Counted from the stretch's first letter, positions 1 to 38,274 are shown. The stretch: DNA of 38,274 nucleotides from Treponema sp. (GCA_016282835.1 JAEELR010000063.1:1-38274); one strand, 5' to 3'. Numbers and translations are program-made. Notes: generated by a model from the sequence alone, not told the origin.

Positions 1-98
1 CGATTTTAAACTTTGGTCATTTTTCATATTACCTTGGTAATATTTTAAAAAAAATGTATTGCGTTATGGAATTTTCTGTGAATATAATTTTTATCGCT
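1..98 (+). repeat. Upstream block, copy 1 (hairpin plus promoter)
   Basis: Almost the same sequence as 2959-3056, about 2.96 kb downstream, with only a few substitutions and one indel. It holds a perfect hairpin at 26-43 (ATATTACC, loop TT, GGTAATAT) preceded by the short direct repeat TTTAAACTTTGGTCA, and then a promoter. Each copy sits just upstream of a lipoprotein gene. Confidence 0.85.
59..88 (+). promoter_or_regulatory. Sigma-70-type promoter of the first lipoprotein gene
   Basis: TTGCGT at 59-64, an 18-base spacer and a perfect TATAAT at 83-88. The same elements with the same spacing recur at 3015-3044 in front of another lipoprotein gene, which supports a real promoter. Confidence 0.65.
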
Positions 99-149
99 AT
101 GATCAAAGCAACAAAAAAAGAGATCTCTTTTGATTAAGGAGTGTATTTT

Positions 150-644
150 ATGAAATTAAAGAAAAATGTTATTAAAAGTTTAGTGCTTTCATTTGTAGTT
201 TTTTTTGCGTTTACAGGCTGTAAACCAGGACTGCCTTCTCCAGAAATTGTAAATGTAAATGTTGTTAATGAAAACGGTGAAGAATTAAACAATTGTACTT
301 TTTCTGCAACATTAGATGGAAAACAAATATCAGATTTTCAGTATGATTTAGAAGACTGGAGTACTTATGAATTTCCAGAATGTAAAGTCTATGATTCTGA
401 AACAGGAAAACTTTCTGGAGATGTAAGAATTGCTAAATCTGTTTACACATTATATTCATTTGAATTTTCAGAAATTATTTCGGAAATGGAAGCGTTTACT
501 CATGATAATATGGCAGATTTGTTTTCAAGAATAAAAATTACTGTAGATTGCTTCGGTTACGAAAGTATAGTATTTAGCCCTATCTTGAATGAGTCTTCAT
601 ATTATGGAGCAGAAAATGTTTCTGTGCAATTAAAAAAGAAATAA
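150..644 (+). CDS. Small lipoprotein, family A copy 1
   Basis: A predicted lipoprotein of 164 residues with a basic N-terminus (MKLKKN), a hydrophobic stretch and the lipobox FTGC. I chose ATG 150 because AAGGAG ends eight bases upstream; an in-frame GTG at 141 would lie on the ribosome site. The mature part contains EIVNVNVVNENGEELNNC and SATLDGKQISDF, which are nearly repeated in the gene at 2166-2660, so the two are paralogues. No known domain is recognised. The short beta-rich sequence could be a surface or binding domain, but that is a guess. It has its own promoter and terminator, so it is probably monocistronic. Confidence 0.8.
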   Translation: MKLKKNVIKSLVLSFVVFFAFTGCKPGLPSPEIVNVNVVNENGEELNNCTFSATLDGKQISDFQYDLEDWSTYEFPECKVYDSETGKLSGDVRIAKSVYTLYSFEFSEIISEMEAFTHDNMADLFSRIKITVDCFGYESIVFSPILNESSYYGAENVSVQLKKK

Positions 645-653
645 GCATAAATT

Positions 654-692
654 AAAAGGCAGTGTTTATTTTATGCATACTGTCTTTTTTTT
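654..692 (+). terminator. Intrinsic terminator after family A copy 1
   Basis: AAAGGCAGT pairs with ACTGTCTTT around an AT-rich loop, and the right arm runs into a T tract. A closely similar terminator follows the paralogue at 2682-2719, so gene and terminator were duplicated together. Confidence 0.75.
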
Positions 693-787
693 ATATGACC
701 AAGTTAGGTAAACATATATTTTGAAAAGATTTATTAATTAGTTTTATGAGGCCATATTATAGTTAAATAGAGAGGAGGATATAACAA

Positions 788-1333
788 ATGAAGAAAATAT
801 CAATACTATTACTTGTTCTAATTTCTTTTTTCTTTCAAAGTTGTGGAGATTTAAGAGAAATACAGATAAATGATATTTCTGTGACCCCTGTTGATAAAGA
901 AGAAATTGTAGTTGGAGATGAAATAGAATTAAAGTTTAAGTATTTGTCTGTAGATAAAACTGTATCTCAAATTGGAATTCAAATCGATGTAAAAAGAAAA
1001 GATGAAACTGAAACTTATTCGTGGAAGGATTTGGGGTATAATCCTTTTGTTGATTTTGAGGATTATAGGAAAAGAAATTCTGAATATATTGTTGAAAAAT
1101 ATACTTATGATTATTCTAGCGAGTGTTCGATATATTTTCATTTTAAGGGATCTAAAGCTCTCTCAGGTGATGAAACTTTAAGTTTAAGAATAAATGAACC
1201 AGGGGAATATTGTGTTCATATATATATATATGATAAAACTCCGGTTGCAACTTCTTTGGTTTGGAATTGTGATAGTGAAATTACATTTAAGGTAAATCCA
1301 GCAACTGAAGAGACTACTCCCACTGTAGAATAA
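788..1333 (+). CDS. Small lipoprotein, family B copy 1
   Basis: A 181-residue predicted lipoprotein: MKKIS start, hydrophobic core and lipobox FQSC. GAGGAGG lies a few bases before the ATG. The mature part looks beta-rich, with alternating hydrophobic and charged strands and an Ig-like ending (GEYCVHIYIYD, SEITFKVNPATEE). It is clearly paralogous to the next gene; REIQI, DISV, IGIQI, KKDET and WNCDSEI are shared. No specific family is recognised. Export to the cell surface or periplasm is inferred from the signal; the ligand is unknown. Confidence 0.8.
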   Translation: MKKISILLLVLISFFFQSCGDLREIQINDISVTPVDKEEIVVGDEIELKFKYLSVDKTVSQIGIQIDVKRKDETETYSWKDLGYNPFVDFEDYRKRNSEYIVEKYTYDYSSECSIYFHFKGSKALSGDETLSLRINEPGEYCVHIYIYDKTPVATSLVWNCDSEITFKVNPATEETTPTVE

Positions 1334-1447
1334 ACATGCCGTGGCTCTCCTTGCTGAGCTCAATTGAGTGAGGTGACGGGGGCTGTTAGCGAAGTGTGAA
1401 CTGAAACACAAAGGTATCCAACTTTTGTGTTTCAATTTAAATAATAC
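1334..1447 (+). repeat. Intergenic repeat after family B copy 1
   Basis: This stretch recurs after the paralogue at 2010-2122 with high identity, so it was duplicated with the gene. It contains the palindrome CTCAATTGAG and a long hairpin at 1401-1434 (TGAAACACAAA against TTTGTGTTTCA) that may end or stabilise the transcript. The CGTGG.CTCC.CCTTGC part resembles the repeats at 8445 and 32631. Confidence 0.75.
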
Positions 1448-1460
1448 GGAGGATTAACCC

Positions 1461-2009
1461 ATGAAAAAAATATCAATATTATTACTTATTTTAATTTCCT
1501 TTTTCACTCAAGGTTGTATGGACGAAAGAGAAATACAGATAACTGATATTTCTGTTTGTTCTGTTGATAATGGTGAATGTATGGCTGGTAAAGAATTAAA
1601 ATTAAACTTTAAGTATTGGGCTGAAGCTAGAGATACCTCAGAAATTGGAATTCAAATAAGTATTCAGAAAAAGGATGAAACAGAAGCTCATGAGTGGAAT
1701 TATTTGGATTATAATCCTTTTGCTAATTATTTACAAAATTATACAGAAAAAAATTCTGAATATATCGTTGAAAATTCTCCTTATTGTTCTTCTTCTTGGA
1801 GTACAATGTATTACAGTTTTAAGGGGTCTAAAGCTCTCTCAAGTGATGAATGTGTAATTTTTAAAGTAAAAGACGCAGGAGAATATTTTATTCGTATTTG
1901 CATTAAGGATGAAAGTCGAGTGACATCTCCTTTAGTTTGGAATTGTGATAGTGAAATTGAATTTAAGGTAAATCCAGCAACTGAAGAGAGTACTACTGCT
2001 GTAGAATAA
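1461..2009 (+). CDS. Small lipoprotein, family B copy 2
   Basis: A 182-residue predicted lipoprotein with lipobox TQGC, ATG preceded by GGAGG. It aligns along its whole length with the gene at 788-1333 (REIQI, DISV, LNFKYW, SEIGIQI, KKDETEA, KGSKALSSDE, VWNCDSEIEFKVNPATEES). The divergence is concentrated in the middle third and the ends are best kept. This fits an Ig-like beta-sandwich with variable loops, which is an inference. The gene and its downstream spacer are a tandem duplicate. Confidence 0.8.
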   Translation: MKKISILLLILISFFTQGCMDEREIQITDISVCSVDNGECMAGKELKLNFKYWAEARDTSEIGIQISIQKKDETEAHEWNYLDYNPFANYLQNYTEKNSEYIVENSPYCSSSWSTMYYSFKGSKALSSDECVIFKVKDAGEYFIRICIKDESRVTSPLVWNCDSEIEFKVNPATEESTTAVE

Positions 2010-2122
2010 ACATGACGTGGCTCCCCTTACTGAGCTCAATTGAGTGAGGTGAGGGGGTTGTTAGCGAATAGTGAACTGAAACTCAAAGGTATTCAAATTT
2101 TATGTTGCAGTTCAAATAATAC
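2010..2122 (+). repeat. Intergenic repeat after family B copy 2
   Basis: Second copy of the spacer at 1334-1447. It again has the CTCAATTGAG palindrome and a downstream imperfect hairpin, here with several changes that weaken the pairing. Confidence 0.75.
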
Positions 2123-2165
2123 AGAATATATATAACTAATGAAAAAAAAATTAAGGAGTATAGTT

Positions 2166-2660
2166 ATGAATTTAAAGAAAAATGTTTTAAGAAGTTTAAT
2201 GTTTTCATTTGTGGTGTTTTTATTGTTGTTAGGATGTACCACTAAACATTGTTCTCCAGATATTGTTAATGTAAATGTTATTAATGAAAACGGTGAAGAA
2301 TTAAATAATTGTATTTTTTCCGCAACTTTAGATGGAAAACAAATATCAGATTTGAATTATTATTTTGAAGATTTTAGTAATTATTCATATCCACAAGAAT
2401 ATGCTGTCTATGATTCTGAAACACAAAAACTTTCTGGAAATGTAATAACTGTGAAATCTGCTTATACTTTATATTCACTTAGGTTTTCAGATATTTTAGA
2501 TGAAATGGAAACAATAACTCGTGATAATATGGAAGATCTACATTCAAGAATAAAAATAACAGTAGCTTGTCCGGGTTATGAAAGTCTTGTATTTACTCCT
2601 ATTTTAAAAGAGTTTGGACATGTAGCAGCAGATATTTCTGTACAATTAAAAAAGAAATAG
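2166..2660 (+). CDS. Small lipoprotein, family A copy 2
   Basis: A 164-residue predicted lipoprotein, lipobox LLGC. ATG 2166 is preferred over the in-frame ATG 2139 because AAGGAG is correctly placed seven bases before it, and the N-terminus then matches copy 1 (MNLKKNVLRS against MKLKKNVIKS). The whole protein is a paralogue of the gene at 150-644: VNVNVINENGEELNNC, SATLDGKQISDL, the region around VYDSET, and the C-terminal QLKKK are shared. Function is not recognised. With copy 1 it brackets the two family B genes in an A-B-B-A order. Confidence 0.8.
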   Translation: MNLKKNVLRSLMFSFVVFLLLLGCTTKHCSPDIVNVNVINENGEELNNCIFSATLDGKQISDLNYYFEDFSNYSYPQEYAVYDSETQKLSGNVITVKSAYTLYSLRFSDILDEMETITRDNMEDLHSRIKITVACPGYESLVFTPILKEFGHVAADISVQLKKK

Positions 2661-2681
2661 GCAAAAAAAATCTTTAATATG

Positions 2682-2719
2682 AAAGGCAGTGTACATTTTT
2701 ATGTATACTGCTTTTTTTG
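2682..2719 (+). terminator. Intrinsic terminator after family A copy 2
   Basis: AAAGGCAGTGTACAT pairs with ATGTATACTGCTTT around a short T loop, followed by a T run. The stem is more perfect than in the sister terminator at 654-692. Confidence 0.8.
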
Positions 2720-2758
2720 TTGTGGGACGTCCCCGATAAATTTCTTCTTCAGCATGAT

Positions 2759-3058
2759 TGGTAATATTTAAAAAAAATGTATTGCGTTCTGAAATTGTTC
2801 GTGGTAGTTGAGCCCGTCGGGGTGAAGCCCGCCACTACAAACTTGCAAGAAGTTCAGTGCTTGAGCAAAAAACTTCAAATAATGTCAAGTATTTTTCTGT
2901 TAAATTTTGGTCATTTTCATATTACCTTGGTAATATTAGTTTTAAACTTTGGTCAGCCGATTTTAAACTTTGGTCATTTTTCATATTACCTTGGTAATAT
3001 TTTAAAAAAAAGTATTGCGTTCTGAAATTTTCTGTGAATATAATTTTTATCGCTTAAG
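2759..3058 (+). repeat. Rearranged upstream repeats before the fifth lipoprotein gene
   Basis: A 300-base non-coding patchwork. GGTAATATTTAAAAAAAATG..TTGCGTTCTGAAATT occurs near 2760, then a degenerate member of the GTGGTTGAG dispersed repeat (about 2801-2841). Two further copies of the hairpin ATATTACC-TT-GGTAATAT follow at 2919-2936 and 2983-3000, each preceded by AAA.TTTGGTCA. The part from 2959 on is the second copy of bases 1-98. A short open frame here (2777-3025) is just this repeat and is not called. Confidence 0.8.
3015..3044 (+). promoter_or_regulatory. Sigma-70-type promoter of the lipoprotein gene at 3105
   Basis: TTGCGT 3015-3020, 18-base spacer, TATAAT 3039-3044; same as the promoter at 59-88. 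Confidence 0.65.
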
Positions 3059-3104
3059 CAAAACTACGAAAAAAAGGAGATCTCTTTTTTAATAGGGGTA
3101 TTTA

Positions 3105-4070
3105 ATGTTAAGAAAAAGAAAAAGTTTTATCGTTCATTTACTTGTAACTGCTGGTTTATTTTTAATCAGTTGTACAGATAATGTGCAGAAGGTTCATGAT
3201 TCGCGTGAATTAAAAGTAAGTTATCTAGGTTTTAATACCACAATAGATAATTACTTTATTCCTGGACATGAGGTTGAATTGCTGGCCCGTGCCAATAAGA
3301 AAAATGGTGTGGATTATTCATGGAATATTCCAGGTGAATGGGAAGAAATTGACAAGAATAAAATCAAATGGAAGGTGCCGGAAGAAGAAGGAGAATATAC
3401 TCTTTCTGTAACAGTTTCTGATGAAGCAACAAATCAAAGCATTAGCAAAAGTGTTAATGTAACTGTTTCTGATGAAATAGCGTGCGCAGTTCCTGATACA
3501 TTTTCATGCAAAATAACTACAAGTATTACAATGAATAATAAGCTTATAGGTGAAGATATTCAAAAAACAGTATCTTCTATAACTATGAATTCTGATGATT
3601 CTGTGTATGTTGAAACAATTGAATCAAACGGCGATGTAACAAAAACTTATGCAGATTCAGAAGCAGTTTACAGTATTGATGATAGCGGTAAAAGAAAGCT
3701 GGTTGCAAAACGCAATAGCAATGATTCTTTTACGCCATCAGTAAATGTATTGGGGTTAGCTTCATTAAAGAATTCTTGTTCTGATTATGAAACTGACGGA
3801 AGATTCTATAAATTCAGACAGAGTTCTTCTTCTCAAAAGGCTGAAGTAGATTATGACTCTTCGCTTGGTGTAATTACGAGAATTCGTTCGGAGAATGAAG
3901 ATAACATGGAAGTCAGTGACATTCAGATGGAATATGATGTTATTGACGGATATATTATTCCAAAAAGAATATCTGGAATTGTTACTTATTATGCGCAGGG
4001 TGAAAAATTCAGCACAAAAATTGAAGAGGAAATTACAGATATAATTATTAATGAAAAGGGAGAAGACTAA
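3105..4070 (+). CDS. Lipoprotein with PKD/Ig-like domain
   Basis: A 321-residue predicted lipoprotein with a strongly basic start (MLRKRKS) and lipobox LISC. Residues of about 45-125 read like a PKD or bacterial Ig-like domain (PGHEVELLARA, DYSWNIPGEW, EEGEYTLSVTVSDEA, VNVTVSD). The remaining 190 residues are beta-rich, with repeated VYVETIES, KTYADSEAVYSID and EVDYDSSLGVITRI patterns. They resemble an outer-membrane-lipoprotein-carrier-like open sheet, but the match is weak. The stop is followed one base later by the next ATG, so it is translationally linked to the hydrolase gene. It may bind or deliver something for that enzyme; this is inference only. Confidence 0.75.
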   Translation: MLRKRKSFIVHLLVTAGLFLISCTDNVQKVHDSRELKVSYLGFNTTIDNYFIPGHEVELLARANKKNGVDYSWNIPGEWEEIDKNKIKWKVPEEEGEYTLSVTVSDEATNQSISKSVNVTVSDEIACAVPDTFSCKITTSITMNNKLIGEDIQKTVSSITMNSDDSVYVETIESNGDVTKTYADSEAVYSIDDSGKRKLVAKRNSNDSFTPSVNVLGLASLKNSCSDYETDGRFYKFRQSSSSQKAEVDYDSSLGVITRIRSENEDNMEVSDIQMEYDVIDGYIIPKRISGIVTYYAQGEKFSTKIEEEITDIIINEKGED

Positions 4071-4071
4071 A

Positions 4072-5346
4072 ATGAAAAAGATAATTGCTTTTATAGTATT
4101 AGTTTCTTATGTGATAATGACATTACCGGCAGCGTCAATAAAAATTGTAGGAACATCATATGAAGACCAACTTCTAAAAAGTGCAGGAATGACTGATTCT
4201 AATTATAGTTTTGTTGAAGGTAAAGGCTGGTATTTCAAAAATGATGGAATAGATAAAACTGCAAAAAGAATGGTAGGTAAATTGCCTGCTAATGAGGATG
4301 TTATTTTATATGGCATTTCCTTAGGTGGTACTGTTGCAAGAAGAATGACACAAATAGCAGCAGAAAATGGAAAAAGTGTAAAAGGATATATAGCTCAATC
4401 CAGTCCTTTAAGTGGAGACAGGCTGACAAATACAGCCTGGGCGACAACCTCACTAGGAATTCTTGCTGTATATGCGACAGCAGGGTTGGGTACTTTAGCA
4501 CTAGGTCTTCCCTGGGAAGATTTTTTTGGAGTGGTTTTATCCCGTGGAGAATATGATTTCTGCAGTGAATTAGATGAAAAAACAAAAGCGGTTATTACTC
4601 GTTGTGATGATATTGTAAATAATAAAGCTATTGACAGAAATGATAAACAGTCTGTTATCGAAAATGTTACACTTCCGTTGTTGGATTTAATTTTTGGTAA
4701 TGATGAAAACAGAAGTGAAATGTTTGATTATTTTAAATCTGTATTTATGTCATCAAAAAATAACGTAAAGGATTTGGATCCTACCGGTGATTTTATGGTA
4801 AACGTTATGAACAGCAGTTCTGAAAAAGCAAAAGAGGTAAAAGACACAATTAAACGTGCTTTTATAGTGTCAACAAATGGAAACATTTATGAAACTTCTG
4901 CCTGGAGTGCTGCTGAGCCAATTTTAACTTACTATCAAAAACAGCGCGATTCATATTGGGCAAGGGCAAAAAAAGAATGGTGGAACTTTGCATATTGGGC
5001 ATTGCGCGCAGCTGCTTCTGAAGTTTCAGTTGCAACTGTTGAAGGCGTTCCAAGAGCATGGTCAACCTGTGTTTCTGGTTCTCCGGATTATACTACCAAT
5101 GATTGTTTTGTTCCTGCTAAAGATAATTTCTGGGGTAAGGAGCTGAAGATGACTGCTCCAAATATGCGAGATGCATCGCTTGATGTATCATATACATGTG
5201 ATAAGGTATCTCATCTTGATTATGCACTAGGTGATTTAAAAGATTTACAAAACATACAGGGACGAACTTATTCTAGAAAACTGTCAGTAGAGCAACAGGA
5301 AAAGGCCATAAAAGAAGCTTATCTGTTTGTTAATAAGGATTTGTAA
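4072..5346 (+). CDS. Exported alpha/beta-hydrolase-like protein
   Basis: A 424-residue protein with a cleavable-type signal (MKKIIAFIVL..LPAAS, no lipobox). The motif GISLGG at residues 81-86 fits the nucleophile elbow GxSxG of lipases and esterases, with Ser83 as nucleophile; the surrounding ..DVILY-GISLGG-TVARRM is the usual strand-turn-helix. HLDYALGD near the C-terminus could supply the catalytic His, and the acid is not identified. I use ATG 4072, after GGGAGA in the end of the upstream gene, rather than ATG 4051. The family is divergent: the middle part (residues about 130-330) has no recognisable similarity. The substrate is unknown. It probably works outside the inner membrane with the neighbouring lipoproteins. 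Confidence 0.7.
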   Translation: MKKIIAFIVLVSYVIMTLPAASIKIVGTSYEDQLLKSAGMTDSNYSFVEGKGWYFKNDGIDKTAKRMVGKLPANEDVILYGISLGGTVARRMTQIAAENGKSVKGYIAQSSPLSGDRLTNTAWATTSLGILAVYATAGLGTLALGLPWEDFFGVVLSRGEYDFCSELDEKTKAVITRCDDIVNNKAIDRNDKQSVIENVTLPLLDLIFGNDENRSEMFDYFKSVFMSSKNNVKDLDPTGDFMVNVMNSSSEKAKEVKDTIKRAFIVSTNGNIYETSAWSAAEPILTYYQKQRDSYWARAKKEWWNFAYWALRAAASEVSVATVEGVPRAWSTCVSGSPDYTTNDCFVPAKDNFWGKELKMTAPNMRDASLDVSYTCDKVSHLDYALGDLKDLQNIQGRTYSRKLSVEQQEKAIKEAYLFVNKDL

Positions 5347-5350
5347 TTGA

Positions 5351-5421
5351 TATTTCAGATAGACAGTTTGAATCTGTAGTCTGAAATACTATGAGCACGA
5401 CACGGCTTTGCCGTGCGTGTC
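5351..5421 (+). other. Two adjacent hairpins between the hydrolase and propeller genes
   Basis: The first, 5351-5388, pairs TATTTCAGA with TCTGAAATA and has an inner ACAG/CTGT stem. The second, 5399-5421, pairs GACACGGC with GCCGTG(CG)TGTC around TTT. Neither has a T tract, so they look more like mRNA processing or stability elements, or a small repeat, than classical terminators. Confidence 0.6.
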
Positions 5422-5447
5422 CAATTTTGTATAAGGAAATAACTAAG

Positions 5448-6776
5448 ATGAAAATAAAAAATAATCTAAATGTATTATTTTTAGTTTTCCTTCCTTTTCT
5501 TTTTACATCATGTCCATTTTTTAATTTATTTGGAGGACAGGAAAAAGAAGTGGAGGAAATAGGTGAGTTTGAAGATATAAATATTTTTAATGCTGATTTA
5601 TTGCCTGACTGGAATTCATTTATTACGGAATATTCAATAGTAGCTGATGAAAAATATCTGTATGCTGTGACAACTGGAAAAGAAGAGTTTCCAGGAAAAG
5701 TTGTAAAAATTCTTAAGACAGGAGAATCTCCTGTTATAAAAACTTTGGTTGAAGAGGCGACTCTAAAAGGATATAACACTTCGCATGCTTATGAAATTGA
5801 ATCAATAGATTATTATGGTAATCAGCTTATTTTAAAGGCTGTTCCTAATTGTTTGCAGTTTGAGCATGCTGAGTTTGAATTATTTGGTCTGAATTCAGAA
5901 GACTTATCTATTCAATGGAGATGGATACCCGAAGAAAATGGAAGAATTGATTATTTTGTAACAGGTCATCCAGCTATACCCAGGTGGAAGGATTATTATT
6001 TAATATATTATGCAGTAGAAGAGAATAAAGGTTACTATTATCTTGTTTTCCTAGATACAAATGGGAATCAAGTTGTAAAGAGACTAATGAATGCTTCAAA
6101 GCCTTTGGAAGATAATGATATATGTATAGTTGATAACAAACTTCTCTTGCATCAAATATATGAACCTCTAATTATCTATGATTTGAATAAATTAATTGAC
6201 CAAAATTATGATTATAAGGATTGCATTGATTTTGCATTTACAAGTGAAGATAAAATGTTCGAAGCCAATATTTCCAGTAATATTGTATCCGATGGTAACA
6301 TCTGTTATTTTAGTTATTGGGATATCACTAACCGGACAAAATCTGGATCAGTTTTAATGGTTAATGCTGTTTCGTTAAGTGATTACAAGGTACTTTGGAG
6401 CTATGGAATTACAGATAAACAATTTAATGGTGTGCATAGTATCTTGTTAGATAATGGCAAATTATTTCTTGCTGCGGATTACGGCTGTGTATACTGTCTG
6501 AACAGCACAAATGGAAAACTCAATTGGAAGACAACAATTACAGACGCAGAGCATCCTAAAAATCTTTTATGCGAAGGTTGTATTGTAAAAAACTATTATG
6601 TAATTCCTTGTGCAAGTAATGGTTATTTATATTATTTTGATATTAATACAGGAAAAATCAAAGGCAAGCATTATGTTCCTGTCTTTGGCGGAAGAAGACA
6701 TTGTTATGCAGAAGATGATTATCTGTATATAACAACTGGCTCTTATATTGCAAGGCTGAGGCTTAAGGAAAAGTGA
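5448..6776 (+). CDS. PQQ-like beta-propeller lipoprotein
   Basis: A 442-residue predicted lipoprotein with lipobox FTSC. ATG 5448 is chosen because AAGGA precedes it and the signal peptide starts there; the frame is open upstream to 5391 but that part is the hairpin. Repeated segments such as LYAVTTGKEEF, LFLAADYGCVYCLNSTNGKLNW and GYLYYFDINTGKIKG are typical of PQQ/WD-like propeller blades (…L.A....G.VY.LN..TGK..W). These proteins generally scaffold or bind partners; BamB is the best-known example. Its stop overlaps the start of the C11 protease gene, so the two are translationally coupled and may act together. Confidence 0.75.
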   Translation: MKIKNNLNVLFLVFLPFLFTSCPFFNLFGGQEKEVEEIGEFEDINIFNADLLPDWNSFITEYSIVADEKYLYAVTTGKEEFPGKVVKILKTGESPVIKTLVEEATLKGYNTSHAYEIESIDYYGNQLILKAVPNCLQFEHAEFELFGLNSEDLSIQWRWIPEENGRIDYFVTGHPAIPRWKDYYLIYYAVEENKGYYYLVFLDTNGNQVVKRLMNASKPLEDNDICIVDNKLLLHQIYEPLIIYDLNKLIDQNYDYKDCIDFAFTSEDKMFEANISSNIVSDGNICYFSYWDITNRTKSGSVLMVNAVSLSDYKVLWSYGITDKQFNGVHSILLDNGKLFLAADYGCVYCLNSTNGKLNWKTTITDAEHPKNLLCEGCIVKNYYVIPCASNGYLYYFDINTGKIKGKHYVPVFGGRRHCYAEDDYLYITTGSYIARLRLKEK

Positions 6777-8326
6777 ACACTAAAATGGTTAAGCGAAGTG
6801 TTTTCATAAATACCGTTTTAATGGTTTCCATTATTTTTATATTTATCTCCTGTATTCCAATTCCTTCTGATAATGAAAAGCTGGAATGCAATAATCTTTT
6901 CCTTGTTTATATGGCTGGTGATAATTCCCTGAACAAAACGGTCTATGAAGACTTAGAGGAAATGAAGCAGGGGTTGTCTACTGAAAATGATATTATTCTT
7001 GTTCTGGCAGACAGATATGCTTCTGATTTTTTTGAGGATGAATGGAATGAGGCTCGGCTTTTAGAAATAAGTTTTACAGGCAGTCAAATTCAAGTCAGGG
7101 AACTGGAAGATAAAGCTTTGGGAATTTCATTGGAATGGTTGGATGATGATATTGATACAGGGAAAAAAGAAACGTTCTTAAATTTTTTACGATATGCACA
7201 AAACCATTATTCAAGTCAGAATCTTTATCTGGATTTATGGAATCATGGTGGAGGCTGGAAGTCTGGCAAAGCTTATGAAGGAAGTAACATACACACCGCC
7301 CGTAGTATTTGTTATGATGAAAAAACTAAAAATTCCCTGTCGCTCAAGGATATATCATCTGCTGTAAAAGATTCCGGAATAGGACATTTTGACACTGTAT
7401 TAATGGATGCCTGTTATATGGGGGCAATTGAAGTTGCTGCAGAACTGATTGAATTAACAGATACAGTGATATTTTCACAGGATGCCATACCAGAAGAAGG
7501 AATGCCTTATAATGAAGTAATTCCTGTGTTGTTTTCAAAGAAAGCAATAGATGAAAAATGTCAGTTAATTTGTAACAGTTATACTCAAAACTATAATACT
7601 CAAAATGTTACTATTTCAGCTGTAAGGATAGATGAGGGAAAGAAAATGAAAGAATTGGTTGAAGCTTTTAATTTATCTATGATTTCACTAGATTCTTTCG
7701 ACACAATAAAAAATAGACGGAATTATACTTCTGAGTTTTTTGATGATGTTGTGGATATGGAAATGCTACTGACCGATGAAATGAAACTTAAGTATGAAGA
7801 AGTCTTTATAAAAAATAATTCTGCAACTTCCAGTGGAATATCTATATATTTTCCTGAGTATTTTTCATACGCAAAGGCTTCCTGGGAATATGAATCAGAG
7901 AGGTTATCATTCTTAAAGTTTTGCCCTAATTATTTAGATTTTCTAAAACGTTTTGAAATGGCTTTCTCTTCTGAAAAAACGACAGATAATTATGAACCAA
8001 ATAATTATCAAATAGATTCTTTTGTAATTAATTCAGATAAAAAAGAGATTGCTTCATATTTATGGTGTACAGGAGATGAAGACTGGTATAAATTTGAGCT
8101 TAAGGATGGGAATCCTGTTTCAAGACTCAAGCTTTATGAACCAGAATTCATTGAATATAATCTGCAGGTATTATTGTATAAAAATGGCAGGTTTATTGAT
8201 TCAGTTAATGAGAATGAGCAGAACGAGGTTGATCTTTCGTATTATGATTATGATGAATTATATGTAAAAGTTTATTCCGCTTTTGGTTATTATGAGCAGG
8301 AAGAAAAATATGTTCTACGGTGGTAA
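6773..8326 (+). CDS. Clostripain-like (family C11) cysteine protease lipoprotein
   Basis: A 517-residue protein with lipobox FISC (Cys27) and a caspase-fold C11 domain. LVYMAGDNSLN, DLWNHGGGW (catalytic His158), and MDACYMG (catalytic Cys214) are all visible, as is the FSQDAIPEEGMPY segment of the family. The C-terminus (YEPNNY.., GDEDWYKFEL) matches the pre-peptidase C-terminal (PPC) beta-sandwich often attached to secreted peptidases. The start is GTG 6773, overlapping the upstream TGA and preceded by AAGGA; ATG 6785 is a weaker alternative. Known C11 enzymes cleave after Arg or Lys and mature by self-cleavage. Anchoring by a lipid suggests a surface or periplasmic protease. Confidence 0.88.
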   Translation: MNTKMVKRSVFINTVLMVSIIFIFISCIPIPSDNEKLECNNLFLVYMAGDNSLNKTVYEDLEEMKQGLSTENDIILVLADRYASDFFEDEWNEARLLEISFTGSQIQVRELEDKALGISLEWLDDDIDTGKKETFLNFLRYAQNHYSSQNLYLDLWNHGGGWKSGKAYEGSNIHTARSICYDEKTKNSLSLKDISSAVKDSGIGHFDTVLMDACYMGAIEVAAELIELTDTVIFSQDAIPEEGMPYNEVIPVLFSKKAIDEKCQLICNSYTQNYNTQNVTISAVRIDEGKKMKELVEAFNLSMISLDSFDTIKNRRNYTSEFFDDVVDMEMLLTDEMKLKYEEVFIKNNSATSSGISIYFPEYFSYAKASWEYESERLSFLKFCPNYLDFLKRFEMAFSSEKTTDNYEPNNYQIDSFVINSDKKEIASYLWCTGDEDWYKFELKDGNPVSRLKLYEPEFIEYNLQVLLYKNGRFIDSVNENEQNEVDLSYYDYDELYVKVYSAFGYYEQEEKYVLRW

Positions 8327-8327
8327 C

Positions 8328-8515
8328 GCAAAAAGTGTGGTGGTGAGCAAGGAACCGTGGTTGCCCGACGTGGTGGCAGGCGTTGCCCCGATAAACTCGA
8401 CCACCACACGCTTTGCGAGTTCAACCACTACACCATAAACTTAGCACGCCGTGGAGCCCCTTGCCGACCGCAGTGAAACGAGGACGGTGAGTGCTAATGA
8501 AGGGCGGAGGGGCGG
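8328..8515. repeat. Dispersed intergenic repeat, copy 1
   Basis: The 308 bases between the protease gene and purB carry no gene. CGCAAAAAGTGTGGTGGTGAG at 8328-8348 (read in part) pairs with CTCGACCACCACACGCTTTG near 8399-8417, an imperfect inverted repeat. The following 8418-8515 (TTCAACCACTACAC.., CCGTGGAGCCCCTTGCCGAC, ..GAAGGGCGGAGGGG) is almost repeated at 32598-32700, 24 kb away. Confidence 0.8.
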
Positions 8516-8599
8516 ATGATGCATTAATGTTTTCTTAGCAGAAATAACTTTCGTGTAGAAGCAACCTGCGTAACAGGAATTATAAAAAATTTTGATTTG

Positions 8600-8628
8600 T
8601 TGTATTAAGAATAAATTTGTGGCATAAT
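8600..8628 (+). promoter_or_regulatory. Promoter of purB, placed for a leaderless mRNA
   Basis: TTGTAT 8600-8605, a 17-base spacer and CATAAT 8623-8628. The -10 box ends only six bases before the purB ATG and no Shine-Dalgarno sequence is present, so transcription would begin at or within a base or two of the start codon. Confidence 0.6.
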
Positions 8629-8634
8629 CAGTTT

Positions 8635-10059
8635 ATGGAAACTAGAAACATTTTTGAAAATTTGTCATGTATTGACCACCGCTATTCACTTTCTGAATCG
8701 GCTGTATTTGAGGGACTTTCTAAGTACATTTCTGAAGAAGCAAGTATTAGAAGTTGTGCAAAATGTGAAGCTGCTCTTGTTAAGGCTCACCTGAAGTTAA
8801 GAGATTCACTTTCTGAATCTGATGCTAAATTGCTTGATAAGATTGCAGATGAAATTGATCCTGAAGAAGTTTATAAAGAAGAAGAAAAGACAAAGCATAA
8901 TATCCGTGCTTTAGTAAATGTTATGAAGACAAAAGTGCCTGAGAATCTTGGACCTTTGGTTCATCTTGGAGCAACTTCTGTTGATATTCTTGATACTGCT
9001 CTTTCATGCAGAATGCGTGATGTTACACAGAATGTTGTGCTGCCTGAATTAAAAGCACTTGAGATTGAGTTGTGTAAAATTGCTGAGAGGGATTTTAATG
9101 TTCCTCAGGTTGGACGAACTCACGGTCAGCATGCAGTTCCAATTACTTTTGGATGGAGTATTGCAGAATTTGTTTCCCGCCTTGGTAAATCAATTTTAAA
9201 AATAGAAGAGCTTTCTAATCAGTTAAAGGGAAAACTTGCAGGTCCTGTTGGAAGTTATAACGGACCAAGTATGATTGTTAAAGACCCTGAACTTCTGGAA
9301 GCAACTTATGTTCATTTCTTAGGTCTTGAACCTAGTGAATATTCTAATCAGCTTGTTGAACCTGAATACCTGCTCAGACTTCTGCTTGAGATGAATGTTG
9401 CGTTCGGTATTATTGCTAATCTTGCTGATGATTTAAGAAACTTGCAGAGAAGTGAAATTGGTGAAGTGTTTGAATATTTTGCTTCTACACAGGTTGGTTC
9501 TTCTACAATGCCTCAGAAAAGAAATCCATGGAACAGCGAGCATGTTAAGTCTTTGTGGAAGGCTATGTGTCCCCGCGTTCTTACTTTCTATATGGATCAA
9601 ATTTCAGAACACCAGAGGGATTTGACTAATTCTGCAAGTCAGCGTTTTATTGCCGATTATGTTTCTGGCTTTACTATGGCTGTTGCAAGAATGAGAAGTG
9701 TTGTTTCCGGACTTCAGGCTGATAAAGAAAGCATGGCAAGGAATCTGGAAAATGCTGGCGGTAAAGTTAAGGGCGGTGTTCTTGCTGAGCCTGCTTATAT
9801 TCTGCTTGGTGAAGCCGGCGTTAATGACGGTCATGAAGTGATTCGAAAGATTACGCTTGAAGCTGAACAGACAGGAAAGACCTTCTTTGAAGTGTTAAAG
9901 ACTCATACAGAAAGCTATGCAAAAATTACTGCACAGCTTGAAAAACTTGGTGTAGAAAATCCTGAAAGCTTCTTTGAGCATCCTGCAAATTATCATGGTC
10001 TTGCTGATGTTAAATCAAAGAGACTTGCTCAGAAATACATGGAACTGATGCAGAAATAA
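8635..10059 (+). CDS. purB: Adenylosuccinate lyase
   Basis: Catalyses two steps of purine synthesis: SAICAR to AICAR plus fumarate, and adenylosuccinate to AMP plus fumarate, in the cytoplasm. The 474-residue protein has the fumarase/aspartase superfamily signature GSSTMPQKRNP in its second half. LGATSVDILDT and VGRTHGQHAVPITFG are the other two conserved active-site regions (Thr/Ser and His). Length is normal for the family. ATG 8635 is chosen over TTG 8617 because the promoter -10 box lies between them. The next gene starts three bases after the stop and is likely cotranscribed. Confidence 0.96.
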   Translation: METRNIFENLSCIDHRYSLSESAVFEGLSKYISEEASIRSCAKCEAALVKAHLKLRDSLSESDAKLLDKIADEIDPEEVYKEEEKTKHNIRALVNVMKTKVPENLGPLVHLGATSVDILDTALSCRMRDVTQNVVLPELKALEIELCKIAERDFNVPQVGRTHGQHAVPITFGWSIAEFVSRLGKSILKIEELSNQLKGKLAGPVGSYNGPSMIVKDPELLEATYVHFLGLEPSEYSNQLVEPEYLLRLLLEMNVAFGIIANLADDLRNLQRSEIGEVFEYFASTQVGSSTMPQKRNPWNSEHVKSLWKAMCPRVLTFYMDQISEHQRDLTNSASQRFIADYVSGFTMAVARMRSVVSGLQADKESMARNLENAGGKVKGGVLAEPAYILLGEAGVNDGHEVIRKITLEAEQTGKTFFEVLKTHTESYAKITAQLEKLGVENPESFFEHPANYHGLADVKSKRLAQKYMELMQK

Positions 10060-10062
10060 TCT

Positions 10063-11205
10063 ATGTGTGCATGGAATATTTATTCAGCTGCTTTAGTTGG
10101 CTGCGGCAGAATCGGTTACTCTTTAGGACTCGACAAAAGGCGTGAACAGCCTGCCAGTCATACTATGGCACTGAATGCAAATCCATGCATAAGTTTAATT
10201 GCCGGCTGCGATACAAATGTTGCAAGATTGAATGAATGGAAGGAAGCAAATAAACGCTCCCTGACTTATTCTGACAGTGCAAATTTGTATGCCAGGCAAA
10301 CTCCGGACATTATTGTAATTGCCGTTAATGAAGAGTTTCATCTGAGTGAAGCATTAAAAGCGATTAAAAATAAACCTAAACTTGTAATTCTTGAAAAACC
10401 TGTTGCATTGAATTTAAATGAGGCGCTTAAAATTTTTGAGGCTTCGAAAGAGTGCAATGTTCCTGTTCTTGTAAATCACGAGAGACGCTTTGCAGAAGAT
10501 TATAAGCTTGCAAAAAAATACATGGAAAAGATTGGCGAGCTTCAGTCTATTCGCGCGGAATTAAATTCTTCTATGTGCGTTTATAATCCTGAGGAAGAGA
10601 AAACCGGCGCTTACAGTCTGCTTCACGACGGAACGCATCTGGTTGATATTCTTTTGTATTTTCTGGAGAAAGAAGAAGCCTCTTCGCTTAAGGAAGTTCC
10701 TGCGGTTACAAAAAAAGCTTTATCCGGAGGGCTTTTGCGCCGTGTAATCCAAGAGCCTTCAGAGGAAGAAAAAACTTTTGTGAATGAACTTTTGAACTCA
10801 CCTCTCATTACTTCTTTTTCTAAAGATGAAGACGGAAAGGTAAGAAATCTTTCGGTTCACTATTCAAATTCAATTTGTTCTGATATCACTATGTGTATAA
10901 ACGGTAAGTCAAAATTTTTTGGTTTTGAAATTACTATTACAGGAACGCTGGGCCGCATTTGTATAGGAAACGGATATTTAAAATTTTATAAAAGAGAAAA
11001 GTCAGAATTGTATTCCGGATTTTATTCTTTGGCTTCTGATAATTCTGTTCATATTCCAAGAAAGACTTTGTATTTTTCAAATATGGTAAAGAATGCAATT
11101 GATTTTTTAGAGGGAAGAAAGCCTTTAGTTTCCAGTTTGCAGAACGGTATAAATGCCCTCGCCGTTCTGGAAGAAATTTTGTGTAAGCTGAAGCAGAAGC
11201 TGTAA
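10063..11205 (+). CDS. Gfo/Idh/MocA family oxidoreductase
   Basis: A 380-residue NAD(P)-binding protein. VGCGRIGY at residues about 13-20 is the Rossmann dinucleotide-binding loop, DIIVIAVNEEFH the usual second-half strand, and ILEKPVALNLNEA carries the EKP motif in which Lys is catalytic or cofactor-near. The C-terminal half (SLLHDGTHLVDILLYFL) is the substrate-binding alpha/beta domain with the conserved His/Asp helix. Members oxidise or reduce sugars, inositols and related compounds; the substrate cannot be read from sequence. It follows purB by three bases with no clear ribosome site, so translation may depend on reinitiation. Confidence 0.85.
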   Translation: MCAWNIYSAALVGCGRIGYSLGLDKRREQPASHTMALNANPCISLIAGCDTNVARLNEWKEANKRSLTYSDSANLYARQTPDIIVIAVNEEFHLSEALKAIKNKPKLVILEKPVALNLNEALKIFEASKECNVPVLVNHERRFAEDYKLAKKYMEKIGELQSIRAELNSSMCVYNPEEEKTGAYSLLHDGTHLVDILLYFLEKEEASSLKEVPAVTKKALSGGLLRRVIQEPSEEEKTFVNELLNSPLITSFSKDEDGKVRNLSVHYSNSICSDITMCINGKSKFFGFEITITGTLGRICIGNGYLKFYKREKSELYSGFYSLASDNSVHIPRKTLYFSNMVKNAIDFLEGRKPLVSSLQNGINALAVLEEILCKLKQKL

Positions 11206-11216
11206 TTTGAGAGCGA

Positions 11217-11360
11217 CTCAAAAATGCGGTAGCGCGAAGAAAAGCAGAAGACTGCGAAACACTTTGAGAGGTGCGAACGAGCGAAGCGAGTGAGTCAGAT
11301 ACCTATTCCTCTCAACCGTGTGGAGCAGTCTGTCTTTTCTGGGAGCGGACGCATTTTTGA
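11217..11360. repeat. Long imperfect inverted repeat
   Basis: Arms of about 55 bases: CTCAAAAATGCG..AGAAAAGCAG..ACTGCG..TTGAGAGG at 11217-11271 and its near complement at 11308-11360. The loop of about 36 bases contains CGAGCGAAGCGAG. It fills the gap between the oxidoreductase gene and the lolA-like operon, can act as a transcript end in either direction, and looks like a miniature repeat element. It has no coding capacity. Confidence 0.8.
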
Positions 11361-11457
11361 ACAGTGTGCTTATTGGCACATTCATTGACCATAAGCAAAT
11401 ATTTTTTTATTATTAAGTTTGTACCTTAGTATAAATCTCTTTTGGAGAAAATAATCG

Positions 11458-12129
11458 ATGAAAAAAAGTGTAGTTTTTGTATTTGCATTTTTTATTTATT
11501 TAACTTCATCATTTTGCCAGTCTGTAGTTACCGCAAATGATTTTTTTAATAATGTAAGTGATAATTATTCAAATATTCAGCAGCTTGAGGCCGATGTTGA
11601 GATGACAACTTCTTCGAGCCAAAAGCCTATGACGGGAAAAATCAGTTTAAAGCGCCCTGAAATGTTCCGCATTGATTTTGTTGAACCAAAGGAGCAGGTA
11701 ATTCTCTTTAACGGTGATGATTTAGTTATTTATTTACCGGGTTCTTCTGCCGTATTAAAGCAAAGTGTTGAAAGTGACGGTGCTGCTTCTGCATCTGCTG
11801 CACAGGGCTTGAGTCTTTTCAAAAGATACTACACTATTTCTTACGAAGTAGGACAGGAGCCTGTCCCTCTGGATGATATGTCTGACGAAAAGGTTATTAA
11901 TCTGCTTTTATATAGAAGAACTTCATCAGAAGCATTTTCTACTATTTTAATCAGTGTGAATCCGCAGGATTTGTTGATTCGCCGTGTAGTTGCTACAAAT
12001 CCTCAGAATGAAAAATTCACTCTTGATATTACGAATTATAATTTAAATGTAAATTTGAATCCGCAGAGATTTTTGTATGATCCTCCATCATCAGCAAATG
12101 AATATAATAATTTCTTATTTTCGGAGTAA
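11458..12129 (+). CDS. LolA-like periplasmic lipoprotein carrier
   Basis: A 223-residue exported protein: signal MKKSVVFVFAF..SSFCQ, mature part with the LolA pattern IQQLEADVEMTTSS, GKISLKRPEMFRIDF, and QVILFNGDDLVIYLPGS. LolA proteins form an open beta-barrel that ferries lipoproteins across the periplasm to the outer membrane. The family match is convincing, but members can have other cargo, so no gene symbol is given. ATG 11458 follows GGAG at a good distance. It is the first gene of a tight four-gene operon; the stop is nine bases before the next start. In a cell with so many lipoproteins it is a plausible sorting factor. Confidence 0.82.
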   Translation: MKKSVVFVFAFFIYLTSSFCQSVVTANDFFNNVSDNYSNIQQLEADVEMTTSSSQKPMTGKISLKRPEMFRIDFVEPKEQVILFNGDDLVIYLPGSSAVLKQSVESDGAASASAAQGLSLFKRYYTISYEVGQEPVPLDDMSDEKVINLLLYRRTSSEAFSTILISVNPQDLLIRRVVATNPQNEKFTLDITNYNLNVNLNPQRFLYDPPSSANEYNNFLFSE

Positions 12130-12138
12130 GGTGTAACA

Positions 12139-13254
12139 ATGGACAGTTATGGATTGATTATAAAAAATGCCAGAGAAGAAAAAAATCTTACTTTAGAGCA
12201 AGTTGCTGCTGAAACATTAATAAAGAAACAATATCTTGAAGCGATAGAAGAAGAGAATGACAGTGAGTTTCCAAGTGAAGCATATTTTTTAGGCTTTGTC
12301 AGAAACTATTGTAAATATCTGGAAGTTGACGGCGATAACATAGTTCATCTTTATACAGCAAAAAAAATTCAGGAAGCTCCTCCACCAGTTGAACTGCTTG
12401 CAAAGAAAAAGAGCGTGTGGGTGATTGCGACAATAATTACTGCTGCAGTTTTATTTGTTGTTGGAATTGCATGCTTCTTGATTTTCTTTGTATTTAAAGT
12501 TCCGCAGAAAATTAAGCAGAGTAAAGAAGCGCTTGTTGAGCAGAAAAAAATCCATCAGTATACCTTCACTGGAAAAAGTGAGACAAAGCGTTTGTATAAG
12601 GGCGACCAGATTTTTATTCCTGCAAGTGACGGCACCGGTAAAATAATCCTTACTGTTGAAAGCACTCTGGAAAAGTTCAAAATTCAAACTCCTTCGGGAA
12701 CACAGATTATTGAGCTTAGCGAAGAACGTGATTTCGATATTGACGGCGATTTAAAGAGCGACATTATTTTCTATGTAAGTGACATCAGCAACAAGAACGA
12801 AGACTTTGGTGCAGAAGTTAGAATCATAGGAAAGAATTCCTCTGCTGAAGAAGAAATTGCCATAGAGTCTGAATTGGTTGAGGACGAGCAGATTCCTCTG
12901 GTTCAGAACTTAATTACTATGAAAGATTCAATTACAGTAATTCACGAAGACTACAGGGCTTATCCGTTTACAATCCGCGCAATATTCAGAAGCCCATGTT
13001 TGTTCAGGTATAAGATTGATTTCCAGGATCCAATTGAAGAATACTTTAGGACTGGCGAAACTCTTACCATAAATGCAAACAACGGATTCCGCTTGTGGAT
13101 GAGTAATGCCAATGCCGTTAAGCTTCAGGTGATTGCTGCAAATAAAACTTACGACTTAGATGTTTCTAAAGCTGGTCTTGTTAAGGTTGAAGATATCAAG
13201 TGGATTCGAGACCCTGACAAGAAGTATAAACTGGTGGTAAGTGAAATTGACTAA
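12139..13254 (+). CDS. RodZ-like HTH membrane protein
   Basis: A 371-residue protein with an N-terminal helix-turn-helix of the RodZ type (residues about 3-70: LIIKNAREEKNLTLEQVAAE, ..FPSEAYFLGFVRNY), a single membrane segment at about 93-119, and a beta-rich C-terminal domain with a DUF4115-like end (FRYKIDFQDP.., ANNGFRLWMSNANAVKLQV). RodZ links MreB filaments to the cell-wall machinery; in spirochaetes a shape role is likely but unproven. In RodZ the HTH binds MreB instead of DNA. The gene lies nine bases after the lolA-like gene and overlaps rimO by 14 bases. Confidence 0.82.
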   Translation: MDSYGLIIKNAREEKNLTLEQVAAETLIKKQYLEAIEEENDSEFPSEAYFLGFVRNYCKYLEVDGDNIVHLYTAKKIQEAPPPVELLAKKKSVWVIATIITAAVLFVVGIACFLIFFVFKVPQKIKQSKEALVEQKKIHQYTFTGKSETKRLYKGDQIFIPASDGTGKIILTVESTLEKFKIQTPSGTQIIELSEERDFDIDGDLKSDIIFYVSDISNKNEDFGAEVRIIGKNSSAEEEIAIESELVEDEQIPLVQNLITMKDSITVIHEDYRAYPFTIRAIFRSPCLFRYKIDFQDPIEEYFRTGETLTINANNGFRLWMSNANAVKLQVIAANKTYDLDVSKAGLVKVEDIKWIRDPDKKYKLVVSEID

Positions 13255-14719
13255 ATCTCTTAAAGGAAAAAAGTTTTTTTTAGATTCGCATGGCTGTGCA
13301 AAAAATCAGGTTGACTCTGAATTAATTATTTCTAAACTCGAACAGATGGGAATGCTCCTTTGCGACACTGCAGAGGATGCCGATTTGATTTTTATAAATT
13401 CGTGCGGATTTATTGAAAGTGCAAAGAAAGAAAGTCTGGATTCCTTAATGGATGCAAGAAATGCTTTCCCTGACAAGAAAATTATTCTGGGCGGCTGTCT
13501 TGCTGAAAGGTATTCAAAAGTTTTTGAAAAAGAACTTCCGGAAGCAGATGGAATTTTTGGCAACGGAGATCTCGATAAAGTTAATGAAGTTGTAGAAGAT
13601 GTTTTTTCTGACAAAAGAAGCGTTGTAGTTCCTTTGCAGGAAGGTGTCTGCTGCGGTACAAGAAATCATTCCCTTTCGTTTCCAGGTTCATCATTTGTAA
13701 AAGTAACTGAAGGCTGCAATAACTGCTGTACATTCTGTGCAATTCCATTAATCCGCGGAAAACTTCGCTCACGAAAAATTTCTGAAATCACTGATGAAAT
13801 AAAACTGCTTGTATCTTCGGGCGTTAAGGAAATAAATTTAATCGGTCAGGATTTAGCTGCTTACGGTTGCGGTGAAAAAGATGATGTTACAGGAAAGGGC
13901 ATAAATTATTACAATGAACTTTATGTTGGTGCAAAGCAGATTGTCCTTGAAGATAAATTTTTTGACGGCGTAAAAATTCATTCTCCTTTATATGAACTGT
14001 GTAAGGCGATTTCTTTAATTGAAGGTGATTTCTGGATTCGACTGCTTTACATTCATCCGGATCATTTTAATTCTGATGTCCTGCAGCTTATGAAAAACGA
14101 TAAACGCTTTTTGCCTTACTTTGACATTCCGTTTCAGTCAGGCGATGACTCTATAATTAAAGCGATGAATCGAAAAGGCTCGTTTGCTTCCTATAAAAAA
14201 GTTGTAGAAACTATCCGCTCCAGTTTCCCGGAGAGCTGTATCCGCACTACATTGCTGGCAGGGTTCCCAGGTGAGAGCGATGAAAATGCTAAGAATACGC
14301 TAGAGTTTGTAAAGCAGATAAAACCAGACTGGGCAGGCTGTTTTGACTACAGCAAGGAAGAAGATACTCCTGCCGCTTTGATGAAGAATCAGGTGAAGTC
14401 TAAGGTAAAGCTTGAGAGAAAACAAAAGCTCGAAGAAACTCAAATTCCTATTACAGAAGAAAGCTTAAGAAAGCGTGTCGGAAAGGTATATAAAGTTTTA
14501 GTTGAAGAAATAATTAAAAATGAAAGCGGAAGTGATGAAGGGCTTGCGTTGGGCCGTGCATGGTTTGAAGCGCCTGAAGTAGACGGAAGCTTTGTAATCC
14601 GCTATGACTTAGATGATGAGAGGGCTGTAAAAATGGTAACTCCAGGTTCTTTTGTAAACGTAAAAGCTCTTGCTTCATCTGGAGTAGATCTTGACGGAGA
14701 GTTGATTGTAAGTGAGTGA
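13241..14719 (+). CDS. rimO: Ribosomal protein S12 methylthiotransferase
   Basis: A radical-SAM enzyme that adds a methylthio group to the conserved aspartate of ribosomal protein S12. The N-terminal [4Fe-4S] cysteines are Cys19, Cys55 and Cys86 (SHGCAKN, INSCGF, GGCLAER). The radical-SAM CxxxCxxC is Cys159, Cys163 and Cys166. The C-terminal end is the TRAM domain. At 492 residues it is longer than usual; the extra is mainly an insertion after GQDLAAYG (residues about 211-247) before PLYELCKAI. The start is GTG 13241 inside the end of the rodZ-like gene, with GGTGG just upstream. Its own end overlaps pcrA by eight bases. Confidence 0.93.
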   Translation: MKLTKSLKGKKFFLDSHGCAKNQVDSELIISKLEQMGMLLCDTAEDADLIFINSCGFIESAKKESLDSLMDARNAFPDKKIILGGCLAERYSKVFEKELPEADGIFGNGDLDKVNEVVEDVFSDKRSVVVPLQEGVCCGTRNHSLSFPGSSFVKVTEGCNNCCTFCAIPLIRGKLRSRKISEITDEIKLLVSSGVKEINLIGQDLAAYGCGEKDDVTGKGINYYNELYVGAKQIVLEDKFFDGVKIHSPLYELCKAISLIEGDFWIRLLYIHPDHFNSDVLQLMKNDKRFLPYFDIPFQSGDDSIIKAMNRKGSFASYKKVVETIRSSFPESCIRTTLLAGFPGESDENAKNTLEFVKQIKPDWAGCFDYSKEEDTPAALMKNQVKSKVKLERKQKLEETQIPITEESLRKRVGKVYKVLVEEIIKNESGSDEGLALGRAWFEAPEVDGSFVIRYDLDDERAVKMVTPGSFVNVKALASSGVDLDGELIVSE

Positions 14720-16973
14720 ACTTGAATATCTTTCGGTTTTAAACGATGAACAAAAAGCCGCTGTAGTTCACTCTGGTTCTTCTCTTTTAATTTTAGCAGG
14801 CGCTGGCTCTGGAAAGACGCGTGTTATTACTACAAAAATTGCATACCTGATTCAACAGAAAAATATTAGTCCGTATAAAATCCTTGCAGTGACATTCACT
14901 AAAAAAGCTGCTCAGGAAATGAAAGAGCGTGCAGTTAAAATTGAACAGAACGCACAGTACTGCCAGATAAGGACCTTCCACTCTTTCGGCTCATATTTTT
15001 TGAGGCGGTATTACGCTGCTGCAAATGTAGATAAAAATTTTACCGTTTATGATGATGATGACACTGTAACTTTAATTTTAAAAGCAAATCCTTCTATTAC
15101 AAAAAAGCAGGCAACACACTATGCGCATTTAATTTCTTTAGCGAAAGATTATTGCCTTCTGCCGGATGACCCGCTGTTAGATTCTATTTCTTCTGAATCG
15201 TTTTTCAGGACCGTGTATGAGCAGTATGAAAACCGCCTTCGGGAAACTGGGAATGTGGATTTTGGCGATTTAATCCTTCTGCCGTATTTGGTTTTGAGGG
15301 ACAACGAGAATATCCGCAAATCTGTTCACAATCAGTTTAAAGTGATTATGGTCGATGAGTATCAGGATTCAAACGTTGCTCAGTTTAAGCTTCTGGAATT
15401 GCTTTCAGGCGTAAAGGAAAACTCCGGCACTTATGTTTGCGTTGTTGGTGATGACGACCAGAGTATCTATAAATTCCGTGGTGCTGAAGTACAGAATATC
15501 CTGAACTTCCAGAATATGTTTCCGAATACAGATGTAATAAAGCTCGAAAAAAATTATCGCTCAACACAGGAAATTCTTTCGTGCGCGCAATATGTTGTAG
15601 AAAACAATAAAGGCAGATTAGGAAAGAATTTAATTTCTGCGAGAGGAAAAGGTAAAACGCCTGCCCTTGTTTTTCTACAGACACAGGACGATGAAACAGA
15701 ATTTTGTGCTGACATAATTTTGCAGTCTGCTAAGAAAGGAATTCCTTTCAGTGACTGGGCAATTTTGTACAGGACCAATGCACAGTCGCTCGGGTTTGAA
15801 ACTGAGTTCATGCACAAAAAAATTCCGTACCAGGTTGTAGGTGCTTTAAAGTTTTACGACAGGGAAGAAGTTAAAGATATAATTTCCTGGTTGAGTTTTA
15901 TTGTAAATCCTAAAGATGAAATTTCTTTTAGAAGAATTGCAAATAAGCCTGCCCGCGGTTTAGGTGAAAAAAGTCAGGATAAAATTGTTGAAGCAGGTTT
16001 AGGGAAGTCTCTTTTAGATCAATGTAAAAATATTTCGTTTTCAAAAAAAGCAAAGGAAGCAACAGAAGAATTTGTAAAGCTTGCAGAAAGTTTTATTTCT
16101 CTGCTCCCGGACTTAATGGAAGATGAGAAGAAAAAGTCGCTCGTAGAAAGTGCGCTGCTGGACGAAAATGCTGAAGAAGAAATAGAAACTCCGGCAGAAA
16201 CAGAAGCTGATGAAACAGAGAAGGAAAATTCATCGTATAGAAATTTAAGTGATTATATAAAAGCGATTGTAAAAGACAGCGGCCTGTATGAGTACTATAA
16301 AGAAAAGGATGAATTATTTTTAACTCAAAAAGTTTTGAACCTTGATGAATTAATTAACAGTGCATCTTCATTCAGTTATTCAAGAGAAGGGCTTTTAGAT
16401 TTTTTGGATCATGTGAATCTCGACAGGACTTTAGAAACTGAAGAAAACTCTTCTACAGATAAAGTTACTTTGATAACGCTTCACAATACAAAAGGCCTTG
16501 AGTTTAAGCGTGTAATCATTACAGGAATGGAAAGCGGTATTTTCCCCCGAGACGGTAAAGATGAAGCTGATATGGAAGAAGAAAGACGCTTGTTCTATGT
16601 TGGAATTACTCGTGCAATGAATGAACTTTATTTTACTTCCTGCGCTACAAGAAAACTGTATGGCCATATAAATTATACAAATCCAAGTTTGTTCTTAAAC
16701 GAGCTTGATTCAAAATGCCTTAGAGTATTGGGCGATGTTCCTGAAGGATTTACTCTTGTAAAGCAGCCGAAACAAAAACAGGCAAAAGCTTCTCTTTCAG
16801 AAAAATACTGTAAGGGTGCACAGGTTTACCATGATGACTGGGGCTACGGTCAGATTATTTCTGCAAAAGTTTCAGACGAAGGCGAATATACTGTAAAGGT
16901 TGCATTTGAAACTGGCGGTATAAAAACTTTTATGCCTGAGTATCAGTCTCATTCACTTTTGGTTATTGAATAA
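14712..16973 (+). CDS. pcrA: UvrD/PcrA-type superfamily 1 helicase
   Basis: A 753-residue 3'-5' DNA helicase for repair and replication. Motifs in order: Q motif LNDEQKAAV, Walker A AGAGSGKT (29-36), Ia AVTFTKKAAQEM, II VDEYQDSN, III GDDDQSIYKFRGA, IV EKNYRST, V TLHNTKGLEFKRVI, VI EERRLFYVGITRA. The C-terminus (YHDDWGYGQIISAKVSD..) is the Tudor-like fold of PcrA, which favours PcrA over Rep. An acidic insertion lies at about residues 485-505. The start is GTG 14712, overlapping rimO. Its last 11 bases overlap the convergent EAL gene. Confidence 0.92.
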   Translation: MSELEYLSVLNDEQKAAVVHSGSSLLILAGAGSGKTRVITTKIAYLIQQKNISPYKILAVTFTKKAAQEMKERAVKIEQNAQYCQIRTFHSFGSYFLRRYYAAANVDKNFTVYDDDDTVTLILKANPSITKKQATHYAHLISLAKDYCLLPDDPLLDSISSESFFRTVYEQYENRLRETGNVDFGDLILLPYLVLRDNENIRKSVHNQFKVIMVDEYQDSNVAQFKLLELLSGVKENSGTYVCVVGDDDQSIYKFRGAEVQNILNFQNMFPNTDVIKLEKNYRSTQEILSCAQYVVENNKGRLGKNLISARGKGKTPALVFLQTQDDETEFCADIILQSAKKGIPFSDWAILYRTNAQSLGFETEFMHKKIPYQVVGALKFYDREEVKDIISWLSFIVNPKDEISFRRIANKPARGLGEKSQDKIVEAGLGKSLLDQCKNISFSKKAKEATEEFVKLAESFISLLPDLMEDEKKKSLVESALLDENAEEEIETPAETEADETEKENSSYRNLSDYIKAIVKDSGLYEYYKEKDELFLTQKVLNLDELINSASSFSYSREGLLDFLDHVNLDRTLETEENSSTDKVTLITLHNTKGLEFKRVIITGMESGIFPRDGKDEADMEEERRLFYVGITRAMNELYFTSCATRKLYGHINYTNPSLFLNELDSKCLRVLGDVPEGFTLVKQPKQKQAKASLSEKYCKGAQVYHDDWGYGQIISAKVSDEGEYTVKVAFETGGIKTFMPEYQSHSLLVIE

Positions 16974-18177
16974 AGCGCGAAAGGAAAACAACAATTCTGT
17001 CTGAGCCATAATGAATTCCTGCGTAGTAGGCGATGGACTCAGTTTTCTGGTATTCATTGTTTTTATTTAACTGTCTGTATATTAGTGTCTTTTGAATTCC
17101 TTCTTTAATTTTCTTTGATGATTTTTTTTCTAAATATGAAAAGTCTGTAAACTCATCAAATGAATTTCTGTCTTCGGGATGAATCTGTTTAGTCGCAATG
17201 TTATTTATTAATTCTCTATAGGAGCCGCTTGGTGAAGTTTTTGTCTGTAATTCAAGTTCATTATTGTACATAAAGTAACTGTTTCTTGAGACATTGACTA
17301 ATATGATTAGCGGGAAGGTACTGTAAATTGCATCCATAATCATATTGTTTGTTGTTGCTTTCGACTGAACGCGTATAAAGTCTTCCGTGTTTCGTATGGT
17401 TTCAACCGTCATGCAGAGTTCAGTAAAAATTTCTTCTTCAAGAGGCTTTGCAAAAATAAATCCCTGAATGATGTTGCAGTCGCAGGTCCGTAAAAATCCC
17501 AGCTGTTCTTTTGTTTCAACGCCTTCCGCAACGGTTGTAAGTTTCAGGCGGTGTGCAAAATTAAAAACGCTTTCCAGAACAATGCGCTCTTTTTTATTTT
17601 TACAGTTACTGCTAAGGAGTGATTTGTCAATCTTCAAAATATTTGCAGGAACATCTTTTAAAAAGCTAAGTGATGAATAGCCGGAACCAAAATCATCTAT
17701 TGAAACACTGTAGCCTTCGTTTCGAATGTCGCCAATAAATTCGATGATGTTATTTTTATGATGATTCATTGCAGACTCTGTGATTTCAACTTCAATCAAA
17801 CTTCTGGAAAGTCCATATTTGTTTACGATTGAATTTAATTTTTCTATAAAAAAAGGCTCCCTGATATGGAAGCGTGAAAAGTTTACGCTTATTGTAACTA
17901 CAGGAATTCCAAGTTCTATGTTCTTGTGCAGTAAAATGCAGGTTTCTTCGAGTACATACCAGTCTAAATCAATTATTTTTTCTGTTTCTTCAAGCGGGGG
18001 AATAAACTGCGAAGGTTGAATTATAGTGCCGTCATCATCTAACCAGCGGGCTAAAGCTTCTGCTCCAACTAATGTGCACGATAGAGATTCAAACTTTGGC
18101 TGATAAAAAACTTTAATCCTTTTGTTTTGAATTGCATTCGAGAGAAGTTGAGCTATGTTTTCGTTCGTAAATTCCAT
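16963..18177 (-). CDS. EAL-domain c-di-GMP phosphodiesterase
   Basis: A 404-residue protein. The N-terminal 250 residues form a complete EAL domain that should hydrolyse cyclic di-GMP to pGpG. EAL is residues 40-42; metal and catalytic residues in SVNFSR, EVEITES, DDFGSGYSS, ILKIDKSLL, AEGVE and IQGFIFAKPL are all present, so it is predicted active. The last 150 residues (..NRNSYFMYNNELEL.., IHPEDRNSFDEFTDF, GSDRIVVFLSRF) look like a PAS-type sensor placed after the EAL domain, the reverse of the usual order. No membrane segment or GGDEF domain is present. It is convergent with pcrA and divergent from efp. Confidence 0.9.
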   Translation of the reverse strand: MEFTNENIAQLLSNAIQNKRIKVFYQPKFESLSCTLVGAEALARWLDDDGTIIQPSQFIPPLEETEKIIDLDWYVLEETCILLHKNIELGIPVVTISVNFSRFHIREPFFIEKLNSIVNKYGLSRSLIEVEITESAMNHHKNNIIEFIGDIRNEGYSVSIDDFGSGYSSLSFLKDVPANILKIDKSLLSSNCKNKKERIVLESVFNFAHRLKLTTVAEGVETKEQLGFLRTCDCNIIQGFIFAKPLEEEIFTELCMTVETIRNTEDFIRVQSKATTNNMIMDAIYSTFPLIILVNVSRNSYFMYNNELELQTKTSPSGSYRELINNIATKQIHPEDRNSFDEFTDFSYLEKKSSKKIKEGIQKTLIYRQLNKNNEYQKTESIAYYAGIHYGSDRIVVFLSRFIQ

Positions 18178-18273
18178 GTTATCCCCAAAAGATTGTTTTA
18201 TTTTTCAACCATTAATCTATTTTACCACAAAAATTTACTGTTGTAAAAAAAATAACATAAAAAAATAACATTA

Positions 18274-18302
18274 TTGAAACTATGAATTTTTTTTTATATA
18301 AT
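18274..18302 (+). promoter_or_regulatory. Promoter of efp
   Basis: TTGAAA 18274-18279, exactly 17 bases, then TATAAT 18297-18302; the efp ATG lies 33 bases further with GTGGGGA before it. Confidence 0.75.
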
Positions 18303-18335
18303 TTGTCTTGATATTTTTATTTTGTGGGGAATTAC

Positions 18336-18908
18336 ATGTTAACAACAAATGAAATTAGAGTAGGTACAGCATTCATGTTTGAAGGTGCTCCTTTTATTGT
18401 TCAGAGAATGCTTGGTCAAAAATCTGGAAGAGCCGGAATGGTTACAAAACTTCGTGTAAAAAATATTGTTACTGGTGGAACTCAGGATTTAGGTCTTGAT
18501 GCAGGTGAAAAATTTGATGAAGTAGATCTTGAAGAAAAGGTTGTAAAGCTTTCATATCTTGATGGCGATACATTCCACTTTATGGATCAGGAAACATACG
18601 ATGACATTGCATTAGAGAAAGAAGATTTGGGTGATAACTTTGGTTACATTTCTCCAGATGATGATTACGATGTTACAATTACTTTCTATGAAGGAAAGGC
18701 TGTAGGTGTTAAGCTCCCAATCCAGGTTACAAGAGTAATTACATATTGTGAACCAGGCGTTAAGGGCGATACTTCTGGTAAATCACTTAAACCAGCTACA
18801 CTTGATACTGGAGTTGAAGTAAAAGTTCCTTTGTTCTGCAACACAGATGATAGAATCGTTATCGACACAAGAGACGGTTCATTCGTTGAAAGAGCAAAAG
18901 ATAAATAA
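18336..18908 (+). CDS. efp: Elongation factor P, Arg32 type
   Basis: EF-P binds the ribosome and relieves stalling at consecutive prolines. The 190-residue protein covers all three beta domains (N-terminal KOW-like TNEIRVGTAF.., middle OB domain, C-terminal OB ending VIDTRDGSFVERAKD). ATG 18336 is chosen over GTG 18324, which is part of the ribosome site. With this start the loop reads QKSGRAGM and the tip residue is Arg32, not Lys34. Arg32 forms are known substrates of the rhamnosyltransferase EarP in Pseudomonas and Neisseria, so rhamnosylation is expected. The earP gene is not in this window. Confidence 0.95.
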   Translation: MLTTNEIRVGTAFMFEGAPFIVQRMLGQKSGRAGMVTKLRVKNIVTGGTQDLGLDAGEKFDEVDLEEKVVKLSYLDGDTFHFMDQETYDDIALEKEDLGDNFGYISPDDDYDVTITFYEGKAVGVKLPIQVTRVITYCEPGVKGDTSGKSLKPATLDTGVEVKVPLFCNTDDRIVIDTRDGSFVERAKDK

Positions 18909-18953
18909 TTTAAACTTTGAATTTTAGGCTGCAGTTTTACCTGTAGTCTTTAG

Positions 18954-19028
18954 GACCCTGTAGCTCAATTTGGATAGAGCGATAGCCTCCTAAGCTGTAG
19001 GTAGCGAGTTCGAACCCCGCCAGGGTCA
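18954..19028 (+). tRNA. tRNA-Arg (anticodon CCT)
   Basis: A full cloverleaf: acceptor GACCCTG/CAGGGTC, D arm GCTC..GAGC, anticodon stem ATAGC/GCTGT with loop CTCCTAA, and T loop TTCGAAC. The anticodon CCT reads AGG. CCA is not encoded. The T stem GCGAG/CCCGC has an A-C mismatch at 52-62, unusual for a standard tRNA. The gene begins 45 bases after efp and probably shares its transcript. Confidence 0.92.
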
Positions 19029-19033
19029 TACAT

Positions 19034-19067
19034 AATCCGATTCACAATCCGTGGGTCGGATTTTTTT
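19034..19067 (+). terminator. Terminator after tRNA-Arg
   Basis: AATCCGA pairs with TCGGATT and is followed by a T run. The left half AATCCGATTCAC is the same as in the two larger terminators at 19898 and 22276. Confidence 0.8.
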
Positions 19068-19161
19068 AGTAGAAAATTTTTGCACGGACAGTCTGTATCA
19101 AGGTGCAAGAGAGGTAAAAGTATGCCATTTGATTTTAAGAAAGAGTTTAAAGAGTTTTTTC

Positions 19162-19207
19162 GCATTGAAATGGAAATAATGCAAATCAGTTAAAACTATG
19201 CTAAAAT
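19162..19207 (+). promoter_or_regulatory. Operator and promoter of toxin-antitoxin module 1
   Basis: GCATT..AATGC, a 21-base inverted repeat at 19162-19182, is followed by an extended -10 box TGCTAAAAT at 19199-19207; no good -35 is seen. Module 2 has the same layout at 20058-20103, and the sequence from TAAAAT through the antitoxin start is the same in both. Antitoxins of this type usually repress their own operon. Confidence 0.55.
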
Positions 19208-19227
19208 AATTTAGTTGGAGGTGCAAA

Positions 19228-19440
19228 ATGTCTTACGATACAGTAATGGAAAAAGTAAAGACTTTGCCAGAAACAGCTCTGGAAGAAGTTTCTGTTTATC
19301 TTGATAAAATAGGGAATATTTATCAGTCAAGACAAAATGTGGATTTTTCATTTGTAGACAATATTTTTGGCACTTTAAATGATTCTGAAGCTGATGAATT
19401 GCGTTCTTGCTGCGGATTGAAATTCAGGGAGAATGCATGA
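19228..19440 (+). CDS. VapB-like antitoxin 1
   Basis: A 70-residue protein directly upstream of and overlapping a PIN-domain toxin gene (ATGA overlap), so an antitoxin by context. It begins MSYDTVMEKVKTLPETALEE, close to the second antitoxin (MSYDTVCEQVKSLPEQ), then an amphipathic helix and a separate C-terminal tail that would wrap the toxin. The tails of the two antitoxins differ (FGTLNDSEADELRS against FFDLAGKIHLDTNS), as expected if each binds its own toxin. TTGGAGG precedes the ATG. No DNA-binding fold can be assigned with confidence. Confidence 0.75.
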   Translation: MSYDTVMEKVKTLPETALEEVSVYLDKIGNIYQSRQNVDFSFVDNIFGTLNDSEADELRSCCGLKFRENA

Positions 19441-19838
19441 TTTTTTTTCTTGATACTAATGTAATTATTGATTTATTGAACGGTAATTCAAATGTCCTTG
19501 CTGCTTTTAAAAATGCATATACTTTTGATACGGTAAAAATTCCCGATTTGGTTTACTATGAAGTTCTTCGTGGCTTTGAGTATTCTGACCCTAAAAAGCA
19601 AAAAGCAGGATTTGAAATTTTTGCTAATCATTGCGGCATTGTGTACATGGATAAATCTGTTTTGGAAGAATCTGCCCGTCAATATGCTGATTTGAGAAAG
19701 CATGGAATTACAATAGACGATGATGATATTTTGATAGGTTCGTTTGCTATTACAAAAAATGCAACCCTAGTTACTAATAATACAAAGCATTTCAAAAATC
19801 TAAATGGAATTCAACTTGTTGATTGGAAAGAATCTTAA
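19437..19838 (+). CDS. PIN-domain ribonuclease toxin 1 (VapC-like)
   Basis: A 133-residue PIN protein. The acidic site is visible: Asp6 in FFLDTNVIIDLL, Glu42 in YYEVLRG, Asp at about 95-97 in DDDDILIGSFA, and TNNTKHF at the C-terminus. VapC toxins cut RNA, often tRNA or rRNA, when the antitoxin is lost; the target here is unknown. ATG 19437 overlaps the antitoxin stop and follows AGGGAG, so the longer upstream frame to 19407 is not used. The module sits 400 bases after tRNA-Arg. Confidence 0.85.
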   Translation: MIFFLDTNVIIDLLNGNSNVLAAFKNAYTFDTVKIPDLVYYEVLRGFEYSDPKKQKAGFEIFANHCGIVYMDKSVLEESARQYADLRKHGITIDDDDILIGSFAITKNATLVTNNTKHFKNLNGIQLVDWKES

Positions 19839-19897
19839 TAAATGTATAAGGAAAACTGCCTGTCACGAAGTTTAATCTTTTGTATATGGAGGAACAC

Positions 19898-19943
19898 AAA
19901 AAAAATCCGATTCACTTCAGGTGAACCGGATTTTTTTTGTGTG
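19898..19943. terminator. Bidirectional terminator, repeat copy 1
   Basis: A run of eight A, the stem ATCCG.TTCAC against GTGAA.CGGAT with loop TTCAG, and eight T. All 46 bases are the same as at 22276-22321. It lies between the two toxin-antitoxin modules. Confidence 0.85.
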
Positions 19944-20057
19944 CTAAAAGTTTTCATATACATTCTTATGTCGGGGGTGTAAGAGAATTTAAAAATAAAA
20001 AATTAGTTATTCGATTTTAATAAAAATAATTCCTTCGTATTGAAATGGAATTTTTTC

Positions 20058-20103
20058 GCATTGCAATGTAATTAATGCAAAGCTGCTGAAATTATGTTAA
20101 AAT
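20058..20103 (+). promoter_or_regulatory. Operator and promoter of toxin-antitoxin module 2
   Basis: GCATT..AATGC over 21 bases at 20058-20078, with the added perfect palindrome CATTGCAATG, then the extended -10 TGTTAAAAT at 20095-20103. From TAAAAT onward, 43 bases (20098-20140) are the same as module 1 at 19202-19244, including the ribosome site and the first codons. Confidence 0.55.
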
Positions 20104-20123
20104 AATTTAGTTGGAGGTGCAAA

Positions 20124-20339
20124 ATGTCTTACGATACAGTTTGTGAACAGGTAAAATCTCTTCCTGAGCAACTTTTGACATCTGTTTCTGCCTTTATAAA
20201 GTTATTGGAAACTGAGCAGTCTGAAATGTATGTGATAAAAACAGCTCCGAAAACAAAGAAAAACTTCTTTGATTTGGCAGGAAAAATTCATCTTGATACT
20301 AATTCTGTTACAGAATTCAGAGAGGCAAGTCTTTTATGA
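20124..20339 (+). CDS. VapB-like antitoxin 2
   Basis: A 71-residue putative antitoxin whose first seven codons and leader are the same as antitoxin 1. The middle (LPEQLLTSVSAFIKLLE) and end (KKNFFDLAGKIHLD..) recall DUF2281-type antitoxins, where a helical N-terminus is followed by a GKI-containing toxin-binding tail. It overlaps the toxin gene by four bases (ATGA). Confidence 0.75.
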   Translation: MSYDTVCEQVKSLPEQLLTSVSAFIKLLETEQSEMYVIKTAPKTKKNFFDLAGKIHLDTNSVTEFREASLL

Positions 20340-20716
20340 TTCTTGTAGATACAAATGTAATTATTGACTTTTGGGATAAACCAACAGAAGAAGCCAAAAG
20401 TGTATTTGAGGAAAATGAAATAGCAACTTGTGGGGTTATAAAGGCAGAATTATTGCGAGGAAGTAACACAGACAAGCAGTTTACTCAGATGGAAGAAGCT
20501 TTAAATGATTTTACATATCTTTCATTTTTTGAAAAAGATTGGATAGATCTTTCAAAATTTTTTATAACATTAAAGCAAAATGGACTTACAGTACCGTTCC
20601 AAGATGCAATGATTGCTTATCTTGCAATAAAAAATAAATGTCAAATCTGGACAAATGATAAGCATTTCAAACTTATGCAAGTTATTTTACCAGAATTGAA
20701 ACTCTTTTCTTTGTAA
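20336..20716 (+). CDS. PIN-domain ribonuclease toxin 2 (VapC-like)
   Basis: A 126-residue PIN protein with Asp5 (MILVDTNVIIDFW), Glu38 (IKAELLRG), Asp90 (VPFQDAMIAYLA) and WTNDKHF at the end. This is the complete VapC acidic set. It is only distantly similar to toxin 1, so the two modules are not a recent whole duplication even though their leaders are. The RNA target is not known. Confidence 0.87.
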   Translation: MILVDTNVIIDFWDKPTEEAKSVFEENEIATCGVIKAELLRGSNTDKQFTQMEEALNDFTYLSFFEKDWIDLSKFFITLKQNGLTVPFQDAMIAYLAIKNKCQIWTNDKHFKLMQVILPELKLFSL

Positions 20717-20890
20717 GAAGGATAAAATATTTCTGGTATTGGAGCTATATTACCTGATTAGAAGTTTAAAATACGACATAGTGTTAAGGTTTGTGTTGAA
20801 GTAACTTATTATTAGATAGATAAACTCATGGAGTCACTTATTGTTAATAAGTAAAGAACTCTGATAAAGATAATAGATGGAAGATTATAT

Positions 20891-22102
20891 ATGGGAACAT
20901 GTTATATTTGTGGAAAAGAGCATGTAAATTATCGAAGGACGGTACATACAGGAAATTCTTATCGAACTGGGATTTCTTTGCGAGGTAGAATTCATGGATC
21001 TGTAGCAAGCCATACTGGAGTTAGAACTGTATGTGCACGTTGTGCATTTGATATGGATTATAAAGAAAAAAAACGTGAAGGATCTTGGGGTCCCGTTTTG
21101 GGATTTTTTGTTATTATGTTTTTCGCTAATTTCTTGATTTTTAAAGTTTTTGTTGGAATTCTTGGTATACTTGGTGGTGTTTGCTTATGCATTTTTCCAA
21201 GGAAACGGGGGAAAAAAAATGCGGAACTGTGGTATAGAAATAATATTGATAAATATGTAGATGAAGTAGATATAAGAAATAAGCAGTATCAATTGCAAAT
21301 TGAAGCTGCTCAAAACGAACAAAGAAAAATTCAAGAAGAGGAATATAGAATTGAACAAAAGACAATCGCAGAAGATAAAATTCAAATATCAGAACTAGGA
21401 AAAATATTTACTGAACGTTTAAATCAAGAAAAAGAGTTATTGATAACAAAGATTCAAATATATAATAAAAAGTTTCACGAAATTTCAATAATACATACAG
21501 ATGAAATAAAAAACTTTATTAAGGAACTGGAAGAGCAAGAAAATGATTGCGAGAAAACACTCAAAAAGATTAATAAAACTTGTGATGATTATATAAAACA
21601 ATGTAAGAATACATTGTCAAATAAAGCATTAATAGAAACCTCTATAAAAAATATAGAACAGATTCGAAATGTTTTGTTAAATTTAGTAAATGTTTTTGTA
21701 TCGGGAATAAAAAATACAGAAAACAAAATTTTACGGGCATCATTAGAAATTTCAGAAGGTTCAAGCCTTATTTGTAATAATGATGTTATAGAAGTTGATA
21801 TTTCATCCATAGATAATTCTATTCTTCTTATTGAAAGTAAAGAAGATAAAACTGGAGAAGGGAAGAAAGTTGAAAAAAAAGAAGTTTCAATGACTGAGGA
21901 AGAAATTAAAAGATCTTGTATGAGAGATTACATAAAATCTCAATTGCAAAGAACTGATATAGAAGAAATAAAAAAAATGGAGGATATGTATTTCAATACA
22001 ACTTCTTTATCATATTTTAAAGATACAATTCCTTATTTATATGATTTCAATTCAATTGAAGATTATAAAATAAAACTTAATGATATCTTATCTACTTTGT
22101 AG
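20891..22102 (+). CDS. Unrecognised zinc-ribbon/membrane/coiled-coil protein
   Basis: A 403-residue protein with no recognised family. Two CxxC pairs, Cys4/Cys7 and Cys48/Cys51, form a likely zinc ribbon. The segment between is rich in Arg, Gly, Ser and His. A hydrophobic stretch at about 66-102 (one or two membrane passes) ends in a basic stop (FPRKRGKK). Residues about 120-290 are highly charged and predicted coiled coil (ENDCEKTLKKINK..). The C-terminus is a separate acidic/helical piece. ATG 20891 follows GGAAG. The gene is very AT-rich with many AAA, AGA and ATA codons, suggesting acquisition. It follows TA module 2 and is closed by the terminator at 22276. A membrane-bound sensor or defence factor is possible but only a guess. 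Confidence 0.75.
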   Translation: MGTCYICGKEHVNYRRTVHTGNSYRTGISLRGRIHGSVASHTGVRTVCARCAFDMDYKEKKREGSWGPVLGFFVIMFFANFLIFKVFVGILGILGGVCLCIFPRKRGKKNAELWYRNNIDKYVDEVDIRNKQYQLQIEAAQNEQRKIQEEEYRIEQKTIAEDKIQISELGKIFTERLNQEKELLITKIQIYNKKFHEISIIHTDEIKNFIKELEEQENDCEKTLKKINKTCDDYIKQCKNTLSNKALIETSIKNIEQIRNVLLNLVNVFVSGIKNTENKILRASLEISEGSSLICNNDVIEVDISSIDNSILLIESKEDKTGEGKKVEKKEVSMTEEEIKRSCMRDYIKSQLQRTDIEEIKKMEDMYFNTTSLSYFKDTIPYLYDFNSIEDYKIKLNDILSTL

Positions 22103-22275
22103 AAAATGTAAGGAATGAAATATCTACATAAGTTCAAAGTCAATAAAAAGAATTAAATCTAAATATAGAGAAGATAAGAATAAAGTCTGTTTCAGATAAA
22201 ATGAAAAAATATTTATCATACCATAGAAAATATATATTTGATAAATAAAGCAAAATAAGTATCTTTGTCATAGAG

Positions 22276-22321
22276 AAAAAAAATCCGATTCACTTCAGGT
22301 GAACCGGATTTTTTTTGTGTG
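22276..22321. terminator. Bidirectional terminator, repeat copy 2
   Basis: The same 46 bases as 19898-19943. Here it serves two convergent genes, the zinc-ribbon protein on plus and the outer-membrane protein on minus. The pair of copies brackets TA module 2 and the zinc-ribbon gene as a 2.3 kb cassette. Confidence 0.85.
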
Positions 22322-22343
22322 AAAGCAACAAGCTTCTATTCTT

Positions 22344-23339
22344 CTACAGTTTCTGTGAATAGCTTAATGCAATTCTTCTAAAGAACCATTCTCTTCCGGT
22401 TGCGGTTAAAAGTGGTTCTACAGTGTTTTCAGTGTGTTCTTCTGCGAACGATCTTCTGCTAGAGAATCCAAGTAAAACAGTGAGTGAGTGTTTAGGTGTA
22501 AATGCAAACTGCATTAAAGGGGAAATGCTTACTGTTTTAAATGCAGAGTCATAGTCCGGGTTTTTGTATGCACTGTCGCTGTAGCAGCCTTCGATTTCAG
22601 TTAAAACTCCAACTCTTGATAGAACGCAGTCAGGAATTTGATATGCTAAGACAATGTTCTGATAGTTGATGAGTGCATTTGTTTTGCTTTTTGTACACTG
22701 CCATTCCCAGACAGCATTTTCACTTAAACCGGAAATTCCTTCGTAGTAAACCTGATAAGTATAAACTGTAAGAACGTGAGCCCACTTGCTTTGAATTACT
22801 GCGCCAAAGTCAAACTGGAAAGAACCCTGTGCCCACAATTTATAATACCAGTTCTTGAATGGAGTTAAATCGTCATAAACTAGATTTGCTAAGTTTGTGT
22901 CGTTGAATAAAGCCATTCCCTGCAGACCTGCTAAAGTCCATCCTGTTCCGGCTTCAGCACCTGCATTGAATACTAAAAATGGAAGCGGTGTAAAGGTAAC
23001 TGCAACTCCAGGTTTTACAGATACCGGTGAAATTTCAAATTTTCCTTCTAAGACAAGGTTTGCATCTGATACCAGCCAGTGACTTCCTAAAGGGGTTGGA
23101 ATTGTGTAATCTGCAAAAATTGTAGCGCGGCCCTCGAGCCCACTGTAAGGTCCTGTTAATGGTGCAAACTGTGAATTATTTTTTTCCGGATTTGCAATGT
23201 ATGCAGACAAAGGGTAATAAGCAAAATCGACTGTGTAATGAAAGTCTAGTTTATCGCTTTTCTTTGCTTCCTGTGTAAAAGCTGGTACTGCAAGTGTAAC
23301 GCATAAAACTAATGTAGAAAATAATTTTGTAAATTTCAT
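22344..23339 (-). CDS. Predicted outer-membrane beta-barrel protein
   Basis: A 331-residue protein with a cleavable signal (MKFTKLFSTLVLCVTLAVPA) and no lipobox. The mature part alternates hydrophobic and polar residues with many aromatic ends (LDFHYTVDFAYYPL, ATIFADYTIPTPLG, LTVYTYQVYYEG, LTVLLGFSSRR) and finishes with ALSYSQKL, typical of a barrel. No specific porin family is recognised. AGGAG precedes the ATG. It is separate from the flanking mobile genes and may be an original resident of this locus. Confidence 0.72.
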   Translation of the reverse strand: MKFTKLFSTLVLCVTLAVPAFTQEAKKSDKLDFHYTVDFAYYPLSAYIANPEKNNSQFAPLTGPYSGLEGRATIFADYTIPTPLGSHWLVSDANLVLEGKFEISPVSVKPGVAVTFTPLPFLVFNAGAEAGTGWTLAGLQGMALFNDTNLANLVYDDLTPFKNWYYKLWAQGSFQFDFGAVIQSKWAHVLTVYTYQVYYEGISGLSENAVWEWQCTKSKTNALINYQNIVLAYQIPDCVLSRVGVLTEIEGCYSDSAYKNPDYDSAFKTVSISPLMQFAFTPKHSLTVLLGFSSRRSFAEEHTENTVEPLLTATGREWFFRRIALSYSQKL

Positions 23340-23447
23340 AAAATCTCCTGCAAGCTAATCTGTGAAAAATTAATTTCATGATCAGCAAATGTTTTTATCC
23401 TTCTATTATATCATTGTTTTTAGTAAATGTTAAAAGAGAAAACGGCG

Positions 23448-23801
23448 TTACAAATTATCCTTTTTTACTTTATCCAATGATTTATTCAGAGATAGTCTGA
23501 TTTGTTCAATAATTTCTTCCGTTATTTGAGCGCGGATTTTTTCATTCTCGGGGGTATCTTCTATTATAATAGGTGTTTTATCTTGCGGGATAAAAAGCTG
23601 GTAGACTTCGATTTTAAGAGCAGAGGCAATTTTTGAAAGAGAGTCTTCGCCTGGCCAGCGTCTTTTTCCTTCGAAAAAATTTATTGCTTGTACAGACATT
23701 TCTGCTTCTTCAGCAAGTTTTTCTTGTGTCCATCCTTTTCCTTTTCTGAAATTCTTTATGTTAGTTGATAAAGTTTCTAATATTTCTGCTCCTGATTCCA
23801 T
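23448..23801 (-). CDS. XRE-family regulator, probable restriction-modification controller
   Basis: A 117-residue protein with an XRE helix-turn-helix at residues about 13-66 (NFRKGKGWTQEKLAEEAEMS, VQAINFFEGKRRWPGEDSL, IASALKI). A charged helical tail, residues 85-117, could mediate dimers. It is divergent from the methyltransferase-like gene, the usual place for a controller of a restriction system. Three TACA-N3-TGTA boxes lie between them, one just before its own ATG, which suggests autorepression. No clear ribosome site precedes the ATG. Confidence 0.82.
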   Translation of the reverse strand: MESGAEILETLSTNIKNFRKGKGWTQEKLAEEAEMSVQAINFFEGKRRWPGEDSLSKIASALKIEVYQLFIPQDKTPIIIEDTPENEKIRAQITEEIIEQIRLSLNKSLDKVKKDNL

Positions 23802-23804
23802 ATC

Positions 23805-23876
23805 TACATTCTGTAAGGAAATTTTTTAATTATACAGTTACAGGGTGTAGAAATTGTGATATACTTACATTCTGTA
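23805..23876. promoter_or_regulatory. Operator region with three TACA-N3-TGTA boxes
   Basis: Palindromic 11-mers: TACATTCTGTA at 23805-23815, TACAGGGTGTA at 23839-23849, TACATTCTGTA at 23866-23876. On the minus strand TATAAT (23829-23834) is a fair -10 for the XRE gene, with the middle box just upstream of it. The third box lies in the likely promoter of the plus-strand gene. The XRE protein at 23448 is the obvious candidate to bind them. Confidence 0.65.
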
Positions 23877-23914
23877 GAATTTGTATATTCTATGACAAAT
23901 TGTAGGTATTATAA

Positions 23915-24856
23915 GTGAAAAGCGAACAAAAACTACGAAACGAAAATACATCATTCCCATTCACCGCAGATGTGCTTTCTATACTTCTTGTTGACCGTAC
24001 TACAAATAAAAACATTCTTTGGGCGATAGATGATTATGCTCAAATTGATTCAAAATCACAAATTCTACTTTCTCAAATAACAGGTTCTCATTCAGATCGC
24101 ATAAAACCTCGTATTCAAAAGCAAAAAGAAGAACAGCAGAGCCGTACACGCAATAAGGCTGAAGTGTTTACACCAAGCTGGATTTGCAACGCACAGAACA
24201 ACTTGATTGATGAAGCCTGGTTCGCTCGTAAAGATGTATTCAACACGATAGAAGAAAATTCTGCTGGCAAAAAATGGATTTCGACAAAAGATAAAATCGA
24301 ATTTTCTAAAGACATAGAAAGTCATAAAACCTGGCAGGACTATGTAAAACTTACCCGCTTAGAAATAACCTGCGGAGAAGCTCCATATCTTGTAAGCCGT
24401 TATGACACTGTAACAGGTAAAAGTATAAAACTCCTTGACCGCATCGGACTGCTCGATAGAAAAATGCGTGTAATCTGTGAAAACGCTGCAAATGAAGCAG
24501 AATACTTTTTATGGACTACACTTGCATTTCAAAATATATACGGTTTTGAACTACAGGGCGACAACCTTCTCTTAGCACGAACAAACCTTCTTCTTTCTTT
24601 TAATGAATATACAAAACATTTTCTTAAGCGATATCCAACAGAAGAAGAGCAGAAAAGAATTGCAGAAATTATCAGCTGGAATTTATGGCAGATGGATGGG
24701 CTTACTTTTTCTACACCCTTTTCATCTGGAGATGACAGTGAACAGGGCTTTCTTTTTGAAGAGATGAATGTAAAAGAAAACTTCCCCTGCAAAATCATGG
24801 ACTGGAAAGAAAACAAAATCATTACATATAAAACCTTGGTAAAGAAAAGGAATTGA
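23915..24856 (+). CDS. Methyltransferase-like subunit of a restriction system, no NPPY
   Basis: A 313-residue protein resembling the SAM-binding half of N6-adenine methyltransferases. AEVFTPSWICNAQNNLID matches the region before motif I. RLEITCGEAPYLVSRYD is a motif I-like segment, and NIYGFELQGDNLLLARTNLL fits motifs II/III. The catalytic (N/D)PP(Y/F) motif is absent from the whole protein, so by itself it should not methylate. Similar small 'subunit M' genes typically precede a helicase-methyltransferase gene like the one here. It may be a specificity, SAM-binding or assembly subunit (inference). The start is GTG 23915 after AGG; its promoter carries an operator box. Confidence 0.78.
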   Translation: MKSEQKLRNENTSFPFTADVLSILLVDRTTNKNILWAIDDYAQIDSKSQILLSQITGSHSDRIKPRIQKQKEEQQSRTRNKAEVFTPSWICNAQNNLIDEAWFARKDVFNTIEENSAGKKWISTKDKIEFSKDIESHKTWQDYVKLTRLEITCGEAPYLVSRYDTVTGKSIKLLDRIGLLDRKMRVICENAANEAEYFLWTTLAFQNIYGFELQGDNLLLARTNLLLSFNEYTKHFLKRYPTEEEQKRIAEIISWNLWQMDGLTFSTPFSSGDDSEQGFLFEEMNVKENFPCKIMDWKENKIITYKTLVKKRN

Positions 24857-24858
24857 AA

Positions 24859-24932
24859 ACCGTTCGGTGGTGGAGCCTGTCGAAAACATAATGGAAAAAA
24901 TGATCATTTCGACAGACTCAATGACCGTCCGT
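24859..24932. repeat. Dispersed hairpin repeat inside the restriction operon
   Basis: A 74-base imperfect hairpin: GGTGGAGCCTGTCGAAA on the left, TTTCGACAGACTCAATGACC on the right. It is a member of the GGTGGTTGAG..TCGAAA family also found near 33980. It lies between the two main genes and could set their relative expression by processing or attenuation. Confidence 0.75.
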
Positions 24933-24954
24933 GAATAGTTTTAGGAGGTGCGTA

Positions 24955-27900
24955 ATGGCTGATTCAGCAGAAAAGAGTTTCAAGAATACATTTTCTTACA
25001 AGCTCATTTATGTTTTCGCAATTGCAGATGATGCGCACGCTGGTAGCGTTAAAATCGGTGACACAAAACTTGATACTGACTTAACTCAAGACCGATTGCA
25101 GCCTAACTGTAAAGAATTGAATCAGGCTGCACGCGAACGAATTGATACTTATACTAAAACTGCTGCTGTAAGCGTTACTCTTCTTCACACCGAACTTGCA
25201 ATCAGAACAATTCAGAAAAAGGACGGCAGCTGGAACACAGAAAGTTTCCGTGATTACGATGTACACAGAGTTCTTTTGAATTCTGGAATTAAGAAGAAAA
25301 CTTTTGGTGAGCAAAAACTTGGAAAGGAATGGTTCTGCTGTGATGATACTACTGCAATAAAAGCAATTACGGCTGTTAAACACGGAGACGCTGCAATCGA
25401 CACACTTATTCCTATGGATAAGTTCATTCCAATCAATTTCCGCCCTGAGCAAAAAGAAGCAATTGAGAAAACTGTAAAGCAGTTTAAAAAGTCTCCACGA
25501 ATGCTGTGGAATGCTAAAATGCGTTTTGGTAAAACACTGTCAGCTCTCGAAGTTGTGCGCCGAATGAATTTTGAACGAACAGTTTTAATCACACATCGCC
25601 CTGTTGTTGATGATGGCTGGCATGAAGACTTTGGAAAGATTTTTACAAAAGAAGATAAATACAGATATGGTTCTAAAAAATCTGGAATCGAAATCAGTGA
25701 CCTTGAAAAAACATTCAAAAGAGATAAAAAGCATTATATTTATTTTGCTTCAATTCAGGATTTGCGCGGATCAAAAATAGTCGGCGGTAAGTTCGACAAA
25801 AATGATGATGTGTTTAACATCGACTGGGACTGTGTAATCATTGATGAAGCTCACGAAGGAACAACAACAGAACTAGGCGATAAGGTCAAAAGCATTTTAT
25901 TCAAACCAGAAAAAGGAACAAAACTCCTGGAACTTTCGGGCACTCCATTCAATATTCTTTCAAGTTACGAAGATGATGATGACAGCGTGTTCACCTGGGA
26001 TTATGTGATGGAACAGCGGGCAAAGCAGGAATGGGAAGAAACACATTTTGGAGATTCAAATCCATATTCAGATTTGCCTGAAATGCGGATGTATACTTAT
26101 GATTTGGGAAAACTCATAAAAGGAGATTTTGTTGATGTTGGCGAAAAGGCGTTTAATTTTGCTGAGTTTTTCCGCACAGACGATAATGGAAATTTTGTAC
26201 ACGAAAAAAATGTGAATGATTTTTTTAATCTTCTTACAAAGCAGGATAAAGAAAGTCTTTATCCATTCAGCTGCAATGAATATATAAATCTTTTTCACCA
26301 TACATTGTGGATGGTACCTGGCGTAAAAGAAGCTTTAGCGTTACAGCATTTATTGGAAAGGCATCCTGTTTTCTGTAATTTTAGCATTGTAAATGTTGCA
26401 GGTGACGGCGACCCTGAAGACCCTACAGGAGAAGCTCTTGAAGCCGTTAGAAAAGAAATCAAAAATGCTGGGGAAGACGGTTATACAATCACATTAAGCT
26501 GCGGAAAACTTACAACCGGCGTAAGTGTAAAACAGTGGACTGCTGTCTTTATGCTTTATGGAACTTATTCAACAAAAGCAGCCGGATATTTGCAGACAAT
26601 CTTCCGGGTGCAGACACCTTGCAACGATTACGGTAAAACTAAAACCTGTGCTTATGTTTTTGATTTTGCACCGGATAGAACGCTTAAAATGGTTGCAGAT
26701 GCTGTGACACTTAATGCAAAAGTCGGAAAGACAAAGATAGATGACAGGAACCGTCTTGGAGAGTTCTTAAACTTCTGTCCTGTAATTGGAATTGAAGGCA
26801 GTACGATGAAGCCTTACAAAGTGAACAGTCTTCTCCAGCAGTTGAAGTCTTCTTATGCAGAACGTGCTGTTACAAAAGGCTTTGATGATTCAAGCATTTA
26901 CAATGATGAACTTCTAAAACTTTCAAAAGTTGAACTGGAAAAATTCAGTGCATTACAGGCAATCATCGGACAGACAAAAGCAAATAAGGCAGGCGATAAA
27001 ATTGATGTAAACAAACAGGGGCTTACAGAAGAAGAGTACGAAGAACTCTCCAAACCAAAACAACAAAAAGAAAAACGTGAATTAAGTCCAGAACAACAGG
27101 CTCTGCTTGAAAAAGAAAAGGAAGCAAAAAAGCAGCGACAGACTGCAATAAGTATTCTTCGAGGAATCTCAATCCGTATGCCGCTTTTGATTTATGGAGC
27201 ACGTGGAAAGAACGGAGACGAAATTCCTATTACAGAAGACATCACGCTTAAAAGATTTGTTGAGCTTGTAGACGATTCTTCATGGGAAGAATTTATGCTG
27301 CGAGGTGTTACAAAAGAAAACTTCGCTGACTTTGAAAAATACTACGATGAAGATGTTTTCATTGCTGCAGGAAAACGAATCCGAAATCTTGTTCTGGCAG
27401 CAGATAAATTAAATGTAACTGAGCGTACAAGAAAGATAGCAGAAATCTTTTCATATTTCAGAAACCCTGATAAAGAAACTGTTTTGACTCCTTGGCGAGT
27501 GGTAAATATGCACATGGGTGATTGTCTTGGCGGGTGGTCTTTCTTTGATAAAGATTATGAAAAAACATTAGGTGAAAACGAGACTCCTCATTTTATAGAC
27601 GTTAAAGATGTTTCTGAAAAAATACTCGGCAACAGTGAAGCAAAGATACTGGAAATTAATTCTAAGACAGGACTTTATCCTCTTTACTGTGCTTATTCGA
27701 TTTTCAGGGCAAAGCAGAGTCTGCATCCGCAAATGGCTGAAACTGCACTTTGGGAAGAAACAATCCGCGAGAGCATTTTTGTAATCTGCAAAACGCCGAT
27801 GGCAAAATCAATTACTCAAAGAACACTCTGCGGTTTTACGAATACAAAAATAAACGCACACGCTTTCGATCATTTAATAAATGATTTAAAGAATAAAAGT

Positions 27901-28986
27901 GATTCATTTATAAAAGACGTGACATCAGAAAACTTCTGGAAAAAAGGAAATGGAAAAATGGAATTTGACGCAATCGTAGGAAATCCTCCGTATCAGGAAA
28001 TGGATGGAGGTGCACAGGCAAGTGCAAACCCAATCTATAATAAATTTGTAATCACTGCTGAAAAAACAAAACCAAATTTTGTTTCTATGATTATGCCGTC
28101 AAGATGGTACGCAGGTGGAAAAGGTCTTGATGAGTTTAGGGATAAAATGCTGAATGATATACATCTGCAAGTTCTACATGACTTTTTGAATCCCGATGAA
28201 CTGTTCCCGAACACAAACATTCGTGGCGGGCTTTGCTACTTTTTGTGGAATAAGAATTATGACAACTCAAAGGATTTGACGCATGTAATTACTCATTCTG
28301 GGAAGAAGATTATTTCCGATTCAATGAGAGCAATGAAAACTGAAGGAGCAGAAATTTTCATCCGAAATATCGAAGCAATTTCAATTATCAAAAAAGTTTC
28401 AGAAATAACAACTGAGAGTTTTGAAAGTCATGTTTCATCTCGAAAACCATTTGGATTGGATACAACTTTTGCAAAAAGCTCCGATTTTAAATCTTCAAAA
28501 AATGGATTGAAAGAACCTGTTGAATGTTATGGAAAAGGTTGGAAAATGGGTTATCTCGAAAAATTTCTTGTAAAACAGAACTCCGAATGGATTGATGATT
28601 GGAAGGTCTTTACAGCAAGAGCTAATAATATTGGAACTGAACTGAATGATGATAATCTGGTTACAAAACTTGGTAAACCGAAATTGATTTGCACAGAATC
28701 ATATTTGCTACTCGGTACTGGATTAAAACTCACCGAATCATCCGCAAAAAATCTTTGCAAATATTTTACAACAAAATTTGCAAGATTCATGCACAGCCTT
28801 GCAAAGGCAAGCCAGGATGCAACAGCCAAAACATATAAATTTGTTCCTCTTCAAGACTTTACGGAAAACAGCGATATCGACTGGAGTAAATCAATTCCAG
28901 AAATCGACAAGCAACTCTACAAGAAGTACGGTCTTTCACAAGATGAAATCGATTTTATTGAAAAGATGATTAAACCAATGGAGTAA
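24955..28986 (+). CDS. GIY-YIG-like / SF2 helicase / N6-adenine methyltransferase fusion
   Basis: A 1343-residue restriction-modification protein. Residues about 14-145 fit a T5orf172 GIY-YIG-like nuclease (KLIYVFAIA.., VKIGDTKLD, GKEWFC). Residues about 160-650 are a superfamily 2 translocase: RPEQKEAI, Walker A AKMRFGKT, IIDEAHEG, LELSGTPFN, CGKLTTGVSV, IFRVQTP. From about 890 there is a methyltransferase: ILEINSKTGLYPLY (motif I, near 900) and NPPYQ (1010-1014), then a likely target-recognition part. ATG 24955 follows AGGAGG, giving MADSAEKS; the frame is open upstream to 24931. It likely reads, translocates, modifies and cuts DNA, together with its neighbours. Confidence 0.85.
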   Translation: MADSAEKSFKNTFSYKLIYVFAIADDAHAGSVKIGDTKLDTDLTQDRLQPNCKELNQAARERIDTYTKTAAVSVTLLHTELAIRTIQKKDGSWNTESFRDYDVHRVLLNSGIKKKTFGEQKLGKEWFCCDDTTAIKAITAVKHGDAAIDTLIPMDKFIPINFRPEQKEAIEKTVKQFKKSPRMLWNAKMRFGKTLSALEVVRRMNFERTVLITHRPVVDDGWHEDFGKIFTKEDKYRYGSKKSGIEISDLEKTFKRDKKHYIYFASIQDLRGSKIVGGKFDKNDDVFNIDWDCVIIDEAHEGTTTELGDKVKSILFKPEKGTKLLELSGTPFNILSSYEDDDDSVFTWDYVMEQRAKQEWEETHFGDSNPYSDLPEMRMYTYDLGKLIKGDFVDVGEKAFNFAEFFRTDDNGNFVHEKNVNDFFNLLTKQDKESLYPFSCNEYINLFHHTLWMVPGVKEALALQHLLERHPVFCNFSIVNVAGDGDPEDPTGEALEAVRKEIKNAGEDGYTITLSCGKLTTGVSVKQWTAVFMLYGTYSTKAAGYLQTIFRVQTPCNDYGKTKTCAYVFDFAPDRTLKMVADAVTLNAKVGKTKIDDRNRLGEFLNFCPVIGIEGSTMKPYKVNSLLQQLKSSYAERAVTKGFDDSSIYNDELLKLSKVELEKFSALQAIIGQTKANKAGDKIDVNKQGLTEEEYEELSKPKQQKEKRELSPEQQALLEKEKEAKKQRQTAISILRGISIRMPLLIYGARGKNGDEIPITEDITLKRFVELVDDSSWEEFMLRGVTKENFADFEKYYDEDVFIAAGKRIRNLVLAADKLNVTERTRKIAEIFSYFRNPDKETVLTPWRVVNMHMGDCLGGWSFFDKDYEKTLGENETPHFIDVKDVSEKILGNSEAKILEINSKTGLYPLYCAYSIFRAKQSLHPQMAETALWEETIRESIFVICKTPMAKSITQRTLCGFTNTKINAHAFDHLINDLKNKSDSFIKDVTSENFWKKGNGKMEFDAIVGNPPYQEMDGGAQASANPIYNKFVITAEKTKPNFVSMIMPSRWYAGGKGLDEFRDKMLNDIHLQVLHDFLNPDELFPNTNIRGGLCYFLWNKNYDNSKDLTHVITHSGKKIISDSMRAMKTEGAEIFIRNIEAISIIKKVSEITTESFESHVSSRKPFGLDTTFAKSSDFKSSKNGLKEPVECYGKGWKMGYLEKFLVKQNSEWIDDWKVFTARANNIGTELNDDNLVTKLGKPKLICTESYLLLGTGLKLTESSAKNLCKYFTTKFARFMHSLAKASQDATAKTYKFVPLQDFTENSDIDWSKSIPEIDKQLYKKYGLSQDEIDFIEKMIKPME

Positions 28987-29014
28987 ATTATTATACTAAA
29001 AATTTAGATTGAAA

Positions 29015-29506
29015 ATGGAAAAAAAAGAAATAAATGACAATGAAATCTTCTCTCTTGTAAAGCAAGCCTTGCAACAACTATACGAAAAAGACTCTCACCT
29101 CATTCAAATCAATGCCTCGGAACGGGCGATCGTCGCAAAGTTTTCCTGCTATTTTGCTCATCTTCCAGATGCTAAAATAATAACAGATAAATACGATGTA
29201 GATGTTGAATATAATCGCTACAAAACCGCCGTAAAAAAGTTGTCAACAGGTTCCGTCACCATTGATTTTATTGTTCATAAACGAGGCAAATCAGACAATT
29301 TAATAGCCATTGAATTTAAGACTTTATGGAATGAGACTGAAGAAGGAAGAAAAAATGATGAAGATAGAATTCAAGAATTATGCACTAGCGAAAACTATAA
29401 CTACAAATACGGCTTTACAATAGTGTTAGGTAAAGATTTAGAAACCACTGTTGCCAAATTTTACAACAAATTAACAAACGAATTCCAGTCGCGGACTGTG
29501 GTATAA
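29015..29506 (+). CDS. PD-(D/E)XK-like protein of the restriction locus
   Basis: A 163-residue protein. A helix carrying SERAIVAKFSCYF, then SVTIDFIVH, a turn and LIAIEFKTLW give the order E-..-D-..-ExK of the PD-(D/E)XK nuclease fold. The spacing from Asp to Glu is about 16 residues, as usual. Small proteins of this type occur beside restriction and other defence genes, and may be a second nuclease or a DNA-end-recognition partner. I use ATG 29015 rather than the upstream TTG 29009. No strong ribosome site is present, so it may be weakly translated from the operon. Function is inferred from the motif and the neighbours. Confidence 0.65.
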   Translation: MEKKEINDNEIFSLVKQALQQLYEKDSHLIQINASERAIVAKFSCYFAHLPDAKIITDKYDVDVEYNRYKTAVKKLSTGSVTIDFIVHKRGKSDNLIAIEFKTLWNETEEGRKNDEDRIQELCTSENYNYKYGFTIVLGKDLETTVAKFYNKLTNEFQSRTVV

Positions 29507-29719
29507 CTTTGTTATATTTCAAAAGAAATTTTTACTTTTGGGTACTCATTCGGATTTGTTTAAGAAATAAACCGCTTTATAAGAAGATTTAAAAGCAAGA
29601 TTTTACAGATTTAAGGTCTTTGTAACGGGGTTTACGTCTCTTACCCGACAACTCTGATATAACAGAAAAAATGTAATGTCAAAGAGAAACTGCGTTAATT
29701 ACGTACAAACTTAATTATA

Positions 29720-30403
29720 TTAAAAATCAAATTTTCTCTGAAATGAATCATTTTTAGAATGTCCTTTTGATGTTTCTGTTTGATAAGTTTTTATCTTTAT
29801 TTTACGATGTTCACATTCAGCTTTTAAGCTTTCAGACAGATTTCCATAACACAGAATAGTTTCAGGAACTAAAACTTCCAGCATTTTATAAAAGCCTTTT
29901 TCAAAATAGTATGTGTTATCATTATCTCTATAACCGCCTTGTACACCGACAGCAACTACTCCCCATTTATCAATGCCATTAAATGCAAATTCATAAGTAC
30001 GTTCATCTCCCCAACGTACATTGGGAATGATTGAAATTCCATTTTGCATCAGAAAGTTTCCAACAGCTCGACTTTTATAAATCTGAAATATTTGCTGTGC
30101 TAGAGCCATGTTTCTGTAAACACTGTAGTCAGGTAAAATTATGCTTTGATATCTTTTAAATGTTTTCAGCTTCTTTGTAAGTTTTGTTTCGCTTGAAAGA
30201 CAACTAATGAAGTTTTCATCTAACTGATAAAAATGTACGGCTTTATTTTTAGTTTCAGTTTCTTTTTCGCAATTTGAAAAGAGAACCAGGCTTTCTGGAA
30301 TTTTTGAAGTTCCGTGTATAACAGGAATTTCATATTTTCCAGAAACTTCTGTTCCTTTTATTTGCCAGAAACCGAATACATCTTTTACAGGTTTCTTGGC
30401 CAT
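29720..30403 (-). CDS. DUF4417-like protein
   Basis: A 227-residue cytoplasmic protein. LPDYSVYRNMALAQQIFQIYKSR (read in part), IPNVRWGDERTYEFAFNGI and VAVGVQGGYRD match the DUF4417 family known mostly from phages and mobile elements; its role is unknown. It is the last gene of a minus-strand trio. The upstream start lies nine bases after the putative immunity gene. The ending is basic and hydrophilic (KGHSKNDSFQRKFDF). Confidence 0.75.
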   Translation of the reverse strand: MAKKPVKDVFGFWQIKGTEVSGKYEIPVIHGTSKIPESLVLFSNCEKETETKNKAVHFYQLDENFISCLSSETKLTKKLKTFKRYQSIILPDYSVYRNMALAQQIFQIYKSRAVGNFLMQNGISIIPNVRWGDERTYEFAFNGIDKWGVVAVGVQGGYRDNDNTYYFEKGFYKMLEVLVPETILCYGNLSESLKAECEHRKIKIKTYQTETSKGHSKNDSFQRKFDF

Positions 30404-30411
30404 TTTATCTC

Positions 30412-30666
30412 CTAAAAGACATCTGCATCATCAATATTTTCAAGAATTTCGACAACAGATTTACCGTCTATCATTGCATTTGCTGCAAAATCTGTAAAAT
30501 CATAGAACGAGTCATCAAAAGTTGATTCGTTGTACCATTCCCAAAAGAAAATTCTTGAAGAACCGTTTTCTTTTTCGCGACGTTCTATTCCATATCTTTT
30601 AGAATTATAATTGAAATCTATATTGCTATTTTGAGCAATATAATTTTGTAATTGCTTTTTAGTCAT
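30412..30666 (-). CDS. Small acidic protein, possible immunity partner
   Basis: An 84-residue acidic protein (MTKKQLQNYIAQNS.., FFWEWYNESTFDD, ending VVEILENIDDADVF). ATG at 30666 is chosen because AGGAG precedes it; the frame extends 34 residues upstream but without a ribosome site. It overlaps the end of the toxin-domain gene by eight bases. Small size, acidity and position right after a toxin-like fragment fit an immunity protein, but no family is recognised. Confidence 0.6.
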   Translation of the reverse strand: MTKKQLQNYIAQNSNIDFNYNSKRYGIERREKENGSSRIFFWEWYNESTFDDSFYDFTDFAANAMIDGKSVVEILENIDDADVF

Positions 30667-30955
30667 CGTAAGAACTCCTTTTTGGATTATCAGGATCTGA
30701 CCAATCCCATGTATGTTTATGCGGAACTTTTGGATGCAGTACAGGATTTCCGTGATCCGTATAATCAATATCTAATTCAGCTCTACCATTATTATCATAG
30801 TAACGTTCTTTTTCCAGGTTTCCTTTGGAATCGAATTTTTGACAAACTGAATGTGGTGCTCCAGTTGTAGAAATACTATGATTTGTTGTTTGGGTAACTA
30901 AATATTTTATTCCATCATGAAAAATATAAGTATGCCCAGAAACACCTTGACCCAT
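30659..30955 (-). CDS. Orphan polymorphic-toxin-like C-terminal domain
   Basis: A 98-residue protein that resembles the C-terminal ends of polymorphic toxins and some phage proteins: KFDSKGNLEKERYYDNNGRA, LDIDYTDHGNP, HPKVPHKHTWDW. The His/Asp-rich core could be a catalytic site. No secretion or delivery domain is attached; AAGGAGG precedes the ATG, so it is a stand-alone gene and not just a broken tail. Its downstream partner may be an immunity protein. The precise toxin family was not identified. Confidence 0.6.
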   Translation of the reverse strand: MGQGVSGHTYIFHDGIKYLVTQTTNHSISTTGAPHSVCQKFDSKGNLEKERYYDNNGRAELDIDYTDHGNPVLHPKVPHKHTWDWSDPDNPKRSSYDD

Positions 30956-31035
30956 AGTCGGTGCCTCCTTCCGTGAGAAAGCGTCTCCGTTTATATGATG
31001 GATCTATGCAAACTACATTAATCCACCAGAAGACG

Positions 31036-31058
31036 CGTCAATAAAATCGTTATTGACG
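31036..31058. other. Perfect inverted repeat upstream of the toxin-domain gene
   Basis: CGTCAATAA, five bases, TTATTGACG. It lies about 80 bases before the minus-strand toxin-domain start, a typical operator position. The rest of 30956-31248 has no gene larger than the small ORF listed below. Confidence 0.5.
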
Positions 31059-31146
31059 AAAGCACCTGTTCATAGGTAATATTTTAGTAAAGATTCGAAA
31101 TGCCCTTTAGGTGTTTCATCAAACTGTTTTCTGTTGGTAGCAGAAA

Positions 31147-31227
31147 TCAGTAAATTGGCTTAAGCCAGTTAAAAACCTTGCTTTGATTGGTCGTCTTAGT
31201 AAGGTTTTTTTGTTTTAAAACAATCAT
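31147..31227 (-). CDS. Possible 26-residue peptide with strong ribosome site
   Basis: ATG at 31227 is preceded by AAGGAG at nine bases; the frame encodes MIVLKQKNLTKTTNQSK and ends in WLKPIY. It starts only 22 bases after the ImmA gene stop, so it could be the last gene of that operon. Against it, the palindrome TGGCTTAAGCCA (31156-31167) and the hairpin at 31171-31209 lie inside the frame, so this may be a terminator region only. Confidence 0.25.
   Translation of the reverse strand: MIVLKQKNLTKTTNQSKVFNWLKPIY
31171..31212. terminator. Bidirectional terminator-like hairpin
   Basis: AAAAACCTT pairs with AAGGTTTTT over a 21-base loop, with T-rich flanks on both strands. It could end the minus-strand XRE/ImmA transcript. 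Confidence 0.5.
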
Positions 31228-31248
31228 AGGCGTTGTCTCCTTTTATTT

Positions 31249-31887
31249 TTAATATTCATTTATAACCTCTGAAAGAGTTTTGTTAATGGAAATTGTTGAA
31301 TAATCAATATATTTATGGTCATGAGCATTTTGTAATGCAGTATATGCTGCAGAACTTGTTACACCACAGTCAATCATAACATCTTTTACTGTAAAACCTT
31401 TGATACAATCAGGTTCAATTAATAAATAATTACCTACAACTTCAGCTTGCCATTCTGGATCAACCGAATGTAATTTTGCATCTGAATAATGCATAATATT
31501 TTCCCAGTCTTCAAGATATGGAATCCCTAATAACTTGAACAAAAAATAGTGTGCTATTTCATGAGCTATCGTAGAACGTGCTCTACCATTTTCATATCTT
31601 GCTTTGTTATAAACATCAAAACGGATATAAATACAGTTTTCTTCAGGTGAATAAAAAGCTTCATTTGGCATATTAATTTGCCCCGCTTCAAATACTCTAT
31701 ATTGAAAACTAGAATCAATTTTGGGAATAACTATTTCAAGACAATGTAAAACATCTACAAATAACTGATTTTTATCAATCCCAAGTGTTTTACGAATTTG
31801 CCTTGCAATTTGTTTTAAGTTCTTTCTAGATTGAGGTTTTGTGATTTGAACTTTTAACTGATTTTCGTTCTCAACTTGAAAGACCAT
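31249..31887 (-). CDS. ImmA/IrrE-family metallopeptidase
   Basis: A 212-residue protein with the zinc-binding HExxH in TIAHEIAHYFLF (His109, Glu110, His113) and the downstream helical region of the ImmA/IrrE family. ImmA of ICEBs1 cleaves the repressor ImmR to release mobile-element genes; others regulate stress responses or act in toxin-antitoxin pairs. The neighbouring XRE gene ends seven bases before this start, so its product is the likely cleavage target. The N-terminal 45 residues are basic and do not match the core family. Confidence 0.85.
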   Translation of the reverse strand: MVFQVENENQLKVQITKPQSRKNLKQIARQIRKTLGIDKNQLFVDVLHCLEIVIPKIDSSFQYRVFEAGQINMPNEAFYSPEENCIYIRFDVYNKARYENGRARSTIAHEIAHYFLFKLLGIPYLEDWENIMHYSDAKLHSVDPEWQAEVVGNYLLIEPDCIKGFTVKDVMIDCGVTSSAAYTALQNAHDHKYIDYSTISINKTLSEVINEY

Positions 31888-31894
31888 TTTTACC

Positions 31895-32251
31895 TCATTT
31901 TTTCAAACTCGCATATAATTTCTTTAATTCTTGAACATTCATATTTTTTATTTGCCGAGCAAATAAAACTGTAGCTTCTATTTGTTCTGATGAAGCATGT
32001 TCTAAATTTATTGTCAAAGCTTGATTTGTATCTGCTTCTGCTTTTAATAATTTCTCAGAGTCTTCTTCTGAAAGATTATATATGTTTATTATCTTTGATG
32101 TTAAATCAACAGGAATGCTTCTTGCTCCTGTTTCAATAGATGATAAATATGCAGCTGAAAGGCCAAGTTTATCTGCCATAGTTCCTAATAATTCTGATAA
32201 ATCCAGCCTTATGTGCCTTAAGACTTTTCCATATTCTGTTATTACCCCCAT
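31895..32251 (-). CDS. XRE-family repressor paired with ImmA
   Basis: A 118-residue protein with an N-terminal HTH (YGKVLRHIRLDLSELLGTMA, DKLGLSAAYLSSIETGAR) and a helical C-terminal part ending in VQELKKLYASLKK. By the ImmR model it would repress target promoters until cleaved by the partner peptidase. GAGAGG precedes the ATG. A good promoter and a TTTCAC/GTGAAA inverted repeat lie just upstream, so autorepression is likely. Confidence 0.85.
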   Translation of the reverse strand: MGVITEYGKVLRHIRLDLSELLGTMADKLGLSAAYLSSIETGARSIPVDLTSKIINIYNLSEEDSEKLLKAEADTNQALTINLEHASSEQIEATVLFARQIKNMNVQELKKLYASLKK

Positions 32252-32281
32252 AGGATACCTCTCATATATTTCTTTAATTTA

Positions 32282-32331
32282 AATATATCATTTAAATTTC
32301 TGATTGTAAAGAGATTTCACTTTTTGTGAAA
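32282..32331 (-). promoter_or_regulatory. Promoter and inverted repeat of the XRE/ImmA operon
   Basis: On the minus strand TTTACA (32305-32310), a 17-base spacer and TATATT (32282-32287). TTTCAC-N5-GTGAAA at 32315-32331 lies just upstream of the -35 box and is a probable operator. Confidence 0.65.
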
Positions 32332-32357
32332 AAGTTTTATGAATTTTTTTCGATTTA

Positions 32358-32386
32358 TTGTTTTATTTCAATACAGTGGATATATT
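32358..32386 (+). promoter_or_regulatory. Plus-strand promoter before a short ORF
   Basis: TTGTTT 32358-32363, 17-base spacer, TATATT 32381-32386. It would transcribe the small frame at 32425 and the repeat behind it. Confidence 0.4.
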
Positions 32387-32424
32387 TCTAAAATCGTAAA
32401 TAATATCTCGGTTTTTGAAACAGA

Positions 32425-32628
32425 ATGATGTTGTTAGAGCAACTGAACATGTATAGGGGTAAAAAACATAATTCACATGCCAAATCAGAAATTTTTGATG
32501 ACATAACACAAAAAGTCAAAAGAAAGCAGTTTATTGAAGTACTGCGTGAAACTACCGCATATTGTGAAACACGTGGTTTCGATGAACTCAACCACCACAT
32601 TCTTTGCGATTTCAACCATCACAGTTAG
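32425..32628 (+). pseudogene. Short ORF, probable gene remnant run into a repeat
   Basis: A 67-residue frame with no good ribosome site. The first 45 residues have normal protein character (KSEIFDDITQKVKRKQFIEV). The last 20 are translated from the GTGGTTTCGA..CTCAACCACC repeat. This suggests the 5' end of an older gene cut by repeat insertion, but an ordinary small gene is not excluded. Confidence 0.3.
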
Positions 32629-32705
32629 CTCACCGTGGAGCCCCTTGCCGACCGCAGCGAAGCGAGGACGGTGAACGGATAGTGAAGGGCGGAAGGGTGG
32701 AGTGT
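32572..32705. repeat. Dispersed intergenic repeat, copy 2
   Basis: GTGGTTTCGATGAACTCAAC (inverse of the GGTGGTTGAG family) is followed by TTTCAACCATCAC.. and CCGTGGAGCCCCTTGCCGAC..GAAGGGCGGAAGGG, the same module order as at 8399-8515. Together with the stretch from 32706 to 32774 it fills the gap up to azlD; nothing else is seen there. Confidence 0.8.
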
Positions 32706-32774
32706 GTTATAAAATATTTTTTTTGCAGTTTAAATTATCCGGTTAAAAATAAAACCAGCGTCCAGAATAAAAAA

Positions 32775-33107
32775 CTAAAATATGTGAATTAAAATCATGT
32801 ATAAAACGGTTGTGCCTAAAATGCTTATCAATGAATTTTTTGTTGTCAGGTGAAGGACTGCGGTTAAAATTGTGCAGATAAAATATGGAATGCCGTACGG
32901 GGCTTGCGTGTAGTTTACATCCTTGAAGCAGTAGATTACAAGGATTGCCATTATCATTGAGGGAGTAAACTTGTCGATGAAGCTTATGAACTTGTTCTGT
33001 CTGTTACTTCTGAAAATTAAAAATGGTGAGACGCGGGTTATGTAAATTACGATTGCGCTGCAGACTACTGCGATTAATGCTTTTTCTAATGTGAGCGGAC
33101 TATTCAT
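32775..33107 (-). CDS. azlD: AzlD-type branched-chain amino acid exporter subunit
   Basis: A 110-residue protein with about four membrane segments (ALIAVVCSAIVIYITRVSPF, SMIMAILVIYCF, IPYFICTILTAVLHL, LGTTVLYMILIHIF). The TRVSPFLIFR segment is typical of AzlD. With AzlC it forms an exporter of branched-chain amino acids or analogues in the inner membrane. It overlaps the end of azlC by eight bases. Confidence 0.85.
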   Translation of the reverse strand: MNSPLTLEKALIAVVCSAIVIYITRVSPFLIFRSNRQNKFISFIDKFTPSMIMAILVIYCFKDVNYTQAPYGIPYFICTILTAVLHLTTKNSLISILGTTVLYMILIHIF

Positions 33108-33894
33108 TTGTGTTTTCCTTTTTCTGATTGGTCTGGATTTCTACAGGTTGAGTTGCATCTTCCTGAGTTTGCGATGAGTTTTTTTTGAAATACGAAGGGC
33201 CTTTTACTAAGAGCATTGTACCGAGCCCGAAACAGATTGAAGTCCAGATGATGTTTGATGAATCAAAAATTCCCAGCTTGAACAGAATGACTGTTGTGGC
33301 ACTTGCAAGGCCTCCCACAAGCGGCGGAATGAAATCTTTAGACTTTTTTATCTGTTCTATTAACAATACAACGAAGAGGGCCGTGAGTGCAAAGTCGATT
33401 CCTTCAAGATATGAGGAGAGCTTGTACTTTTGTAAGATGTTACAAGCAACTGCTCCGATTGTGCTTCCCAGTGTCCAGTAGCTTTGGTCAAGGACAGAAA
33501 TCAATGTATAGAATTTTTCTTTGCTGACATTTTCCGGTACTTCGACACTTGAAACTAAGGCGAAGGTTTCGTCTGTGATTGCGTGAATCAGATAAGCTTT
33601 TATTTTTCCCGTTCCCTTGTATTTTCCGATGAGTGAGAGACCGTAAAAAAAGTGTCTTATGCTTAACAAAAACTGGACTAGAATAATTTCAAATAAACCT
33701 GCACCGCTTGCAAAAAGACCTACTGCAAAATATTGTCCTGAGCCGGTGTATAAGGTAAGGCACATGAGTGGTGCTATCCACCAGGGATAACCTGCGTTGA
33801 CTATCATTAAGCCGAAAGGAATTCCTATTGCCATGTAGCCGAAAAAAATTGGAGTGGTCAGTTTCAGTACTTTTCTAAATAATGAATTATTCAT
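33100..33894 (-). CDS. azlC: AzlC-type branched-chain amino acid exporter subunit
   Basis: A 264-residue protein with about seven membrane segments and the AzlC landmarks IPFGLMIVNAGYPWW, LTLYTGSGQYFAVGLF, LSIRHFFYGLSL and AITDETFALVSS. A hydrophilic C-terminal tail (QTQEDATQPVEIQ..) is extra. The pair exports branched-chain amino acids; whether it serves homeostasis or resistance here is unknown. The promoter -10 box lies nine bases before the ATG and no ribosome site is visible. Confidence 0.88.
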   Translation of the reverse strand: MNNSLFRKVLKLTTPIFFGYMAIGIPFGLMIVNAGYPWWIAPLMCLTLYTGSGQYFAVGLFASGAGLFEIILVQFLLSIRHFFYGLSLIGKYKGTGKIKAYLIHAITDETFALVSSVEVPENVSKEKFYTLISVLDQSYWTLGSTIGAVACNILQKYKLSSYLEGIDFALTALFVVLLIEQIKKSKDFIPPLVGGLASATTVILFKLGIFDSSNIIWTSICFGLGTMLLVKGPSYFKKNSSQTQEDATQPVEIQTNQKKENTNE

Positions 33895-33903
33895 AGATTG
33901 CTT

Positions 33904-33932
33904 AGTATATGATTTTAAAATGGATTGGGCAA
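33904..33932 (-). promoter_or_regulatory. Promoter of azlCD
   Basis: On the minus strand TTGCCC (33927-33932), 17-base spacer, TATACT (33904-33909). Only nine bases separate the -10 from the ATG, so the mRNA would be leaderless or nearly so. Confidence 0.6.
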
Positions 33933-33978
33933 TTGATTGATTTTGGGGAAAAGTCGGGGATGTCTAAAAAGTAAGAAA

Positions 33979-34195
33979 TGCGGTGGTTGAGGCTCTCGAA
34001 ACCACTATATTTAGTGCTAATGGTCATTTCGAATTTATTTTGGAATCTGTATGTGCAGGAGCCTGACAGATGCTGAAGCAAGTTCGAAATATCGAGCTGC
34101 AAATTCAGCATGACGGTTATATACCAGTCTGTCATTCTGAACTGGTTTCAGAATCTGTATGTGTAGAGATGCTGAAATAAATTCTGCATGACGGT
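33979..34195. repeat. Repeat-rich spacer between azlC and the pot operon
   Basis: GGTGGTTGAGGCTCTCGAAA..TCATTTCGAA at about 33980-34032 is another copy of the family at 24859. It is followed by two rounds of GAATCTGTATGTG(C/T)AG plus AGATGCTGAA..(T)GCATGACGGTT (about 34041-34117 and 34147-34195). No gene is present; the open frames here are repeat translation. Confidence 0.7.
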
Positions 34196-34255
34196 TTTTT
34201 ACTTAATCCAGTCAAACCTTGAATTTTATTCTAAAAAACTTTTTTCGAATTATTA

Positions 34256-34380
34256 TTGACATAAAAGGAAAAAAAATAAATAGTACGCATATATAGTGTA
34301 AATAGTGAGAGGGCTTTCCATTAAGTTTGTATCAGGACATGGATAGCTTTTTTTATTTACCCGAATTTCCGCACGGAAGT
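34256..34380 (+). promoter_or_regulatory. pot leader with terminator-like hairpin
   Basis: TTGACA at 34256-34261 is a perfect -35 box with only a weak -10 after it (AATAGT). Further on, GGGCTTTCCAT (about 34311-34321) pairs with ATGGATAGC and runs into a T tract ending near 34350, which looks like an intrinsic terminator. A second small hairpin, TTCCG/CGGAA, lies near 34369-34380. The long untranslated leader could work as an attenuator; it does not match a riboswitch I know. Confidence 0.45.
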
Positions 34381-34441
34381 TTGTATTATATGAAGAAATC
34401 TTGATTTAATTTTTGAGTGACTTCGTAGGAGTTGTTAAGAA

Positions 34442-35632
34442 TTGAACGGAAGTACAGTTTCTATTCAGAATGTATCAAAACACTTTGGTGATTTTCATGC
34501 ATTGGACAACATTAACATTGAAATTAAGCAGGGAGAATTTTTTTCTCTCTTAGGACCTTCTGGTTGTGGTAAAACGACCCTGTTAAGAATTATTGCAGGC
34601 TTTGAATTTCCTGATGAAGGAGCAGTTTTATTTGATGACACAAATGTAATCCCTCTTGCTCCAAACAAAAGACAGAGCAATACTGTTTTCCAGAGTTACG
34701 CTTTGTTCCCTCATATGAATGTTTACGATAATGTTGCATTCCCTCTTAAGTTAAAGAAGATTGATAAAAAAGAAATCGATGAAAAAGTAAAAAATTATCT
34801 GCAGCTGGTTCAACTTGAAGAGCATATGTATAAAAAGCCAAATCAGCTTTCGGGTGGTCAGAGACAGAGAGTTGCTATTGCCCGCGCTTTGATTAATGAA
34901 CCAAAAGTTTTGCTTCTTGATGAACCACTTTCGGCACTTGATGCAAAACTCAGGGCAAATCTTCTGGTGGATCTCGATGCACTTCACGATAAAATCGGTA
35001 TTACATTTATTTATGTAACTCACGACCAGAGTGAAGCTTTAGCTGTCAGTGATAGAATTGCCGTAATGAATAAGGGAAAAGTTTTGCAGGTTGGAACTCC
35101 TTTTGAAATCTATGAAAGCCCTGCTACACAGTTTGTTGCTCAGTTTATTGGTGAAACAAATTTATTTGAAAGCTCTGTGGTAAAATGTGATGAGCATAAA
35201 GTTGAAGGCAAGGATATGGATTACATGGTTACTTTGAATGTTCCCGTTCTTGGCATGCAGGCTCAGCTTAAAGGCGATACACAGGCTACAAAAGAAGAAG
35301 ATAAAAATATTCTGGTTACAGATTACGAAAAGACAAAAGAGGGACAGAAGGTTGCATTTACAATTCGTCCTGAAAAAATTCGTATTACAACAGAAGAACC
35401 CGATGTTCACGGTCGAAAAGATATAAATGTTTTCAAGGGTGTTGTTGAAGAACCTGTTTATACCGGCTTTCAGTCAAAGTTTTATGTAAGGCTGGAAAAT
35501 GGTACAATCATAAAAGTGTTCAAGCAGCACACAAATTATCTGGATGATGGCCCGGAGATTGCATGGAAAGATACAGTATATGTTTCCTGGTCGGCAGAAG
35601 ACGGTTATATCGTTGAGGACATAAACACATGA
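34442..35632 (+). CDS. potA: Spermidine/putrescine ABC transporter ATPase
   Basis: The ATP-binding subunit of the polyamine importer, on the cytoplasmic face. Residues: Walker A GPSGCGKTTLLR, signature LSGGQRQRVAIARAL, Walker B VLLLDEPLSALD, switch His in YVTHDQSEAL. The C-terminal TOBE-type domain (FTIRPEKIRI, VYTGFQSKFYV) is present; the total of 396 residues is slightly long. The start is TTG 34442, with AGGAG ten bases upstream; no in-frame ATG exists near, so the TTG is required. It overlaps potB by four bases (ATGA). Confidence 0.93.
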   Translation: MNGSTVSIQNVSKHFGDFHALDNINIEIKQGEFFSLLGPSGCGKTTLLRIIAGFEFPDEGAVLFDDTNVIPLAPNKRQSNTVFQSYALFPHMNVYDNVAFPLKLKKIDKKEIDEKVKNYLQLVQLEEHMYKKPNQLSGGQRQRVAIARALINEPKVLLLDEPLSALDAKLRANLLVDLDALHDKIGITFIYVTHDQSEALAVSDRIAVMNKGKVLQVGTPFEIYESPATQFVAQFIGETNLFESSVVKCDEHKVEGKDMDYMVTLNVPVLGMQAQLKGDTQATKEEDKNILVTDYEKTKEGQKVAFTIRPEKIRITTEEPDVHGRKDINVFKGVVEEPVYTGFQSKFYVRLENGTIIKVFKQHTNYLDDGPEIAWKDTVYVSWSAEDGYIVEDINT

Positions 35633-36675
35633 GAGAGAAGAATAAGTCAATTCAGTTAGAAGTTGCATCTAAGGCTTATGCTTCAAAGTTTAAGAAACAG
35701 AATCCCGGTTCCTGTTATGCATGGCCAATGGGCTTGTGGTTTTCGCTGTTCTTTGTTGTTCCGCTTTGCATAATCGTTGCATATTCATTTATGACCCGCG
35801 ATGTTTACGGTGGAGTTATTCCAAAGTTCACGCTTAAAGCTTACAGTCAGATGTTTTCAAAAGCTTATGGTTTAATCTTTTTGAGAACGCTCTGGATTTC
35901 CTTTATTTCGACTTTAATTACAATCATTATTGCAGTTCCATGCGGTTATGCAATGGCAAGAAGCAAGCACCAGACACTTTTACTGATTCTGGTTATTGTT
36001 CCATTCTTAACGAATTCACTTATAAGAATTTTTGCATGGATTACAATTTTGGGCGATAACGGAATATTGAACACAATCTGCTCGAAGTTCTTTAATTTCT
36101 TCCACAACACTTTGTTTCATCAGAATGCCGTTTTTGTTCCGCATAAATTTATGTTCACTAAGAGCGCAGTAATTCTGGTAAGCATTTATATGTATTTGCC
36201 TTATGCAATTCTTCCTGTGTTCACTGCAGTAGACCGCTTCGACTTTACATTGCTTGAAGCTGCCCGCGATTTGGGTGCTACAAAAATTCAGTCTATGGCG
36301 AAAGTTTTGCTTCCTGGCATTAAGAGTGGAATTTTAAGTGCAATCATTTTTACCTTCATTCCGATTTTCGGTACTTATACAGTGCCTCAGCTTGTCGGTG
36401 GAAAAGACAGTTATATGCTTGGAAACATCATTGTTGACCAGGTACAGAAAGTCCGCAACTGGCCTTTAGCAAGTGCTTTCAGTATGATTATTACAATTGT
36501 AAGTATGGCTGGCGTTTTACTGATGTTAGGTTCTGGAAGCAAGCAGGCTAATTTGAATAAAGTTTCTAACAAAGAAGATTCATCTGTTGCACCGTTAATT
36601 TCTAAATCAGCTGCTTCTGCATCTTCTGCTGCAACTTCTGCTGCAAATAACGCTAATGAAGGAGGTTCTAAATGA
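35629..36675 (+). CDS. potB: Spermidine/putrescine ABC transporter permease PotB
   Basis: A 348-residue inner-membrane permease with six expected segments. The ABC permease EAA loop is LLEAARDLGATKIQSMAKVL. LTNSLIRIFAWITILG and FIPIFGTYTVPQLVGG fit PotB. The last 40 residues form an unusual Ser/Ala/Asn-rich tail (SAASASSAATSAANNANEGG). It starts inside the potA stop and ends inside the potC start, so all three are translationally coupled. Confidence 0.92.
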   Translation: MREKNKSIQLEVASKAYASKFKKQNPGSCYAWPMGLWFSLFFVVPLCIIVAYSFMTRDVYGGVIPKFTLKAYSQMFSKAYGLIFLRTLWISFISTLITIIIAVPCGYAMARSKHQTLLLILVIVPFLTNSLIRIFAWITILGDNGILNTICSKFFNFFHNTLFHQNAVFVPHKFMFTKSAVILVSIYMYLPYAILPVFTAVDRFDFTLLEAARDLGATKIQSMAKVLLPGIKSGILSAIIFTFIPIFGTYTVPQLVGGKDSYMLGNIIVDQVQKVRNWPLASAFSMIITIVSMAGVLLMLGSGSKQANLNKVSNKEDSSVAPLISKSAASASSAATSAANNANEGGSK

Positions 36676-37544
36676 AAAATCCTATAGTAGCACTTTTGCA
36701 GAGAAATCAGAAAGAAACTAAATCTGAATCAAACAGACACGCAAGAAAAATATGGAAGAAAAGAAATCCAGCTTTTTCTTTTTCAAATACAATGCTTGCT
36801 TTAAGTTTGATGTTCCTGTTCATTCCGCTTTTCGTGATTGTCTTTTTTTCATTCAATGAATCTAAGGACACAAATTTTACAGGCGTAAGTTTTGTCTGGT
36901 ACCAGAAATTAATTTTTGAATCAGGCCCTTTATGGAAGTCTTTGCTTAACAGTATGATTGTTGCTCTTACGGCTTCTTTTGTTGCAACTATTTTAGGTAC
37001 ACTCGCTTCGATTGGTGTGGGCTGGTATAAATTCTTTGGAAGAAACTACATCCAGAGCATCAGTTTTTTGCCAATGGTTTTGCCGGAAGTAATCATGGGT
37101 GTTTCTATGATAGTTTTCTTCAGCGCCATAAAACTTTCTCTCGGCCTCTTTACTATTTTTGTTGCACATACAACCTTCTGTCTGCCGTTTGTTTATTTAA
37201 TGGTAACAGCCAGAATAGATGAATTTGATTATTCAATAATAGAAGCAAGCCATGACCTGGGAGCAAATGAAGTACAGACTCTGTTCCGCGTTATAATTCC
37301 TGCAATTATGCCTGGCATTGTAAGTGGCTTTGTAATGAGCGTTACAATGTCTCTGGAAGATTATGTAATTACATCATTGGTTTCAGGTCCAGGAAGCACA
37401 ACTTTGCCTTTGTATGTTTATTCTATGATTCGCTTTGGTGTAAGTCCTGTAATAAACTCGCTTTCATTTGTTCTTCTTTTAGCAATTTGTACCATAGCAA
37501 TTCTTTTAAGAAACGGATTAAAGAGTTTTGCTGCTGCTCATTAA
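36672..37544 (+). CDS. potC: Spermidine/putrescine ABC transporter permease PotC
   Basis: A 290-residue permease. VFFSFNESKDTNF, LNSMIVALTASFVATILGTLA, LPMVLPEVIMGVS and the EAA loop IIEASHDLGANEVQTLFRVI are typical of PotC, as is the tail VTSL..TTLPLYVYSMIRFG. About 25 extra basic residues precede the first membrane segment (RNQKETKSESNRHARKIWKK). It overlaps potB by four bases. Confidence 0.92.
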   Translation: MKNPIVALLQRNQKETKSESNRHARKIWKKRNPAFSFSNTMLALSLMFLFIPLFVIVFFSFNESKDTNFTGVSFVWYQKLIFESGPLWKSLLNSMIVALTASFVATILGTLASIGVGWYKFFGRNYIQSISFLPMVLPEVIMGVSMIVFFSAIKLSLGLFTIFVAHTTFCLPFVYLMVTARIDEFDYSIIEASHDLGANEVQTLFRVIIPAIMPGIVSGFVMSVTMSLEDYVITSLVSGPGSTTLPLYVYSMIRFGVSPVINSLSFVLLLAICTIAILLRNGLKSFAAAH

Positions 37545-37555
37545 TTTGGTTAAAA

Positions 37556-37592
37556 CTCCGGTATGTTAAATTTTGTTAAAATGTTATCGGAG
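37556..37592 (+). other. Hairpin between potC and potD
   Basis: CTCCGGTA pairs with TATCGGAG across an AT-rich loop, with no T tract. Its position fits a stability or processing hairpin that lets the binding protein be made in excess; partial termination is also possible. Confidence 0.45.
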
Positions 37593-37627
37593 AGATTTTA
37601 TATTTTAAAGGGTAGGTTTTTTGCGTT

Positions 37628-38274
37628 ATGAAAAAAATCACCGGTAAAATCTTTTTAGCTGCAGTTGCTTTTGCTGCAGGTTTGGGTCTTTGTTCATGTT
37701 CAAAAAATGGTTCAAAGATTTTGTATCTTTACAACTGGACTTATTATACTCCAGATGAAGTGCTTCGCGATTTCGAAAAAGAATTTGGCTGTACTGTAAA
37801 AGTTGACAGTTACGCTTCAAATGAAGAAATGTATGCCAAACTCCGCGCAGGTGCTAAAGGGTATGATATCGTAGTTCCTTCACAGGATTATTCTTCAATT
37901 ATGATTAAGCAGGGAATGTTCCGTGAATTAGATCAGAGTAAGCTTACAAACCGTAAGTATATTAATCCTGCTGTTTTGGAAAAAGCAACTTATGACCCTG
38001 ATATGAAATATTGTGTTCCATATTATTTTGGTGCCGCTGGAATTTCTGTAAACAAGACAAAGGTTCCTGCAGGAAGTTATGAACGCAACTGGAATATTTT
38101 TGCTGATACACAGTTTAAAGGTCATGCAACAATGATGGACGACATGAGAGAAGTTGTGGGTGACGCTCTTGCTTATAAAGGATATGACATCAATTCTATC
38201 GATGACAATGAATTGCAGGCTGCTAAAGATTTAATTCTTAACAAATGGAAACCAAATCTTGTAAAGTTTGATGC
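37628..38274 (+). CDS. potD: Spermidine/putrescine-binding lipoprotein PotD (partial, cut by window end)
   Basis: The first 215 residues of the substrate-binding protein. Signal MKKITGKIFLAAVAF..LCSCS shows a lipoprotein (Cys after SC box). The mature part begins ILYLYNWTYYTPDEVLRDFE, followed by YDIVVPSQDYSSIMIKQGMF, YFGAAGISVNK and TMMDDMREVVGDAL, all usual for PotD/PotF. AAAGGG..AGG is upstream of the ATG. It lies 83 bases after potC and completes the operon; the stop is outside the window. Confidence 0.93.
   Translation, partial: MKKITGKIFLAAVAFAAGLGLCSCSKNGSKILYLYNWTYYTPDEVLRDFEKEFGCTVKVDSYASNEEMYAKLRAGAKGYDIVVPSQDYSSIMIKQGMFRELDQSKLTNRKYINPAVLEKATYDPDMKYCVPYYFGAAGISVNKTKVPAGSYERNWNIFADTQFKGHATMMDDMREVVGDALAYKGYDINSIDDNELQAAKDLILNKWKPNLVKFD

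What the first reader, a model, noticed from the sequence alone, without database searches (positions are those of the whole stretch)
23448..29506. Restriction locus with two methyltransferase-like parts and two nuclease-like parts
The 313-residue subunit has SAM-fold motifs but no NPPY. The 1343-residue partner has its own motif I-like segment and NPPY next to a GIY-YIG-like domain and a helicase. A PD-(D/E)XK-like protein follows. The job of the NPPY-less subunit and the division of labour between the two nuclease folds are unclear, and this does not fit type I, ISP or standard type II cleanly.
Basis: partly seen in the sequence, partly recalled or inferred. Interest (0 to 1): 0.68.

Follow-up and report, generated by a model that had tools for sequence, protein, structure and literature searches.

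The report
Restriction system with a split methyltransferase
This bacterial anti-phage locus makes its DNA-marking enzyme as two halves from two genes, and the half that reads the DNA and does the chemistry is fused to the DNA-cutting motor, which may explain how such systems change targets easily by swapping that half.

Summary
The NPPY-less 313-aa subunit (M) is the SAM-binding half of a split gamma-class adenine methyltransferase. The other half (MT: NPPY plus target recognition) is the C-terminus of the 1343-aa protein, behind a GIY-YIG nuclease, a helicase and a degenerate methyltransferase N-half (HALF). Evidence: stand-alone MT genes begin at motif IV; M and MT occur as natural fusions beside a separate nuclease-helicase; one fusion folds as a complete methyltransferase (pLDDT 92.7; CamA, Z 19); two phages keep only M+MT. 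M accompanies 76 of 80 homologous nuclease-helicase genes; the other four start at contig ends. SAM motifs are conserved in M and broken in HALF. The PD-(D/E)XK gene is only a neighbour (no homolog in 80 loci). Databases hold both proteins as generic 'type II/IIG' families, and a 2015 paper mentions split methyltransferases without details; I found no published mechanism. Most novel untested reading: M and HALF compete for one MT half, so modification and restriction are two states of it. Verdict: new variant of a known kind.

The parts
23448..23801 (-). XRE-family regulator, divergent from M (probable controller; not universal)
   Evidence: Pfam HTH_3 7.3e-11; related HTH found upstream of M in about 11 of 96 loci by a crude two-round search; near-palindromic TTACATTCTGTAGAA-type repeats in the 23799-23914 gap (sequence)
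23915..24856 (+). M: SAM-binding half (motifs X, I, II, III) of the split N6-adenine methyltransferase, GTG start
   Evidence: PADLOC PDLC03390 2.9e-107 over residues 18-312; motif conservation in 112 homologs; natural M-MT fusions
24158..24175 (+). M motif X, AEVFTP
   Evidence: T-P 99-100% in 112 sequences
24359..24391 (+). M motif I, LEITCGEAPYL
   Evidence: E, C, G, E, P invariant in 112; compare LEPACAHGPFL of M.TaqI and LEPACGTGNFL of cousin M'
24539..24565 (+). M motif II, YGFELQGDN (acidic residue for SAM ribose)
   Evidence: E 90% / D 9%
24689..24703 (+). M motif III, QMDGL
   Evidence: D 100%
24862..24931 (+). dispersed intergenic repeat lying between M and the large gene (not a component)
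   Evidence: seven further partial copies of 24-33 nt elsewhere in the same genome
24955..28986 (+). R-HALF-MT: 1343-aa GIY-YIG / helicase / degenerate MTase N-half / catalytic MTase C-half
25006..25410 (+). GIY-YIG nuclease domain (T5orf172/MUG113 type)
   Evidence: close homolog L029 T5orf172 22.5 bits against cut-off 20; L120 MUG113 2.9e-6; Tyr, KxG, Arg invariant and Glu 98% in 80 sequences
25432..26760 (+). SF2 helicase/translocase (ResIII), C-terminal limit approximate
   Evidence: Pfam ResIII 7.6e-16; RFGKT and DEAHEG motifs
27157..27957 (+). HALF: degenerate MTase N-half (TPWRVV, LEINSKTGLYPLY, ICKTPMAK)
   Evidence: Lys 100% in motif I, no acidic residue in motif II in 68 homologs; folds as the N-half of a gamma MTase with MT
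27958..28983 (+). MT: catalytic and target-recognition half, starts at motif IV; GNPPY at 27979-27993
   Evidence: 60% identical to a stand-alone phage PTm1 subunit beginning MKFDIIVGNPPY; Eco57I 5.3e-31

Best explanation
This is an ATP-dependent restriction-modification system with a methyltransferase split at motif IV. M carries the SAM-binding half (motifs X-I-II-III) and lacks the catalytic motif. The C-terminal third of the large protein (MT) carries NPPY and the target-recognition domain and lacks a working SAM site. M docks onto MT to make an active N6-adenine methyltransferase that marks the host's sites (structure and gene organisation shown computationally; activity inferred). The rest of the large protein is the restriction machine: an SF2 translocase carrying a GIY-YIG nuclease, told where to act by the same MT half (inferred). 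Between helicase and MT sits HALF, a second N-half that keeps the fold but has lost the SAM motifs. Its absence together with the nuclease-helicase in phage-borne M+MT enzymes suggests that it couples recognition to restriction and is not needed for methylation (inferred). The module boundary at motif IV lets MT halves be exchanged while M and R stay constant, changing target specificity.
For: (1) M ends just before motif IV; stand-alone MT proteins start at it: MKFDFCIGNPPY (L004), MKFDFAIGNPPY (L025), MKFDIIVGNPPY (phage PTm1). (2) Natural in-frame fusions M-MT: L118 (663 aa) and L120 (671 aa), each beside a separate GIY-helicase-HALF protein without NPPY, and Fusobacterium phage FNU4. (3) In L118 one Pfam Eco57I match (1.2e-14) spans the junction, residues 201-387 with GNPPY at 320, while a stand-alone MT starts only at profile position 71. 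(4) AlphaFold of the L118 fusion: pLDDT 92.7, pTM 0.90; CamA Z 19.1 over model 61-647, M.BseCI 70-651, M.TaqI 82-625. (5) Complementary decay: M keeps motifs X, I, II, III in 112 sequences, HALF has Lys in motif I and no acid in motif II in 68. In the cousin three-gene system M' has textbook RFLEPACGTGNFL and YGVEILKDN but no NPPY, and its partner has FLDPVCKSGVFL plus NPPY. (6) M beside R in 76 of 80 loci, the other four at contig ends; all 7 Bacteroidota genomes with M also carry R-MT on the same contig. (7) PTm1 and FNU4 hold M and MT; no R is found in the records, and the HALF-MT match begins at or just before MT. (8) Distance correlations M-R 0.77, M-MT 0.11, R-MT 0.15; closest relative L028 is 89% identical in R but 25-35% in MT.
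Against: HALF-MT of the window's own protein also folds confidently as a complete methyltransferase (pLDDT 91.3, CamA Z 21.0), so M would have to displace HALF or bind otherwise; no complex could be modelled. M's motif I (GEAP) is itself unusual. M and HALF profiles do not align significantly. Adenine as the target is inferred from NPPY and fold only. No activity has been shown for any member in the papers found.
Confidence: 0.8

Rival explanations
1. HALF-MT is a complete methyltransferase on its own with an unorthodox SAM site, and M is an accessory or pseudo-enzyme partner (a METTL3/METTL14-like or M1/M2-like heterodimer).
For: HALF-MT folds as a full gamma MTase in cis; HALF motifs, although non-canonical, are very conserved (SKxG, KTPMAK); in cousin systems HALF-MT is one separate 505-aa protein.
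Against: Motif I first Gly is Lys and the motif II acid is missing in all 68 HALFs; phages PTm1 and FNU4 have MT with M but no HALF, so M must be the N-half there; M-MT fusions put M in the N-half position.
Confidence: 0.15
2. An ordinary type IIG or ISP-like single-chain enzyme; M is a second, independent methyltransferase for the other strand, as in Eco57I-type systems with extra MTases.
For: PADLOC labels the large protein REase_MTase_IIG and M as MTase_II; type IIG enzymes often have accompanying MTases (PMC3874165).
Against: M has no catalytic motif IV and no target-recognition domain of its own; it is found fused directly before motif IV of MT.
Confidence: 0.04
3. The PD-(D/E)XK protein P0003 is a third, functional nuclease subunit of this system.
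For: It lies 22 bp downstream on the same strand; PD-Lambda-3_A similarity 1.2e-12.
Against: No homolog in 80 homologous loci, none in 117 other genomes of the genus, and absent beside the 89%-identical relative L028.
Confidence: 0.04

Closest known systems
Cousin three-gene systems (Bacteroidota L144, L145; spirochaete-phylum L016): M' + HALF-MT + GIY-helicase
   Same: Same modules; M' with SAM motifs and no NPPY, HALF-MT with NPPY and a KSG motif I, GIY-YIG helicase of about 835 aa
   Different: HALF-MT is a separate protein, R lacks it, and M' is shorter (229-257 aa) with textbook motif I
Type ISP enzymes LlaGI / LlaBIII
   Same: Order nuclease - helicase - gamma MTase - recognition domain in one chain; HALF-MT and M-MT models align with the MTase and recognition parts (Z about 16.5-17)
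   Different: GIY-YIG instead of a PD-(D/E)XK nuclease; the MTase N-half in the chain has lost SAM motifs and a separate M is conserved
CamA, M.BseCI, M.TaqI, BrxX/PglX (gamma-class N6-adenine MTases)
   Same: Fold and motif order X-I-II-III-IV-recognition domain, reproduced by the M-MT fusion
   Different: Those are single chains; here the chain is cut at motif IV and the C-half sits on the restriction protein
'New class of split DNA methyltransferases' (R. J. Roberts, personal communication, cited in PMC4335053)
   Same: Described as two or three subunits needed for full activity
   Different: No sequences, split point or gene organisation are given in the passage read, so identity with this family cannot be decided
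AquI / EcoHK31I split m5C methyltransferases (own knowledge)
   Same: Naturally split DNA MTase
   Different: Cytosine-5 class, split elsewhere, not fused to a helicase-nuclease
Invertible hsdS of type I systems (PMC7394358, listed)
   Same: Specificity module exchanged while the rest stays constant; inverted repeats and a recombinase gene at relative L101, repeats at L113
   Different: The exchanged part is the catalytic half of the methyltransferase, with the repeat inside motif IV codons

Membership tests
Gamma-class N6-adenine DNA methyltransferase | Fold with motif order X-I-II-III-IV then recognition domain | tested here: met
   Natural M-MT fusion model, pLDDT 92.7, CamA Z 19.1 over 61-647, M.TaqI 82-625
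Gamma-class N6-adenine DNA methyltransferase | Intact SAM motifs and NPPY in the same chain | tested here: not met
   In the window SAM motifs are in M, NPPY in the 1343-aa protein; HALF motif I/II degenerate in 68 of 68. Met in the natural fusions L118, L120, L023
Gamma-class N6-adenine DNA methyltransferase | Methylates adenine N6 | not testable with these tools
   Needs methylome or assay
GIY-YIG nuclease superfamily (T5orf172/MUG113) | Profile match and conserved Tyr, (K/Y)xG, Arg, Glu | tested here: met
   Homologs above the Pfam cut-off; Y, KxG, R 100%, E 98% in 80 sequences. P0002 itself has no Pfam match for this domain
Type I R-M | Separate HsdS and HsdM with NPPY | tested here: not met
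   No specificity gene beside it; M lacks NPPY
Type ISP R-M | One self-sufficient chain with nuclease, helicase, intact MTase, recognition domain | tested here: not met
   HALF lacks SAM motifs; separate M beside 76 of 80
Type ISP R-M | Mrr-like PD-(D/E)XK nuclease | tested here: not met
   The N-terminus is GIY-YIG in homologs
Type IIG | Single nuclease-MTase chain, no ATP-dependent helicase | tested here: not met
   ResIII helicase 7.6e-16
Type III R-M | Mod with complete MTase; Res with helicase and PD-(D/E)XK | tested here: not met
   MTase split and its C-half fused to R; nuclease GIY-YIG
PADLOC MTase_II (PDLC03390) and REase_MTase_IIG (PDLC03626) | Profile match | tested here: met
   2.9e-107 over residues 18-312 of M; 7.4e-112 for the large protein in three stretches
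Roberts 'split DNA methyltransferases' | Two or three subunits needed for full activity | tested here: inconclusive
   Only a short description without sequences found
PD-Lambda-3 (for P0003) | Profile match of the A component | tested here: met
   1.2e-12; other features of that system not tested

The most novel reading that the evidence does not exclude
One catalytic/recognition half (MT) is shared by two mutually exclusive N-halves. With M it becomes a working methyltransferase; with HALF, which cannot bind SAM normally, it becomes a dead reader that licenses the helicase and GIY-YIG nuclease. Modification and restriction would then be two conformational states of one half-enzyme, and specificity could change by swapping MT at motif IV (by inversion in some relatives), with both activities changing together.
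Probability: 0.35. Interest if true: 0.85.

Novelty: new variant of a known kind. Interest (0 to 1): 0.62.

Why it matters
It gives a role to a widespread but unexplained gene (annotated only 'restriction endonuclease subunit M'), shows a natural split of an adenine methyltransferase at motif IV, and explains why annotating such loci as stand-alone type II or IIG enzymes misleads: cloning the large gene alone would likely give no methylation. The constant-M, variable-MT layout is a natural platform for changing target sequence, and predicts phase-variable specificity in some Bacteroidota. If the two-N-half model holds, it would be a new way to couple modification and restriction.

Tried and rejected
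PDB sequence searches with P0001, P0002 and profiles A1, A5, A6 gave no meaningful match. The M/HALF profile comparison aligned only around motif X and was not significant, so M is not shown to be a recent copy of HALF. A search for close relatives of the FNU4 fusion in viral contigs found none. NCBIfam has no family for these proteins. Prevotella intermedia Pin17FIII (PMC5608340) was considered as a characterised member: a 1117-aa enzyme with an inverted 306-aa neighbour and a separate helicase; its sequence could not be compared, and GGYGAB methylation by the single protein argues against the same architecture. P0003 as a subunit was rejected. Some phage records with M have no MT match, but many are fragments.

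Full report
What is there. The window carries, in order, a divergent XRE regulator (23448-23801, minus strand), a 313-aa gene M (23915-24856), a 1343-aa gene (ATG 24955 to 28986) and a 165-aa PD-(D/E)XK-like gene (29009-29506). All frames are open. Pfam finds ResIII (7.6e-16) and Eco57I (5.3e-31) in the large protein and nothing convincing in M; NCBIfam has no family for either. PADLOC knows both as generic restriction families: M matches PDLC03390 'MTase_II' at 2.9e-107 over nearly its whole length, the large protein PDLC03626 'REase_MTase_IIG' at 7.4e-112. The host appears to be a Treponema-like spirochaete: the nearest relative of the large protein is in a Treponema genome (89% identity, L028).

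M is the first half of a methyltransferase. Aligned M proteins share motif X (FTP), motif I (LEITCGEAPY), motif II (YGFExQGD) and motif III (QMDGL), and end shortly before where motif IV would come. The same positions in 112 homologs are close to invariant: motif X T-P 99-100%, motif I E, C, G, E, P 100%, motif II acid 99%, motif III D 100%. For comparison M.TaqI reads LEPACAHGPFL, VGVEIDP, ADFL, GNPPY in the same order (sequence confirmed). Conversely, when the catalytic part is a separate gene it starts exactly at motif IV: MKFDFCIGNPPY in L004 (a genome of the window's own genus), MKFDFAIGNPPY in L025, MKFDIIVGNPPY in Tenacibaculum phage PTm1. So the stand-alone MT has no SAM motif at all.

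Natural fusions. Three loci carry M and MT as one reading frame joined at this point: Fusobacterium phage FNU4 (L023) and the IMG/VR contigs L118 and L120. In L118 and L120 the GIY-YIG/helicase protein is a separate gene without NPPY. A single Pfam Eco57I match spans the junction in L118 (residues 201-387; GNPPY at 320), whereas a stand-alone MT matches only from profile position 71. AlphaFold models the L118 fusion as one compact enzyme (mean pLDDT 92.7, pTM 0.90). Foldseek and VIA-align match it across both halves to CamA (Z 19.1, 415 residues, rmsd 5.0, model 61-647), MmeI, LlaGI, BrxX, M.BseCI and M.TaqI. The alignment held M-only and MT-only rows with just two full-length rows, so the packing of M on MT rests on little paired-sequence signal; it is a model, not a measurement.

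A second, degenerate N-half. In 68 homologs this HALF keeps motif X but has Lys where the first Gly of GxG belongs (100%), and Cys or Ala in place of the motif II acid. It is present whether or not MT is on the same chain: R proteins without MT (L019, L118, L120) still end in HALF. With MT it folds as a complete gamma-class MTase (window residues, pLDDT 91.3, pTM 0.89; CamA Z 21.0). The two N-halves therefore appear to offer the same MT half two different partners. M and HALF are not detectably close in sequence.

Cousins show the same complementary decay. In 345 Bacteroidota genomes, M was found in 7 and R-like proteins in 27; all 7 with M have the R-MT protein on the same contig, adjacent in most but with other genes between in two. 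Many of the others are shorter GIY-helicases (about 835 aa). Two with enough flank (L144, L145) sit beside a 498-505-aa HALF-MT protein and a 229-257-aa M'. M' has textbook motifs (GEVFT, RFLEPACGTGNFL, YGVEILKDN, NILWGDAL; MmeI_Mtase above its cut-off in L144) and no NPPY; HALF-MT has FLDPVCKSGVFL, YGIAITE and NPPY. M and M' are related (the M profile hits M' at 3e-17 and 4e-14).

Which part is for restriction. Phages PTm1 (224,680 bp) and FNU4 (44,440 bp) carry M and MT. A search of the whole records found no R, and the HALF-MT profile matched only from its position 286 or 257 onwards, that is at or just before MT. The same R profile found many hits elsewhere, so it works. That HALF and R are missing together suggests, but does not prove, that HALF serves restriction and is not needed for methylation.

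The nuclease. The N-terminal domain of the window's protein has no Pfam match of its own, but close homologs pass the T5orf172 and MUG113 cut-offs, and the signature residues are preserved in 80 sequences: Tyr 100%, KxG 100%, Arg 100%, Glu 98%. The PD-(D/E)XK gene P0003 is not part of the system: no homolog in any of the 80 loci and none in 117 other genomes of the genus. Its best relative is the A component of PD-lambda-3, listed as a PD-(D/E)XK nuclease system in PMC10952713 and described as abortive infection in PMC13190303.

Is M constant? Of the 80 best R loci in GTDB genomes, 76 have M, and in the other four (L046, L053, L077, L079) R starts within 0.5 kb of a contig end. One (L101) has M on the opposite strand. 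The set is biased to close relatives of the window's R, so the fused organisation is over-represented.

Module exchange. In 76 loci, pairwise identities of M and R go together (Spearman 0.77), while MT follows neither (0.11 and 0.15). Pairs with R at 0.98 or 0.95 identity can have the start of MT at 0.24-0.36. These correlations are not corrected for phylogeny; the individual pairs make the point without them. In Capnocytophaga bilenii (L101) a silent MT half lies inverted 3.1 kb away, the 37-nt inverted repeat being the codons of IDTIIGNPPYQV, with a tyrosine recombinase gene next to it. L113 has two extra MT halves with similar repeats. This looks like phase-variable exchange of MT at motif IV.

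Literature. No paper in the library describes this composition with roles. PMC4335053 mentions, as a personal communication of R. J. Roberts, a new class of split DNA methyltransferases with two or three subunits; this family may be that class, but the passage gives no sequences. Most subscription papers and REBASE itself could not be consulted, so prior knowledge in those places is possible.

Limits. No complex could be modelled, no activity is known, and the base methylated, the target sequence and the cleavage chemistry are inferred. The claim that M and HALF compete for MT is a hypothesis consistent with the two models and the gene organisations, not a result.

Noticed in passing
L101 10935-10971 and 14055-14091 (Capnocytophaga bilenii): 37-nt inverted repeat made of the motif IV codons; a silent inverted MT half (13069-14103, minus) and a tyrosine recombinase (14109-14945) beside it: likely phase-variable exchange of the methyltransferase C-half. 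A YhcG-type nuclease gene lies between.
   Followed up: partly
L113 9937-12974 (IMGVR_UViG_2524614553_000001): Two additional MT halves downstream of R-MT, one inverted, with 33-45-nt inverted repeats at motif IV.
   Followed up: partly
L121, L122, L123, L125, L126, L127, L027: Phage contigs from IMG/VR and fecal samples carry a short M (about 246-281 aa where complete) with intact SAM motifs and no MT found in the record; it might act on a host MT half, as an anti-restriction device or a helper.
   Followed up: partly
L124, L128, L129 with L140-L142 (jumbo phage contigs): M gene lies roughly 75-170 kb away from an NPPY-containing open frame of about 1800-1930 aa that matches MT (weakly in two of three); one of them (L141) has an RFGKT helicase motif: the system seems split across jumbo phage genomes.
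   Followed up: partly
L144, L145, L016, L014: Related systems with short M' and separate HALF-MT; with a GIY-helicase of about 835 aa in L144/L145.
   Followed up: partly
window 29009-29506: Stand-alone PD-Lambda-3_A-like PD-(D/E)XK gene, with no homolog in 117 other genomes of the genus.
   Followed up: partly
window 24862-24931: Dispersed repeat with partial copies elsewhere in the genome has landed between M and the large gene; the close relative L028 has only a short gap there.
   Followed up: partly
window 31249-32251: XRE regulator next to a protein with a metalloprotease-like HEIAH motif, the usual ImmA/IrrE-like pair of mobile elements; not analysed.
   Followed up: no
window 29720-30403: DUF4417 protein (Pfam 2.5e-44) on the minus strand just downstream of the locus; not analysed.
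   Followed up: no
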